From the NCBI GenBank assembly GCA_012103325.1, contig WLWY01000005.1, positions 124,001 to 188,000 of the forward strand: a DNA stretch of 64,000 nt, read 5' to 3'. A model generated the notes under the pieces. It had not been told where the DNA came from. It did not search any database and was given only the letters and a program-made list of their open reading frames with translations. Shown in pieces: positions 1 to 64,000 of the stretch (positions within the stretch are counted from its first letter, which is position 1; every line of letters begins with the position of its first letter). The DNA is from Alphaproteobacteria bacterium (GTDB taxonomy: Bacteria; Pseudomonadota; Alphaproteobacteria; UBA8366; GCA-2717185). A program made the translations under genes and the position numbers.

Positions 1-122
1 AATTAGTGGGAATGGGCGAATTGATCAAGTCATGAAAGCTGCGCCCCATCGTCGCGGCTTTGCTGGACATTGGCCCGTTTCGACCATATTGAACCGGATA
101 TTACTGGCCAAAGGCGTCGCAA

Positions 123-1595
123 GTGGCGGATTTCGACATACTCGTTATTGGTGGGGGTGTAAACGGCGCGGGTATCGCCCGGGATGCCGCTGGACGCGGC
201 TATTCCGTACTGCTGTGCGAAAAAGACGATCTGGCGCAGGCGACATCGTCGGCGAGCAGCAAGCTTATCCACGGCGGTTTGCGCTATCTGGAGCAATATG
301 ATTTCCGGCTGGTGCGGGACGCGCTGCGGGAGCGTGAAGTCCTGTTGCGTGCAGCACCCCATATCGTTCGGCCGCTGCGATTCGTGTTGCCGCACGACGA
401 TACCTTGCGGCCGGCCTGGCTGATTCGCGCCGGACTGTTTCTTTACGACCATCTGGGCGCGCGGAAGGTTTTGCCCGGGTCAGAGCGCATTGATCTAAAT
501 CGGCATCCAGCAGGGGCGCCACTGACACCCGGGTTAGCGACCGGGTTCGCTTACTCGGACTGCCGGGTCGACGACTCTCGCCTGGTCGTGCTGAACGCCC
601 TGGATGCCGCCTTGCGCGGCGCTGTCGTGCGGCCGCGTACGGCAGTTGCATCGATGCAGCCGCAGGGACCTGAATGGCGCGCGACCTTGCGATCAGAGCA
701 GAACAACAGCGAGGAAACGGTTACCGCGCGCGCCGTGGTCAACGCGGCTGGGCCTTGGATCGGTCATGCCTTAGACGGCGCTGCGCCCAAGAGCGTGCGT
801 CTTGTGAAGGGCAGCCATTTTACCGTACCCAAGCTGTACGACGGCGACCACGCCTATATCCTACAGAACGCCGATCGCCGGGTTGTCTTTGTCATCCCGT
901 ACGAAGGCAAATACTCGCTGATCGGCACGACCGATACGGACTACGATGACGATCCGGCAGATGTCGAATGCTCGGACAAGGACATCGCTTATCTTTGCGA
1001 GGCAGTTAATCGCTGGTTCCAACCAGGGATTAACGCAAGTCAGATCACGTGGACCTATGCCGGGGTTCGCCCGTTGCTCGACGACGCGTCGGAGACAGCG
1101 TCTTCGGTAAGCCGGGATTACCGGCTCGATTTCGAGCAATCACAGGACCTGGGGCCGGTATTGACCGTCGTCGGCGGTAAAGTAACGACATATCGAAAAC
1201 TCGCCGAACAGGCGCTTGATCGACTAAGCCCTGCACTCGGCGGCGGCAAAGGGCCCTGGACCGCGCAGGCGGCACTTCCTGGCGGCGACATGCCGAATGC
1301 CGATTTCGACGCTTATCTCGCGGAAGCCCGGCGCAGGTATTCCTGGCTTCCCGCGGAGATGCTATGCCGGCTCACCAGCGCCTACGGGACGCGGCTCGAG
1401 ACGGTCTTGGGAGGTGCGACCGGCCTGACAGATTTGGGCGAAGATTTCGGGGGCGGTCTTTACGAGGCGGAGGTCGACTATCTGACACAACAGGAGTGGG
1501 CGACAACCCCAGACGACATATTGTGGCGGCGCTCCAAGTTGGGGTTGCACACCGATGCGACGGTCCGGGACCGGCTCCAGGCATGGCTCGATTGA
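123..1595 (+). CDS. glpD: Glycerol-3-phosphate dehydrogenase (FAD-dependent)
   Basis: 490 aa; N-terminal FAD-binding motif DILVIGGGVNGAGIARDAAGRG and GlpD-type SSKLIHGGLRYLEQYDFRLV. Confidence 0.95.
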   Translation: MADFDILVIGGGVNGAGIARDAAGRGYSVLLCEKDDLAQATSSASSKLIHGGLRYLEQYDFRLVRDALREREVLLRAAPHIVRPLRFVLPHDDTLRPAWLIRAGLFLYDHLGARKVLPGSERIDLNRHPAGAPLTPGLATGFAYSDCRVDDSRLVVLNALDAALRGAVVRPRTAVASMQPQGPEWRATLRSEQNNSEETVTARAVVNAAGPWIGHALDGAAPKSVRLVKGSHFTVPKLYDGDHAYILQNADRRVVFVIPYEGKYSLIGTTDTDYDDDPADVECSDKDIAYLCEAVNRWFQPGINASQITWTYAGVRPLLDDASETASSVSRDYRLDFEQSQDLGPVLTVVGGKVTTYRKLAEQALDRLSPALGGGKGPWTAQAALPGGDMPNADFDAYLAEARRRYSWLPAEMLCRLTSAYGTRLETVLGGATGLTDLGEDFGGGLYEAEVDYLTQQEWATTPDDILWRRSKLGLHTDATVRDRLQAWLD

Positions 1596-1620
1596 TTTTG
1601 ATGGGTTTGACGGAGGTGGC

Positions 1621-1833
1621 ATGACCAAGAAAAAGCGCTTTCCACTGCCGAAGCGATTCATCGCTCCTTGGTATTATGCGCGATTGCGTGCTTTGAATGC
1701 GAAGTACGGGTTGGGCAACAATTATCTGTTGGTCGTCCTCCTGGAGCATCTCGACGACTATGCGGAGCCAGACAAGCTCGAAGCCGCATTCACGGCTTTC
1801 ATTGAGGAATACGCGGCGCCGAAGACTTCGTAA
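1621..1833 (+). CDS. Conserved-looking small hypothetical protein (70 aa)
   Basis: ATG at 1621 just after glpD; MTKKKRFPLPKRFIAPWYYARLRALNAKYGLGNNYLLVVLLEHLDDY; family not recognised. Confidence 0.55.
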   Translation: MTKKKRFPLPKRFIAPWYYARLRALNAKYGLGNNYLLVVLLEHLDDYAEPDKLEAAFTAFIEEYAAPKTS

Positions 1834-1840
1834 TCGAGCG

Positions 1841-3088
1841 TCAGGCCCGGGCGAGAATAGTGACGCAACACACAGATTCTTCGATGCCGTAGATGCCGCC
1901 GCCATTCTCGGCAATCGCGAAACGAGCGCCTTCCACTTGGCGTTGGCCCGCTTCGCCGCGCAAATGGGTGGCAAGCTCGTAGATCTGGCCGAGGCCCGTC
2001 GCGCCGATGGGGTGGCCCTTCGATTCGAGACCACCGGACGGGTTGATCGGAATGCGTCCGCCCAACGCGGTTTCGCCCTGTTCGGCAAGCCACGCACCCT
2101 TGCCGAATTCACAGAAACCGAGGTTCTCGGTTTGCGTCACTTCGCCGAACGCCGTTGCGTCGTGGACTTCGGCCAGCGAGATGTCATTGGGGCCGATGCC
2201 GGCGCGGTCATAGGCGCGGTTCGCGGTCAGATGCGTGATGTGTTTGTCGATCTCCTCGGCGGTGCGGGATGTACCGGTGCCGAGTTCGCAGGCGCCGATC
2301 CGGACCGCCCGGTCGCGGACCGCATCGTCCAGGGTCGCAAGGTATTCTTCGCTGCACAGGATTGCGGCGGCGGCGCCGTCGCTGATCGGGGAGCACATCG
2401 GCAAGGTCAGTGGCCAGGAAATGAGCCGCGCACCAAGGATCTCATCGACCGAATAGGCCTCTTGATATTGCGATAGCGGATTCAGGGTGGAGTGCTGATG
2501 GTTCTTTGCGGCGACGGCTGCGAACTGTCGCTGTGTGCTCCCGAAATTCTTCATGTGAAACTTCGCAAAGCTGGCATAAACATCCATAAACACGCTACGT
2601 TTACCATTTGGCATGACGGTTCCGGCTGGCGGCTCCACGCCTTCGCCCAAAGCTTCAAGGCCGGCAATCGTGCCGTCGACATTGTGCACGTCCCAGGCGC
2701 CATCGAAGATCGCGAAGGATTTCAGTTTATCCTCGGCGTACATCTTGTCCGCGCCGACCGCGAGCGTGACGTTGGCCATCTCGGCTTTGACGGCGAGGTA
2801 GGCGCTGTGAAAGGCGCTGGATGCGCTGGCGCAGGCGTTTTCCACATTCATCATGGGAATGCCTTCGAAGCCCATGTCCCGCAGCGCCATTTCGCCGGGC
2901 ACCAGATGCTGGCCTTCGATCAGGCCTTGCGTCGTATTGGCGAAGTAGGCGGCGCCGACAGCTTCCTTTTCCAGCGACGAGTCCGCCAGCGCGGCGGTCA
3001 CGGATTCACGCGTCAGCTGCTTCACGGACTTGTCGAGAAAGCGGCCGAACGGTGTCATCGAGACACCGATTACGTAAACATCACCCAT
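1841..3088 (-). CDS. Thiolase family protein (acetyl-CoA acetyltransferase / lipid-transfer-like)
   Basis: 415 aa; NVENACASASSAFHSAYLAV active-site region and NPSGGLESKGHPIGATGLGQIYEL. Confidence 0.9.
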   Translation of the reverse strand: MGDVYVIGVSMTPFGRFLDKSVKQLTRESVTAALADSSLEKEAVGAAYFANTTQGLIEGQHLVPGEMALRDMGFEGIPMMNVENACASASSAFHSAYLAVKAEMANVTLAVGADKMYAEDKLKSFAIFDGAWDVHNVDGTIAGLEALGEGVEPPAGTVMPNGKRSVFMDVYASFAKFHMKNFGSTQRQFAAVAAKNHQHSTLNPLSQYQEAYSVDEILGARLISWPLTLPMCSPISDGAAAAILCSEEYLATLDDAVRDRAVRIGACELGTGTSRTAEEIDKHITHLTANRAYDRAGIGPNDISLAEVHDATAFGEVTQTENLGFCEFGKGAWLAEQGETALGGRIPINPSGGLESKGHPIGATGLGQIYELATHLRGEAGQRQVEGARFAIAENGGGIYGIEESVCCVTILARA

Positions 3089-3105
3089 CGTCCATTACTC
3101 CCGCG

Positions 3106-3855
3106 TCAAGGCATTCGGATCGCCGCGTCGAGGCGGATTACTTCCCCGTTCAGCATATCATTTTCGCAAATATGGCGGACAAGCGCCGCATATTCCCGTG
3201 GTTGGCCCAACCGCTTCGGGAAAGGCACAGCACTCATGATCTGCTCCTGCGCCGTATCGCGCAGGCCGGCCGCCATGGGCGTTTCGAACAATCCCGGCGC
3301 AATGGCCACGACACGAATGCCTTCCCGGGCAAACTCGCGCGCCAAAGGCAACGTCATGCCGGCAATGCCCGCTTTTGCCGTCGAATAGGACACGGCGCCG
3401 ATCTGACCTTCCAGCCCCGCGACGGAGGAGGTGTTGACGATGACGCCGCGGTGTCCGTCTTCGGAAAGCGGTTCCAACTGCCGCGCGGAGTCGGCAAACA
3501 GCCGGGCCACATTGAAGGTGCCGATCAGGTGGACATCGATCAGGTGACGAAAATGATCCAGCGGCATGACGCCCTCACGTCCCAATACGCGGCGGCTTTC
3601 CAGGATGCCGGCGCAATTGACCAGGATGCGGGCCGAACCGAATGCCGATTGCGCCGCCGCCAAGGCGGCTTCGACGCTGGCTTCGCTGGTCACGTCGCAG
3701 GGATGTTTTAGAACGTCGGCGGTGATCTCTGCGTCGGAAAAGGCGATATCGAGCGCGGCAACCTTCGCTCCGGCATCGGTCAGCATAGCCGCCGTCGCCT
3801 GGCCGAGGCCCGATGCCGCACCGGTGACGATTGCCGTCGTTCCCTGGATGTCCAT
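3106..3855 (-). CDS. SDR family oxidoreductase (3-hydroxyacyl-CoA dehydrogenase-like)
   Basis: TAIVTGAASGLGQATA Rossmann motif, NCAG, YSTAKAGIAGMTLPLARE. Confidence 0.9.
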   Translation of the reverse strand: MDIQGTTAIVTGAASGLGQATAAMLTDAGAKVAALDIAFSDAEITADVLKHPCDVTSEASVEAALAAAQSAFGSARILVNCAGILESRRVLGREGVMPLDHFRHLIDVHLIGTFNVARLFADSARQLEPLSEDGHRGVIVNTSSVAGLEGQIGAVSYSTAKAGIAGMTLPLAREFAREGIRVVAIAPGLFETPMAAGLRDTAQEQIMSAVPFPKRLGQPREYAALVRHICENDMLNGEVIRLDAAIRMP

Positions 3856-5264
3856 TAGACGACCTTGCCGGGATTCATGAGGCCTTTCGGATCGAAGGCC
3901 GCCTTGATGCGTAACATCATCTCTCGCTCGGCGGGCTGCTTGTAGCGGATCAGCTCGTCGCGTTTCAGCTGACCGATGCCATGTTCGGCGCTGAAGCTGC
4001 CCTCCAACTCCGTTGCGATATCGTGGATTTTTACTTCGATGTCATGAGTCCGGGCGAGGAAGGCGTCGCGCGCCCCGCCGGTGGGCTGCACCAAATTGAA
4101 GTGGATATTGCCGTCGCCGATATGGCCGAACGGCGCGATACGTACGCCTTCGATAGTCGTTTCGGCACTTTGGCGCGCTTTTCGCAGGAATTCTGGGACG
4201 TGCGACACTGGAACCGACACGTCATGCCGGATAACGCCGCCGGCATGATTCTGCGCTTCCGGGATCAATTCGCGCAGCCGCCACAAGGTCGCGGCTTGCG
4301 CGCCGCTCGACGCGATGACAGCGTCGCGTACTTCTTCCGCTTCGAAGGCCTCGCCCAGCACCTCTTCCGCCACATCCTGGTTCGACGACATCTCGATAAG
4401 GGCGTAGTGGTCGTGCCGGTCCTCGAACGGGTCCGACAAATCCGAGTCGAGGGCGAAGACGAGATCGAGACAGGCGCGATGGATATATTCGAATGTCGTC
4501 GTGCCATCGCCGCTGGCATCCTTCGCGCGCGCCAGCAGTTTAACGGCGGCCTCCGCATCGGATAGCGCGACAAACGCCGTGCAATTCTCAACCGGCCTCG
4601 GATAGAGCTTCAAGGTTGCCGCCGTAATGATGCCGAGCGTGCCTTCCGCGCCGATAAAGAGCTGTTTCAGGTCGTAGCCTGTATTGTTCTTGCGCAGCAG
4701 GCGCAGCCCGTCCCAAACCTGCCCGTCGGGCAGGACCACTTCCAGCCCGAGCGCCAGACTGCGCGCGTTGCCGTAGCGCAGCACCGCCGTGCCGCCGGCA
4801 TTGGTCGAGAGGTTGCCGCCGATCTGGCAGCTGCCTTCCGCGGCGAGGCTGAGCGGGAACAGCCGGTCGACGGCTTCCGCGGCGCTTTGAATGTCCGCCA
4901 GCACGCACCCCGCTTCCACCGTAATCGTGTCGTCGAGCGGATCGACGTTGCGGATCTTGTTCATTCGGGTAAGCGCCAGCACGATTTCGCCGCCGTCTTC
5001 ATGCGGCGTCGCGCCACCGCAATAGCCCGTATTGCCACCTTGCGGAACGATCCCGATCCCGGCATTGGCGCAAAGCCGAACGATTGTCGCCACCTCGGCG
5101 GTATTCGCCGGGCGTAACACGAGCGGCGTCGCCCCCTGATAGAGCGTTCGAAAGTCGACCAGATAGGGGGCTTTGTCGTCTTCGTTTTCGATCCATCCCT
5201 TGGGGCCGACGATGTCCTTCAACTGATCAAGGATGGCCGAGTCGATTTTGGTGGATGCGCTCAT
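3855..5264 (-). CDS. FAD-binding oxidoreductase (D-2-hydroxyacid/2-hydroxyglutarate dehydrogenase type)
   Basis: Likely start MSASTKIDSAILDQL at 5264; PQGGNTGYCGGATP FAD-PCMH motif; C-terminal HGIGQLKRDEL. Confidence 0.9.
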   Translation of the reverse strand: MSASTKIDSAILDQLKDIVGPKGWIENEDDKAPYLVDFRTLYQGATPLVLRPANTAEVATIVRLCANAGIGIVPQGGNTGYCGGATPHEDGGEIVLALTRMNKIRNVDPLDDTITVEAGCVLADIQSAAEAVDRLFPLSLAAEGSCQIGGNLSTNAGGTAVLRYGNARSLALGLEVVLPDGQVWDGLRLLRKNNTGYDLKQLFIGAEGTLGIITAATLKLYPRPVENCTAFVALSDAEAAVKLLARAKDASGDGTTTFEYIHRACLDLVFALDSDLSDPFEDRHDHYALIEMSSNQDVAEEVLGEAFEAEEVRDAVIASSGAQAATLWRLRELIPEAQNHAGGVIRHDVSVPVSHVPEFLRKARQSAETTIEGVRIAPFGHIGDGNIHFNLVQPTGGARDAFLARTHDIEVKIHDIATELEGSFSAEHGIGQLKRDELIRYKQPAEREMMLRIKAAFDPKGLMNPGKVV

Positions 5265-6670
5265 TGATGTTGCACGTTGGGTTCGTTCGGCATCCGGAAC
5301 GGGCAGGCGGACTCGTAGGCGCGGGCGGCGCGCAGCACTAGGGCATCGGCGTGTTTGGGGCCAATGATTTGCATCCCCGCTGGCAGGCCGTCGCTGGTAA
5401 AGCCACACGGCGCCGATGAAACAGGCTGCTGCGTGAGGTTGAAGGGGAAGGTGAACGGGGTCCAGACGGTCCAACGCGGCTGGTTGTCCGGATCGGGGAC
5501 CTCCTGTCCTGCCTTGAAGGCCGGGATGGGCATCGTCGGCGTCAGCAGCAGGTCGTAGGTCTCGTGGAATTGCGACATCGTCTCGCCAAGCTGGTTGCGC
5601 GCTTCCACGGCGTCCAGAAATTCGCTGAAGGTAAGGGTGGACCCCATCGCTGCAACTTCCCGCAGACCGGGATCGAGCAGTTCCTGTTTTTCGGCCGGGA
5701 AGCCGTCGACCATTTTCCCAGCCGCACCGAACCAGTGCCGCCGGAACGTTTCGGCCGGGTCGTTGAAGCCGGGATCGATTTCCTCCACCGTGGCACCGAG
5801 ATCGCGCATGACCTTCGCTGCCGCCCGGACGAGGGCAGCGATTTCCGGGTCGACGTCGATATAGCCGAGCGTCGGGCTGAACGCGATGCGCAGCCCCGCT
5901 ACGCCATCTTCGAGCCCGACGCGGTAATCGCGCGCGCTGTAGGGAAGGGCGGTCCAGTCGCGGGCATCCGGTTCGGAGATGACGTTCAGCATCAGGGCCG
6001 CATCACCCACCGTCCGGGTCAGCGGTCCGACATGGGATAGGGTACCGAAAGCGCTGCCCGGCCAGGCCGGCACGCGGCCAAAGCTCGGCTTGTGCCCGAA
6101 GACGCCGGTAAATCCGCTCGGGATGCGGATCGATCCGCCGCCGTCGGTGCCGATATGCAGTGCCCCCATCCCGAGTGCCGCCGCGGCGGCGGCACCGCCG
6201 CTGCTGCCGCCCGGCGTGCGGTCCGTGTTCCAGGGGTTTCGGGTGATCCCTGACACGAGGTTGTCCGTGACGCCCTTCCAGCCGAATTCCGGCGTCGTCG
6301 TCTTGCCCAGCAGTACGGCGCCATGCTCGCGAAGACGCGCCGTGCAGGGTGCATCGACCTCCCAGGGCTGGTCCGGGTCGGTGGTGCGGCTGCCGCGCAA
6401 GGTCGGCCAACCCCTGGTCAGGACGACATCCTTGATCGTCGTGGGAACGCCGTCGACCAATCCGCACGGCTCGCCTTTTACCCAACGCGCTTCCGACGCG
6501 GCCGCACCGGCGAGCGCCTGATCGGCATCGATGACGCAAAAGGCGTTGACGGCGCCGTTGCATTGCTCGATCCGCGCGAGCGCGGCCTTGGTGACTTCGA
6601 CCGGCGAGAGTGTCTTGCGGCGGTACCTATTTACCAGCTCGGCGGCTGGCAGCTTCGCAATTTCGGACAT
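5261..6670 (-). CDS. Amidase (amidase-signature family)
   Basis: TPGGSSGGAAAAAALGMGALHIGTDGGGSIRIPSGFTGVFGHKPSFGRVP signature; stop overlaps the next gene start by 4 nt. Confidence 0.93.
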   Translation of the reverse strand: MSEIAKLPAAELVNRYRRKTLSPVEVTKAALARIEQCNGAVNAFCVIDADQALAGAAASEARWVKGEPCGLVDGVPTTIKDVVLTRGWPTLRGSRTTDPDQPWEVDAPCTARLREHGAVLLGKTTTPEFGWKGVTDNLVSGITRNPWNTDRTPGGSSGGAAAAAALGMGALHIGTDGGGSIRIPSGFTGVFGHKPSFGRVPAWPGSAFGTLSHVGPLTRTVGDAALMLNVISEPDARDWTALPYSARDYRVGLEDGVAGLRIAFSPTLGYIDVDPEIAALVRAAAKVMRDLGATVEEIDPGFNDPAETFRRHWFGAAGKMVDGFPAEKQELLDPGLREVAAMGSTLTFSEFLDAVEARNQLGETMSQFHETYDLLLTPTMPIPAFKAGQEVPDPDNQPRWTVWTPFTFPFNLTQQPVSSAPCGFTSDGLPAGMQIIGPKHADALVLRAARAYESACPFRMPNEPNVQHQ

Positions 6671-6710
6671 GACAACGGCTTCCTTCCAGAGAACCGCCAT
6701 CATAGCGGCG

Positions 6711-7286
6711 CTAAAGCGCGCGCGACAATGCTTCGAACCGCTCGAGAAATTCAGCCTTTGCTTCGGCGGGTGGCTTGGGTTTGAGGCGTAGGCGCTCCAG
6801 CCCGCGCGGGTTGCCGAATATCTTCCGCGCTTCAGTGGCCTCGAATCCGGCGAGCTGAGTTGCCTCCAGATAGGCCGATGTCCGGTCGGCGCGCTTGATC
6901 AGCTTTTGCGCCGTTTCCGGAAGCTTTGCCGGGATACCGGCGCGGATATGGATGGCGCTTTGCAGTCCGATCTCGAAAGATTTGTAGTCGAGACCGACCG
7001 CCGCCTTGAAGGGCGAGATAAGATCGCCGATCACATATTCGGCCGCGTCATGGATCAAGGCGGCAAGCTGCCACGTCACCGGCGCTGTCTCGCGAAACCG
7101 GCCGACGAGTGTTTCTACCAGGACGGAATGCTGTGCGACCGTGAAGGCCCAGTCGCCGGATGTCTGGCCGTTCCACCGTGCTACCCGCGACAGCCCGTGC
7201 GCAATATCCTCGATCTCGATATCGAGCGGCGAGGGGTCGAGCAGGTTCAGACGCCGCCCGCTCAGCATTCGTTGCCATGCCCGCAT
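6711..7286 (-). CDS. HD-domain phosphohydrolase (YfbR-like)
   Basis: SVLVETLVGRF...LAALIHDAAEYVIGDL HD motif; ATG at 7286. Confidence 0.85.
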   Translation of the reverse strand: MRAWQRMLSGRRLNLLDPSPLDIEIEDIAHGLSRVARWNGQTSGDWAFTVAQHSVLVETLVGRFRETAPVTWQLAALIHDAAEYVIGDLISPFKAAVGLDYKSFEIGLQSAIHIRAGIPAKLPETAQKLIKRADRTSAYLEATQLAGFEATEARKIFGNPRGLERLRLKPKPPAEAKAEFLERFEALSRAL

Positions 7287-7351
7287 GATCAATTCCTTTT
7301 CAGTCGGCGCTATACAATCGCGGTATAGTCGCGGCCGCAAGGAGGATAAAT

Positions 7352-8128
7352 ATGGCTTACAGTTGCGCGCTGGTTACCGGGGCGACAAGTGGGATTGGCA
7401 GATCCTTTGCCGAACTGCTGCCATCCTCGACCAATCTGGTGCTGACGGGCCGTGCCGAAGACCGGTTGCTCGAACTTAAGGACGCGCTTTCGCGCGATGG
7501 CCGACAGGTTGAAACGATCGCCGCCGACCTTGCGGAGCAGGAAGGGCGTGTACGCGTTATCGCCGCTGCGGAGGCCGCGAATGTCGATTTACTGATCAAC
7601 AATGCCGGTCTTGGCCGATTCGGCGTGTTCGTGGAGAATCCCGCCCCATTGGAGCGCGAGATGGTCGAGGTGAATGTTGTTGCACCCGTCGTGCTGACGC
7701 GGTCTTTGCTGCCGAATATGATCACGCGGGCGGAAGTCAGCGGTCAACGGGCGGGCGTCATCGTCTTGTCCAGCGTTGCAGGATTTCAGGCGCTGCCCTT
7801 TTTCGGGACGTACGCGGCAACGAAGTCCTTCGATCTGCTGTTCGCGGAAGCGCTCTCGGCTGAGCTTGCGGACTCGCTCGTTGACGTGCTCGCCCTGTGT
7901 CCCGGCGCGACACGCACCGAATTCTTCAACCGGGCGAACCTGGCGGATTCCGCGATGCCATACATGATCGATGCCGACACGGTCGCACGGCGGGGGCTTT
8001 CGGCGCTGGGCAAGCGCACGATCGAGGTGACCGATCCGGTGCGGCGCACGATGATGGCCCCCTCGCTGGCGTTCCGTGCCTTGAAACGCGCGGTGACGAC
8101 GATGGTGATGCGCAGGTTGGGGAATTGA
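7352..8128 (+). CDS. SDR family NAD(P)-dependent oxidoreductase
   Basis: ALVTGATSGIGRSFAELL, INNAGLG, YAATKSFDLLFAEAL. Confidence 0.9.
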   Translation: MAYSCALVTGATSGIGRSFAELLPSSTNLVLTGRAEDRLLELKDALSRDGRQVETIAADLAEQEGRVRVIAAAEAANVDLLINNAGLGRFGVFVENPAPLEREMVEVNVVAPVVLTRSLLPNMITRAEVSGQRAGVIVLSSVAGFQALPFFGTYAATKSFDLLFAEALSAELADSLVDVLALCPGATRTEFFNRANLADSAMPYMIDADTVARRGLSALGKRTIEVTDPVRRTMMAPSLAFRALKRAVTTMVMRRLGN

Positions 8129-8130
8129 AT

Positions 8131-8571
8131 ATGAGCGACATTCACGATGCGGTTCTCGCCGAAGTCGAAGCGCTTCATCGTTTCATTTCGGCGTGGTTCC
8201 AAGGCACCGAACCCAATACGACTGAAGGTTTCGACGCCGGGTTTTCCGCTCGGCTGGACCCCGAGTTCGTAAATGTGCAACCGGCAGGCCGCATCCTGAC
8301 ACGAGACGAATTGCTGGATCCAATTCGAAGCGGTCACGGAACGAATTCGGCTTTCGAGATCGAAATCAGGGAATTGGTGATCCACCGTATTTTCGGCGAT
8401 GGGCGGTTCGTCATGGCGACCTATACCGAATTACAACACGGGGCGAAGAACTCTCATCCGCCGATAAATGCCCCTTTATCCAGTGTGTTACTGCAATGTG
8501 CTGAAGGTAAAGATCACTTTGTCTGGCTTCATCTCCACGAAACCAGGGTCCCGGTTCCCGGCAAGAGTTAA
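8131..8571 (+). CDS. DUF4440-like / SnoaL-like hypothetical protein
   Basis: MSDIHDAVLAEVEALHRFISAWFQG; starts 2 nt after the upstream SDR stop. Confidence 0.6.
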   Translation: MSDIHDAVLAEVEALHRFISAWFQGTEPNTTEGFDAGFSARLDPEFVNVQPAGRILTRDELLDPIRSGHGTNSAFEIEIRELVIHRIFGDGRFVMATYTELQHGAKNSHPPINAPLSSVLLQCAEGKDHFVWLHLHETRVPVPGKS

Positions 8572-8706
8572 CCATCTCGCCTTCACGGGCGCAGATTTTC
8601 GTGTTATCGTCGCACATCGGTTAAAGAATTTTTTCCGAATTTCCGCAAGAATTCGCGCTACCTCATAAAAGGGACCCGGTCGCCTTGGGGATCGGTGCAA
8701 TTTGCG

Positions 8707-8979
8707 ATGCTTGAATCGGAAACCGAGTTCAACTTTCTGGATACCGTGGTCGAGGGGTTCGGGGACGTGGCCCGAAAACTGATCGCCGACGCGGAATCAA
8801 TGAAGGATCTGGATACCATCTGCTACGGTTCGTTGCTGGCCGCTTGCATTCTTCATTGCGAGAAGCATGGTATCGAGGATGCCGAGAAGGCGGTACTTTC
8901 GCTGGTCGGAGAAATTTTCAATGAACGCCGCCAGCGCGAAGGCCAGCTGCCGATACCGACGGACGTTACCCTCCACTAG
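8707..8979 (+). CDS. Hypothetical protein (about 90 aa)
   Basis: MLESETEFNFLDTVVEGFGDVARKLIADAESMKDLDTICYGSLLAACILHCEK; no strong family assignment. Confidence 0.5.
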   Translation: MLESETEFNFLDTVVEGFGDVARKLIADAESMKDLDTICYGSLLAACILHCEKHGIEDAEKAVLSLVGEIFNERRQREGQLPIPTDVTLH

Positions 8980-9126
8980 GTGCTACCGGCCCGTATCGCG
9001 CGACCACACGGGATATTGAACGCCATGAGAGCGGTCGTATCTTGCGGTTCGTGGATGTGATGCATTACGGATGACCCGATTTTTACAACGGCAAGAGTCA
9101 AGCCGGATATTGAACAGGGCACCGTT

Positions 9127-9741
9127 ATGGCAAAACCGAAAAGAAAACGAAAAAAATCCGCGTCTTCCTCTGAAGTTAAAACATCGAAGCGTGGTGGCTT
9201 TCCGACGAAATACGTCATCTATGGGCTCGCCGTTCTGGCCCTCGCCGGCGCGGTATACGGCTTTTTCAGCGGCCAAGAGCAAGCCAGCGCCTTCGCCGCC
9301 CTTGCTGAGGAGGGACGCGCAACGCTGACAAAGGTGAAAACGCACAACAACGAAGGCCGTAACCATGTGCCGCCGGGAACGCGGATCAGCTACGGTACGA
9401 ATCCACCGACCTCCGGTTCGCATTTCCCGACATGGGTCGATCCCGGATTCTATGAAACCGCTAAGGGGCGCAGCAACCTGGTTCACTCTCTCGAGCACGG
9501 GATGATTGTTTTTCATTACGATGCACCCGGCGCCGAAGTGCTTGAAACGCTTCGGGATTGGACAGGGCTGTTCAACGGGCCGTGGAGCGGTATCGTCGCG
9601 GTAAAACGAGCTGGTCTGGGGGAGAAACTGATATTTACGGCATGGCGCCGTACCCTGCGGCTAGACCGCTTTGACGCGAAAGCGGCGGCAGCCTTCATCG
9701 ATGCGTATCGAGGGCGGGGCCCCGAAAATCCCGTTCGTTGA
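9127..9741 (+). CDS. DUF3105-like membrane-anchored protein
   Basis: Lys-rich N-terminus, one TM segment, YGTNPPTSGSHFPTWVDPGFYE motif. Confidence 0.75.
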   Translation: MAKPKRKRKKSASSSEVKTSKRGGFPTKYVIYGLAVLALAGAVYGFFSGQEQASAFAALAEEGRATLTKVKTHNNEGRNHVPPGTRISYGTNPPTSGSHFPTWVDPGFYETAKGRSNLVHSLEHGMIVFHYDAPGAEVLETLRDWTGLFNGPWSGIVAVKRAGLGEKLIFTAWRRTLRLDRFDAKAAAAFIDAYRGRGPENPVR

Positions 9742-9840
9742 TTTCTCAGTCGAAAAGACAAAAATATAGCGATTCCGACTCCGGTTTCCGCGCAGTTCTG
9801 ATATAGTCCCGTTACCAGGGGATAAGGGGCTATCAGAAGC

Positions 9841-11604
9841 GTGCCGGAACAGAAATCAGCGTCGGATCGATCGCAATCAAGAGCCGCACGGATTCTGGCG
9901 CACGCCTTCCGGGAGCGGGAACTGCTGCTACGATCAGGTGGGCAGGTTCGCTTTCTTCGGCTGACGCGGCCGCTGCAAATCGGTCTGGTTTCCGTTGCAG
10001 CGGCGTTCCTGCTGTGGGCCTCCGCGGCGACGGTTGTGTCGTGGCTCGAATATGACCGAATCGCCATAGGCGATGCGCGTTTGAAGGACGCCCGCGTTGC
10101 CTATAAAGATCTGTTGGAAGAGATTGCGATCTATCAGCGCAAGGTCGCGGAAGTCACCAGTAAGCTGAAACAGAATCAGGCTGAACTGATCGGGCGGTTT
10201 GCCCGCGCGGATGCGCTGGAGCGCGATGACAGTATCGACGGGTCGCCCGACGCCAATGCAAGCAAGCGGCTTGCGGCAATCACCGAGTCGCGCGATGCGA
10301 TGCGGCAGCATTTGCGGCAACTCGATGTAGAATTGCGCGAGATGACCGATCTGGACGATGTGCTTGCCGCGTCGCTCAACTCGATTCAGCATGATCTGAT
10401 CACCGCTGTTGCGGAGCGCAAAAAGGTCTATCAAGCCCGCGCCAATCTCAAGAAACAAGTCTGGGTGTTGCAGGGAAAACTGCAATCTTCACGTGGCTCT
10501 GTCGGTGGTCTTGAGACAAAAGTTGCGGAATTGGCCGGAGCCTTGAAAAGCACCCGGAACGAGATGGTGCGTGTCGAAGCGGTGCGCGACCGGTTTGCTG
10601 AGGGGCAGTCGAACTTGGAACGGCTCCTGGAAGAAGCCGCGTCGCGCGAAGCCGAACTGGCAACGAAGACGGCCGAATTGCGGGCCGACCTCGCCGTGGC
10701 GCAGGGAGATTACGATCGCGTGTCCAGCGAGCGGGCGGACCTCGAAGTGCAGACGGCTGCGTTGCAAGGGTCCCTGCGCGCGGAAGAGGATCGTGCGAAC
10801 CAACTGGAGGCCGACCTGCGGCGTTTCGCGTTGCATCTGGGGGAAGAGACAGGTGACCCCGAACCGCACAACCCGGCGAAAGAGTCCTTGAGCGAAAGAG
10901 TTGCCGTGTTGCTCGACCGACTTACCAAAATTCATCAGGCAAGATCCCGGGTTATTGCGAACCTGAGTACGCTGACTGTTGGCGATATCGAGGATGCCGA
11001 GCGGATCATCGGTATGACCGGACTGAACGTTAATAAATTACTGACGAAAGTCGGCACCCCTGAGGAGTTGGGGCAAGGCGGGCCTTTTGTCGCATTGGCC
11101 GGGGGTGTGGCGAACGACAGCCTTGCCGGTGCGGTACATGGCTTGGATAGCCGGCTGACCCGCCTCGAAACGCTTCGGGTCGCGTTGCAGGCCGTGCCGC
11201 TGGTTTCCCCGGTCGACACTTACCGCGTAGCCAGCCGGTTCGGGAAGCGTCGGGATCCGATTTCCAAGAAATGGGCGATCCACTCCGGTGTCGACCTGTC
11301 AAGTCGCAGGAAGACGAAGGTATATGCGTCCGCGCCCGGCATTGTAACGAAAGCCGGCTATAAGGGACGCTACGGGCGCATGATCGAAATCGATCATGGA
11401 TTTGGCATCCGTACACGGTACGGACACTTGCACAAGATCTTGGTCAAGAAAGGTCAAGAAGTCCGGCACCGCGATAAGATTGGCCTTTTGGGCAGCAGTG
11501 GGCGGAGCACAGGACCGCATTTGCATTACGAAATTTTATACGGCAACATCGCTATGGACCCGATAAAATTTATTCAGGCAGGGAAACATGTTTTCAAAGA
11601 GTAA
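9841..11604 (+). CDS. M23 family metallopeptidase with long coiled coil
   Basis: GTG start; TM segment; heptad-rich coiled coil; C-terminal HSGVDLSSRRKTKVYASAPGIVTKAGYKGRYGRMIEIDHGFGIRTRYGHL...GSSGRSTGPHLHYEIL. Confidence 0.92.
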   Translation: MPEQKSASDRSQSRAARILAHAFRERELLLRSGGQVRFLRLTRPLQIGLVSVAAAFLLWASAATVVSWLEYDRIAIGDARLKDARVAYKDLLEEIAIYQRKVAEVTSKLKQNQAELIGRFARADALERDDSIDGSPDANASKRLAAITESRDAMRQHLRQLDVELREMTDLDDVLAASLNSIQHDLITAVAERKKVYQARANLKKQVWVLQGKLQSSRGSVGGLETKVAELAGALKSTRNEMVRVEAVRDRFAEGQSNLERLLEEAASREAELATKTAELRADLAVAQGDYDRVSSERADLEVQTAALQGSLRAEEDRANQLEADLRRFALHLGEETGDPEPHNPAKESLSERVAVLLDRLTKIHQARSRVIANLSTLTVGDIEDAERIIGMTGLNVNKLLTKVGTPEELGQGGPFVALAGGVANDSLAGAVHGLDSRLTRLETLRVALQAVPLVSPVDTYRVASRFGKRRDPISKKWAIHSGVDLSSRRKTKVYASAPGIVTKAGYKGRYGRMIEIDHGFGIRTRYGHLHKILVKKGQEVRHRDKIGLLGSSGRSTGPHLHYEILYGNIAMDPIKFIQAGKHVFKE

Positions 11605-12040
11605 GCGAGAAAACGCTGGCAGTAATTTGGAAATAAAAGAAAAAAACTACCCGCCATCAATTCTCAGTAAGAACCTTCATATTACTGGCAATCTTGAGAC
11701 CGAAGGCGATATCCAAATCGAGGGTGTGATTGACGGCGATGTAAAATCCCAGCTTGTGACCGTGGGCGCTGCGGCCGTGGTTAATGGGGCGATCACCGGA
11801 GATACGGTCCGAGTAGATGGAACGGTCAACGGGCAAATCAATGCGCGATCGGTTCAACTGGGCAAATCCGCCAAAGTAACCGGCGACATCGTGCATGAAA
11901 GTCTGGCGGTCGAGGCGGGCGCGTTCGTGCATGGCATGTGCCGTAACGTGGAGCAGGACCGGCAGAGGCCGGACCTCTTCGCTGCGAAACCAAGTCTCGT
12001 GGTCGCCGGTGGAGATGAAGAAAGCGTCGTCGCTCAGTAA
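11588..12040 (+). CDS. Bactofilin (polymer-forming cytoskeletal protein)
   Basis: ITGNLETEGDIQIEGVIDGDVKSQLVTVGAAAVVNGAITGDTVRVDGTVNGQINARSVQLGKSAKVTGDI beta-helix repeats. Confidence 0.92.
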   Translation: MFSKSKRENAGSNLEIKEKNYPPSILSKNLHITGNLETEGDIQIEGVIDGDVKSQLVTVGAAAVVNGAITGDTVRVDGTVNGQINARSVQLGKSAKVTGDIVHESLAVEAGAFVHGMCRNVEQDRQRPDLFAAKPSLVVAGGDEESVVAQ

Positions 12041-12903
12041 TTTTCACTGCGTTCCTTGAAGGCGCGCAACGCGTCGATCTGATCGGCGACAGTTTCGATA
12101 TCCGTACCCGAGGTATAAAGCGTCACATCCGTGGCGCCGATGTCGCGCCAGGCATTAGCGGCACGGGCCCAGGAATCGGGATCGCGCCGCGTGGTTCTGA
12201 TCCAGCATTCAATGCCGAAACCGTCGGGGTCCCGGCCCGCTGCCTCAAGATAGCCGCATAAGGCGGTGAGGCGTGAGACGGCGTCCACATCCGGCTTGCC
12301 CAGTGGAATCCAGCCAGCGCCGTAGCGCACTGCCCGTCGCAAAGTTGCGTCCGCCGAGCCGCCAAACCAGATCGGGATAGGTTGTTGTATTGGTCGAGGA
12401 TTCAATCCTATTCCATTGAAGTTATGAAATTTTCCATTGTAGTTAACAACGTCATTTGTCCAAAGGCGTTGCATGGCTTCGAGCTGTTCGGTTTGGTGCG
12501 AGCCTCTGGTTTTCCAATCCTCATTTAGCGCTTCGTATTCTACCGAATTCCACCCGACCCCGACCCCAAGGTCGAACCGGCCGCCGGAAAGAACGTCGAC
12601 TTCGGCTGCTTGTTTGGCGACAAGCGCGGTCTGCCGTTGCGGCAAAATCAGAACCGCACTGCGCAGCCGAACCCGTTCGGTAATGGCAGCCAGATAGCCG
12701 AGCGTTACGAAGGTCTCATGAAAGGCATCCGAAATATCATAAGGGCCTTCGAAATCGGGCCGGCTCTGCCGGTCGACACCGAGCACATGATCGGGCACGT
12801 CTATATAGTCGTAGCCGAGTTCCTCGACGGCCATCGCCCAATCGCGGATTGCACGCGGGTCTTTGGAAAACGCGCGGGTTGGTAGGAATGCGCCCAAAGG
12901 CAT
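12034..12903 (-). CDS. LLM class F420-dependent-type oxidoreductase
   Basis: GYDYIDVPDHVLG, RFDLGVGVGWNSVEYEALN, PIPIWFGGSADATLRRAVRYGAGWIP. Confidence 0.9.
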   Translation of the reverse strand: MPLGAFLPTRAFSKDPRAIRDWAMAVEELGYDYIDVPDHVLGVDRQSRPDFEGPYDISDAFHETFVTLGYLAAITERVRLRSAVLILPQRQTALVAKQAAEVDVLSGGRFDLGVGVGWNSVEYEALNEDWKTRGSHQTEQLEAMQRLWTNDVVNYNGKFHNFNGIGLNPRPIQQPIPIWFGGSADATLRRAVRYGAGWIPLGKPDVDAVSRLTALCGYLEAAGRDPDGFGIECWIRTTRRDPDSWARAANAWRDIGATDVTLYTSGTDIETVADQIDALRAFKERSENY

Positions 12904-12907
12904 GGTG

Positions 12908-13777
12908 CTACCTCTCGTTTTTCTGGTGGGAAAGTCCCGCGATGAAGGTGTCGATCGGTTCTCGAACCGAGGGTTCGCTCAACGTCGGGACGTGCCCTGC
13001 TCCGGGGACGGTGATTTGCACCAAGTCGGCGCGCGCCATCGCCATTTTGTCAAACGTCGCGGCCGTCAGGACATCGGACAGCGCACCGCGGATTGCCAGT
13101 ATCGGGATATTGCCAAGGCTATGGAACAGGGGCCAAAGATCCGGAACAGGCGGCCCGTCGCGCAACATGTCGACAAGTTTCACGTCCCAGTCGAAATGCA
13201 GCATGCCGTCCGCGCCTTCGCGCCAGGTGGCTTGCGCCGCTTCGAGCCACGCTTCCTCGGTATCAAGCGACAGATGCGGAAACATACGCCGCAAATCTTG
13301 TACGGCGCTATCCCAGTCGGAGTGCGGGCGGTCCACGCCGACATAATCGAGAATCCGGCTCAAACCGTCGCCGCCAATATCTGGCCCAACATCGTTCAAT
13401 ACGACGCCGGCCAACATGCTTGGCATTGCGGCGCCCATGGCCATTGCGAGAAGGCCACCCAATGAGGTGCCAATAATGATTGCGGGCCCGACATTCGCGG
13501 CAGCGAAAAGATGGCGAATATCGTTCAGATAGGTCGCAGGCTGATAATGTTGCGGATTGGGGTCATACGCCGATCGGCCGCGACCGCGATAGTCCGGGCA
13601 GATCACCCGCCGTCCTGTATGCAGGCGCATCGCGACGCTGTGAAAATCCTTTGAGTTCCGTGTCAGGCCGCCGAGGCACAGCACCGGCGTTTCCGGTGCG
13701 TCGCGGTCTCCGTATTCCCGGTAGTAAAGCGATAGGCCGTCCTGAGCCGTGTAGTGCTGTTCGCGAAACTCAGGCAT
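12908..13777 (-). CDS. Alpha/beta hydrolase
   Basis: VLCLGGLTRNSKDFH...IIIGTSLGGLLAMAMG nucleophile elbow. Confidence 0.9.
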   Translation of the reverse strand: MPEFREQHYTAQDGLSLYYREYGDRDAPETPVLCLGGLTRNSKDFHSVAMRLHTGRRVICPDYRGRGRSAYDPNPQHYQPATYLNDIRHLFAAANVGPAIIIGTSLGGLLAMAMGAAMPSMLAGVVLNDVGPDIGGDGLSRILDYVGVDRPHSDWDSAVQDLRRMFPHLSLDTEEAWLEAAQATWREGADGMLHFDWDVKLVDMLRDGPPVPDLWPLFHSLGNIPILAIRGALSDVLTAATFDKMAMARADLVQITVPGAGHVPTLSEPSVREPIDTFIAGLSHQKNER

Positions 13778-13820
13778 TTGTGCTCATTCGCTTCGTCCCG
13801 GCCCGCATGCCTTTCAGTGT

Positions 13821-14510
13821 TCAGCCGCAGACCAACGCGGGCAATGGCTCGAGCGACGTAATTTCCGCCTTTGGTGTGCCGGGCAGACGTTCGCGCGGTT
13901 GTCCGAAACGGTTGACCCAGGCGACCTGGAACCCGAAATGAGCCGCGCCGGCGGCATCCCAGGCGTTGGATGACATGAAACAGATCCGCCCGGCCTCAAG
14001 GCCGAGACGGTCCACGGCAAGCTGATAGGTCTTCGGCGATACTTTGAAGACACCGACATCCTCGATGGACAGGACTGCGTCGAGCAATTCCGCGATACCG
14101 GCGTTGGAGACGGCGGCATCCAGCATCATCGGCAACCCGTTTGACAGGATCGCAGTTTTCATCCCCGCCTCCCTGAGCGCCGCAAGCACGGCGGGCACTT
14201 CCGGATAGGCGTCGAGGGTGAGGTAAAGCGACATAAGCTTTTCGCGCAGCGCATCGCCGCTCAAGCCCGTTGCGGCCATGGCGTAGTCCAGTGCGTCGCC
14301 GGTAATATGCCAGAAATCCGTGTGCGCCCCCATGAGAGACCGCAACCACGTGTATTCCAGCTGTTTTTGCCGCCATAGAGCCGACAGCGCATCGGCTTGG
14401 TCGCCCAGGTCGTCACGGCACTGGGCCGCAGCGGAGTGAACATCGAATAGCGTACCGTAGGCATCGAAGACGCATGCGCCCACATTCTCCAAAACGTCCT
14501 GCCCTGCCAT
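13821..14510 (-). CDS. Haloacid dehalogenase type II
   Basis: VFDAYGTLFDVHSAA, AILSNGLPMML, SSNAWDAAGAAHFGFQVAWVNR. Confidence 0.92.
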   Translation of the reverse strand: MAGQDVLENVGACVFDAYGTLFDVHSAAAQCRDDLGDQADALSALWRQKQLEYTWLRSLMGAHTDFWHITGDALDYAMAATGLSGDALREKLMSLYLTLDAYPEVPAVLAALREAGMKTAILSNGLPMMLDAAVSNAGIAELLDAVLSIEDVGVFKVSPKTYQLAVDRLGLEAGRICFMSSNAWDAAGAAHFGFQVAWVNRFGQPRERLPGTPKAEITSLEPLPALVCG

Positions 14511-14533
14511 GAATACTGTCCTTTATGGATTTG

Positions 14534-16564
14534 CTATGGGTAATCGACCGTATCGGAACCGATCATCGCGTCAATGATCATGCTTGGCAAAAAGCTATCC
14601 TCGAAGCGATAGCCGTAGATGGTCAGGTTTTCCAGCACCCGCTGAACGTAGTTCCGCGTCTCGGGAATAGGAATAGCTTCGATCCAATCGATCGCTTCCA
14701 GTGTCGAGAAGTCTCGCGGATCGCCGTTCATGCGCAGCCAGCGGTTCACATTGCCCGGCCCTGCGTTATAGGCGGCGAGCGTTAAGATCAGCGAACTGTC
14801 ATAGTAGTCGTGCAATTGGCGCAGATACGCACTTCCCAGGCTCAGATTGTGGAGTGGATCGCTGATAAGGCGCTGCTTCGTGTGCCGGAGCTTCAACTGC
14901 CGGGCCACGAGCTTCGCTGTGGCAGGCATCAGCTGCATCAGGCCGCGGGCCCCGGCACTGCTGATTGCCCTTGGATTGAAGAGGCTTTCTTGCCGAATGA
15001 CGGCATGGACGAGGGCAGGGCCGACAGAGAAATTTTTGTTTACGGTTAGCTTTGGATATCCGGCCTCAGTCAGCGCGATGCCGTTTCGGATGGCAGCCTT
15101 GGCGACCTTGATCGCGAGATCGTTCCGGCCGGACTCGACAGCGAGCCTCGCAATCAACGCCCATTCGGCTGGGCTCTCGGCAGCCTTCGAAAGGCCCGAG
15201 ATGAAATCGCCCAGCAGTTTGTCCTCGCCAAGCGTGGCCAAAATCCGAACCAGGCGAACCATCTCCCGCTTCTCAAACGCGCGCGTTTCCGCCGGGCTCG
15301 GCGTCGGCTCCTGTGGCGGCGCCTTGACTCGGTTCTGCCGCAGCCGGTCTATCGCGAGCTGACCATAGAAGGTGGTGGCATATTGCGCTGCGTTTCGATA
15401 CCAAATCGCCGCCTTGGCGCTGCGGTTCTCGACATCGGCGATGTTCGCTTCGATTGCCCGTCCCGTCCAGTAAGCACCGCGGGCACGGCTGACCGGGTAC
15501 TGAACCTTGCCGTAGAGTCTTTTGAAGTGCTGCTGCGCGACATCGTAATCGCCAAGGAACCTGAGGGCGATCCAGCCGGCGAGCCATTCGGCTTCGGCAT
15601 GGGGCGCGCCGTCTGTCTGCCGGTGATCGTTGACGAGCCGGTAGGCTTGCGTGATATCGCCGTCGCGCAAGGCGCGGCGCGCTAGAATGGCGCGCTCGAG
15701 CCACCATTTGCCGGGCCTTTCTAACTGCGCCGGAGGGTTGAGCAGCAACTCGACGGCGCTGTCCGAAAACCCCTTACGCCGCCGCCAGCGCAGCCGCTCA
15801 TAGACGAGGCCCGGATGATCGCGCAGCGATTCGGGCACGCGGGCAATCGCGCCGTCGACGCCGCCGGTACGGCGCATGAGCGCGAGACGCGCCAGCGCAA
15901 GGTGCTGATGATCGCGGCCGACCCGACGCATTTGCCGGCGGGCGGAAGAGACCTGCTGATCCCAGATCAACCTGTCGAGACGGGCAATGTTATCCTCGGT
16001 GCGCAGCAGCTTACGGAATTGTCGTCTGAAGTTGCGCTCCTCCGCCCGGTTCATGCGAAGTTCCCGCCACGTCTCTCGCACAAAGGCGATTGCTTCGGCT
16101 TTACGTCCCTTGGCGATCAGGGCGCTGGCGTAACGCGCAGAACCTGCGGTCGTTAGGGGTGGATTCTTTTCGAACCAGGCAATAGCGGCATCATCGGATA
16201 AGACGTTGCGCATCGTTAGTTCGGCGTTACGGCGCAGATCGAACTGGTGCGGCCAGGCAGCGTTGGCGCGCAGAAACCTGTCGATGGCAGTAAAATCCGC
16301 GCCGGAGTTAACTGTCTTGTAGCGAAGCCAAGCCAACGCCTTGGCGGGAAGGGGATTCTTGGCCCGCGCGGCTCTCCGTTCTGCCTCGCTCCATTTACCG
16401 GAATGTGCCGCCTTGAACGCAGCCCGGTAGTGCGCCGCATCTGTTTTTGTCAGTGTATCGCCGAGGGCCGCCGACGGCGAATTCGAGATCAAAGCCGCAA
16501 TGACGGCGCAAAACAACAGCGCCGACTTTACCAAAGCCTTGTATTTCTGAGAAAAATACTGCAT
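14534..16564 (-). CDS. Soluble lytic murein transglycosylase
   Basis: 676 aa; C-terminal ALVHAVIRQESLFNPRAISSAGARGLMQLMPATAK...AAYNAGPGNVNRWL. Confidence 0.93.
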   Translation of the reverse strand: MQYFSQKYKALVKSALLFCAVIAALISNSPSAALGDTLTKTDAAHYRAAFKAAHSGKWSEAERRAARAKNPLPAKALAWLRYKTVNSGADFTAIDRFLRANAAWPHQFDLRRNAELTMRNVLSDDAAIAWFEKNPPLTTAGSARYASALIAKGRKAEAIAFVRETWRELRMNRAEERNFRRQFRKLLRTEDNIARLDRLIWDQQVSSARRQMRRVGRDHQHLALARLALMRRTGGVDGAIARVPESLRDHPGLVYERLRWRRRKGFSDSAVELLLNPPAQLERPGKWWLERAILARRALRDGDITQAYRLVNDHRQTDGAPHAEAEWLAGWIALRFLGDYDVAQQHFKRLYGKVQYPVSRARGAYWTGRAIEANIADVENRSAKAAIWYRNAAQYATTFYGQLAIDRLRQNRVKAPPQEPTPSPAETRAFEKREMVRLVRILATLGEDKLLGDFISGLSKAAESPAEWALIARLAVESGRNDLAIKVAKAAIRNGIALTEAGYPKLTVNKNFSVGPALVHAVIRQESLFNPRAISSAGARGLMQLMPATAKLVARQLKLRHTKQRLISDPLHNLSLGSAYLRQLHDYYDSSLILTLAAYNAGPGNVNRWLRMNGDPRDFSTLEAIDWIEAIPIPETRNYVQRVLENLTIYGYRFEDSFLPSMIIDAMIGSDTVDYP

Positions 16565-16700
16565 TTCCTGGGTAGGATTCTATGCGATTCTCGAAATGGG
16601 GCCAATAACGAGCACATCAAACCATTGTGTGCCTATTGTTGGCTTAACCCGGGAAGGTTAATTTTTAGTCGACGTCGCGGTGGCGGCAGGGAGAAACGAC

Positions 16701-17576
16701 ATGTTTAAGGGATCACTCGTTGCGTTGATTACGCCAATGGAGAATGGGGCAATCGATGAAGACGGATTTCAATCCTTTGTAGACTGGCAGATCAATGAGG
16801 GGACGCACGGGCTTGTCCCGACCGGGACGACGGGCGAGTCGCCGACGCTTGATCATAAGGAACACAAACGTGTCGTTGAGCTTTGCATCGAGGCAACGAA
16901 AGGTCGGGTGCCGATTATCGCCGGGACTGGTTCGAACTCGACCGCAGAAGCGATCGAATTGACTCAACATGCCAAAGATGCCGGAGCGGATGCGGCGCTT
17001 GTCGTGACGCCGTACTATAACAAGCCGACCCAGGAAGGCTTGTACATGCATTACAAGATGATCGTGGATGCGGTCGACCTGCCGGTCATTATCTACAACA
17101 TTCCCGGCCGGTCCGTGGTGGACATGTCTGTCGAAACCATGGCGCGGTTGGCCAAACTGCCGAACATTGTCGGCGTGAAGGACGCGACATGTGATCTGGC
17201 GCGGCCGCTTGCTTCGCGTCTCGCGATCAGCGAGGAATTTTGTCAGCTGTCCGGCGAGGACGCGACGATCGGTGCTTTTCTGGGACAGGGCGGTGATGGC
17301 TGCATTTCAGTGACCGCCAATGTGGCCCCGAAACTCTGTGCGACATTGCACACCGCCTGGCAGGATCGGGATCTAGACACATTCAGCTCGGCGCGCGATC
17401 GTCTTGGGCCGCTGCATGAAGCATTGTTCTGCGAGTCGAGTCCGGGACCGGTCAAATATGCGGCAAGCCTGCTTGGCAGGAGTTCGCCTGAATGCCGGCC
17501 GCCCTTGGCGCCGATTGCGGAAAGCAGCAAAACGGCCGTACGGGACGCGATGGTTTCGGCCGGATTGCTCAACTGA
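16701..17576 (+). CDS. dapA: 4-hydroxy-tetrahydrodipicolinate synthase
   Basis: MFKGSLVALITPMENGAIDEDGFQSFVDWQI...GTTGESPTL...PVIIYNIPGRSVVDM. Confidence 0.95.
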   Translation: MFKGSLVALITPMENGAIDEDGFQSFVDWQINEGTHGLVPTGTTGESPTLDHKEHKRVVELCIEATKGRVPIIAGTGSNSTAEAIELTQHAKDAGADAALVVTPYYNKPTQEGLYMHYKMIVDAVDLPVIIYNIPGRSVVDMSVETMARLAKLPNIVGVKDATCDLARPLASRLAISEEFCQLSGEDATIGAFLGQGGDGCISVTANVAPKLCATLHTAWQDRDLDTFSSARDRLGPLHEALFCESSPGPVKYAASLLGRSSPECRPPLAPIAESSKTAVRDAMVSAGLLN

Positions 17577-17580
17577 AGCA

Positions 17581-18054
17581 ATGGCTCGCAAGTCGTCGGA
17601 AAGCGGGACCGTCGCCCAGAATCGGCGGGCGCGATACGACTACTTTATTGATGAGAAGATAGAAGCCGGGATCGTCTTACAGGGGACCGAGGTCAAATCC
17701 CTGCGTCAGGGCCAGGCCAGTCTGTCGGAGGCTTGGGCGGGGCCACGCGAAGGCGATCTCTGGCTCAACAACTGCTATATTCCCGAATACAATAACAGCG
17801 CGCAGTTTGCTAATCATGAGGCACGGCGTCCCCGCAAACTACTGCTCCATAAACGAGAAATTCAGAAACTGACGGGCGCGGCGAACCGGCAAGGCGTCAC
17901 GATCGTGCCGATGTCGATCTATTTCAACGACCGAGGTATCGCAAAGGTGATGCTCGGATTGGCGCGCGGCAAGCGGCAGGTGGATAAACGGCAGACGACG
18001 AAAGATCGGGACTGGCAGCGGCAGAAGGCGCGTGTCATGCGCGAACGCGACTAG
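17581..18054 (+). CDS. smpB: SsrA-binding protein
   Basis: MARKSSESGTVAQNRRARYDYFIDEKIEAGIVLQGTEVKSLRQGQASLSEAWA. Confidence 0.96.
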   Translation: MARKSSESGTVAQNRRARYDYFIDEKIEAGIVLQGTEVKSLRQGQASLSEAWAGPREGDLWLNNCYIPEYNNSAQFANHEARRPRKLLLHKREIQKLTGAANRQGVTIVPMSIYFNDRGIAKVMLGLARGKRQVDKRQTTKDRDWQRQKARVMRERD

Positions 18055-18673
18055 CAATCTCCGCAAATACATCGTGAAACATCGCTTCCGTCAGCCGGCC
18101 GGTGTTCGTGTTGTAGCGCGAGCAGTGGTAGCTATCGGCGAGAACAAGGCCGTCGGGCAATTCATGAAATACGTTGTGGCCGAAGCGCCAGTCTTTCTGC
18201 TTGAGGCCCCGTGCGCGCAGTAGAGACGCATGGGAGATGGTGCCCAGCGCCAGGATAACGCGCAAATTCTTCATGCTGTCGATTTCCGCGTTCAGGAAGG
18301 GGCGGCAGGTATTGATTTCCGCACCAACCGGCTTGTTTTGCGGCGGCACGCAGCGAACGGCGTTCGTCACCCGGCAATCGACAAGCGACAGTTCGTCGTC
18401 CGGAGACTCGCCATAGCGTCCTTCCGCGAATCCGAACCGCTTTAGGGTTGGGTATAGGAGTTGGCCCGCATAATCGCCGGTGAAGGGGCGGCTGGTGCGG
18501 TTGGCACCACGCAATCCCGGTGCGAGTCCGACCACCAGAAGAGCGGCGTCCGTCGAGCCGAAACTTTCGACGGGTGCATTGTGCCAGTCTGGCCAGTTGG
18601 CCCGGTTTTCTTCCCTGAAGGAGACGAGCCTGGGACAAAGCGGGCAATCCCTCCCGGGGGACGTCTCGCTCAT
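18035..18673 (-). CDS. Uracil-DNA glycosylase (family 4/5-like)
   Basis: CPLCPRLVSFREENR...LLVVGLAPGLRGANRTSRPFTGDYAGQLLYPTL; convergent, 20-nt overlap with smpB. Confidence 0.88.
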   Translation of the reverse strand: MSETSPGRDCPLCPRLVSFREENRANWPDWHNAPVESFGSTDAALLVVGLAPGLRGANRTSRPFTGDYAGQLLYPTLKRFGFAEGRYGESPDDELSLVDCRVTNAVRCVPPQNKPVGAEINTCRPFLNAEIDSMKNLRVILALGTISHASLLRARGLKQKDWRFGHNVFHELPDGLVLADSYHCSRYNTNTGRLTEAMFHDVFAEIASRVRA

Positions 18674-18706
18674 GCGTGCTGCTCGTTCGCGTTGGAAACG
18701 TTAGCG

Positions 18707-19351
18707 TCAGGCTGTCGTGACGATGGGGTCGTCGTACTCATCATCGTCGTAGTCATCGTCATTAAGCTCGTCCGGTTGATCGTCCGGAAGGTCGTCCACT
18801 TCGTTTTCCTTGCGAACATGTTTTCGGGCGATTTCGCTCGTAAGATCCATGAGTTCGACGAAATGGTCGGCTTGGCGCCGCAGTTCGTCGGCGACCATCG
18901 GCGGTGAAGATTTCACTGTGCTGACGACAGTGACACGCACGCCTTTTCTTTGAATGGCCTCAACCAGGCGGCGGAAATCGCCATCTCCGGAGAACAGCAC
19001 AACATGGTCTAGGATCCCAGCCATTTCCATGACATCGATTGCGAGTTCGATGTCCATATTGCCTTTGATCTTGCGGCGCCCGTAATTGTCGGTGAATTCC
19101 TTCGTCGGCTTCGTCACCATCGTGTAGCCGTTGTAGTCGAGCCAGTCGACAAGCGGCCGGATCGGCGAATACTCCTGATCTTCAATGAGCGCCGTGTAGT
19201 AAAACGCGCGAATGACACGCGTATTTTCGCCAAAGATGCTTAAGAGGCGCTTGTAGTTGATATCGAAACCAAGCGCTCGCGCCGCCGCGTAAAGATTAGC
19301 CCCGTCGATAAATAATGCTGTTTTTTCATCTTTATAGAATTTGAAAGTCAT
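18707..19351 (-). CDS. NYN domain protein (LabA/DUF88 family)
   Basis: TALFIDGANLYAAARALGFDINYKRLL...NMDIELAIDVMEMAGILDHVVLFSGDGDFRRLVEAIQRKGVRVTVVS. Confidence 0.9.
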   Translation of the reverse strand: MTFKFYKDEKTALFIDGANLYAAARALGFDINYKRLLSIFGENTRVIRAFYYTALIEDQEYSPIRPLVDWLDYNGYTMVTKPTKEFTDNYGRRKIKGNMDIELAIDVMEMAGILDHVVLFSGDGDFRRLVEAIQRKGVRVTVVSTVKSSPPMVADELRRQADHFVELMDLTSEIARKHVRKENEVDDLPDDQPDELNDDDYDDDEYDDPIVTTA

Positions 19352-19616
19352 TCCGAATTACCTTGAAAACAACAGAAATTAATTATCCCCAGCCGAACTG
19401 TGAATTTTTCAGTCACGGGCGACAATTCGCCAGTATAATAAAGTATTTATAATGATCGGACTAGCCCGACAAGAGGCTGTACGGGTTTATATTTGGCGTA
19501 AAACCGGGCGTTGATCGCCAAAAGCGCGTGGTTGCGGCAATTTTCTTGAATTGCCCAGTTCCCGCGCCTATATTCCGCCGCCCGCATGCGTTCGGCGAAA
19601 ATGGAGAAATTTTCCG

Positions 19617-19979
19617 ATGGCCCGTGTAACCGTAGAAGATTGCGTTCTCAAGATTCCAAATCGTTTTGAGTTGGTTGTTCTTGCTGCACAACGAAGCCGC
19701 ACTATTTCCGCCGGTGCGCCGCTTTCGATAGACCGGGACAACGACAAGAATCCGGTTGTTGCGCTGCGCGAAATTGCAGACGAGACGATCGAGCTCGAAG
19801 AGCTGGAAAATAACGTCGTTCGCAGCATGCAAAAGCATGTTGAGATTGACGAACCTGAGGAAGAAGACCCCATCGAGTTAATGGCCGGCGCCGCGATGGC
19901 GGGAGATGCCGATATCATCGGGAGCGACGCGCCGCAACCTATCGAAGCACCTCAAGACACTAACAAAGAAGAATATTAA
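19617..19979 (+). CDS. rpoZ: DNA-directed RNA polymerase subunit omega
   Basis: [34 protein letters not shown]...[20 protein letters not shown]. Confidence 0.95.
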
Positions 19980-20022
19980 CCTGCGGGGCGGGCCTCTGCT
20001 TCGCGTCATGGAGTAACGCCGC

Positions 20023-22155
20023 ATGATGCGGCAATATGAGCTTGTAGAACGCGTTAAGAGCTACGATCCGGGCGCGGATGAGGATGCCCTCAATCGCGCC
20101 TATGTTTTTTCGATGAAAGCGCACGGCACGCAGAAACGCGAATCCGGCGACCCCTATTTTTCCCATCCTGTCGAAGTAGCCGGCATTCTGTCGGACAAGA
20201 AGCTCGACTGCGATTCCATTATTACCGGCCTGCTGCACGATACCGTCGAGGATACGCTGGCGACGATGGAGGATATACAGGGCTTGTTTGGCGACGATGT
20301 CGCTCGGCTCGTGGATGGCGTCACCAAACTCAGCCAGATCGAGACCCTGTCCGACCGCGCCAAGCAGGCGGAAAATTTCCGCAAGCTTCTGCTGGCGATG
20401 TCGCAGGATATTCGCGTTCTACTCGTCAAGCAGGCCGACCGCCTGCACAACATGCGCACGCTGCAATTCGTGCGCAACGAGAAGAAGCGTTCGCGTATTG
20501 CCCTGGAAACGATGGATATCTATGCGCCGCTGGCGGAGCGGATCGGCATTCGCGACTGGAAGGACGAATTGGAAGACCGCGCGTTTATGGAACTTAACCC
20601 CGATGCGCGGGACTCCATTGAACGGCGCCTTACCTTTTTGCGCGAAAGCGGAGGCGATATTGTTGGCCGGGTGACCTCCGAACTGACGCAGACGTTGGCG
20701 AAGAATGGCGTGGAGGCCGATGTGTTCGGCCGAGAAAAGTCGCCCTATTCGATCTGGCGCAAGATGCAGCGCAAGAATATCGGCTTTGAACAGCTTTCCG
20801 ACATCATGGCGTTCCGGGTGATCGTCGAACGGGTCGAGGACTGTTATCAGGCGCTGGGCGCCATCCATGGCCACTACCGCGTCGTCCCCGGCCGGTTCAA
20901 GGATTATGTTTCCATTCCGAAACCGAACGACTACCGGTCTCTGCATACCAGTGTCTACGGCCCGGAGAACCAGCGCATCGAAATACAAATCCGGACCGAG
21001 GAGATGCATCAGGTTGCGGAGCTTGGGGTCGCCGCACATTGGCAGTTCAAGCAGAACAGGACGACCGATGGCCGACAGTATCGCTGGCTGCGAGAGTTGC
21101 TCGAAATTCTTGATCATGCCGAAGCGCCGGAAGAGTTTCTCGAACACACAAAACTTGAGATGTTTTCCGATCAGGTTTTCTGCTTCTCGCCGAAGGGGGA
21201 CCTGATGGAACTGCCGCGTGGCGCGACGCCGGTCGATTTCGCCTATGCCGTACATACCGAGGTTGGCGACAGGTGTGTGAGTGCGAAAATCAACGGGCAC
21301 GCCGTCCCGCTACGGACCGAGCTAAAAAATGGCGATCAGGTGGAAATTCAGACATCCAAGGTTCAGACACCGTCGCCGATGTGGGATGGCTTCGTCGTTA
21401 CCGGCAAGGCTCGCGCCTGCATACGGCGGTTCGTAAGATCCCAAACGCGCGAGCAGTATATCCGGCTCGGCCGTGAAATTGTCGAGAAGGCCTTCCGCCG
21501 CGAAGGGCGTAAGGTCGTGACCAGGACGCTGAAGAGCGTACTGGTCAGCTTTTCCTGCCGTACCTTGGACGATCTGTTCGCAATGGTGGGGCAGGGACAG
21601 CTGACCGGGCAGGAGGTATTCGACGTCACCTATCCCTCGGCCAAACGCGGCCGTAAGCGGCCCGCCACCAGTAACGGCAACGGGAAGGCAGCGCCGGAGG
21701 AATTTGCCGTGCCGATCCGCGGCCTGATCCCGGGGATGGCTGTCCATCTCGCCGCTTGTTGCCACCCGCTTCCCGGGGAGCAAATCGTCGGAATCGTATC
21801 TACGGGTAAGGGTTTGACGGTCCATACGAAAGATTGCGAGACGCTGGAAAATTTTGTCGAGATGCCGGAGCAATGGGTCGGTGTTCAGTGGGACGATAGC
21901 GCGGAAGGGACGGCAAACCATGTCGGCCGGCTCATTGTTATTCTGGCGAACAGGCCGGGCAGCCTGGCGGCACTCACATCGGTCATCGGCCGCAATAATG
22001 GCAACATCTCGAACTTGAAGATAAACGACCGTGCGGAAGAATTCTTCGAAATGCAGATCGACATCGAGGTGAGCGACGTCAAGCATCTGACGAATATCAT
22101 CGCGGAATTGCGCGCGGATCCGGCGGTCGGCTCGGTTGAACGCGCACGAGGCTAA
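20023..22155 (+). CDS. spoT: Bifunctional (p)ppGpp synthetase/hydrolase (RelA/SpoT family)
   Basis: 710 aa; HD region FSHPVEVAGIL...LLHDTVEDT, synthetase region YRVVPGRFKDYVSIPKPNDYRSLHTSV, TGS and ACT domains. Confidence 0.96.
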   Translation: MMRQYELVERVKSYDPGADEDALNRAYVFSMKAHGTQKRESGDPYFSHPVEVAGILSDKKLDCDSIITGLLHDTVEDTLATMEDIQGLFGDDVARLVDGVTKLSQIETLSDRAKQAENFRKLLLAMSQDIRVLLVKQADRLHNMRTLQFVRNEKKRSRIALETMDIYAPLAERIGIRDWKDELEDRAFMELNPDARDSIERRLTFLRESGGDIVGRVTSELTQTLAKNGVEADVFGREKSPYSIWRKMQRKNIGFEQLSDIMAFRVIVERVEDCYQALGAIHGHYRVVPGRFKDYVSIPKPNDYRSLHTSVYGPENQRIEIQIRTEEMHQVAELGVAAHWQFKQNRTTDGRQYRWLRELLEILDHAEAPEEFLEHTKLEMFSDQVFCFSPKGDLMELPRGATPVDFAYAVHTEVGDRCVSAKINGHAVPLRTELKNGDQVEIQTSKVQTPSPMWDGFVVTGKARACIRRFVRSQTREQYIRLGREIVEKAFRREGRKVVTRTLKSVLVSFSCRTLDDLFAMVGQGQLTGQEVFDVTYPSAKRGRKRPATSNGNGKAAPEEFAVPIRGLIPGMAVHLAACCHPLPGEQIVGIVSTGKGLTVHTKDCETLENFVEMPEQWVGVQWDDSAEGTANHVGRLIVILANRPGSLAALTSVIGRNNGNISNLKINDRAEEFFEMQIDIEVSDVKHLTNIIAELRADPAVGSVERARG

Positions 22156-22417
22156 TACCAAGGAGTGATGATAGTGACCCCTAGAGATCGCATCTGCGGT
22201 CCGTCGGGTAGGAGGGACGGCGCCGGCGATGCGGGGCATCGTCAAGCCGTTCCGACGCCCTCCGACGGGCCGCAGACGCGACCGGAACGGCAGCTTAGCG
22301 CGGCTTTCGGACAGCGTCGCGCGCGGCTTTCGATGCCCCGCATCGCCGCGCCGCACGCTCCTTGCCGAAAACCGCGCTAAGCTGTCTCTATGGGTCGCTA
22401 TCATCACTCCTTGGTAT
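22155..22417. repeat. Composite palindromic intergenic element, two hairpin units in opposite orientation
   Basis: Ends ATACCAAGGAGTGATGATAGTGACCCCTAGAGA and, on the reverse strand, ATACCAAGGAGTGATGATAGCGACCCATAGAGA (31/33). Hairpin 1a 22193-22207/22262-22276; hairpin 1b 22291-22310/22365-22384; apical GCGATGCGGGGCATCG at 22226-22241 and reversed at 22331-22346. Confidence 0.9.
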
Positions 22418-22418
22418 A

Positions 22419-23015
22419 ATGTTCAAACGGCGTGAAAAACTGGCCCCTGGCCGGCGGCTCATGGGATGGTTGTGGCCGGAGATGGGGTGGCGGCGGCTTT
22501 GGCGGTATACGGTCTATCGCGTTATTCGGTTGCCCGGCACGCCTTACGGTATTGCCGCAGGGTTCGCGTGCGGAGCGGCGGTTTCCTTTACGCCGCTGAT
22601 CGGACTTCACGTCGTGCTGGGCATGGTGGTTGCTTGGCTGATCCGGGGAAACATGGTCGCGGCACTGATCGGCACGGTACTGGGCAACCCGTGGACCTTC
22701 CCGCTTATCTGGGTTTGGACCTATAAGCTTGGAATATGGCTCGGCGCCGGCTCCCACTCGGCAACGTCTTCGGAGCAAAGGGTCGGCGGCCTGTTGCCGG
22801 ATGTGGTCGACGGGATCCTCCGATTTGACGTGCGGTTTCTTGTTGCCGAGGTCTGGCCGATTATGGCGCCGATGCTGGCTGGTGGTGCCGTCACCGCCAC
22901 CGTTGTTTGGATCGTGGCATTCCTGCTCTTGAAGCGGGTACTCGACATATATCAGAATAGGCGTGCCGCCCGTGTTGGCGCGAAATCACTGAGGGTTGCG
23001 AACCATGAAACCTAA
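22419..23015 (+). CDS. DUF2062 domain membrane protein
   Basis: [64 protein letters not shown]. Confidence 0.9.
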
Positions 23016-23760
23016 ACTCCGCCTTGGCGTGAATATCGACCATGTGGCGACGATCCGGAACGCCCGCGGTGGCGTCTATCCGGACCCTGTGCGGGCCGCA
23101 AAACTGGCGGCTGCGGCTGGTGCCGATGGGATTACGGCGCATTTGCGCGAAGATCGCCGGCACATCCGTGACGAGGATATCCAGCGCATCAACAGCGAAG
23201 TGGACAAGCCGCTGAACTTTGAAATGGCCGCCACGGCGGAGATGTTGGACATTGCGCTGAAGCACAAGCCGCACGCGGCCTGCATTGTGCCCGAAAAACG
23301 GGAAGAGCAGACGACGGAAGGCGGCTTGGACGCGATTGGCGGGCACAACCATCTAAAGCCCTTTATCCGCCAGCTCGCCGACGCCGGTATCCGGGTGTCC
23401 CTGTTCATCGAGCCGGACCCGATCCAGCTCGACGCGGCGGTTTCGCTGGGCGCGCCGGTCGTCGAATTGCATACAGGCCGCTACGCGGAACTCGAGGGCG
23501 TTGAACAAGATACGGAGTTCGCACGGATCGAAGCCGCTGCCGCGCATGCGGAGACAATTGGTCTGGAATGCCATGCTGGTCATGGATTGACCTTCGATAA
23601 TGTGGCGCCGGTTGCCGCGATTACCTCGGTCGTCGAGTTGAATATCGGGCACTTCCTGATCGGCGAGGCGATTTTCAGCGGTCTCGACAGCGCGATTCGG
23701 CGCATGCGGTCGCTGATGGACAAGGCGCGGGCCGATGCCGAAGGCGCGCGCAGCGCATGA
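23005..23760 (+). CDS. pdxJ: Pyridoxine 5'-phosphate synthase
   Basis: [50 protein letters not shown]. Confidence 0.96.
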
Positions 23761-24158
23761 TCCTCGGTCTCGGCACCGATTTGTGCGATATCGGCCGCGT
23801 GGCGGAAACGCTGAAACGCTTTCCCGGCCGATTCGAAAATCGCCTTTATACCGAGCAGGAACAGGCCCGCGCCGAGCGCCGTCCGTTCAACCGCGATGGC
23901 CGTTACGCGCAAATGTTCGCTGCCAAGGAAGCCTGCTCGAAGGCGCTGGGTACCGGATTCCGAAGAGGCGTTTTCTGGCGCGATATGGAAGTCGTGCATC
24001 TGCGGTCCGGCAAGCCCACGATGCAGCTGAGCGGCGGCGCGCTGGCGCGCATGCAGGCGTTGACCCCGGACGGGATGCGTGCCCAGGTAGAGCTTTCCTT
24101 GAGCGACGAGTCGGGGCTGGCGAATGCCGTCGTGATCATTTTCGCCGTCCCGGCGTGA
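23757..24158 (+). CDS. acpS: Holo-[acyl-carrier-protein] synthase
   Basis: [19 protein letters not shown]...[31 protein letters not shown]; 4-nt overlap with pdxJ. Confidence 0.95.
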
Positions 24159-24263
24159 TGCCATTGTGATGACCTCCTGGCGGGCCGGCATCGACACCCC
24201 CCTTGACAGGACTGAGTCCGGGCGACCATAAAGCCGCCCGACGGTTCCCCGCAAAGGCATTAA

Positions 24264-25058
24264 ATGGCGTCAAAAATTCCCAGGAGTGGCTCTGGCGCTG
24301 AGGCTAAGGCGGAATCGGATTCCGGCGGCGTGCTGGAAACGCTGAAGACCGTTGTTTATGCGATCCTTTTTGCCGTTATCGTCCGAACCTTCGCGTTCGA
24401 ACCCTTCAACATTCCGTCCGGGTCGATGATCCCGACATTGTTGGTCGGGGACTATCTGTTCGTTTCCAAATTTTCCTACGGGTACAGCAAGCACTCGCTG
24501 CCGTTCAGCCCACCGATTTTCAAAGGCCGGATCTTCGAAAGCCAGCCGGAGCGCGGCGATGTCGCCGTCTTCAAGCTGCCGCGCGACAACAAGACCGATT
24601 ATATAAAGCGGATCATCGGATTGCCGGGCGACCGCATTCAGGTCATCACCGGTATCTTGCATGTGAATGGCGAGCCGATGAAGCGCCGGCGGGTCGGCGA
24701 TTTCCCGGGGGAGCGGCCAGGCCAGCGGGCGGCGATCCAGTATCAGGAGACGCTGCCGGGCGGACTTGTCCACAACATCATCGAAACGAATGGCGATTTC
24801 GGACCGTTGGACAACACCGGTATCTTTACCGTGCCGAAGGGACATTATTTCGCGATGGGCGACAATCGCGACAGTTCCCTGGACAGCCGTGTACTCAACA
24901 GGGACGGGTCTGCCCCGGTCGGGTTTGTTCCCGCGGAGAACCTGGTTGGGCGGGCGGAATTCCTGTTCTTCTCGACCAATGGCGAGGCCCGAATCTGGGA
25001 AATCTGGAAATGGCCGTTTTCGATACGCTACAGTCGCCTCTTTAACGGCATTGAGTAG
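24264..25058 (+). CDS. lepB: Signal peptidase I
   Basis: FNIPSGSMIPTLLVGDYLFVSKFSYG...GDVAVFKLPRDNKTDYIKRIIGLPGDRIQ...YFAMGDNRDSSLDSR. Confidence 0.96.
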   Translation: MASKIPRSGSGAEAKAESDSGGVLETLKTVVYAILFAVIVRTFAFEPFNIPSGSMIPTLLVGDYLFVSKFSYGYSKHSLPFSPPIFKGRIFESQPERGDVAVFKLPRDNKTDYIKRIIGLPGDRIQVITGILHVNGEPMKRRRVGDFPGERPGQRAAIQYQETLPGGLVHNIIETNGDFGPLDNTGIFTVPKGHYFAMGDNRDSSLDSRVLNRDGSAPVGFVPAENLVGRAEFLFFSTNGEARIWEIWKWPFSIRYSRLFNGIE

Positions 25059-25060
25059 TC

Positions 25061-25220
25061 ATACCAAGGAGCGGTGATAGTGACCCTTAGAGACGGGTTA
25101 TCCAGGCCTTCGGCAAGGAGCATACGGTGCAGCGATGCGGGGCATCGGAAGCCGTGTGCGACGCAGCCCGAAGGCCTGGATAACCCGTCTCTAAGGGTCA
25201 CTATCACCGCTCCTTGGTAT
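25061..25220. repeat. Palindromic intergenic element, single unit with perfect 53-bp arms, same family as 22155-22417
   Basis: 25061-25113 ATACCAAGGAGCGGTGATAGTGACCCTTAGAGACGGGTTATCCAGGCCTTCGG is the exact reverse complement of 25168-25220; 54-nt loop with GCGATGCGGGGCATCG at 25132-25147. Confidence 0.95.
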
Positions 25221-25242
25221 AACCTCCCGAAGCGGCGGAGCG

Positions 25243-25914
25243 ATGACGAAAGAACTTGCCGCAGCGTTACAGTATGAGTTCAGCGATTCCCAGGTGCTGG
25301 CCACCGCGCTGACGCACGGCAGTGCGGCGTCCAAGCCGGATGACACCTATGAGCGCCTCGAATTTCTCGGCGACCGGGTCTTGTCCCTCGCGATCGCCGA
25401 GCTGCTTTTCAATTCCTATCCCGACGAGAACGAAGGCAAGCTTGCCCGCCGCTATGTCGCGTTGGTGCGCCGGGAAACCCTGGCCGATGTCGCGACGGAG
25501 CTAGGGCTGGGCGCGTATATCGTCATGAGCCAGAGCGAGGCCGATGCGGGCGGCCGCGAAAACCCGTCGCTGCTGGCGGATGTTTGCGAAGCGGTCATCG
25601 CGGCCATATATCTCGATGGCGGATTGGCGCCGGCCGTGTCCTTCATTCAGCGCTATTGGCGGGACCGGATGAACCAGTCGGATAAGCCGCCGCTCGATGC
25701 GAAAACGGCCCTGCAGGAATGGGCCCAGGGGCGGGGACTGCCGCTGCCGGCCTACGAAATCGTCGAGCGCACGGGGCCGGATCATGCGCCGACCTTTACC
25801 ATCGCCGTGTCCGTCGGCGATAGCCAGACGGGGCAGGGCGAAGGCTCGACCCGACGCGCGGCGGAGCAGGCGGCGGCTGAGGTTTTGCTGGAAATGTTGA
25901 CGGCCGATGACTGA
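25243..25914 (+). CDS. rnc: Ribonuclease III
   Basis: YERLEFLGDRVLSLAIAELLFNSYPDENEGKL signature; C-terminal dsRBD. Confidence 0.96.
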   Translation: MTKELAAALQYEFSDSQVLATALTHGSAASKPDDTYERLEFLGDRVLSLAIAELLFNSYPDENEGKLARRYVALVRRETLADVATELGLGAYIVMSQSEADAGGRENPSLLADVCEAVIAAIYLDGGLAPAVSFIQRYWRDRMNQSDKPPLDAKTALQEWAQGRGLPLPAYEIVERTGPDHAPTFTIAVSVGDSQTGQGEGSTRRAAEQAAAEVLLEMLTADD

Positions 25915-26812
25915 CGAACCTGAAAACACCGGTATGCGCTTTGGTTTTATCGCCGTTCTGGGTGCGCCGAACGCCGGCAAGTCCACGCTGATCAACCGGA
26001 TCGTTGGCGCGAAGGTGTCGATCGTCTCGCCCAAGGTGCAGACGACGCGGACCCGGGTTCTCGGCATCATGATTCAGGACAAGAGCCAACTCGTCTTCGT
26101 CGATACGCCGGGCATTTTTGCACCGAAGAAGCGGCTCGACCGCGCGATGGTGGACGCCGCCTGGAAAGGCGCGTCCGACGCCGACCTGCTGGCGCTGGTT
26201 GTCGACAGCGAGCGGGGCTTCGACCGCAATACACGGAACATTGTCGCGAATCTGAAGTCGGATGCGGTTCTGATACTCAACAAGGTCGACCGGGTGCCCC
26301 GCGAAAAACTGCTGGCGTTGGCACAGTCGATCCACGAGGCGGGGAAATTTCGTGAGACCTTCATGATTTCCGCGCTGAACGGCGACGGCGTGGACGATCT
26401 GGTCGCCTATTTTGCGGCCCAAGTGCCGGCGGGAATCTGGATGTTCCCGGACGACCAGCTTTCCGACATGCCGATGCGCCTGATGGCGGCGGAGATCGTC
26501 CGCGAACAGCTTTTCCTGCAGCTCCATCAGGAACTGCCCTACGCCCTAACGGTCGAGACCGAGGACTGGAAGACGCTGAAGGACGGCAGCGTGCGTATCG
26601 CGGCCGTCGTCATCATCGAGCGTGACAGTCACAAGGGCATGGTGCTGGGCAAGCGCGGTGCGCGGATCAAGGAAGTCGGCGCGACGGCGCGCGCCGAACT
26701 CGAAACCATGTTCGACTGCAAGGTGCATTTGTTCCTGCACGTCAAGGTACGCAGCGACTGGAAGGACAAGGCCGAGCACTACCGCGCCCTCGGCCTCGAC
26801 TTCCCGTCTTAA
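25907..26812 (+). CDS. era: GTPase Era
   Basis: GAPNAGKSTLINRIVGAKVSIVSPKVQTTRTRVLGI; C-terminal KH domain; overlaps rnc by 8 nt. Confidence 0.96.
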   Translation: MTDEPENTGMRFGFIAVLGAPNAGKSTLINRIVGAKVSIVSPKVQTTRTRVLGIMIQDKSQLVFVDTPGIFAPKKRLDRAMVDAAWKGASDADLLALVVDSERGFDRNTRNIVANLKSDAVLILNKVDRVPREKLLALAQSIHEAGKFRETFMISALNGDGVDDLVAYFAAQVPAGIWMFPDDQLSDMPMRLMAAEIVREQLFLQLHQELPYALTVETEDWKTLKDGSVRIAAVVIIERDSHKGMVLGKRGARIKEVGATARAELETMFDCKVHLFLHVKVRSDWKDKAEHYRALGLDFPS

Positions 26813-26878
26813 GGATTCCTCTGCGTAATAAGGCTATCGGCCTCGTTTCCACCCCCTTCCTAACCTTCCCCCCTCAAG

Positions 26879-28035
26879 GAGACCTCTGCGAAATGGGTAG
26901 CAACTTTGTCGAAACGGTGATTCTTTAGAGTGATCGCTATGACGGAGGTCTTGATGGGTGAGAAGCGGGTTGGTGAGGGTGGCTTTGCGGATGCGTTTGT
27001 GGCGCCGGGTGCGGGTTCGAATAAACGTCTGGAGCGTATCGAAGGTCTTTTCGACTGGTCTCGCTTCGAGAAGCTCCTGAAGTCGGTTCGCTCGAAGAAG
27101 GGGCGCAGAGGGTATCCGGCGCTGTCGATGTACAAGGCGGTTTTGCTGCAGCAATGGTATGGTCTTTCCGACCCGGACCTGGAGGAGGCGTTGGGGGATC
27201 GTCTGTCGTTCCGACGGTTCTGCGGGTTCTCGTTGAGCGACGAGACACCGGACGAGACGACGTTCGTGCGCTTCCGGGCGGCGCTGGCAGAGAGGAAACT
27301 GACGGCGAAGCTTCTGGCGGAAACGAACCGGCAGTTGGAGCGTCACGGGCTGATGCTGAAGACGGGCACACTGATCGATGCCACCCTGATCGAGGCTTCG
27401 GTCAGCCGGCCGTCCGGTGTTTCCGGCGGGCGTTCGGCGCTCGATCCGGATGCCGATTGGACGCGGCGCGGGCGCACGGCCTATTTCGGGTACAAGGCGC
27501 ATATCGCCGTCGATCAGGGCTCCGAATTGATCCGCGATGCGATGATGACGTCGGCCAAAACCTATGAGAGCGAAGTGGCCGACGCGCTGATCCAGGGCGA
27601 CGAGCGGGCGGTCTATGCTGACAAAGCCTATGAGCACAAGGAGCGCCGCCGGCGCCTCAAGGCGAGGGGCATCAAGGACCGGATCATGCACCGCAGCCAT
27701 AAGAACCAACCGGCGCTGCCGCACTGGCAACAGGTCCGCAACCGCCTGATCTCCCCGATCCGCGCTAATGTCGAGCGCCTGTTCGGAACTCTGAAGCGGT
27801 CTTACCGATACCGCCGGGCCCGATACAGGGGGATGCAGAAGAACCAGTCCCACCTTCATCTCCTGTGCATCGCCATGAACCTGAGACGTGCCGAAACTCT
27901 TATGCCCTGACACCGTCCCTTGCCGATCTCGTCAAGAGCGTCCCAAAACCCAACGCGAAAAACCGCCAAACCTATGCACCAACCTCCAAACCCAACGATT
28001 ATCTCCGATCCTGAACCCGTTTCGCAGAGGTCTTC
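26879..28035. mobile_element. IS5-family-like insertion sequence
   Basis: Left end GAGACCTCTGCGAAATGGGT (26879-26898), right end ACCCGTTTCGCAGAGGTCTTC (28015-28035) in inverted orientation, flanking an IS5-type transposase. Confidence 0.85.
26939..27910 (+). CDS. IS5 family transposase
   Basis: YPALSMYKAVLLQQWYGLSDPDLEEALGDRLSFRRFCGFSLSDETPDETTFVRFR...GTLIDATLIEAS...NVERLFGTLKRSYRYRRARYRG. Confidence 0.93.
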   Translation: MTEVLMGEKRVGEGGFADAFVAPGAGSNKRLERIEGLFDWSRFEKLLKSVRSKKGRRGYPALSMYKAVLLQQWYGLSDPDLEEALGDRLSFRRFCGFSLSDETPDETTFVRFRAALAERKLTAKLLAETNRQLERHGLMLKTGTLIDATLIEASVSRPSGVSGGRSALDPDADWTRRGRTAYFGYKAHIAVDQGSELIRDAMMTSAKTYESEVADALIQGDERAVYADKAYEHKERRRRLKARGIKDRIMHRSHKNQPALPHWQQVRNRLISPIRANVERLFGTLKRSYRYRRARYRGMQKNQSHLHLLCIAMNLRRAETLMP

Positions 28036-28052
28036 TTAAGGGCTCGCGCCGC

Positions 28053-28868
28053 CTAGATGATCGACAGGTGGCTGTTCTTGAGGTCCGTCACCAGCATGTG
28101 ACCCGGCAGGTGGGTGATGCAGAAGGACGGCTTCGCGTGCTCGATGGCGACTTGCGGCGTCACCCCGCAGGCCCAGAAGACCGGAATCTCGTCCGCCGCC
28201 ATGCGCGGCGGGTCGCCGCCGAAGACGGGTTTTTCCAAATCCTCGACGCCGATGGCTTCCGGCAGGCCGATATGCACCGGCGCGCCATGCACGTTGGGAA
28301 AGCGGCTGGTGATCTGAATAGCGCGGATCGCGTCCGCTGGCTTCAGCGGGCGCATGGACACGACCAGCTTGCCGCCGAACCGCCCCGACGGCACCGTGTC
28401 GATATTGGTGCGGTACATTGCGACGCATTCGTCACGTTCGAAATGCTTCAACGGAATATCGTCGCGCAGCAGCGCGTCCTCGAACGAAAACGAGCAGCCG
28501 AGCGGGAAGGCGACCAGATCGTCGCGCCAGTACTTGGTGACGTCGTCGGTGACATCGATCTCTTCGCCGTCGCGAAACACGCGGTAGCCGGAGAGATCGG
28601 TGCGCAAATTTAGATCCGCGCCCAAGGTCGGCAGATGCGGCGACCCCACCTCGCCAATCGCCAGCATTGGGCAGGGCTTGGGATTCAACTGGCAGAAAGT
28701 CTGAAACTCCTGCGCATACTCTTTTGGCATGATCGCCAGGTTCGCCTGCACATACCCCGGCGCCACCCCCGCCGTATGCCCCTGATGCGCGCCGGTGCGC
28801 ATTCGCAAACGCGCCTCATGCGCCGGATTGTCGCCGCGTGTTACCTCGGCTGCCGCTATCTGCGCCAT
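28053..28868 (-). CDS. Putative hydro-lyase / D-glutamate cyclase-like (DUF1445 family)
   Basis: [51 protein letters not shown]...[14 protein letters not shown]. Confidence 0.88.
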
Positions 28869-29117
28869 TGCTGCCTCCTTGTGAAAATGCGTTGCGGAGA
28901 TAATGTCACGGTGGCGAGGGGCGTCAAGGGATTCACACTCGGCTAGCTGTGAGATGTTCGGGAACCTCGCTACCGCTTACGCAGATTCTCGGACCCAGAT
29001 TGTTATTTCAGGTCAGTTTCGCGAATTCTGTAACTCTTTCTATAATGGTAAAACTATTCTGCATCGCCGGTTAGGTTATATTATGGGTATGAATTTCGTA
29101 ACACGGTCAGTCAGTCC

Positions 29118-29807
29118 ATGAACTGGAAATCAGTCAACCTATTAATTCTCCTGGCGGTAGGCGGTTGCCAAACGACAGGAAATGATATTGGGAGTGGTTC
29201 CCTGGACTTATCGCCGCGAGTAGCAACTGCGGTTGAGGGATACTTTCGTCTTGAGCGTCCCGCGGCTATGGCAATAACGACTGACGGGAGCCACGCTGCG
29301 CGGTTCTTTTGCCTGACCGACGAGTGTGAACAAAACATGACGGACCCTCGAGCAATCGATGGTGCCTTGAAGAATTGCCGGAAAAATGCGGGTGATCGCA
29401 CCTGTCTTGTTTACGCAATCGGTAGGAACGTTGTCTGGAAAGGAGCGGTTGCCAGACAACAATCAATATGGAACCCGGCGGATAATACCCAGAACCGTCT
29501 CATATTGAAGTGGGAGGGGCATGACACAAGCGGAACGGTGCGCATGGTCGCGGGGATCGCAACATTCTCCCCGGATGGCAAGGCTGCGAGCATGAATTTT
29601 CAGGAGCATGCCCGCTTCATGGGAGGATGCGAAGGCGAAGCGAAATTTGAAACTGGCGGTATGGGGAAGTGGACCGTACGGTGCACAGAGGCACCCGATA
29701 TTGATGGTACGGTACGTATCGATAAGGCGGACCGGTCCGGCCTTGGGACTGCGCGTGACCAGTTAAATCGCAAAGTGACGTTGGAATTTTTGCCGAGAGG
29801 CCGTTAG
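29118..29807 (+). CDS. Putative lipoprotein, hypothetical
   Basis: [21 protein letters not shown]: signal peptide with lipobox-like GGC. Confidence 0.65.
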
Positions 29808-29934
29808 GCGCCAAACGCGCGCTTGGTTCGCAGGGTTTTTTTTACTCATGTCCTTTTTTTACTTCGTTCCTGTTCGAAGCATGAGTGGAAGCGTATCCAC
29901 TACAGTTCGTTCATCCCTGATGGAGGATCACGAC

Positions 29935-30243
29935 ATGACCGTAACTGTCTTTATCCGTTACCGGATTGACCCGTTCAAACGCGAGCGGTTCGAGGAATAC
30001 GCCCGCCGCTGGCATGAGATCATTCCGGCGCAGGGGGGCGATTTGTTGGGGTATTGGATGCCGCATGAGGGCACGAACGATATCGCGTATGCGCTGATCT
30101 CGTTCGGCAGTCTGGCGTCGTACGAAGCGTATCGGGCGCGGCTGAAGGACGATCCTGCGGGGGCGGCGAACTTTGCGTTTGCGGAGGAGGAGCGCTTCAT
30201 TCAGTCCGAGGAACGGACGTTTCTCCGCAAGGTCGAGGTGTAA
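29935..30243 (+). CDS. NIPSNAP family protein
   Basis: [57 protein letters not shown]. Confidence 0.88.
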
Positions 30244-30249
30244 GCGGCG

Positions 30250-30615
30250 TCAGCACTCCGGCGGCAGGACGATGGGTTCGCCGTGTGGCGTGGCGTGGGC
30301 GGCGCGGTCCCAGACGTCTTTGCGGCGCGACAGTTCGTCTTCGGTGAGCAGGCCTTTTTGCGCCACGATCCGCTCCAGCGCCTTCAGCCAGTGCAGATAG
30401 TAGGTGTCGCCCAGATCCGGGTCGCCGGCCTCCTGCGCCGCGGTGATTTCGGTGGCGAGGCAGTCCGCCCATTCCGGCCAGGTGAAGTGACCGCCGTCGT
30501 AGAGCCGCAGGGTCATGGCGAAGGCCTGGGCTTCCCAGGGTTCGCGGAAGACGGGGCCGTCCTCGTCGCGGGGCAGGGAGGGCAGTTCTTCTTGGGTGGG
30601 GACGCTGGCGGTCAT
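30250..30615 (-). CDS. Nitrile hydratase accessory/activator protein
   Basis: DEDGPVFREPWEAQAFAMTLRLYDGGHFTWPEWADCLATEI...YYLHWLKALERIVAQKGL; downstream of NHase beta. Confidence 0.88.
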   Translation of the reverse strand: MTASVPTQEELPSLPRDEDGPVFREPWEAQAFAMTLRLYDGGHFTWPEWADCLATEITAAQEAGDPDLGDTYYLHWLKALERIVAQKGLLTEDELSRRKDVWDRAAHATPHGEPIVLPPEC

Positions 30616-30616
30616 C

Positions 30617-31270
30617 TTATGCCGAGACCAGATAGTCGTCCCACAAATCCAGGTAAATACTGTCCGGCGAGGGCGCGTCGGGATCCCAGAGCTCCTGCGC
30701 GGTGAAGCGCACGCTGTAGATGTGCTGCGGCTTCTTGCCCTGGAACAGCGCGTTGGTGTCCGGGAAGATGAACACGCCATGGTCGCGGTAGATCGTGCCG
30801 TGCCGCCCGCGCGCATAGCGTGGCACGCGGGTATGGCCCTTGGGGTGGATGTTGCGGACCAGCACGGTGTCGCCGGTTTTGAATTTGGGCGCGATCTCTT
30901 CGTCGACGCGGGCCGACCGGTTCTTGCTTTGGCGCTCGAAGATCTGCGCCGCGGTAAGCGGCTGCGAGTCGCGACCGCTCGGTTTTTCCTTACCGTCGAG
31001 CTCGTCCTGCGTGATCAAGCCGTGCTCGACCATCATGTTCGAGGTGCGATACAGCCAACGCTCGTAATAGTTCGACGCTAGATAGAGCGCGGGATTCATC
31101 TGTTCGATTCCGTAGCGGCCGGCGTCGATGTTCCATTTGCCCCAGGCGCCGATGGCGGTGTTCATCGCGTAGACCCGGCCTTCCCATTCGCCGTGAAAGA
31201 CGGGCTCGTCGGTTTCGATGGGGATGGGGCCGAAGCCGTCCATGCCGCCCATGTCGTGAATGCCGTCCAT
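30617..31270 (-). CDS. nthB: Nitrile hydratase subunit beta
   Basis: [58 protein letters not shown]. Confidence 0.94.
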   Translation of the reverse strand: MDGIHDMGGMDGFGPIPIETDEPVFHGEWEGRVYAMNTAIGAWGKWNIDAGRYGIEQMNPALYLASNYYERWLYRTSNMMVEHGLITQDELDGKEKPSGRDSQPLTAAQIFERQSKNRSARVDEEIAPKFKTGDTVLVRNIHPKGHTRVPRYARGRHGTIYRDHGVFIFPDTNALFQGKKPQHIYSVRFTAQELWDPDAPSPDSIYLDLWDDYLVSA

Positions 31271-31881
31271 TACGCGTCTCCCGCCGGCGAGGCGACCTTT
31301 TCCGTACCGATCATCGAGTTCCGCGTGACGAGATCGACGAGTTCGTCTTCGGACATACCGTCCGTGCCTGCCGGACGCTCCGGCAGGACGAGGTAGCGGA
31401 GTTCCGCCGTGCTGTCCCAGACGCGGACTTCGACGTCGCTGGCGAGCGTGAGTCCGAATTCTTCCAGAACGGGGCGCGGTTCCTTCACCAGCCGGGCGCG
31501 GTACGGGAAGGATTTATACCAGGCCGGCGGCAGGCCCAAGACCGACCACGGATAACAGGAACACAAGGTGCAGACGGTGACGTTATGCACGTCCGCTGTG
31601 TTCTCCAGCACAACCAGATCCGCGCCTTGGGTGCCGACATAGCCGAGCGATCCGATGGCCGCGGTGGCATCTTCCAGCAGCCATTTCTTGAATTCGGGAT
31701 CGGTCCAGGCCTTGGCCACGACCCGGGCGCCGTTGCGCGGGCCGACCTTGTTTTCGTACCGGTCGACGATCTCGTCCAGCGCCGCCGGGTCGACGAGCCC
31801 TTTTTCCGCCAGCAGCGATTCAAGGGCCCGGACCCGCAGGTCGGTATCCGCAAGGTGAGAGTGGTCGTGATGATCATCCAT
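31270..31881 (-). CDS. nthA: Nitrile hydratase subunit alpha, cobalt-type
   Basis: Metal-binding motif [25 protein letters not shown] (VCTLCSC = Co-type). Confidence 0.94.
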
Positions 31882-32017
31882 GGCGACTATCCGCATGTTG
31901 CAAGAGGTTGAATTGATACTACAAAAACAGCGACGCGCGCGATACGCGATTCTTTTGCTCACGGCTGTTTGATGAGCGCGCTATCAATTCTAAGAGCGGC
32001 TGTTATACAGTCGCGCC

Positions 32018-32764
32018 ATGGATTGGACGGACCGAGGCATCGTGTTGTCGGCCCGCCGCCACGGTGAATCGTCGGTCATTCTGTCGCTTCTGACGGTGGA
32101 GCATGGCCGGCACGCGGGGGTGGTGCGGGGCGGGCAGTCGCGCCGACAGCGCGGCGTGCTTGAGGTCGGCAATCTGCTTTCCGCGTCCTGGCGGGCGCGG
32201 CTCGAGGAGCATCTCGGCAACTTCACGGTCGAGCTGGAAACCGGCCACGCGGCGCGCGTGCTCGACCGGGCGGACCGGCTGGCGGCGCTGAGCGCACTGT
32301 GTGCGACATTGGACGGCTGTCTGGCGGAGCGGGAGCCGCATCCGGCCCTGTTCGCATCGACGTTGCACTTGATCGAAACGCTGGAAAACGGTCCGTTCGC
32401 AGCGCGCTACGCGATGTGGGAATTCAATCTGCTTGGTGAGTTGGGTTTTGGGCTCGATCTGACGTCCTGCGCGGCAACCGGTGTGACCGAGGACTTGATC
32501 TATGTGTCGCCGCGCAGCGGTCAGGCGGTCTCACGGTCGGCGGGCGAACCTTATCGCGACAAGCTGTTGGCGTTGCCGGAATTCCTGAAAGGCGGGACGC
32601 TGGCGAACGCGGACGACGTCCTCAATGGGCTGCGTTTGACCGGGTATTTCCTCGACCGGCACGTTTCCCAGCCCGAGGGGCGCAGCCTCCCGGATGCGCG
32701 CGAGAGATTGATCGGACTTCTGCGCCGTGCGGCGGAAAGCGGGCTTCTCGAACTCGACGCTTGA
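32018..32764 (+). CDS. recO: DNA repair protein RecO
   Basis: MDWTDRGIVLSARRHGESSVILSLLTVEHGRHAGVVRGGQSRRQRG. Confidence 0.95.
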   Translation: MDWTDRGIVLSARRHGESSVILSLLTVEHGRHAGVVRGGQSRRQRGVLEVGNLLSASWRARLEEHLGNFTVELETGHAARVLDRADRLAALSALCATLDGCLAEREPHPALFASTLHLIETLENGPFAARYAMWEFNLLGELGFGLDLTSCAATGVTEDLIYVSPRSGQAVSRSAGEPYRDKLLALPEFLKGGTLANADDVLNGLRLTGYFLDRHVSQPEGRSLPDARERLIGLLRRAAESGLLELDA

Positions 32765-32823
32765 TACTATATATGGCAATATCACCCGCGCCCATCCACC
32801 CGATCTTGTAAGAGCAGATTGAT

Positions 32824-35046
32824 ATGGCCCAATCGTCCGAAGCTGGCGACATTCGCCCCACGACGTTCTCCGATGCGCTCGGCGAGCGCTATTTGTCCTA
32901 TGCGATGTCGACCATCATGTCGCGCTCGCTGCCGGATGTCCGCGATGGTCTGAAGCCGGTACACCGCCGCATGCTGCATGCGATGCGCGAACTGCGGCTC
33001 GATCCGTCGTCGGGGTTCAAGAAATGCGCGCGCATCGTCGGCGACGTGATGGGCAAGTATCACCCGCATGGCGACGTTGCGATCTACGATGCGATGGTAC
33101 GCTTGGCGCAATCCTTTGCGGTGCGCTATCCGCTCGTCGACGGGCAGGGCAACTTCGGCAATATCGACGGCGATAACCCGGCGGCCATGCGCTATACCGA
33201 GGCGCGCCTGACCGAAGTCGCCAAAGCGTTATTGGAGGGGATCGACGAGGACGCCGTCGATTTCCGCGAGACCTATGACGGCGAAGGCGACGAGCCGGTC
33301 GTCCTCCCGGCGCGGTTCCCAAATCTGTTGGCGAACGGTGCCGCGGGCATTGCCGTCGGCATGGCGACCAGCATTCCGCCGCACAATGTGGGTGAAATCT
33401 GCACAGCACTGCTGCACATGATCAAGCGGCCGAACGCGACGATCGGCAAGCTGGTCGAACTGATCCCGGGTCCGGACTTTCCGACCGGCGGCGTCCTGGT
33501 CGAAAGCCGCGACAGTATTGTGGAGGCCTACAAGACCGGACGCGGTGGTTTCCGGCTGCGCGCGCGCTGGCATACCGAGAAGATCAAGGGCGGCGGCTAC
33601 AATATTGTCGTCACCGAAATTCCCTATCAGGTACAGAAGTCCAAGCTGATCGAAAAGATCGCCGAGCTGATGCACGCACGCAAGCTCACGATGCTCAATG
33701 ACATCCAGGACGAGTCGGCGGAGGAAGTCCGCCTCGTCCTGGAACCGAAGAGCCGCAATGTCGATCCGTCCGTTCTGATGGAGTCGCTGTTCCGCCAGAC
33801 CGATCTGGAAACCCGATTTTCGCTGAACATGAATGTGCTGGACGCCGATCAGTCGCCGCGCGTCATGAACCTGCAGGAGGTGCTGCGCGCGTTTCTAGAT
33901 CATCGTCATGATGTTCTCATCCGGCGCTCGCGATTCCGGCTGGGCCGCATCGAACACCGCCTGGAAATCCTCGACGGTTATCTGATCGCTTATCTGAACC
34001 TCGACGAAGTGATCCGTATCGTGCGCGAGGAGGACGACGCCAAGGGCGCCTTGATGAAGCAGTTCAAGTTGACCGAACTGCAGGCGGATTCAGTGCTCAA
34101 TATGCGGCTGCGCAATTTGCGCAAGCTCGAAGAAATGGAAATCCGCACGGAACATGAGGCCTTGAGCGAGGAAAAGGCCGGTTTGGAGACGCTGCTCGGC
34201 GATGAGACGCTGCGCTGGGCGGCGATTTCCGACGAGATCGGCGACATTCGCAAGAAGTTCGGCGAGAAGACCGAACTCGGCAAGCGCCGGACCGAAATTG
34301 GCGAGCCGCCTTCCGACGTGGTCATTCCCTTGGAAGCGATGATCGATCGTGAGCCGGTGACGGTGATCTGTTCCGCAAAGGGTTGGATCCGCGCGGCAAA
34401 AGGGCACCTGCAGGATTTCGAGGAGGTTCGGTACAAGGAGGGGGACAAAAAACGCTTCGCCTTCCATGCGGAAACCACGGACAAAGTCTTGGTTTTCGCA
34501 ACGAACGGACGGTTCTACGCGATGGGCATCGACAAATTGCCGGGCGGGCGCGGTTTCGGCGAGCCGCTACGCCTGATGTTCGATATGCCGAGCGACCACG
34601 ACATCGTGTCCCTGTTCATTTTCAAGCCCGACCGCAAGTTGCTCGTCGCGTCGAGCGACGGGCGCGGTTTCGTGGTGACCGAAAAGGATGTGTTTGCGCA
34701 GACCCGTGCCGGCAAACAGGTGCTCAACGTCTCCGGCGGGAACGAGGCGAAGGTATGCTCGCCGGCGGAAGGCGACTCGGTCGCCGTCATTGGCGACAAT
34801 CGGAAACTGCTGGTCTTCGACGCGGCCGAATTGCCGGAAATGACGCGCGGCCGCGGCGTCATCTTGCAGCGCTTCCGTGACGGCGGTCTGTCTGATGCCG
34901 TGATGTTCGACAGTGCCGTTGGTCTGCAGTGGCGCAGCGGCGAGCGCACCCGCACCGAGACCGATCTGCGCGACTGGATTGGCAAGCGCGCGCAATCGGG
35001 ACGATTGCCGCCGAAGGGGTTCCCCCGGACGAACCGTTTTAGCTAG
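32824..35046 (+). CDS. parC: DNA topoisomerase IV subunit A
   Basis: [66 protein letters not shown]. Confidence 0.95.
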
Positions 35047-35184
35047 ATCAGATCAGGGTTTGTTGGAATCGCCTTTGGCGATCCGAAATCCGTGTGAATC
35101 TGATCTAACTTACTGATAGAGATCGGATTCACAAAAGTATCCGAACTCATAAAATGAGTTCGTCTAAACTTGAACCGATCTAGG
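35044..35184. repeat. Structured intergenic element, two tandem two-armed hairpins between convergent genes
   Basis: TAGATCAGA(35044-35052)/TCTGATCTA(35099-35107) enclosing ATCGCC-TTT-GGCGAT; AGATCGG(35120-35126)/CCGATCT(35175-35181) enclosing GAACTCAT-AAA-ATGAGTTC. Confidence 0.8.
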
Positions 35185-35932
35185 CGGTGTTATCCGGATC
35201 CGCGCCGGCGAATTCCGCGAGCGGACGCCAGCCCTGCGGTCCGAATCCTTCGATCGGCCGGAACCGGATCTTATAGTGCATCTTCGGACTGTTCGCGACC
35301 CAGAAGCCTAGATAGACGTAGGGCAGATCTTCGACGCGCGCGCGCTCGATGAGAGACAGGACGACAAAACTGCCAAGGCTGCGCTGGGTCAGATGCGGTT
35401 CGAAAAAACTGTAGACGGCGGAGAATCCATCGCCGACCCGGTCGGTCAGGCAGGCGGCCACGAGATCGCTGTCGGCATTCCGATATTCGATAATGCTGGT
35501 ATCGACGGGGCTGGAGACCACCATTTCGAAATAGTCGTTGCGGTCCATGCGCGCCATGTCGCCGCCATCGTGCCGCGACCGCATGTACCGCGAAAACAGA
35601 TCGAACTGCTCATTGCTGACCTTCGTGCCCACATCTTCGGCGTGGAGATCGGCATTCTTGTTCAGAATGCGGCGCCAGCTGCGGTTAGTCTGGAACTCGG
35701 ATGCAGCGACGCGGACTGGCACACAGGCGTCGCAGCCGCGGCAGGCGGGGCGATAGGCAATGTGATGACTGCGGCGGAATCCGCCTTGCGACAGGACTTC
35801 ATAGCGCGACCGTGCGCCCAGACCGGACAGATCGGTGAATAGCTGCTGTTCGACCTTGCCCCGCAAATAGGGGCAGGGCATCGGCCCGGACCGAAAGAAA
35901 GTGAATAGGTTTGGCTTCCGCTGACTGGTCAT
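35180..35932 (-). CDS. bpt: Aspartate/glutamate leucyltransferase (arginyltransferase family)
   Basis: PCPYLRGKVEQQLFTDLSG...GGFRRSHHIAYRPACRGCDACVPVRV...YVYLGFWVANSPKMHYK. Confidence 0.93.
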   Translation of the reverse strand: MTSQRKPNLFTFFRSGPMPCPYLRGKVEQQLFTDLSGLGARSRYEVLSQGGFRRSHHIAYRPACRGCDACVPVRVAASEFQTNRSWRRILNKNADLHAEDVGTKVSNEQFDLFSRYMRSRHDGGDMARMDRNDYFEMVVSSPVDTSIIEYRNADSDLVAACLTDRVGDGFSAVYSFFEPHLTQRSLGSFVVLSLIERARVEDLPYVYLGFWVANSPKMHYKIRFRPIEGFGPQGWRPLAEFAGADPDNTA

Positions 35933-35965
35933 CGGCGAAAATGTTACGCGCCGGACGCGCCGGGG

Positions 35966-36466
35966 TCAAAGTTCCGCGTGCGTGTTAACGACCGATGTTC
36001 CCGAAAGGATGTCATGGGCGCAGCGGCGCTGATCGTTGAACAGCGCGATGATCAAAATCAGAGTCCCGGTAACCGAGACGCTGAGATAGAACAATGCCGT
36101 CATCGCGAATGCCTGCAGGATCGCCGGGCGTTCGCCGGATTGGCTGCGCACTTCGATACCCATAAACTGCATGCCGAGCGTCGCCGAGCGGCGGCTGGCA
36201 ATCAGCAATGTGTGGTAGATGACCGGAACGAGGGGCATGAGCGTCAACAGGCCCGATAGAAGCCCCCAGGACAGCAAGACGATGGCCCAAAGTGCCGTCA
36301 AGAGAACGCTGATGATGGCCACGTCGATGAAGAAGGCGATAATCCGCCGCCATGTAACCCCTTCGTACAGCGCTTCACGGTCCAAATCGAAGCCCGCGCG
36401 CGACCAGTCAAGACTGGCGTTGGAAAGCTCTGGTAAATCCTTCCCGCTCAATTTCAGCACCTCCAT
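35966..36466 (-). CDS. RDD family membrane protein
   Basis: GVTWRRIIAFFIDVAIISVLL...RRSATLGMQFMGIEV. Confidence 0.88.
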   Translation of the reverse strand: MEVLKLSGKDLPELSNASLDWSRAGFDLDREALYEGVTWRRIIAFFIDVAIISVLLTALWAIVLLSWGLLSGLLTLMPLVPVIYHTLLIASRRSATLGMQFMGIEVRSQSGERPAILQAFAMTALFYLSVSVTGTLILIIALFNDQRRCAHDILSGTSVVNTHAEL

Positions 36467-36526
36467 CGGCCATATTGTGGTCTTTTAGATTGGTTCGATG
36501 CGGCGCTTGCGCAAGATGTCTCGAAA

Positions 36527-37468
36527 TTACTGATCGACACCGAAGATGCGCGGCGGGGTAGGGGGGCGGTCTTCCCGGTCCTTTTCTTCGCGCAGTACCT
36601 GTATGATCAGGCGCCGGTTGCGCGGCGAGAGTGGGTTCTCGGGCACCAGCGGGTCGCGATCCGCAAGTCCGCTGATCTTCTCGAACCTGACGTTCGGAAT
36701 GCCATTGTCGACGAGTACGCGCCGGCCGGCATTCGCACGCTCGAGCGACAGTTCCCAGTTCGTCTTGCCGACCGGCGACCGGAACGGCGTTGCATCCGTA
36801 TGGCCGGACAAGGTCAGTTTATTCGGTAGCCGCTCGACCACGCTTGCGATCAGCAGCAGCAGCGTCTTTGTCCGCTCATTGAGTTCCGCGCCGCCCGGCT
36901 TGAACATTGCGGCGTCTTGCTGATCGATCAATTGAATGCGCAAGCCATCTTCGTTGACGTCGAGCTGGATTGCCTCATGCAGGTCGCGGAGCTCGGGGAT
37001 ACTGTCGACCGCTTGCTGAATGGCGGCTTCTGCGGCCTTGAACTGCTGTTGCTGGTTATCGGGCTTTATGGGCGCTACGTTTGGAAGATCTTCTTTCAGA
37101 TCCGGAACCTTGGATTCATTCCTGACCTGCTGATCCCCGGATTCGACTTCGGAGGTCGGGGCGATCTGCCGTGCTGTGAATGGTTCCGTCACGGGGCCGG
37201 GGTCGGTTGCGGATATACCGCCGAAGACACCCTCGCCGCCACTGGTACCGGTTTTCGCGCCGACCGGCAGGAAGAAGTTTGAGATACCTTTCAGCTTCTC
37301 TTCCGTCGTTGCGTTTAACAGCCAAAGCAAAAGGAAAAACGCCATCATGGCCGTGACGAAGTCGGCATAGGCGACTTTCCAGGCGCCACCATGGGCGGGC
37401 GGCGGCGGTGGCTTAATCTTCTTGAATAAGATTTCCTGTTTTGCTTCCTCTTCGGCCGCGTCGCTCAT
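36527..37468 (-). CDS. motB: Flagellar motor protein MotB (paralog 1)
   Basis: HGGAWKVAYADFVTAMMAFFLLLWLLNATT plug/TM region; C-terminal OmpA-like LSGHTDATPF. Confidence 0.9.
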   Translation of the reverse strand: MSDAAEEEAKQEILFKKIKPPPPPAHGGAWKVAYADFVTAMMAFFLLLWLLNATTEEKLKGISNFFLPVGAKTGTSGGEGVFGGISATDPGPVTEPFTARQIAPTSEVESGDQQVRNESKVPDLKEDLPNVAPIKPDNQQQQFKAAEAAIQQAVDSIPELRDLHEAIQLDVNEDGLRIQLIDQQDAAMFKPGGAELNERTKTLLLLIASVVERLPNKLTLSGHTDATPFRSPVGKTNWELSLERANAGRRVLVDNGIPNVRFEKISGLADRDPLVPENPLSPRNRRLIIQVLREEKDREDRPPTPPRIFGVDQ

Positions 37469-38415
37469 TTCGACGAGCCTTTTTCGCGCTGCTCGGACCC
37501 ATCGGCGCCGGCGTTGACCTTATCGGCCATGCGGATCATGAGAATGCTGATGCGCCGGTTGCTGGATGCGTTCGGTTCTTTCGGAAACAAATGTTCTGTG
37601 TCCGCACGGCCAGTGACATTGGCGATTCTGTCTGTGGGAAGTCCGGCACCGACCATCGTGCGCCGCGCAGAGTTGGCGCGGTCGCCGGACAGCTCCCAAT
37701 TCGTATAGGGCGCGTCGAGTGGCAGGGGGGCGGAGTCCGTATGGCCGCTGATCGAAACGGGATTTGGGAAGCGTGCGACAACACGCGTGATGATTTGCAG
37801 CAATGCTTTGAAATACGGCGTAAAAACTGCGCTGCCAGGCTCGAACATCGTGGCTTTTTCACGGTCGATCAACTGAATGCGCAGGCCTTCCGGAGTCTGA
37901 TCGATAAGGAGGCTGTCCTGAAAATTGCGCAATTGGTCGGTCTGCTCGACCGCCAGGCGCAAATCGGCTTTTGCCTTCTGGAACGCGTCCTCCTCTTCCT
38001 CCCGTTTGCGGGCTTCGAAATTGGTGCTGTCGGGATTGGGGTCTTTCGATGTAAGGGCGGCTTCGTCTTTTCCCTTTCGTTCCTTGGGACCACCGGCCGA
38101 GGGGATGGGAATCGTTACCGACGGTGGCGACCCGGCGGAGCGCAGATTTCCAATGGCGCCGACGGCCAAGCCGCCCAGCAATCCCCCCGAACCGCTTTCG
38201 TCGCCCGACGTTACGGTTTTTGGCTGGAAATAAAACGATAGCCCCTGTTTCTGATCCGATGTCGTAGCGTTGAGCAACCAGAGGAGCAGGAAGAACGCCA
38301 TCATCGCGGTGACGAAATCGGCGTACGCCACTTTCCATGCGCCGCCATGACCGCCGTCAGCCCCTTTGAGCTTTTTCTTCAGGATTAATGGCTCAAGCGC
38401 TTCTTCGTCGGACAT
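37465..38415 (-). CDS. motB: Flagellar motor protein MotB (paralog 2)
   Basis: HGGAWKVAYADFVTAMMAFFLLLWLLNATTSDQKQGLSFYF; OmpA-like ISGHTDSAPLP; 4-nt overlap with paralog 1. Confidence 0.9.
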   Translation of the reverse strand: MSDEEALEPLILKKKLKGADGGHGGAWKVAYADFVTAMMAFFLLLWLLNATTSDQKQGLSFYFQPKTVTSGDESGSGGLLGGLAVGAIGNLRSAGSPPSVTIPIPSAGGPKERKGKDEAALTSKDPNPDSTNFEARKREEEEDAFQKAKADLRLAVEQTDQLRNFQDSLLIDQTPEGLRIQLIDREKATMFEPGSAVFTPYFKALLQIITRVVARFPNPVSISGHTDSAPLPLDAPYTNWELSGDRANSARRTMVGAGLPTDRIANVTGRADTEHLFPKEPNASSNRRISILMIRMADKVNAGADGSEQREKGSSK

Positions 38416-38445
38416 TATCTTGGCTAAATCCGTTTGCGGTGAGGT

Positions 38446-39303
38446 CTAAACCGGCGGCAACTCGCCGCAGGCGTCTTCCACTTCGGCGAATGTCGGGCGC
38501 TGGTGCGATTGCAGGACCTTGCGGGAAAATTCGACGGTGACGGCCGGCGCGTAGCCTTGCAGGTACGCGATGATTCCCGCCTTCATACAGATGAAATAGG
38601 CGTGTTCGTCTTCGCCAATTGCCTTCACGGAAGCGGCCATGGGCCCGAAGAATCCGTAACAGAGCAAAATTCCTAGGAACGTTCCAACCAACGCTGCAGC
38701 AATCAATCCGCCAAGAATCTCTGGCGGTTCGGAAATCGAACCCATCGTGACAATGACGCCGAGAACCGCCGCGACAATGCCCAGTCCTGGAAAACTCTCG
38801 GCCATCGTGTTCAGGGCATGCGCGATATGGTCCGCTTCGTGATGGTGGACGTCGAGCTCGATATCGATCAGCGTCTCGACTTCAACTGGGTTATCGGTTC
38901 CCAAGGTCATGAGACGCAGATAGTCGCACAGAAATTCAACGGCGTGATGATCGGCGTGAAACTTCGGAAACGCCTGAAATACGGAACTATCGTGCGGGTT
39001 TTCCACATGCTGTTCCAGCACCAGCATGCCCTTGGTCTTGGCCATGCGAAAGACCTGATACTGCATCGTCAGTAGTTCGAGATAGTCGGCCTTCTTGTAT
39101 TTCGGACCCTTCAGTAGCGCGCCGAATGCACCGGCAGCGCCTTTAAGGACATGCGGGGGGTTGGCGATGATGAACGCGCCGATGCCACTGCCGCCGATGA
39201 TAATGAACTCGAGCGGTTGCCACAAAACGCCCATATCGCCATGGACAGCGTAGGACCCCAACACACAGCCGGTCACAACGACGACGCCAATGATTAGAAA
39301 CAT
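38446..39303 (-). CDS. motA: Flagellar motor stator protein MotA
   Basis: MFLIIGVVVVTGCVLGSYAVHGDMGVLWQPLEFIIIGGSGIGAFIIANPP...FPGLGIVAAVLGVIVTMGSISEPPEILGGLIAAALVGTFLGILLCYGF. Confidence 0.95.
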   Translation of the reverse strand: MFLIIGVVVVTGCVLGSYAVHGDMGVLWQPLEFIIIGGSGIGAFIIANPPHVLKGAAGAFGALLKGPKYKKADYLELLTMQYQVFRMAKTKGMLVLEQHVENPHDSSVFQAFPKFHADHHAVEFLCDYLRLMTLGTDNPVEVETLIDIELDVHHHEADHIAHALNTMAESFPGLGIVAAVLGVIVTMGSISEPPEILGGLIAAALVGTFLGILLCYGFFGPMAASVKAIGEDEHAYFICMKAGIIAYLQGYAPAVTVEFSRKVLQSHQRPTFAEVEDACGELPPV

Positions 39304-39340
39304 GCCTGCCCCACACCCAAGACCCGGAGAAACCTACGTT

Positions 39341-39376
39341 CTTATGGTTAACGAAGTCCATCCTTATGGTTAACAA
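39341..39376 (-). promoter_or_regulatory. Tandem GTTAACCATAAG sites upstream of motA, candidate CtrA half-sites
   Basis: Reverse strand reads GTTAACCATAAGGATGGACTTCGTTAACCATAAG; the 8-mer TTAACCAT occurs twice with 22-bp spacing. Confidence 0.5.
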
Positions 39377-39479
39377 ATCCTGTGGAGTATTGCGGCAAAG
39401 TGTTAACAATCCCTTTTCCAAATACCGGTTTTTCGAAAAAAATCTTCGGTTTTATGCAATCGAGAAGGGTGGCAAAAAA

Positions 39480-40703
39480 TTAATTTCTTGCGCCTGAATC
39501 GTGCAGGCGGCGCGTCGGGAAGCCGGCAGCGGCGAGGCGCTTCATAATATCGTCGGCGTGATCCGAATCACGGGTTTCGACGACGGCATCGAGCTCCGCC
39601 AATTTGACGGGAACGTCGTAGAACATGCGTTGGTGATAGATTTCCACGATATTGCCGCCGGCCTCGCCGATCTGTTGCGTGACCCGGGCCAGCGTGCCCG
39701 GCTGGTCGCTTATCGTGATACGCAACCGGGCCATATGGCCCGCCCTAATCATGGCCCGCATCAAGACCGACGCAAGGATGCGGGGATCGATGTTGCCGCC
39801 GCAAGCGATGAGCCCGACGCGTTTCCCAGCGAAGCGCGCCGCATGTTCGCGCAACGCCGCCAGAGGGGTGGCGCCCGCGCCCTCGGTGTGGATTTTGGCG
39901 TCGACCAACATTGATTGCACTGCCGATTCGATCGTTGATTCGTTGACAACGAGCAAATCGCCGACAAGACGCTCGACAATTTCGCGCGTGATCTTGCCGG
40001 GCGATTTAACGGCAATCCCTTCCGCGATGCTGTCGCCACCCGCCTTTTGTTCCAGTCCCCGAACTGCGTTGTGCATGCTCGGATAAAGCTCGGTCTCAAC
40101 GCCGATAATTTCGATCTTCGGGTTGATCGCCTTGGCGGCAATCGCAACGCCGGAGATGATTCCGCCACCGCCGATCGGGACGATGATGGTCTCCAGGTCC
40201 GGAACGTCTTCCATCATCTCCAAGCCGACGGTGCCTTGCCCGGCGATGATCCGCACGTCGTCGTAGGGATGAACGAAGGTAAGTTTCTCCTGGTCCGCCA
40301 GGTCATAGGCGAACGGTTCCGCCATATTGATGTTTTCGCCCTTCAGCACGACATGGGCGCCGAATGCCTGGGTACGCCGTACCTTGTTGAAGGGCGTACC
40401 TTCGGGCATGACGATTGTCGCAGGAATGCCCAGCCGCTGCGCATGGTAGGCGACACCCTGCGCATGGTTGCCAGCAGAAATGGCAATCACGCCGCGCGAC
40501 CGTTCACCCGGCGTCAGGCTTTTCAGTTTTACTAACGCGCCGCGATCCTTGAAGGACCCCGTATGCTGAAGCGTTTCGAGCTTAATGAAAATATCGCAGC
40601 CCAGCTGGTCGGATAGCGCGCCGGAACGAACAATCGGCGTGCGGACGACCTGCCCCTCAATTAGGGCGGCGGCGGCGCGAATATCGGCAATCGTGACGCT
40701 CAT
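39480..40703 (-). CDS. Threonine ammonia-lyase
   Basis: IFIKLETLQHTGSFKDRGALVKL PLP site; C-terminal ACT domain MARLRITISDQPGTLARVTQ. Confidence 0.93.
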   Translation of the reverse strand: MSVTIADIRAAAALIEGQVVRTPIVRSGALSDQLGCDIFIKLETLQHTGSFKDRGALVKLKSLTPGERSRGVIAISAGNHAQGVAYHAQRLGIPATIVMPEGTPFNKVRRTQAFGAHVVLKGENINMAEPFAYDLADQEKLTFVHPYDDVRIIAGQGTVGLEMMEDVPDLETIIVPIGGGGIISGVAIAAKAINPKIEIIGVETELYPSMHNAVRGLEQKAGGDSIAEGIAVKSPGKITREIVERLVGDLLVVNESTIESAVQSMLVDAKIHTEGAGATPLAALREHAARFAGKRVGLIACGGNIDPRILASVLMRAMIRAGHMARLRITISDQPGTLARVTQQIGEAGGNIVEIYHQRMFYDVPVKLAELDAVVETRDSDHADDIMKRLAAAGFPTRRLHDSGARN

Positions 40704-40747
40704 GCCTGTACCTCCATTGTCCACGGCAGGGACGGCTTAGCTAAATG

Positions 40748-41878
40748 CTAAATATAGTATTCGTCGAGCGGCGGGAAGCCGTTGAACCCGATTGAGGCGT
40801 AGGTCGAGGTGTAGGCGCCGGCGCTCAGGAACTCGATTTTGTCACCGGTTTGAAGCGCGAGCGGCAAGGCATAGGCCGCATCTTTATAAAGGATATCGAG
40901 ATCATCGCAGGTCGGGCCGGCAATGATGACCGGGCCTGTTTCCCCACCGTCATGCGGCGTCCGAATACGGTATTGGATGAGCTCGTCCGCTGTCTCGGGG
41001 AGGCCGCCGAACTTGCCGACATCCAAATATACCCAGCGCTTCTCGTCGTCATCGTTCCTGCGCGAAATGAGCACCACTTCGCTTTGAATGACCCCGGCGT
41101 CGCCGCTGATACCGCGCCCGGGCTCGATGATGATCCGGGGAAGCGAATTGCCGAACTGTGCTGCCATCGCCGTCATGATCACATCGCCGTAACGGGCCAG
41201 GTCGGGGACGTCATCGCGATAATTGGCGGGGAAGCCGCCACCCAAATTGATCGTCTTCAACGGTATACCGGAATCCGCGGCAGCGGCGAACAGGGACGCA
41301 GTTTGCTCGATTGCCGCGATCCACTGCTGTGGATTGATCTGTTGCGACCCGACATGGAACGAGATGCCGTACGGGTGCAGGCCCATATCCTTGGCGGTGG
41401 TCAAAAGGTCGATGGCCATCCCCGGGGCGCAGCCGAATTTCTGGGATAGGGGCCATTGCGCATCGCCACTGTCCATCATGATGCGGCACATGACCCGGGC
41501 GCCGGGTGCCGCTTCGGCCAGCTTGGTCAATTCCGGTTTGCTGTCGAAACAGAATAAGTCGATGCCCTGTTTGGAGGCCTTGGCGATATCGCTCTGTTTC
41601 TTGACGGTGTTTCCGTAGGACAGCTGCGCCGGGGACGCGCCGGCGGCAAGACAAAGCTCGACCTCGGCATAGCTCGCGGCATCGAAATGGGAGCCAAGGG
41701 CGACGAGAGCCGATAGAATCTGCGGTGCCGGATTGGCCTTCACGGCATAATGGATTTCTGCCTGAGGCAGGTTTTCCGCCAATGCCCCGTAATTCTGCCG
41801 AATGACGTCGACGTCAACGACAAGACATGGTGTGGCCGGTTGTTGCATATCGAGAAAACGGACAATTTTCTCATTCAT
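40748..41878 (-). CDS. Type III PLP-dependent decarboxylase (ornithine/lysine decarboxylase family)
   Basis: TPCLVVDVDVIRQNYGALAENLPQAEIHYAVKANPAPQIL...PGRGISGDAGV...GPTCDDLDILYKD. Confidence 0.93.
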   Translation of the reverse strand: MNEKIVRFLDMQQPATPCLVVDVDVIRQNYGALAENLPQAEIHYAVKANPAPQILSALVALGSHFDAASYAEVELCLAAGASPAQLSYGNTVKKQSDIAKASKQGIDLFCFDSKPELTKLAEAAPGARVMCRIMMDSGDAQWPLSQKFGCAPGMAIDLLTTAKDMGLHPYGISFHVGSQQINPQQWIAAIEQTASLFAAAADSGIPLKTINLGGGFPANYRDDVPDLARYGDVIMTAMAAQFGNSLPRIIIEPGRGISGDAGVIQSEVVLISRRNDDDEKRWVYLDVGKFGGLPETADELIQYRIRTPHDGGETGPVIIAGPTCDDLDILYKDAAYALPLALQTGDKIEFLSAGAYTSTYASIGFNGFPPLDEYYI

Positions 41879-41985
41879 GGCAGCGGCACTTTCGGGCAGA
41901 TTATGAGCGTTGTGGGAGCAGTTTGCTGTCGCGCGAGCTATATAGGGATAGCGTGTTCCTTAGGGAATAAAAAAGTACGCGCAAT

Positions 41986-42894
41986 TTGGTTGCTTTCAAG
42001 CCCGGTATGGGCGAGCGGGGAAGTCGGATGAGAAACGCATCGTCACGCGATATGACGTCGGGATCGGTGCCGTGCCTGGGACCGGGTGGTTTCCATCGCA
42101 TGGCCTATGTCGCTTGGGGCGATGGGGAGGCGGCGAGCAACGTCGTCTGCGTGCACGGCCTCACGCGCAACGGTCGGGATTTCGACGATCTGGCGTCGAG
42201 ACTTGCGGAGAACCGGCGCGTCGTGTGTCCGGACGTTGTCGGCAGAGGAGTGAGCGACTGGCTGCCCGATCCCGCTCAATATCAGACGCCCCAATACGTC
42301 TCCGATATGGCGGCACTGATTGCGCGCATGGATGTCGGCTGGGTCGATTGGGTAGGCACGTCGATGGGCGGGCTTATCGGGATGGCGCTGGCGTCGCAAG
42401 CGGGGACACCGATACGCCGCCTGGTGCTCAACGATGTCGGTCCGTTCATCCCGAAATCCGCGCTGGAGAGGATCGCGGAATATTGCGGCAAGGCGAAGCC
42501 ATTCGCTGACATCGACGCGCTGGAACATTATCTGCGGCAGGTGCATGCGCCGTTCGGTCCGTTGGCCGATCCCCAGTGGCGGCACCTTGCCGAGCATGGC
42601 GGCCGTGCGTAAGAAGGGCAGCTCATGCTTGCCTACGATCCCGGGATAGCCGTGCCCTTCAATAACGCCGATGGGTTGGCGGATATTGACCTGTGGCAGA
42701 TATGGGACGCGATACGCTGTCCCGTGCTTGTTTTGCGTGGCGAGAGTTCCGACTTACTGTCGGCGGAGACCGCGGCGGAAATGGCCGCGCGCGGTCCGAA
42801 GGCAGCGGTCGTTGAAATCAAGGGATGCGGCCACGCGCCGGCACTGATGGCAGAGGATCAAATCGCGATTATCGATGACTGGCTTGCAACTTGA
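41986..42894 (+). pseudogene. Alpha/beta hydrolase interrupted by an in-frame TAA at 42610-42612
   Basis: ORFs 41986-42612 and 42625-42894 share a frame and together give one hydrolase: GLTRNGRDFDDL, WVGTSMGGLIGMAL, LAEHGGRA*EGQLMLAYDPGIAVPF...GCGHAPALM. Confidence 0.75.
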
Positions 42895-43856
42895 ATTTCC
42901 ACCGTTCCATCCTCGCGCGCCTTGGTGGGGCCCGGACCTGCAGACCTTGCGGAACTTCTTTACCGCACGCAGCGGCGGCCGGCCGCATCTGGTGGGGGAG
43001 CGACTCCATCTCGAAATGAAGGACGGCAGCAGTGACCGGTTGGCCGCACTGCTTTCCCCCATCTCCCGGCACTAAGCCGTTGGTCATACTGCTGCATGGG
43101 CTGACCGGATGCGAGACCTCAATGAATATGGTCCGCGCGGCGCTTCATCATCACGGCTTGGGCCATCCGGTTCTGCGTCTGAATCTGCGTGGTGCTGGAC
43201 CGTCGCGCGCGACCTGCCGCGGCGACTATCATGCCGGATGTAGCCGTGACCTGGCTGACGCGCTGACATCGCTGGTCGAAACTGCGCCGGAACTGACCGC
43301 GAACGGTATCTTTATCTCCGCCGTGTCTCTCGGCGCGAACGTGATGATCAAGTTCCTCGCCGAGCGCGGCTCGGAATTCCCGATCCGGGCGGCGGCATCG
43401 ATCTCGGCGCCGATTGATCTTGCCGCCTCGTCGCGATCCGTCATGCGACGGCGCAACGCGCTGTATCATCGCTGGCTGCTCATCCGCATGAAGGCCGATT
43501 GCGGCGGATCGGATCTCAAGCCGGCGGAGCGCACGGCGATGCAACAGGCGCGTACCGTTTTCGAGTTCGACGATCGCTTCCTGGCGCCGCGGCACGGTTT
43601 CGACGGCGCTATGCATTATTATACGGAGTGCGCGGCGGGCCGCTTTCTCGATGCGGTACGGGTGCCGACTCTGGTTGTCCATGCGCAGAACGATCCGTGG
43701 ATACCGGCAGGACCCTATCTCGCCCATGATTGGTCGCGTAATTCGTGCCTAACGCCCTTGCTGCCGCGAACGGGCGGGCATGTCGGATTTCACGATGCGG
43801 GGCACGACGTGTCCTGGCACGACCGTTGTGCGGCTGATTTCTTCGCCGCGCACTAA
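42875..43856 (+). pseudogene. YheT-like alpha/beta hydrolase with a +1 frameshift in a C5 run at 43056-43060
   Basis: Frame 1 HPRAPWWGPDLQTLRNFF...RLAALLS; frame 2 PGTKPLVILLHGLTGCETSMNMVRAALHHHG...GGHVGFHD; removing one C restores a single ORF. Confidence 0.75.
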
Positions 43857-44851
43857 GTGTTGAGTGCTTGCGCCGCTTCCAGCGCGAAGTAAGTCAGCAC
43901 GCCGTCCGCACCGGCGCGCTTGAAGCCGAGCAAGGTTTCCAGGATCACCCTGTCGTCGAGCCAGCCCCGGTCGACCGCGCCCTTAATCATCGAATATTCG
44001 CCGCTGACCTGGTAGACGAGCGTCGGCACGCCGAAGCTGTCTTTTACGCGGCGGACGATGTCGAGATACGGCATGCCCGGTTTGACCATCACCATGTCGG
44101 CGCCTTCCTGCAGGTCGAGCGCGACTTCGCGCAGCGCTTCGTCCGAGTTCGCCGGGTTCATCTGGTAGGTGCGCTTGTCGCCGCGCAGCGCCGAGCTCGA
44201 TCCAATGGCGTCGCGGAACGGGCCGTAGAAGCCGGACGCGTACTTCGCGGAATAGGCCATGATGCGTGTGTGTTGAAAGCCGTTCTTGTCGAGCGCCTGG
44301 CGGATCGCGCCGACACGGCCGTCCATCATGTCGGAAGGCGCAATGGTGTCGCAGCCCGCTTCCGCTTGAACCAGGGATTGCTTGACCAGAACCTCAAGCG
44401 TTTCGTCGTTGAGGATTTCCTCGCCCTTCATGAGCCCGTCATGGCCGTGCGAGGTATAGGGGTCGAGCGCCGCGTCGCAGACGACCATGACATCCGGACG
44501 GGCCGCCTTGACGGCGCGGGTCGCGGTGCAGACGAGGTTGTCGGAGTTGACCGCCTCACGGCCGTCTTCCGTCTTGCGCGCGGGGTCCGTATAGGGAAAC
44601 AGCGCGAACGCGGGAATCCCGAGATCAGCCGCTTCGGAGACCGCATCCGCAACCAGGTCGGTTGAGTAACGGAATACGCCCGGCATCGAGTCGACCGGCG
44701 TCTTGACGTTGACGCCATCGACGATGAAGAGCGGCCAGATCAAATCGTCGACGGACAACCGGTTTTCGGCAACCAGCCGGCGAACCGACTCTTCGCTGCG
44801 GTTGCGGCGCATCCGGTTCGTGGGAAAGCCTGTGGCGGGGAAATCGATCAT
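43853..44851 (-). CDS. hemB: Delta-aminolevulinic acid dehydratase
   Basis: RMRRNRSEESVRRLVAENRLSVDDLIWPLFIVDG...YSAKYASGFYGPFRDA. Confidence 0.96.
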   Translation of the reverse strand: MIDFPATGFPTNRMRRNRSEESVRRLVAENRLSVDDLIWPLFIVDGVNVKTPVDSMPGVFRYSTDLVADAVSEAADLGIPAFALFPYTDPARKTEDGREAVNSDNLVCTATRAVKAARPDVMVVCDAALDPYTSHGHDGLMKGEEILNDETLEVLVKQSLVQAEAGCDTIAPSDMMDGRVGAIRQALDKNGFQHTRIMAYSAKYASGFYGPFRDAIGSSSALRGDKRTYQMNPANSDEALREVALDLQEGADMVMVKPGMPYLDIVRRVKDSFGVPTLVYQVSGEYSMIKGAVDRGWLDDRVILETLLGFKRAGADGVLTYFALEAAQALNT

Positions 44852-44971
44852 GGTAATTGTCCTCCGTCGGCGATATTACGGGCCGTCTATTGCGGTTACA
44901 ATGGCCCTGTAGCGGTCGAATTGACGCGGGAAGAAAGATATGCGGCAAACCGGTAAACGAGGTGCTAACAC

Positions 44972-46120
44972 ATGACGCTGGCGGATTTGGAACTTGGCGA
45001 GGAGCAGCGGGCGTTCCAAGAAACCGCGCGCGACTTCGCAGTGGCCGAATTTGCGCCACACGCGGCCAAGTGGGACGACGAGTGTATTTTTCCGGTCGAG
45101 GCGCTGCGCAAGGCGGCGGCGCTTGGTTTCGCCGGCATCTATGTCGGCGAGGCGAATGGTGGTTCGGATCTGTCGCGGACCGATGCGACGGTTATCTTCG
45201 AAGAGCTGTCGAGCGGCTGCGTATCGACCTCCGCCTATATCTCGATCCACAACATGGCGTGCTGGATGATCGACAGTTTCGGGAGTGAGGCGCAACGCGC
45301 GAAGTGGTTGCCGAAACTCATGACGATGGAACATTTCGCCAGCTATTGCCTGACCGAACCGGGATCCGGGTCCGATGCCGCGTCGCTGCAGACACGCGCG
45401 GTGCAGGACGGCGACCATTATGTTTTGAACGGATCGAAGGCGTTCATCTCCGGCGGATCCACCAGCGATGTCTACGTTTGCATGGTGCGGACGGGCGGCG
45501 AGGGGCCGGGTGGTATCTCCTGCATAGTGGTGGAGAAGGACGCACCCGGACTGAGTTTCGGCAAGAAGGAAAGCAAGCTTGGCTGGAACAGCCAGCCGAC
45601 GGCCGCCGTCATCTTTGAGGAGTGCCGCGTCCCGGTCGCGAACCGGATTGGCGCGGAGGGCGACGGCTTCAAGATTGCGATGAAGGGGCTCGATGGCGGC
45701 CGGTTGAACGTCGCGGCCTGTTCGGTTGGCGGTGCGCGTGCCTGCCTCGAGGCGGCCCGCGAGCACATGCTGGCCCGCCGCCAATTCGGCCGCGCCATCG
45801 CCGATTTCCAGGCGTTGCAGTTCAAGTTGGCCGACATGGCGACCGAGCTTGAGGCGGCGCGCCTCATGGTGCGCAAGGCGGCAGGTGCGCTCGATGCCGG
45901 ACATCCGGAGGCGACGCAATATTGTGCGATGGCCAAGCGCTTCGCGACCGATACCGGCTTTCAGGTGTGCAACGATGCGCTGCAGCTGCATGGCGGGTAT
46001 GGCTATATCAAGGAGTACCCGATCGAACGCTATCTGCGCGACGTGCGCGTGCATCAGATCCTGGAAGGGACCAACGAGATCATGCGCGTGATCATCGCGC
46101 GGCGGCTGTTACAGGAATGA
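44972..46120 (+). CDS. Acyl-CoA dehydrogenase (isobutyryl-CoA dehydrogenase-like)
   Basis: [20 protein letters not shown]...[35 protein letters not shown]. Confidence 0.92.
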
Positions 46121-47157
46121 GCAACGATGTCCTTTTCTCGGTGGCGGACGGCATTGCCGAGATCACCCTGAACCGCCCCGCGGCAATGAATGCGCTGAGT
46201 TTGGGCATGGCGGAGGCGCTGATGGCGCAGTTATCGGCGTGGACGAAGGACGATACGGTGCGTGCCGTTGTCATTCGGGGTGCCGGCGACAAGGCGTTCT
46301 GCGCGGGTGGCGACATCCGCGCGATGTATGATACGAAGCAGACCGGCGGTACGCTCACCGTGGACTTCTTTCGCGCCGAATACCGCCTCAACCATTTGGT
46401 CTTCCACTATCCCAAGCCTTACATCGCGCTGATCGATGGCGTGGCGATGGGCGGCGGAGTCGGGCTATCGGTGCATGCGGGAACACGCATCGCATCGGCG
46501 CGCACCTTGTTCGCGATGCCGGAGACAGGCATCGGGCTTTTTCCCGATGTCGGCGGATCTTATTTTTTGCCGCGTTGCCCAGGCGCTATCGGCATGTATC
46601 TGGCGCTGACGGGCGCGCGCCTCCGTGCGGCTGATTGCCGGTATTCTGGAATCGTCGATAGCTATATCGAAGACGACTACCACGACGATTTCATAAGTGC
46701 ACTGCGCCAGGGTGAATCCGTCGACGATGCTGTATCCCGTTTCTCCGGCGATACCGGACCTGCGCCGCTCTCGGAACACAAGGAGGCGATCGACCGCTGT
46801 TTTTCGCAGGGGACGGTGGAGGAAATACAAAGCATGCTGGAGCGGGAAGGCGGCCCGTGGGCGGAGAAGACCTTGCAGATTATGGCCGGCAAATCGCCGA
46901 CCAGCCAAAAGGTCGCGCGCCGGCAGCTTCGGAACGGTGCGGCGATGGGTTTCGACGACTGCATGGTCATGGAATATCGCATGAGCCAGCATTTTATGGC
47001 CGGGCATGACTTCTTTGAGGGGGTCCGGGCGCTGATTGTCGACAAGGACAACGCGCCGCAATGGCAGCCGGACACGCTAGCCGGTGTGGACGATGCGATG
47101 GTGGAGAGCTATTTCGCACCGCTCGGCGCGGACGACCTGACGTTTAATAGAATTTGA
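46117..47157 (+). CDS. 3-hydroxyisobutyryl-CoA hydrolase / enoyl-CoA hydratase family
   Basis: [81 protein letters not shown] overlap. Confidence 0.92.
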
Positions 47158-47175
47158 ATAAGGGAGGAAGAGACG

Positions 47176-48057
47176 ATGTCGAAGCTAGGGTTTATCGGAT
47201 TGGGCAATATGGGCGGGCCGATGCTGGCCAATCTCGTGAAAGCCGGTCATGAGGTCAAAGCGTTCGATCTTTCGCCGGAAGCGATGGCGCGGGCGGCAGA
47301 GGCGGGTGCGTCGACGACCAACGACGCGGCCTCCGCGTGCCGCGGCGTTGATGCGGTCCTTACCATGCTGCCGGCGGGCCCGCATGTGCGCGCGGTGTAT
47401 GGCGAGACGGTCCTCGATAATGCCGATGAAGGCACGCTCCTGATCGATTGCTCGACAATCGACGTCGCGTCCGCGCGCGCGGTTGGGGAAATGGCCGCTG
47501 CGCGCGGGTTCGAAATGCTCGACGCGCCCGTTTCCGGCGGCACTGGTGGTGCGGAGGCGGGAACGCTAACCTTCATGGTAGGCGGCCCGGATAGCGCCTT
47601 TGCCCGCGGCAAACCCTTGCTCGACATCATGGGGCAGAACATCGTCCATACCGGTGGCAGCGGAAACGGGCAGGTCGCGAAAATTTGCAACAACATGATC
47701 CTCGGCGCGACCATGATCGCGGTCTCCGAAGGTTTCGTGATGGCCGAGAAGCTGGGACTCGATAAGCAGAAGCTCTACGACATCTGCTCGACCTCTTCAT
47801 CGTCCTGCTGGGCGCTGAACACTTATTGTCCCGTACCGGGTCCGGCGCCGGCGTCGCCCGCGAACCGGGACTACGAAGCGGGATTCACGGCGGCGATGAT
47901 GCTGAAGGATCTGAGATTGTCGCAGGGGGCGGCGCAGGACGCGGGAACGGCGACCCCGATGGGCGCTGCGGCGGCCGCGATGTTCGCTCTTTTCTGTAAC
48001 TCAAACGACGAAAATCTCGATTTTTCCGCAATAGTTAATATGATTCGGGGGAATTAG
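47176..48057 (+). CDS. mmsB: 3-hydroxyisobutyrate dehydrogenase
   Basis: LGFIGLGNMGGPMLANLVKAGHEVKAFDLS...DAPVSGGTGGAEAGTLTFMVGG. Confidence 0.94.
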   Translation: MSKLGFIGLGNMGGPMLANLVKAGHEVKAFDLSPEAMARAAEAGASTTNDAASACRGVDAVLTMLPAGPHVRAVYGETVLDNADEGTLLIDCSTIDVASARAVGEMAAARGFEMLDAPVSGGTGGAEAGTLTFMVGGPDSAFARGKPLLDIMGQNIVHTGGSGNGQVAKICNNMILGATMIAVSEGFVMAEKLGLDKQKLYDICSTSSSSCWALNTYCPVPGPAPASPANRDYEAGFTAAMMLKDLRLSQGAAQDAGTATPMGAAAAAMFALFCNSNDENLDFSAIVNMIRGN

Positions 48058-48140
48058 AAGAAAATCTTGCAAAAAATAGAAAAGTATGTAATATGTAGTC
48101 GAAATTTCCCGATATTCGTAACAATTCCGAGTGTTTCGAC

Positions 48141-48608
48141 ATGGCCGTGAAGACAGACTACCTGCAATCGATCCATCTGATCGAACGTTTACACCGACAG
48201 TTTTTAGAAGTCGTTAAGAACGAGCTCGATCGACATGGTATGCAGGATATCAACAACATTCAGGCGGTTATTCTCTATAATATCGGTGAAGATGAGCTCA
48301 CCGTCGGAGAGTTGACCAACCGAGGCTATTATCTCGGCTCGAATGTTTCCTATAACGTCCGGAAAATGGTCGAGAACGGCTATTTGATCCAGGAACGCTC
48401 CGCCCATGACCGTCGTTCGATCCGTGTTCGTCTGGCGGACAAGGGGCTTGAGTTGCGGAACATCGTCGATACGATGTTCGACCGCCATTCGGAGCGTCTC
48501 GGATCGGATACCGTGCCCGTCGAAGAACTGAACCACGCAAATACAATCTTGTTGCGTCTGGAACGGTTCTGGAGCGGCGGCATGGGCTTCGGCGCCGGCC
48601 CGATCTAG
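48141..48608 (+). CDS. MarR-type winged-helix regulator (LdtR-like)
   Basis: MAVKTDYLQSIHLIERLHRQFLEVVKNELDRHGMQDINNIQAVILYNIGEDELTVGELTNRGYYLGSNVSYNVRKMVENGYLIQERSAHDRRSIRVRLADKG. Confidence 0.88.
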   Translation: MAVKTDYLQSIHLIERLHRQFLEVVKNELDRHGMQDINNIQAVILYNIGEDELTVGELTNRGYYLGSNVSYNVRKMVENGYLIQERSAHDRRSIRVRLADKGLELRNIVDTMFDRHSERLGSDTVPVEELNHANTILLRLERFWSGGMGFGAGPI

Positions 48609-48620
48609 CACCGCAAAGCG

Positions 48621-49337
48621 GTGAGGGTTCTCGTCCTACAGCATATCGCTGTCGAGCACCCGGGGATCTTTCGCGACTTCTTTGCCGAGGACGGTATCGA
48701 CTGGGACGCGGTCGAATTGGACGACGGCGCCGCGATACCGGATTTCGACGGATACGATATCCTGATGGCGATGGGCGGTCCCATGGATGTTTGGGAAGAT
48801 GCCGTCCACCCTTGGCTCCGGCCGGAAAAACAGGCCATTCGGAATTGGGTTGAGGCAGACCGTCCCTTCCTGGGTTTTTGCCTTGGTCATCAGCTGCTCG
48901 CCGATGCGTTCGGCGGTCAAGTCGGGCTCATTCCGGTACCCGAAGTCGGCATCATGGATATCGAACTGACCGATGACGGCGTTTGCGATCCGTTATTTGC
49001 CGGGCTTCCAAGGCGCGGCCAATGCATGCAATGGCATTCCGCCGGCGTTCTTGAACCGCCCTCCGGCGCAGCCGTGCTGGCCGGCAGCGATGCCTGCCCG
49101 GTTCAGGCGATCAGGCTGGGCCGTGTGGCGTACGGCCTGCAGTATCACGTCGAGGTCACCGGAGATACGGCCGGGGAATGGGGCTGTGTGCCGGCCTATG
49201 CCGAGTCTCTGGAAGCGGTGAAGGGGACGGGGTCGTTATCGAGGCTGTCCCGGGACATGGCGTCGGCGCTGCCGGCGCTCAATCGCAGCGCCCGGACGAT
49301 CTATGAAAACTTCATGGCGCTCGCCCGCGAAGGCTAG
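48621..49337 (+). CDS. Type 1 glutamine amidotransferase
   Basis: GTG start; FLGFCLGHQLLADAFGG nucleophile motif; YGLQYHVEV. Confidence 0.88.
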   Translation: MRVLVLQHIAVEHPGIFRDFFAEDGIDWDAVELDDGAAIPDFDGYDILMAMGGPMDVWEDAVHPWLRPEKQAIRNWVEADRPFLGFCLGHQLLADAFGGQVGLIPVPEVGIMDIELTDDGVCDPLFAGLPRRGQCMQWHSAGVLEPPSGAAVLAGSDACPVQAIRLGRVAYGLQYHVEVTGDTAGEWGCVPAYAESLEAVKGTGSLSRLSRDMASALPALNRSARTIYENFMALAREG

Positions 49338-49560
49338 CCTTGTTTTAAACGCGGCACTGGCAGGACGGTCGCCAGGGATGCCGTGCATTTTCGTGTCTGA
49401 GGAGAGAAGTTGCGGATCAGCTTCACTATATTGATTTTGACGCCCTCGTAGCATAATCGGCGTAACAACGGCATATCGATTGCATTGGCTTAACGGGAAC
49501 GGTGTCTTCGAATTCTCTTTGCAGCCAAATTCATCTGACGTAATATTCTAATGGTCCATA

Positions 49561-50652
49561 TTGCTTCCCGAAAACGTAGAAAATATGCAAATTCAAGAGC
49601 CTAAGGGGGCATGCCCAAGTTTATTGGACGACCCTTTCGCTCTGACCCGCCCGGCAGAATTTGCGGCATTGCCGCTGCCGGGCCCGCCACGATTGCTGAT
49701 CGTGGTGGATACGGAGGAAACATTCGACTGGTCCGCTCCGTTCGATCGCAGTGCCACGAACACACACGCAATGTCCGAAGTCGGGCGCGGTCAAGCGCTC
49801 TGTGACGCGGTTGGTTTGGCGCCGACCTATGTCGTGGACTATCCCGTCGCGAGCGATGCGCGCGCGATGGAGGAACTATCCCGCTATGCGAAGGAGGGCC
49901 GCGCGACAATTGGCGCTCATCTCCATGGCTGGGTTTGTCCGCCGTTCGAGGAGGATGTGACCGCGGCGAATTCCTACCAGGGGAATCTTCCTCCCACCCT
50001 GGAAAAACGAAAATTGCAGTTCCTCTGTGACCGGATTGCGGATAGTTCCGGCAACCGTCCTATAGTCCATAAGGCCGGTCGCTACGGCTTCGGCTGGGGA
50101 ACGGCCGCAACGCTGATCGAACTTGGGTTCGCCGTTGACATGAGCGCGACCCCTGGTTTCGACCTGACGGGCGATGGCGGACCCAATCATGAGACCGTAT
50201 CCAACGCGCCGATGTGGCTGGATGCGGACCGTGACTTACTTTGTATCGCCGGAACCGGCGCTTTCGTCGGCGGATTAAGGGCTTTCGGGCCCGGGTTGCG
50301 TAGAGTTTCGGAAAACCCTGCGGGACGAATGGTCCGGGCAGGTGGGGTATTGTCCCGGTTGGGCCTGATGGAAAGAATTAGGCTGTCGCCAGAAGGATTC
50401 AACTTAAACGAAATGAAACGGCTAACTTATAGTCTTCTGGCGCGGGGTGAGAAAGTATTTACTCTGACTTATCATAGTCCTAGTTTAGCGGTTGGTTGCA
50501 CGCCTTATGTGCGCGATAAACAAGACCTTAAGAATTTCTTGAGTACTCTTGAAAATTATTATTCTTTCTTTTTTGAAGAGCTCGATGGACAATCCGCGAC
50601 GCCGCTAGGGCTGCTTGCTGAAATTCGGTCTGTGGAAGAAGCGGGATCATAA
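49561..50652 (+). CDS. Polysaccharide deacetylase-like protein
   Basis: RLLIVVDTEETFDWSAPFDR, PTYVVDYPVASD, TIGAHLHGWVCPPF (conserved D and HxH-type motif). Confidence 0.75.
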   Translation: MLPENVENMQIQEPKGACPSLLDDPFALTRPAEFAALPLPGPPRLLIVVDTEETFDWSAPFDRSATNTHAMSEVGRGQALCDAVGLAPTYVVDYPVASDARAMEELSRYAKEGRATIGAHLHGWVCPPFEEDVTAANSYQGNLPPTLEKRKLQFLCDRIADSSGNRPIVHKAGRYGFGWGTAATLIELGFAVDMSATPGFDLTGDGGPNHETVSNAPMWLDADRDLLCIAGTGAFVGGLRAFGPGLRRVSENPAGRMVRAGGVLSRLGLMERIRLSPEGFNLNEMKRLTYSLLARGEKVFTLTYHSPSLAVGCTPYVRDKQDLKNFLSTLENYYSFFFEELDGQSATPLGLLAEIRSVEEAGS

Positions 50653-52469
50653 TGAAAATACTAGGTATCTCGCCTCTGGATAAGGACGCGACGGTGTCGT
50701 TGATCGAGGACGGCAAGGTTCTCTTCGCCGCGGGCGAAGAGCGCTACAGCCGAAAGAAGCATCATGCCGGGTTCCCTACGAAGGCACTCGCGGATGGTCT
50801 GCGGTATGTCGGCTGGTCGCCGGAAGATATCGAGCTTGCGGCCTATGCATTCCTTGACGCCGGGCGCGAAGAGGAACTGATGACGGCCAATGTCAACGAG
50901 TCGCTTCGACAAAATCTGCCGAAGGATTGGAAGCAGGCATTGGACGCCGCGCTTGCCGCATCGGATCGCACCGGCGTGCCCGGCGTGCCGGGTTTGAGCA
51001 GCCCGCATGAAAAGGTCGAGAAGGGGTGGCTGAAGAGGCTGGGATACAGCGCGCTTGGCACCTGGCCGGGTGTCTCCAGCGCGGTCAACCGGCATCTTGG
51101 ACAGAGCTGGATTCGCCAGGCGGTGAAGGACCACAAGTTTTGGCAGGACGACCTGCTAAGTGGTTTGAAGGAATCCGGCATCGAAGCGCCGCTGCGGCGC
51201 TTCGAACATCATATCTCTCACGCCGCGAATGCCTATTACTGCAGCGGTTTCGACCGCGCTTTGATCCTATCCCTGGACGGATATGGCAGCGGTTTGGCGG
51301 GGGCGGTCGCCGTCGGCGAGGGCGGCAAGATGGAGCGGCTGCACAGCCTCCGTTACCCCCATTCGCTGGGCTCGTTTTACGAACATGTGACGACCTGCCT
51401 CGGCTACAACGCCGATCGTCATGCCGGCAAGATCGTCGGGCTGGCGGCGTATGGAGATCCCAATCGTCTATCGCCGCTCCTGCTGAAACGCTTCCGGCAG
51501 GAGAATGGCGATTACGAAATTGGCGAGAGTTTCAATTATTATTTCAGCCGCCATCTCAGCGCGAATTTCTCGAAGATCGATATCGCCGCCGCCTATCAGA
51601 ACGTTCTGGAAGCCGTCGCTCAGGAATTGGTTCGCTACTGGATCGGCAAGACGGGCTGCAGCAATGTGGTGCTGTCCGGCGGCGTCACCGCCAACGTCAA
51701 AATGAACCAGCGTATTTATGAAGTGGAAGGCGTCGAGAAGCTCTTCGTCTATCCCAACATGGGCGATGGCGGCTGCGGCACGGGCGTGGCATTGCATGCG
51801 GCGCGGGACGGTGACGTCTGCCGCGCGTTTCCGACCGCCTATCTTGGTCCCGATTATTCGGAAAGCGAGATCGAGGCGGCGCTGAAGCACGAGGGCCTGA
51901 TGTTCTCGCGGCCCGATAATCTGGCGGCCGAGGCCGCCAAAAGTATCAATGAGGGCAAGGTCCTGGCCCGGTTCGACGGCCGCATGGAGTATGGACCGCG
52001 CGCGCTTGGCAACCGTTCGGTCATGTATCACGCGCGCGAGCCGCAGATTAACCAGTGGCTCAACGATCGGCTCGGCCGAACGGAATTCATGCCCTTCGCG
52101 CCGGTCACGCTGTGGGAAGAGCGCCACGCGATGTACGAGAATATCGACGGCATCGATTTTGCCGCGCAATTCATGACCGTGACGACCGATTGCAAGCCGG
52201 TGATGAAGCAGAATTGCCCGGCCGCCGTGCATGTCGACGGGACGGCGCGACCGCAGCTGATCAAGCGCGAGGTCAATCCGGGCTACTACGATATCGTCCA
52301 GGAATATCAAAAGCTCACCTCAATACCGACGCTCATCAATACGAGCTTCAACATGCATGAGGAGCCGATCGTCTGCAGCCCCGCCGACGCCGCGCGGGCC
52401 TTCATTCGAGGCGGTCTCGATGTGCTCGTGGCGGGCCCGTTTCTGGCCGAGAAGCCTGCTGCGGCGTAG
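50652..52469 (+). CDS. Carbamoyltransferase (NodU/CmcH family)
   Basis: KILGISPLDKDATVSLIEDGKVLFAAGEERYSRKKHHAGFP; DGRMEYGPRALGNRSV; TLINTSFNMHEEPIVCSP; TAATG overlap with the upstream gene. Confidence 0.93.
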   Translation: MKILGISPLDKDATVSLIEDGKVLFAAGEERYSRKKHHAGFPTKALADGLRYVGWSPEDIELAAYAFLDAGREEELMTANVNESLRQNLPKDWKQALDAALAASDRTGVPGVPGLSSPHEKVEKGWLKRLGYSALGTWPGVSSAVNRHLGQSWIRQAVKDHKFWQDDLLSGLKESGIEAPLRRFEHHISHAANAYYCSGFDRALILSLDGYGSGLAGAVAVGEGGKMERLHSLRYPHSLGSFYEHVTTCLGYNADRHAGKIVGLAAYGDPNRLSPLLLKRFRQENGDYEIGESFNYYFSRHLSANFSKIDIAAAYQNVLEAVAQELVRYWIGKTGCSNVVLSGGVTANVKMNQRIYEVEGVEKLFVYPNMGDGGCGTGVALHAARDGDVCRAFPTAYLGPDYSESEIEAALKHEGLMFSRPDNLAAEAAKSINEGKVLARFDGRMEYGPRALGNRSVMYHAREPQINQWLNDRLGRTEFMPFAPVTLWEERHAMYENIDGIDFAAQFMTVTTDCKPVMKQNCPAAVHVDGTARPQLIKREVNPGYYDIVQEYQKLTSIPTLINTSFNMHEEPIVCSPADAARAFIRGGLDVLVAGPFLAEKPAAA

Positions 52470-52472
52470 GCC

Positions 52473-53195
52473 GTGACGCACAAATTTACCGAGGACGGGA
52501 TCCAAAGCTGGACGGCGAACGCCGACCGGTGGACGCGAGCGGTGCGCAACAAATCCATTGCCAGCCGCGTGGTGGCTACCGATCGGGCCATCCTCGATGC
52601 CGTGGCGAAACTGAAGCCGAAAAGGGTTCTGGATGTCGGATGTGGCGAGGGCTGGCTGGCAAGGGCCCTCGCGAACGACATCCGCTGCGAAATTGTCGGC
52701 GTCGATAGTTGCGCGCCACTCATTGGCCACGCCCGGGCGGCGCACGATGCCGGAACCTATCTCGCGCTGTCCTACGAAGAAATCGCATCCGGAACGGCAC
52801 GGCTCGCGGGACCGTTCGATGTCACGGTCTGCAATTTCTCGCTGCTGGATGAAGACCCGGTCCCGCTGTTGGCCGGATTGCGCCGCCTAATGGCCTCCGG
52901 TGGCGCGGTGATCATTCAAACCGTCCACCCGCTTTCGCTCGGCGATGGCGTGCCGTATGCGGACGGATGGCGGCAGGAGAGCTTCGCGGCCTTCGATGAG
53001 GCAGGCTGGGCGCCGATGCCTTGGTATTTTCGAACCTTCGCGTCTTGGTTGACGGTCGTTGCCGATGCCGGGCTCTCCGTTTCCAGCTGCTCGGAACCGC
53101 GCCACCCGGAAACGGGAATGCCGCTGTCGCTCGTGCTGGAATGCATCTGCGCCGGCGATTTACCGGCTGCGGGAAAATATGGCACAATGCCTTGA
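52473..53195 (+). CDS. Class I SAM-dependent methyltransferase
   Basis: GTG start; RVLDVGCGEGWLARALAN motif I. Confidence 0.88.
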   Translation: MTHKFTEDGIQSWTANADRWTRAVRNKSIASRVVATDRAILDAVAKLKPKRVLDVGCGEGWLARALANDIRCEIVGVDSCAPLIGHARAAHDAGTYLALSYEEIASGTARLAGPFDVTVCNFSLLDEDPVPLLAGLRRLMASGGAVIIQTVHPLSLGDGVPYADGWRQESFAAFDEAGWAPMPWYFRTFASWLTVVADAGLSVSSCSEPRHPETGMPLSLVLECICAGDLPAAGKYGTMP

Positions 53196-53252
53196 GGGGC
53201 TTGCGGCCCGGCATAGGAACTCGGGCCGCCAGGCGAAGAAGGCGATTTTCCG

Positions 53253-54389
53253 ATGGTGCGAGAGAATGAAGTTCTTGATGTCGTTGAGGGAATTTACGCC
53301 GCAGCGCTTGATGGCGAGCGCTGGCCCGGCGTGCTGACGGCGGTGGCCGACATCGTCGGTGGCGTCGATACCACCCTGGAAGTTCATTCGGTCGTTGGCG
53401 CCCCGCCGCTGTTCTTTGTCGCTGGCGACAGGCTGCCGCCATTGGGGATCGACGATTACCTTAGCCATTATGCGCCAATCTGCCCGCGCATTCCGTATCT
53501 CGCGTCGCAGTCTCCCGGCAGCGTCGGTTGCGATTATGAATTCATCTCCGAACAGGAGATGGACCGGGATGCGTTTTATGCCGACTTCCTTGGTTCCGAC
53601 GATCTTCGCTATTTCTCATCGGGAAGCTTGATCAACAAGCCCGGCATGCTGGGCGGTGCCTATGTCCATCGCTCCCGGCGCCAGGGACATCCAGACGCCG
53701 CCGACCTCACAGTCATGACGCGGCTCGTGCCCCATTTGGCGCAGGGGCTTAATCTTCATCTGCATTTAAAGACACAGAGTTCGCGGGAAACGCGGTTCCT
53801 TTCGTTGGTCGATCATCTGCCGCAGGCGATTGTCACCTTGGATGCCCGGGGTGGTGTTCAGTTTGCGAATGACGCGGCCGCGGCGATTTTGAGGAAAGGC
53901 GATGGATTGATGCAGCGCGATGGCCGGCTGCACGCCACCGATGTGGTGGCCAACGCAGATATGGCCGCCATCCTGACCGAACTGTTCAGGCGCGAGCCGG
54001 ACGCCGGCCGAATGATCGATAATCTGGTTGTCACGCGGCGGCCTTCCGGTCTCCCGGCCTATGTCCTGGCCCTACACCGCTTGAGCGGCGTTCATGCCGT
54101 CTATGATGATCCGGTTGCGCCCGCTGCCGCGGTCTTCATCTACGATCCGGAATTGGCCGCGCGGCCCCGCGCATCCGCGATGGCAAAGGCTTTCTCGCTG
54201 ACGCACCGCGAGACCGAACTCGCCTTTGCGCTGCTGCACGGCCGGACGTTGCACCAACAGGCCGCGGCGCGCGATGTCAAAATCTCTACGGAGCGCAGCC
54301 ACCTTAAATCGTTGATGCGGAAAACAGACACGCATAGCCAGGCGGATTTGGTTCGTCTGCTGACCAGCTTCCTAGCCGCCATTCCCTGA
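53253..54389 (+). CDS. LuxR-type helix-turn-helix regulator with PAS-like N-terminus
   Basis: C-terminal LTHRETELAFALLHGRTLHQQAAARDVKISTERSHLKSLMRKTDTHSQADLVRLL. Confidence 0.85.
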   Translation: MVRENEVLDVVEGIYAAALDGERWPGVLTAVADIVGGVDTTLEVHSVVGAPPLFFVAGDRLPPLGIDDYLSHYAPICPRIPYLASQSPGSVGCDYEFISEQEMDRDAFYADFLGSDDLRYFSSGSLINKPGMLGGAYVHRSRRQGHPDAADLTVMTRLVPHLAQGLNLHLHLKTQSSRETRFLSLVDHLPQAIVTLDARGGVQFANDAAAAILRKGDGLMQRDGRLHATDVVANADMAAILTELFRREPDAGRMIDNLVVTRRPSGLPAYVLALHRLSGVHAVYDDPVAPAAAVFIYDPELAARPRASAMAKAFSLTHRETELAFALLHGRTLHQQAAARDVKISTERSHLKSLMRKTDTHSQADLVRLLTSFLAAIP

Positions 54390-54432
54390 CCTGCTGGGTC
54401 ATGGAGACGGTCGAACCGGGTCGGGCGCGATT

Positions 54433-55119
54433 TCAGTCGATCTCGAGTTCGTTGTGATCCATGACCCAAACTTCCTTTTCCGAATCGCGGTTGAATGCGA
54501 CGGTCGAAGGATGGGAGAGGAGAGTGTCCACGTAAGCCGCAGGCTTACCATCCGGCACAACCCCATAGGTTCTGAAACGCGCGGCGACAGGCGCAAAGAA
54601 CGCGTCCGCCGCCGTAAACTGTTCGCCGAACAAGTACGGGCCGCCATCGCCCCAGTTGTCGCGCGCCCAGCGCCACAAGGTATAGACCCGTTCGATATCG
54701 GCGGCGGCATCTTCGCTCGGCTGGAATGTCGAGTATCGCCGCCGCAGGTTCATGGGCATCGTCGACCGCAGAGCCTGGAATCCCGAATGCATCTCCGCGC
54801 AAAGGCTGCGCGCCGCGGCACGCGCCGCGGGGTCTTTCGGCCAGATGCCGGCGTCCGGATGCTGTTCATGCAGAAATTCGGCAATCGACAGGCTGTCCCA
54901 GATGACCAGTGGCGTCTCACCACCGGAAACGACCAGCGTCGGGACCTGCCGTGCCGGGAAGGTATTTGTCCGAAAGGCTTCGAAGTCGTCCGTGTAGAGC
55001 GGGACGACCTGCTGATCGAAGGCGATGCCAAACGGCTTGAAGAGCAGCCATCCGCGTAGTGACCAACTCGAGTAGACCTTGTTTCCCAAGATAAGCTGCA
55101 ACCGAACGGTCCGATGCAC
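54433..55119 (-). CDS. Glutathione S-transferase family protein
   Basis: LQLILGNKVYSSWSLRGWLLFKPFGIAFDQQVVPL...VPTLVVSGGETPLVIWDSLSIAEFL; first codons overlap the ABC fragment. Confidence 0.88.
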   Translation of the reverse strand: MHRTVRLQLILGNKVYSSWSLRGWLLFKPFGIAFDQQVVPLYTDDFEAFRTNTFPARQVPTLVVSGGETPLVIWDSLSIAEFLHEQHPDAGIWPKDPAARAAARSLCAEMHSGFQALRSTMPMNLRRRYSTFQPSEDAAADIERVYTLWRWARDNWGDGGPYLFGEQFTAADAFFAPVAARFRTYGVVPDGKPAAYVDTLLSHPSTVAFNRDSEKEVWVMDHNELEID

Positions 55120-55316
55120 GGAACGAAATCGCCGGGCATCACGCTCAGGTCGATATCGGACAACGCATGAACCGGCCCGTCCGTTGTTTGAAAAGTTAGC
55201 GACAATGCACCGATGTCGATGACCGGCACGGCGGATTGCCGTCCGGACGCGGCCAATGCCTTCAGTGACGCCGCCGGGGGATTTCGTCGATTGCGATCAT
55301 AGATAAATCCAAACAT
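55098..55316 (-). pseudogene. N-terminal fragment of an ABC transporter ATP-binding protein (NitT/TauT type)
   Basis: VIDIGALSLTFQTTDGPVHALSDIDLSVMPGDFVPCIGPFGC, then homology ends inside the Walker A region. Confidence 0.7.
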
Positions 55317-55418
55317 ATCATTATCGATTTTAATTATGTCTTTATAAAAAAAATTATCTCTTTCACGGTGAGCGTCCGGTAAAGCAGCCCTGCCTATGAT
55401 GACGTTGGACTGTTACGC

Positions 55419-56876
55419 TCAGGTTTGAGCGTAACGCCAGGGGAGCAGTTCGTCGATCCGATTGATTTTATGGTCGGCGATACAGGCTAGCGTGTCGGTT
55501 AGCCAGGCCTGCGGATCGACGCCATTGAGTTTTGCTGTCTCGATCAGCGTATAGGCGATGGCGGCTGATTTGCCGCCGGCCTCGGACCCCATGAAGAGAT
55601 AATTCTTCCGCCCCAGGGCGATGGGCCGCATGGATCGCTCTGCGGTATTGTTGTCGAGTTCAAGAAAGCCGTGATCTAGATATGGTCGCAGCTTCTTCAT
55701 GCGGGTCAGGGCGTAGCGAATAGCACCGGCTAAGGGTGATTTGCCGGATATCCGGGTCAATTGGGCATGCAGCCATGATTCCAGGTCGTCGAAGATTGGT
55801 TTTGATTGGCGCTGCCTGATCTTCACCCGTTGATCCGGCGATTGGCCCCGAACCTCCTTCTCGACGCCATAGAGTGTGGCGATACGTTTTATGGCTTCCT
55901 CGGCAATCGCCGATCCCTGAGCTTTGTGGATATCGACGAACTTGCGTCGGATATGGGCCATGCAGGCCACTTCCGTCACCTTGCCCGTGCGGTACAGGTC
56001 ATTGAACCCCGCATAGCCATCGGCATGCATGAAGCCCGTGAAGTCCGCTAGATGTTCGCGCGGGCGAACGCCCTTCCTGTCGGACGAGAACTGATACCAT
56101 GCGGCAGGATGCGCCTCTCCGGCCCAGGGTCGTTCATCGCGGACATAGGCCCAAAGCCGCGCGGTCCTGGTTTTACCGGAGCCTGGGGTCAGCATTTTTA
56201 CCGGCGTATCATCGGCGAAGAGGGCCTGTCCCTTTAAAACATGGCGCGCGACGGCGTCCGCCAAAGGTTCCAACAGAGCCGTGGATTTGCCAACCCAATC
56301 GGCCAGGGTGGAGCGGTCCAGATCGATCCCCTCGCGCTGGAATATCTGACTTTGCCGGTACAAAGGCGAATGATCGGCGTACTTGTTGACCAGCACATGG
56401 GCCAGTAGGCCAGGACCGGGCCGCCCGTGCTCAATCGGCCGCGACGGCAGGGCTGCCTGATGGAACGTCTCACAGCAGGTGCAGGCCATGCGCGGGCGAA
56501 CAATCCGGTTCACGACAAAACGTCCGGGGACATATTCCAGTTCCTCGGTGACATCGTCGCCAAGCGTTTTGAGCGCACCGCCGCATTCCCCACAGGCATC
56601 GCCCGGCGACAGTGTTGTCTCGTTGCGTGGGAGATGACCGGGCAGCGGTTTACGTTTGGGCTTGTCTTTTGGCGCTGCAGATTGATCTGCATTTGCATCG
56701 TCTGACGCGGGCTCCTGCGCGGACGCCGCAATCTCTTCGTCTTCCAGCGTCAACGCCAGTTGATCCAGAGCCTCCGAGCGCGACCCGAAGCGATGCTGGC
56801 GCATCCCGGCCAATTGGTGTTGGAGCTTCTCGATCAACACCGCCTGTGACTTCACTTCCGACGCCAGCGATGCCAC
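55419..56876 (-). CDS. tnpC: IS66 family transposase TnpC
   Basis: [33 protein letters not shown]...[53 protein letters not shown]. Confidence 0.93.
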
Positions 56877-56989
56877 CAGACCTTTTAATGCGGCAGGTTC
56901 TCAGCGTCGTCGAGCATGCCGGCAATCTATCAGCCGCCACCCCGCATGGGAATCCCCGGAAATTGACAACCCTTTGCTGTGAAACGACT

Positions 56990-57349
56990 TTACCCAGCCG
57001 TCAGGGGACGCCACGTTCGTTGTGGTATGCGCCAATCAATCCCTTCCAGCAGCATCGCCAATTGAGCCGGGGTCAGCGCAACCTTGCCCGCTTTCGCAGA
57101 CGGCCAGACAAACCGTCCCTTCTCCAGACGCTTCGAGAACAGACATGCCCCTTGCCCGTCCCACCAGATCACCTTGATCAGATCGCCACGGCGACCCCGG
57201 AAGACGAACAGATGACCGCAATACGGCGCCGCCTTTAGAACCTTCTCTGTTTGCGCTGACAGCCCATTGAACCCCTTACGCATGTCCGTCACGCCGGCCG
57301 CAAGCCAAACCTTCGTGTTCGTGGGAACCGGGATCATCCCGACAAGCAC
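56990..57349 (-). CDS. tnpB: IS66 family accessory protein TnpB
   Basis: [78 protein letters not shown]. Confidence 0.95.
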
Positions 57350-57711
57350 CGGAGCAGACGTACGAGCGCTTCGGGATCGTAAGGGCCGCTAATGCTCAAG
57401 CGATGACCTCCGGCAAGCGTGACCTCGATCTTGCCTTCGTCACCAACAGGGCGCTCGGCTTCGTGCTCGACGTGACGCGCAATCTCAACCGGCAGGAAAC
57501 AGGCGGCGTCATCGACCGTGTCACTTCCCGCAAACCGGGGATCTTTCAGCCAGTTGAAAACCTGATTGGCGTTCACATTGTAGCGCCGTGCAACCTGTGA
57601 AACCGAAACGCCCGCAAACCGCGTCTGTGCGCAAATCATCCGCTTCTCGTCTGCACTCCAGCGCCGACGCTTGCCCCGCTTCGCCACATCCTGATCCCCG
57701 TTAGTGTCCAC
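57334..57711 (-). CDS. tnpA: IS66 family accessory protein TnpA
   Basis: GTG start; [47 protein letters not shown]. Confidence 0.92.
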
Positions 57712-57964
57712 CTAAACAAGTGGACACTAAACCTCACTTCTTCTGCACGGCAGAGCGGTCAGGCCGGACGCTTACGATAAGCTTGTAGTCCATCTGTTTG
57801 CTTTCACACTGAATTTGAGGCGCTTCTTGTATCCAGACGATACCCGGGAGTCGACCGCCGAAGTTTCGATTGCCGCCGAACAATGCGTTCGACGCAGAAC
57901 CGAATCGTTGTATTTATGGGATTGGTGCCCACAAACTATCGTTTCCAACCCTTTGGCCTTGAAC

Positions 57965-58180
57965 ATGTCGCGACGTCACGAGCACGGAGTCATAATCGAG
58001 CTTATCTCGATCGGCAGTTACGTGAAGGTTTCTGCCATCGATACCCGAACCGGAACGGAAGTGTCGATCGTCGGCGACCCGAAGCGCGGCGAAGTCGCCT
58101 TGCGGCGTATCGCGATGCGGAAGCTTGAAAATGTGATGCGTAAAGCCGCGGAGAAGGGCGAGCGCGGCCGTCTGGTTTAG
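57965..58180 (+). CDS. Small conserved protein (DUF6898-like)
   Basis: MSRRHEHGVIIELISIGSYVKVSAIDTRTGTEVSIVGDPKRGEVALRRIAMRKLENVMRKA. Confidence 0.7.
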   Translation: MSRRHEHGVIIELISIGSYVKVSAIDTRTGTEVSIVGDPKRGEVALRRIAMRKLENVMRKAAEKGERGRLV

Positions 58181-58187
58181 CGCTATC

Positions 58188-59756
58188 TCAGGATGTCGCG
58201 ACCTGGAAACGATGGTCGTCGTCGGCCGCCATCTGGTTTACCAAATCGATTTCCCAGGCGAGATAGGCGCGCATCGCGTCTTCGACCGCGCCGCTCTGTT
58301 CGCGGGCCTTGAGGCGTATATCGTCGGGTGCGCTCGCCATATCGGTGGCGCCGCGTTCCAGCGCCAGCCCCTTGTCGATCCAGGCCTGCGTGCCGCCGGC
58401 GAGCGCGCGAGCGCCGCCGCCAATTTCGCTTGCAGCGAGGCGGGCAAGCCGTCCGTCCGGCGACGTCAGGATCAAGGCCTCCGCAGACACATCGCTCGTA
58501 AGGCGGGAGCGGATGGCGAACTGCGCGCCGGGTATATGGCCCTCGCGGTATTGCCGGCTGGTCGCCAAATCGACGATCGTGTCGGTTGTGTCTTGCAGCG
58601 CGTCGACATCGATCGTCGGTGCGGAGGCAGCGTCCAATCCGAGGATACGGGGCTCGTATGACCCGGAAGTGAGGTCGTTGCGTGTCGGATCGATGGTGTG
58701 GATTGCCAAGTCGATCCATCCCATCTGCCGCAGCCAGGATGCCGTGATTGTGGCACGCACGCCGTTGTCGTCGACAAGAACGACCCTCCCGTCCCAGGCA
58801 CCCAGATAGACGTCGGTTTCCTGCACCAGCTGTCCGCCGGGCGCGAGCCGCGCGTCGGGCAGATGTCCGGCCTCGTATTCTTCCGGTGTGCGCACGTCGA
58901 GGATGTAGAGGCTGCGGCGGTCGGCTTCCGCGCGCCAGACGTCCAATGTCGCGTCGCGGATGGACCGAATGGTAAAGCGGTCCGCAATGCGGGCGGTGGC
59001 GTCGAGCGCCTTGGCCAGCCCGTCCGGAGATACCTCCGGCGGGCGCCGCGTGGCGCCTCGCACGACATCGAACCCCGACAGGTGCCATGCCTGGGTGCCG
59101 TTCTTGAGGGACACGATCTTGTTGGGAACGCCGGCGTTGATCAGCGCCTGCGCGCCGATAATGCTGCGTGTGCGGCCGCCGCAATTGACGATGACGGTCG
59201 TCTCCGGCGACGGCGTCAGGTCGGCGAAGCGGTAGACCAGCTCCGCGCCGGGCACGCTGACCGCGCCGGGGATGCTGTTTTCGTGATACTCCTCGTAGGA
59301 CCGGCTGTCATAGATGGCGATATCGTCGCCTCGGTCGATCATGGCCTGCAATTCTTCTGCGGAAATCCATGGCGTGCCGGCTTCGTGCTCGACGACCTCG
59401 GCGAAGGCCTTGCTGGGCACATGGATGCCGCTATAGATAGGATAGCCGGCCGCTTCCCACGCCGCGACGCCGCCGTCGAGTAGGGAAACGTCGGTATAGC
59501 CGAGGGCCGCCATCCGCGCGGCCGCCTTTTCCGCGAGCCTGTCGCCATCGTCGCACCACACCACGCGGGCGGACCGGCGCGGGACGAGCGCGTCGACCAG
59601 GACTTCCAGCCGGCTGAGCGGCACGCAGGACGTCATCAACAGGTGGCGCGCGTCGAAAGGCACTTCCTCGCGGGCGTCGAGCAGGGCCAACTCGTCGCCG
59701 TCATGTAGCCATGCTTTCAGGGTTGCGGCATCGATCCGGCTTACTGTCTCGCTCAC
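58188..59756 (-). CDS. Multidomain rhodanese-like sulfurtransferase
   Basis: 522 aa with repeated rhodanese modules (LLDAREEVPFDARHL; IYDSRSYEEYHENSIPGAVSVPGAEL...VNCGGRTRSIIGAQAL; ILDVRTPEEYEAGHLPDA; DLATSRQYREGHIPGA). Confidence 0.88.
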   Translation of the reverse strand: MSETVSRIDAATLKAWLHDGDELALLDAREEVPFDARHLLMTSCVPLSRLEVLVDALVPRRSARVVWCDDGDRLAEKAAARMAALGYTDVSLLDGGVAAWEAAGYPIYSGIHVPSKAFAEVVEHEAGTPWISAEELQAMIDRGDDIAIYDSRSYEEYHENSIPGAVSVPGAELVYRFADLTPSPETTVIVNCGGRTRSIIGAQALINAGVPNKIVSLKNGTQAWHLSGFDVVRGATRRPPEVSPDGLAKALDATARIADRFTIRSIRDATLDVWRAEADRRSLYILDVRTPEEYEAGHLPDARLAPGGQLVQETDVYLGAWDGRVVLVDDNGVRATITASWLRQMGWIDLAIHTIDPTRNDLTSGSYEPRILGLDAASAPTIDVDALQDTTDTIVDLATSRQYREGHIPGAQFAIRSRLTSDVSAEALILTSPDGRLARLAASEIGGGARALAGGTQAWIDKGLALERGATDMASAPDDIRLKAREQSGAVEDAMRAYLAWEIDLVNQMAADDDHRFQVATS

Positions 59757-59806
59757 GCTATGCTCCTACCGTTGATTACCGATAGTAGCCCGCCGCGCGG
59801 CGGGAG

Positions 59807-60505
59807 CTAAATCTTTTCCCGTCGGACGCCGGGAATGCCGAGCGTGATGTCGAATACGCCGAGGCGCGATTCCGCTTCGAGTGCCGCCGTTGGCGGTTTC
59901 AGCGCGACCGTTACCCGGTTGCGGTCTGCGTCCGTCGGCAGGCCCTGCAGCAGAAAGTCGCTGTCGTTCAGCGGTTCGCCGGCGAAATAGAGTTGCGTCG
60001 TCCAGGACGGCCCGCCCGGTGGGAAAACCGCGAAATGGATATGCGGCGGACGCAGCCAGTTCGGCGAGTCGGGGTAGGGGCCGGGCTTGATCGTGCGGAA
60101 CCGGTAGGCGCCGGCCTCGTCGGTTGCGTCGTGGCCAAAGCCCTGGAAGTTCGGGTCGAGTTTCAGGTTGGAGTTTTCGTGCCGCGGATGGTTGTAGCGG
60201 CCGTACTGGTTGGCCTGCCAGATCTCGACCCGCGCACCCTTGATGGCTTTGCCGGACTGATCGCGCACCCGGCCGGAGATATGGATCATCTCACCGTCGG
60301 CCCGCTGGGTCCGACCCGGCAGAAACAGCAGATCATTGTCGATAGACAGCGGTTTGAAGGGGGCATAGAACGGCCCGGCGGGCTGCATCGGTGTCGGCGG
60401 AAACCAGGCCGACGCGGCCGGTTTCAGACTGGCGGTCAGCGCGCTTGCGCTCAAGGATACCTGTAGGAGCCGACGCCGGGTCAATCCCTGTCTGTCGTGC
60501 GACAT
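59807..60505 (-). CDS. Intradiol ring-cleavage dioxygenase with predicted Tat-like signal
   Basis: TRRRLLQVSLSASALTASL leader; MIHISGRVRDQSGKAIKGARVEIWQANQYGRYNHPRHE...RPPHIHFAVFPPG. Confidence 0.88.
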   Translation of the reverse strand: MSHDRQGLTRRRLLQVSLSASALTASLKPAASAWFPPTPMQPAGPFYAPFKPLSIDNDLLFLPGRTQRADGEMIHISGRVRDQSGKAIKGARVEIWQANQYGRYNHPRHENSNLKLDPNFQGFGHDATDEAGAYRFRTIKPGPYPDSPNWLRPPHIHFAVFPPGGPSWTTQLYFAGEPLNDSDFLLQGLPTDADRNRVTVALKPPTAALEAESRLGVFDITLGIPGVRREKI

Positions 60506-60622
60506 GACGCCCTTTCCCTGCTTGTGCCAAGACGAGTTTCTTAGCATGCGCGAATGGCAGGCGCTGTCACTTCAACGTGAAAGGGTTGTGTGTCCGCGCG
60601 TCTCCGCGCGGACGCCGTATTA

Positions 60623-61069
60623 TCAGCTGGCCGGCGGGCCGGAACGGCCGCGGCCAAGTCCGATGCGCTTGGCGAAACTGGACCGTTGCGCGGAATAGTT
60701 CGGCGCGACCATCGGATAATCCGAGTTGAGGCCCCATTTCGCGCGGTATTCCTCCGGCGTCATGCTGTAGTTGGTCCGGAGATGGCGCTTCAGCATTTTC
60801 AGCTTCTTGCCATCTTCGAGGCAGACGATGAAATCCGGCGTGATCGACTTGCGGATGGGAACCGCAGGCTTTGGCCGTTCGCCGCCGTTGGGATAGCTGG
60901 TATCCAGAGTCCGCAGTGTTCCGAAAACGGAACTGATGACATCCGGAATCTTCGCCAGCGGCAAAGAATTGTTGCCAACATATGCCGAAACGACTTCTGT
61001 CGTCATGCGGAGCATGTCGCCCTGCGAGATATTATTGTTGGACTTTTCAAGTCCTGACTTGTCGGTCAT
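60623..61069 (-). CDS. mucR: MucR/Ros family transcriptional regulator
   Basis: SAYVGNNSLPLAKIPDVISSVFGTL...SITPDFIVCLEDGKKLKMLKRHLRTNYSMTPEEYRAKWGL. Confidence 0.93.
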   Translation of the reverse strand: MTDKSGLEKSNNNISQGDMLRMTTEVVSAYVGNNSLPLAKIPDVISSVFGTLRTLDTSYPNGGERPKPAVPIRKSITPDFIVCLEDGKKLKMLKRHLRTNYSMTPEEYRAKWGLNSDYPMVAPNYSAQRSSFAKRIGLGRGRSGPPAS

Positions 61070-61478
61070 AGAGTCCACCCGTTAATCAAACTCTGTTCAC
61101 TCTTTTGAATATGCACACTGTACAGTCAATGTCAATTAAAGCCGAATATAGCGTTAATATTCATTTCATTTGAAAACATTTAAGTAGTTAATAGATTTGT
61201 ACTTTAAATCTATTTTATACTATATATGGTAAAATTAACTTATTTATTATCAATATAGTGTGGTGTGTGCGGCCGGGGCGTGATTGTTGATTCAATGACG
61301 GGACGAGAACATCAACTCTTCCTGTGAATACTGTTGTCTGTCCGACTTTTTGCCGGTTTCCGGCTAAAGATAGAGCACAGCTTGTGGGAACGCTGGCGCC
61401 CACATGCGACATATGGTAACTCATGACATTGAGGAAGCGGGTGGAGTGCGCCGTCAGGACGGCGCGGGAATTTGCGAC

Positions 61479-61937
61479 ATGACAGCCATTCAAAGCGCAG
61501 CAGGGGCCGTCGGTATCGCCTCGGATCATGCGGGCTATGACTTGAAGTCGACGCTCAAAGTCTTGCTGTCCGAGATGGGATTCGAAGCGGTCGATCTAGG
61601 CACCGATGGTCTGGACTCTGTCGACTATCCGGACTTCGCCGACGCGCTGGCCGGGGCGATGGCCGAAGGGCGCGTCGCGCGCGGTATTCTCGTCTGCGGC
61701 ACCGGGATCGGTATCGCGATGGCGGCGAACCGGCACCGCAACGTTCGCGCCGCGACCTGCCATGATACGACCGATGCGCGATTGGCGCGGCAGCACAACG
61801 ACGCGAACGTGCTGGCGCTCGGCGCGCGGACGATGGGCCCGGAAGTTGCGCAGGACTGTGTGCGGGTTTTCCTACAAACCGAATTCGAAGGGGATACGAA
61901 CCCGCGCCATGCAAGGCGGGTTGCGAAAATGTCCTGA
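61479..61937 (+). CDS. rpiB: Ribose 5-phosphate isomerase B
   Basis: VGIASDHAGYDLKSTLKVLLSEMGFEAVDLGTDGLDSVDYPDFADALA...GILVCGTGIGIAMAANR. Confidence 0.95.
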   Translation: MTAIQSAAGAVGIASDHAGYDLKSTLKVLLSEMGFEAVDLGTDGLDSVDYPDFADALAGAMAEGRVARGILVCGTGIGIAMAANRHRNVRAATCHDTTDARLARQHNDANVLALGARTMGPEVAQDCVRVFLQTEFEGDTNPRHARRVAKMS

Positions 61938-61981
61938 GGGGCGGCACGTCCGTCCCCGATGAAAAGGAATATTGGTAGACC

Positions 61982-63298
61982 GTGCTGCATAACGCTTCCG
62001 AAAAGCCGGGATCCGCACCGGACAAGTTTTTCGACGAGGACCTCACTCAGGCTGACCCGGAACTGCAGGCGACGCTCGTGGCGGAATGCCGGCGGCAACA
62101 GGATCAGATAGAGCTCATCGCATCGGAGAATATCGTCAGCAAGGCGGTGCTTCAGGCCGCTGGCTCGGTGCTCACCAATAAATACGCCGAGGGATATCCC
62201 GGCCGCCGCTACTATGGCGGTTGCGAGCATGTCGACGATACCGAGCGGTTAGCGATCGAGCGGGCGAAGGCCTTGTTCGGCTGCAGTTTTGTTAACGTGC
62301 AACCCCATGCCGGCGCGCAGGCGAACGAGGCTGTTTTCCTCGCCTTGGTCAAGCCGGGCGAGACGATCATGGGGATGTCCCTTGCCGCCGGTGGCCACCT
62401 CACGCACGGCGCGCGGCCGAATATTTCCGGGAAATGGTTCGATGCGGTGCAGTACGGCGTCCGTCCGGACGATGCACTGGTCGATTTCGACGAGGTTGCT
62501 TCCTTGGCCAAGGAACATCGTCCCAAGCTCATCATCGCCGGCGGGTCCGCTTATCCACGCGAGATAGATTTTACCCGGTTCCGCGAGATTGCGGATTCGG
62601 TCGACGCGTATTTCATGGTCGACATGGCGCATTTCGCCGGGCTTGTCGCCGGCGGTGCGCATCCGACCCCCTTCGGCCACGCTCATGTCGTGACCACGAC
62701 GACCCACAAGACGTTGCGCGGGCCGCGCGGCGGCATGATCATGACGGACGACGAGGCGATCGCGAAGAAGATCGACAGCGCGGTCTTTCCCGGTCTGCAG
62801 GGTGGGCCGCTGATGCATATAATCGCCGCGAAGGCGGTCGCTTTCAGAGAAGCGTTGGATCCGTCGTTTAAGGATTATGCGAAAGCCGTGGCGGAAAATG
62901 CGCGCGTTCTCGCGGACACATTGATCGAAGGGGGGCTGGATATCGTGTCCGGCGGTACGGATACACATGTGGTCCTCGTCGATTTGCGGCCGCTGGGATT
63001 GACCGGCGACATTTCGGAATCGAGTCTCGAGCGGGCCGGCATGACCTGCAACAAGAACGGTGTGCCGTTCGATCCCGAAAAGCCGACGGTGACGTCCGGC
63101 ATACGGCTTGGCAGCCCGGCGGCGACGACACGCGGTTTCGGCGTTGCCGAGTTTCGCAAGGTTGGCGAAATGATTGTCGAAGTCCTTCAAGGGCTGGCGG
63201 CAAACCGCGATAATAATGCTGCGGTCGAAACCGCAGTGCATTCGCGCGTCGGTGCGCTGTGCCGGCGTTTTCCTATCTATTCGGATTTATACGAGTGA
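61982..63298 (+). CDS. glyA: Serine hydroxymethyltransferase
   Basis: GTG start; [66 protein letters not shown]. Confidence 0.97.
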
Positions 63299-63316
63299 CC
63301 GGGGAGGTCTGAAGTC

Positions 63317-63778
63317 ATGCGTTGTCCCTTCTGTGCTCACAACGATACGCAAGTTAAGGATTCGCGGCCGACGGAGGACAACTCCGCGATACGGCGGCGG
63401 CGGTATTGTCCGAATTGCGGCGCCCGCTTCACGACGTTCGAGCGGGTTCAGCTGCGCGAACTTACCGTCCTGAAGAAAGGCGGTCAGCGAGAACCCTTCG
63501 ACCGGGAGAAGCTCCTGCGCTCGATGCGGATTGCATTGCGCAAGCGGCCCGTCGAGGAAGACCGGGTGGACCGCGTCGTCAACGGCATTGTGCGCCGCCT
63601 GGAAAGCTCCGGCGAGATCGAGATCACCGTCGACAATATCGGCGAACTCGTGATGGAAGCACTGCTGACCTTGGATAAGGTCGCCTATATCCGCTTCGCC
63701 TCCGTCTACCGGAATTTCCGGGAGACGAAGGATTTCGAAGACTTTATCACCGGCGAACTCGGTGCCGAGGACGACTAA
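63317..63778 (+). CDS. nrdR: Transcriptional repressor NrdR
   Basis: [49 protein letters not shown]. Confidence 0.97.
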
Positions 63779-64000
63779 ACAGACGGATGAAATCCACATG
63801 CGCGCGGCGCTGGCATTGGCGCGGCGCGGTCTCGGCGTTGTCTGGCCGAATCCGTCGGTTGGCTGTGTCATCGTAAAAGACGATCGGGTTGTCGGCCGCG
63901 GCTGGACTCAGCCGGGGGGCCGTCCCCATGCCGAAACCGAAGCGTTGCGCAGAGCCGGCGCTGCCGCCAAGGGCGCTTGCGCTTACGTTACTCTCGAACC
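63762..64000 (+). CDS. ribD: Riboflavin biosynthesis protein RibD (5' part, truncated by window end)
   Basis: Possible GTG start at 63762 (or ATG at 63798); [50 protein letters not shown] deaminase motif. Confidence 0.88.

Follow-up and report, generated by a model that had tools for sequence, protein, structure and literature searches.

The perfect palindrome directly upstream of the gene for RNase III in this alphaproteobacterial genome raises the question of whether the enzyme's own message has acquired a dedicated cleavage site, or whether the palindrome has some other origin. A sequence-only reading of the window (the whole stretch of 64,000 nucleotides analyzed here) had favored the first possibility and proposed a self-targeting leader. 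The exact arms reported in that reading are confirmed, since 25061-25113 and 25168-25220 on the plus strand are perfect reverse complements of 53 bp, separated by a loop of 54 nt; the arms reach 56 nt when one mismatch is allowed. The RNA of the region has a predicted folding energy of -146.6 kcal/mol, compared with -68.7 +/- 4.3 kcal/mol for shuffled sequences (z -18), and a chance origin of the perfect 53-bp palindrome is ruled out. The 54-nt loop is also predicted to fold, forming an inner 9-bp helix and a terminal CGATGC/GCATCG helix, and the whole 160-bp element would hence be a single long hairpin.

Three plus-strand genes define the setting: lepB, encoding signal peptidase I (24264-25058), rnc, encoding RNase III (25243-25914; TIGR02191, 5e-73), and era, the next gene in the presumed operon (25907-26812; identified from its sequence). 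The element begins 2 nt past the lepB stop codon and ends 22 bp before the rnc ATG, whose previously assigned position at 25243 holds, and a GGAG ribosome-binding-like site for rnc at 25237-25240 lies outside it. Being situated between lepB and rnc, the palindrome is intercistronic and not the 5′ leader that had been supposed. Among the 26 relatives for which both lepB and rnc were present on the retrieved locus, all 26 have an element-free gap of 4-69 bp between these genes, and in three genomes of the same genus the gap is 21-25 bp. The host gap of 184 bp corresponds to 24 bp plus a 160-bp element, and comparison with the short empty gaps of relatives indicates that the insertion occurred in the host's own lineage. 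The spacing of 4-69 bp in relatives also makes it plausible that lepB, rnc and era are co-transcribed.

In the host genome, which spans 6.3 Mb on 24 contigs, a DNA-level search identified 136 segments that match the element. At least 35 copies could be delimited at both ends; most measure 262-265 bp (usually 263 bp), and the shorter variants measure 138-195 bp. The delimited copies almost all start with ATACCAAGG and end with its complement, and their terminal inverted repeats (TIRs) are 33 bp long. The target duplications are of 3 bp and mostly conform to TNA, with both sides identical in 21 of 35 host copies (TTA, TAA or TGA). For the lepB-rnc copy, the left TIR, ATACCAAGGAGCGGTGATAGTGACCCTTAGAGA, occupies 25061-25093 on the plus strand and the right TIR occupies 25188-25220 on the minus strand. 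Its flanking trinucleotides, TCA on the left (25059-25061) and TAA on the right (25220-25222), are unequal, and thus the target duplication of this particular copy is not intact. With a length of 160-263 bp, no coding capacity, multiple copies, TIRs, target-site duplication and an empty site in relatives, the lepB-rnc element is a MITE by all features tested except an identified parent. No autonomous parent IS with matching ends was found among all DDE_Tnp_1 ISs of the host or at single TIR sites. The two TIRs of one copy differ at 0-8 of 33 positions, and the mean of 2.34 mismatches compares with 3.35 between TIRs of different copies; no value as low was obtained in 20,000 permutations. Subfamily structure can contribute to this better match within copies. 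At both 25215-25223 and 22412-22420, the TIR end and the TAA target together form TGGTATAA(C/T), an outward-pointing sequence that resembles an extended -10 element.

In the predicted fold of full copies, the TIR stem closes two hairpins, A and B, that are separated by a CCCTTCGGG-type linker. Alignment of the delimited copies reveals that the lepB-rnc copy (25061-25220) is a short form from which both the linker and hairpin B are missing. As a consequence of this loss, the TIR runs directly into the outer stem of hairpin A, which gives a continuous stem of 53 bp, with the left arm composed of the 33-bp TIR and the 5′ strand of the outer stem. The retained hairpin A (25094-25187, plus strand) comprises the outer stem, a conserved AGGAG internal loop (25116-25120), an inner stem and a near-invariant terminal hairpin, CGATGC-GGG-GCATCG (25133-25147), both motifs being defined by alignment A1. 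It is matched by covariance model R1 at C5:149090-149189 (95.6 bits, E 6e-19). Snap-back template switching was considered as a source of the perfect arms and was rejected, because the alignment indicates that the loss of hairpin B suffices for the geometry. The two arms agree even where this copy deviates from most others (TT to CC in the outer stem), so the arms may have been homogenized.

Genes adjacent to 30 of the host copies were assigned by a simple codon-usage gene call, which places 18 copies between co-directional genes, 6 between convergent genes and 6 between divergent genes. The TNA target coincides with the stop codon (TAA or TGA) of a neighboring gene in 14 of the 30 copies (G000, L004-L030), a count that does not tell target preference and selection apart. 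Gene pairs split by a copy, as classified by Pfam, include NuoK/NuoL-type, MreD/PBP-transpeptidase, OppC/oligopeptide ABC ATPase, RadA-like AAA/CvpA, RelA-SpoT/DUF2062 and transaldolase/epimerase. Both nuo and mre-mrd operons require expression of the downstream gene. Because downstream genes are needed in several of the split operons, strong termination by the MITE is improbable. A second, full-length copy in the window (263 bp, 22155-22417) resides in the TAA stop codon of a relA/spoT gene. Without this insert the junction would read TAATG, with the stop overlapping the start, and the target duplication leaves both flanking genes intact.

We conclude with high confidence that the palindrome is a deleted copy of a multicopy MITE, located in a TNA target of the approximately 24-bp lepB-rnc spacer, and that any effect on rnc is incidental. 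A transposase acting in trans on the TIRs probably moved the element into this target, and the loss of hairpin B fused the TIR stem to hairpin A to yield the perfect 53-bp stem. A transcript reading through from lepB into rnc would plausibly hold a duplex of more than 50 bp, which is a generic substrate for RNase III. The enzyme should cut this uninterrupted duplex and thereby part the lepB and rnc messages. However, equal cutting is expected at every transcribed copy, and so the effect at the level of RNase III would not reflect an evolved operator. Likewise, the interspersed, multicopy nature of the element argues against a purpose-built RNase III switch. The proposal of a dedicated self-targeting leader at rnc is therefore not sustained: this is one of at least 35 MITE copies, it is present in none of the 26 relatives, and its sisters lie at genes unrelated to RNase III.

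It could still be argued that the hairpin functions as an rnc operator, wherein cleavage by RNase III destabilizes rnc mRNA and establishes negative feedback like that of E. coli rncO, with an unrelated sequence. The perfect duplex and the tight operon spacer are consistent with this arrangement, and a consensus scan of the spacer gave no promoter-like or terminator-like site. Moreover, RNase III cleaves the TIRs of Correia elements, which are also MITEs (PMC10969869), and E. coli RNase III regulates its own mRNA through a structure in the 5′ UTR (PMC5371410). The two systems would share an RNase III-cleavable structure linked to rnc, which here is predicted. Nevertheless, the E. coli operator is a conserved part of the 5′ UTR, whereas the host carries a lineage-specific transposon copy that is missing in all 26 relatives, and the same element is held by many unrelated operons. 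An intercistronic cut would furthermore free rnc with its own ribosome-binding site, and no protective leader would be removed. An operator thus appears quite unlikely. Alternatively, the element might be a lepB terminator or might stabilize the 3′ end of the lepB mRNA, as REP sequences and other 3′ palindromes do. Its start 2 nt past the lepB stop and the recurrent use of stop codons as targets (14 of 30 copies) speak for such a role, but the stem lacks a following T-run, and strong termination conflicts with the copies within nuoK-nuoL, mreD-PBP2 and oppC-oppD, pairs in which expression must reach the second gene. We regard this possibility as improbable as well.

Insertion beside TAA has also generated an extended -10-like sequence toward rnc, TGGTATAAC (25215-25223), and the TIR end could in principle be a promoter from which rnc transcription starts near 25230, leaving the hairpin out of the message. 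The second copy in the window has TGGTATAATG at 22412-22420, which is in keeping with this proposal. However, the consensus promoter scan was negative, there is no good -35 element, a start near 25230 would give a leader of only 13 nt, and the motif may be a coincidental product of the TIR and the TAA target. Such a promoter is very unlikely. The locus cautions that even a striking palindrome beside an RNase gene may owe its position to chance insertion of a transposon.

The larger result extends beyond this interval and concerns the MITE family and its core, which are the part worth following. Bacterial MITEs are usually viewed as deletion remnants of a single IS, with an interior that has no meaning. 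Relatives have the same two-hairpin interior and other ends. In an alignment of 36 divergent hairpin units, 23 of the 30 consensus pairs have changed on both sides. Paired cells make up 89.8% of this alignment, compared with 66% for shuffles and at most 44% for slid controls, and the covariation score is 0.628, compared with 0.208 and at most 0.212, respectively. Sequence hardly varies in the terminal hairpin or the AGGAG / GACG loop, and stem sequences are free to vary so long as pairing is kept. As a test for selection at the RNA level, we compared G-U pairs (39) with A-C mismatches (2) in the inner stem, for which column shuffling yields a null G-U share of 0.71; this excess is only suggestive, because the pairs were taken from RNAalifold.

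Covariance model R1 detects 110 units in the host. Among 44 genomes of the order, 20 contain units, as do 33 of the 337 genomes sampled from the class, these 33 carriers representing 30 genera. Carriers include Marivibrio halodurans (about 44 matches) and Thalassospira tepidiphila (5). There was no R1 positive beyond the class in a phylum-level sample, for which the number of out-of-class genomes is not given, and searches of plasmids (PLSDB) and viral contigs yielded zero copies. Matches to a 22-mer pattern in Actinopolyspora, Holdemania, Massilia, Duganella and Sphingomonas were treated as chance, since none of them yielded a complete unit.

At least five TIR sets occur on one core in the host genome (ATACCAAGGAGCG, GGAGCCTGTCCGAGTAATG, TAGTGGACACAATCTAACATA, CTAGTGTCCTGGGACAG and the ends of L200), and more than 10 are found across the class. 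No IS bearing the end sets ATACCAAGGAGCG, GGAGCCTGTCCGAGTAATG or TAGTGGACACAATCTAACATA was found in the host genome. These comparisons demonstrate a core that is conserved by compensatory changes under many TIRs across Alphaproteobacteria. An interior that is conserved in this way over many genera, with ends that change, is the reverse of the usual view of MITEs, and the long-open question of whether a MITE interior does anything becomes testable. Our best guess, which we put somewhat short of an even chance, is that the core has a role at the transcript level; for example, it might protect or process host mRNA such that insertions are tolerated. A more elaborate scenario, and a rather doubtful one, is that the two-hairpin core is a functional module selected as RNA in Alphaproteobacteria and repeatedly captured by different transposon ends, forming a mobile mRNA-processing cassette that prefers operon-internal stop codons.

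Several known repeats share some of these features. Correia or NEMIS elements of Neisseria are multicopy MITEs whose TIR duplex is cut by RNase III in transcripts (PMC2229807, PMC10969869), and like them the present family is short and multicopy, with TIRs, a long predicted RNA hairpin, and copies that are adjacent to genes and presumably in transcripts. Its sequence is unrelated, however, with a different TIR (33 bp) and a TNA target instead of the TA duplicated by Correia elements (PMC2229807), and it has a covarying two-hairpin core on which several alternative TIR sets are placed. CIR of Caulobacter and Brucella, whose modeled RNA consists of two arms connected through a linker (PMC2229807), and RIME of Rhizobium are likewise alphaproteobacterial intergenic repeats. 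CIRs carry GANTC at the terminal loop and have no end-to-end stem, whereas the present elements have such a stem, and GANTC is found anywhere in only 10 of 184 units and centrally in 1. R1 had no match (E <= 0.1) in S. meliloti pSymB (1.68 Mb), a search that had no RIME positive control; as far as pSymB tests this, the MITE family is probably distinct from RIME. Paired inverted hairpins that are intergenic and mobile are also typical of REP/BIME-REPIN, whose hairpins adjoin a conserved GTAG tetranucleotide. Unlike those elements, the present ones are bounded by TIRs with target duplications, and GTAG precedes the stem in 33 of about 180 scored units, the others having CAAG, GCAG, TTAG or CTAG.

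Rfam gave no above-chance match for the lepB-rnc region or for representative elements. A full-text literature search with words from the element sequence returned unrelated papers only, and no alphaproteobacterial MITE of this kind was described in the literature searched, with subscription journals mostly outside the coverage of both. This family, in which exchangeable ends flank a structured core with covariation, appears to be undescribed.

The other MITE families of the host that carry the same core (II-V, L177-L200) include approximately 16 copies of the GGAGCCTGTCC type and 4 of the TAGTGGACACA type, among others. Tip-only remnants of 31-37 bp at L075, L078, L079, L081 and L083 are apparently collapsed or deleted copies. 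Directly 3′ of era is an IS5-family element (26871-28042) with imperfect TIRs of 28 bp and a transposase gene at 26930-27910. This transposase has 29 near-identical matches in the host genome, and the ends of the element are unlike those of the MITE.
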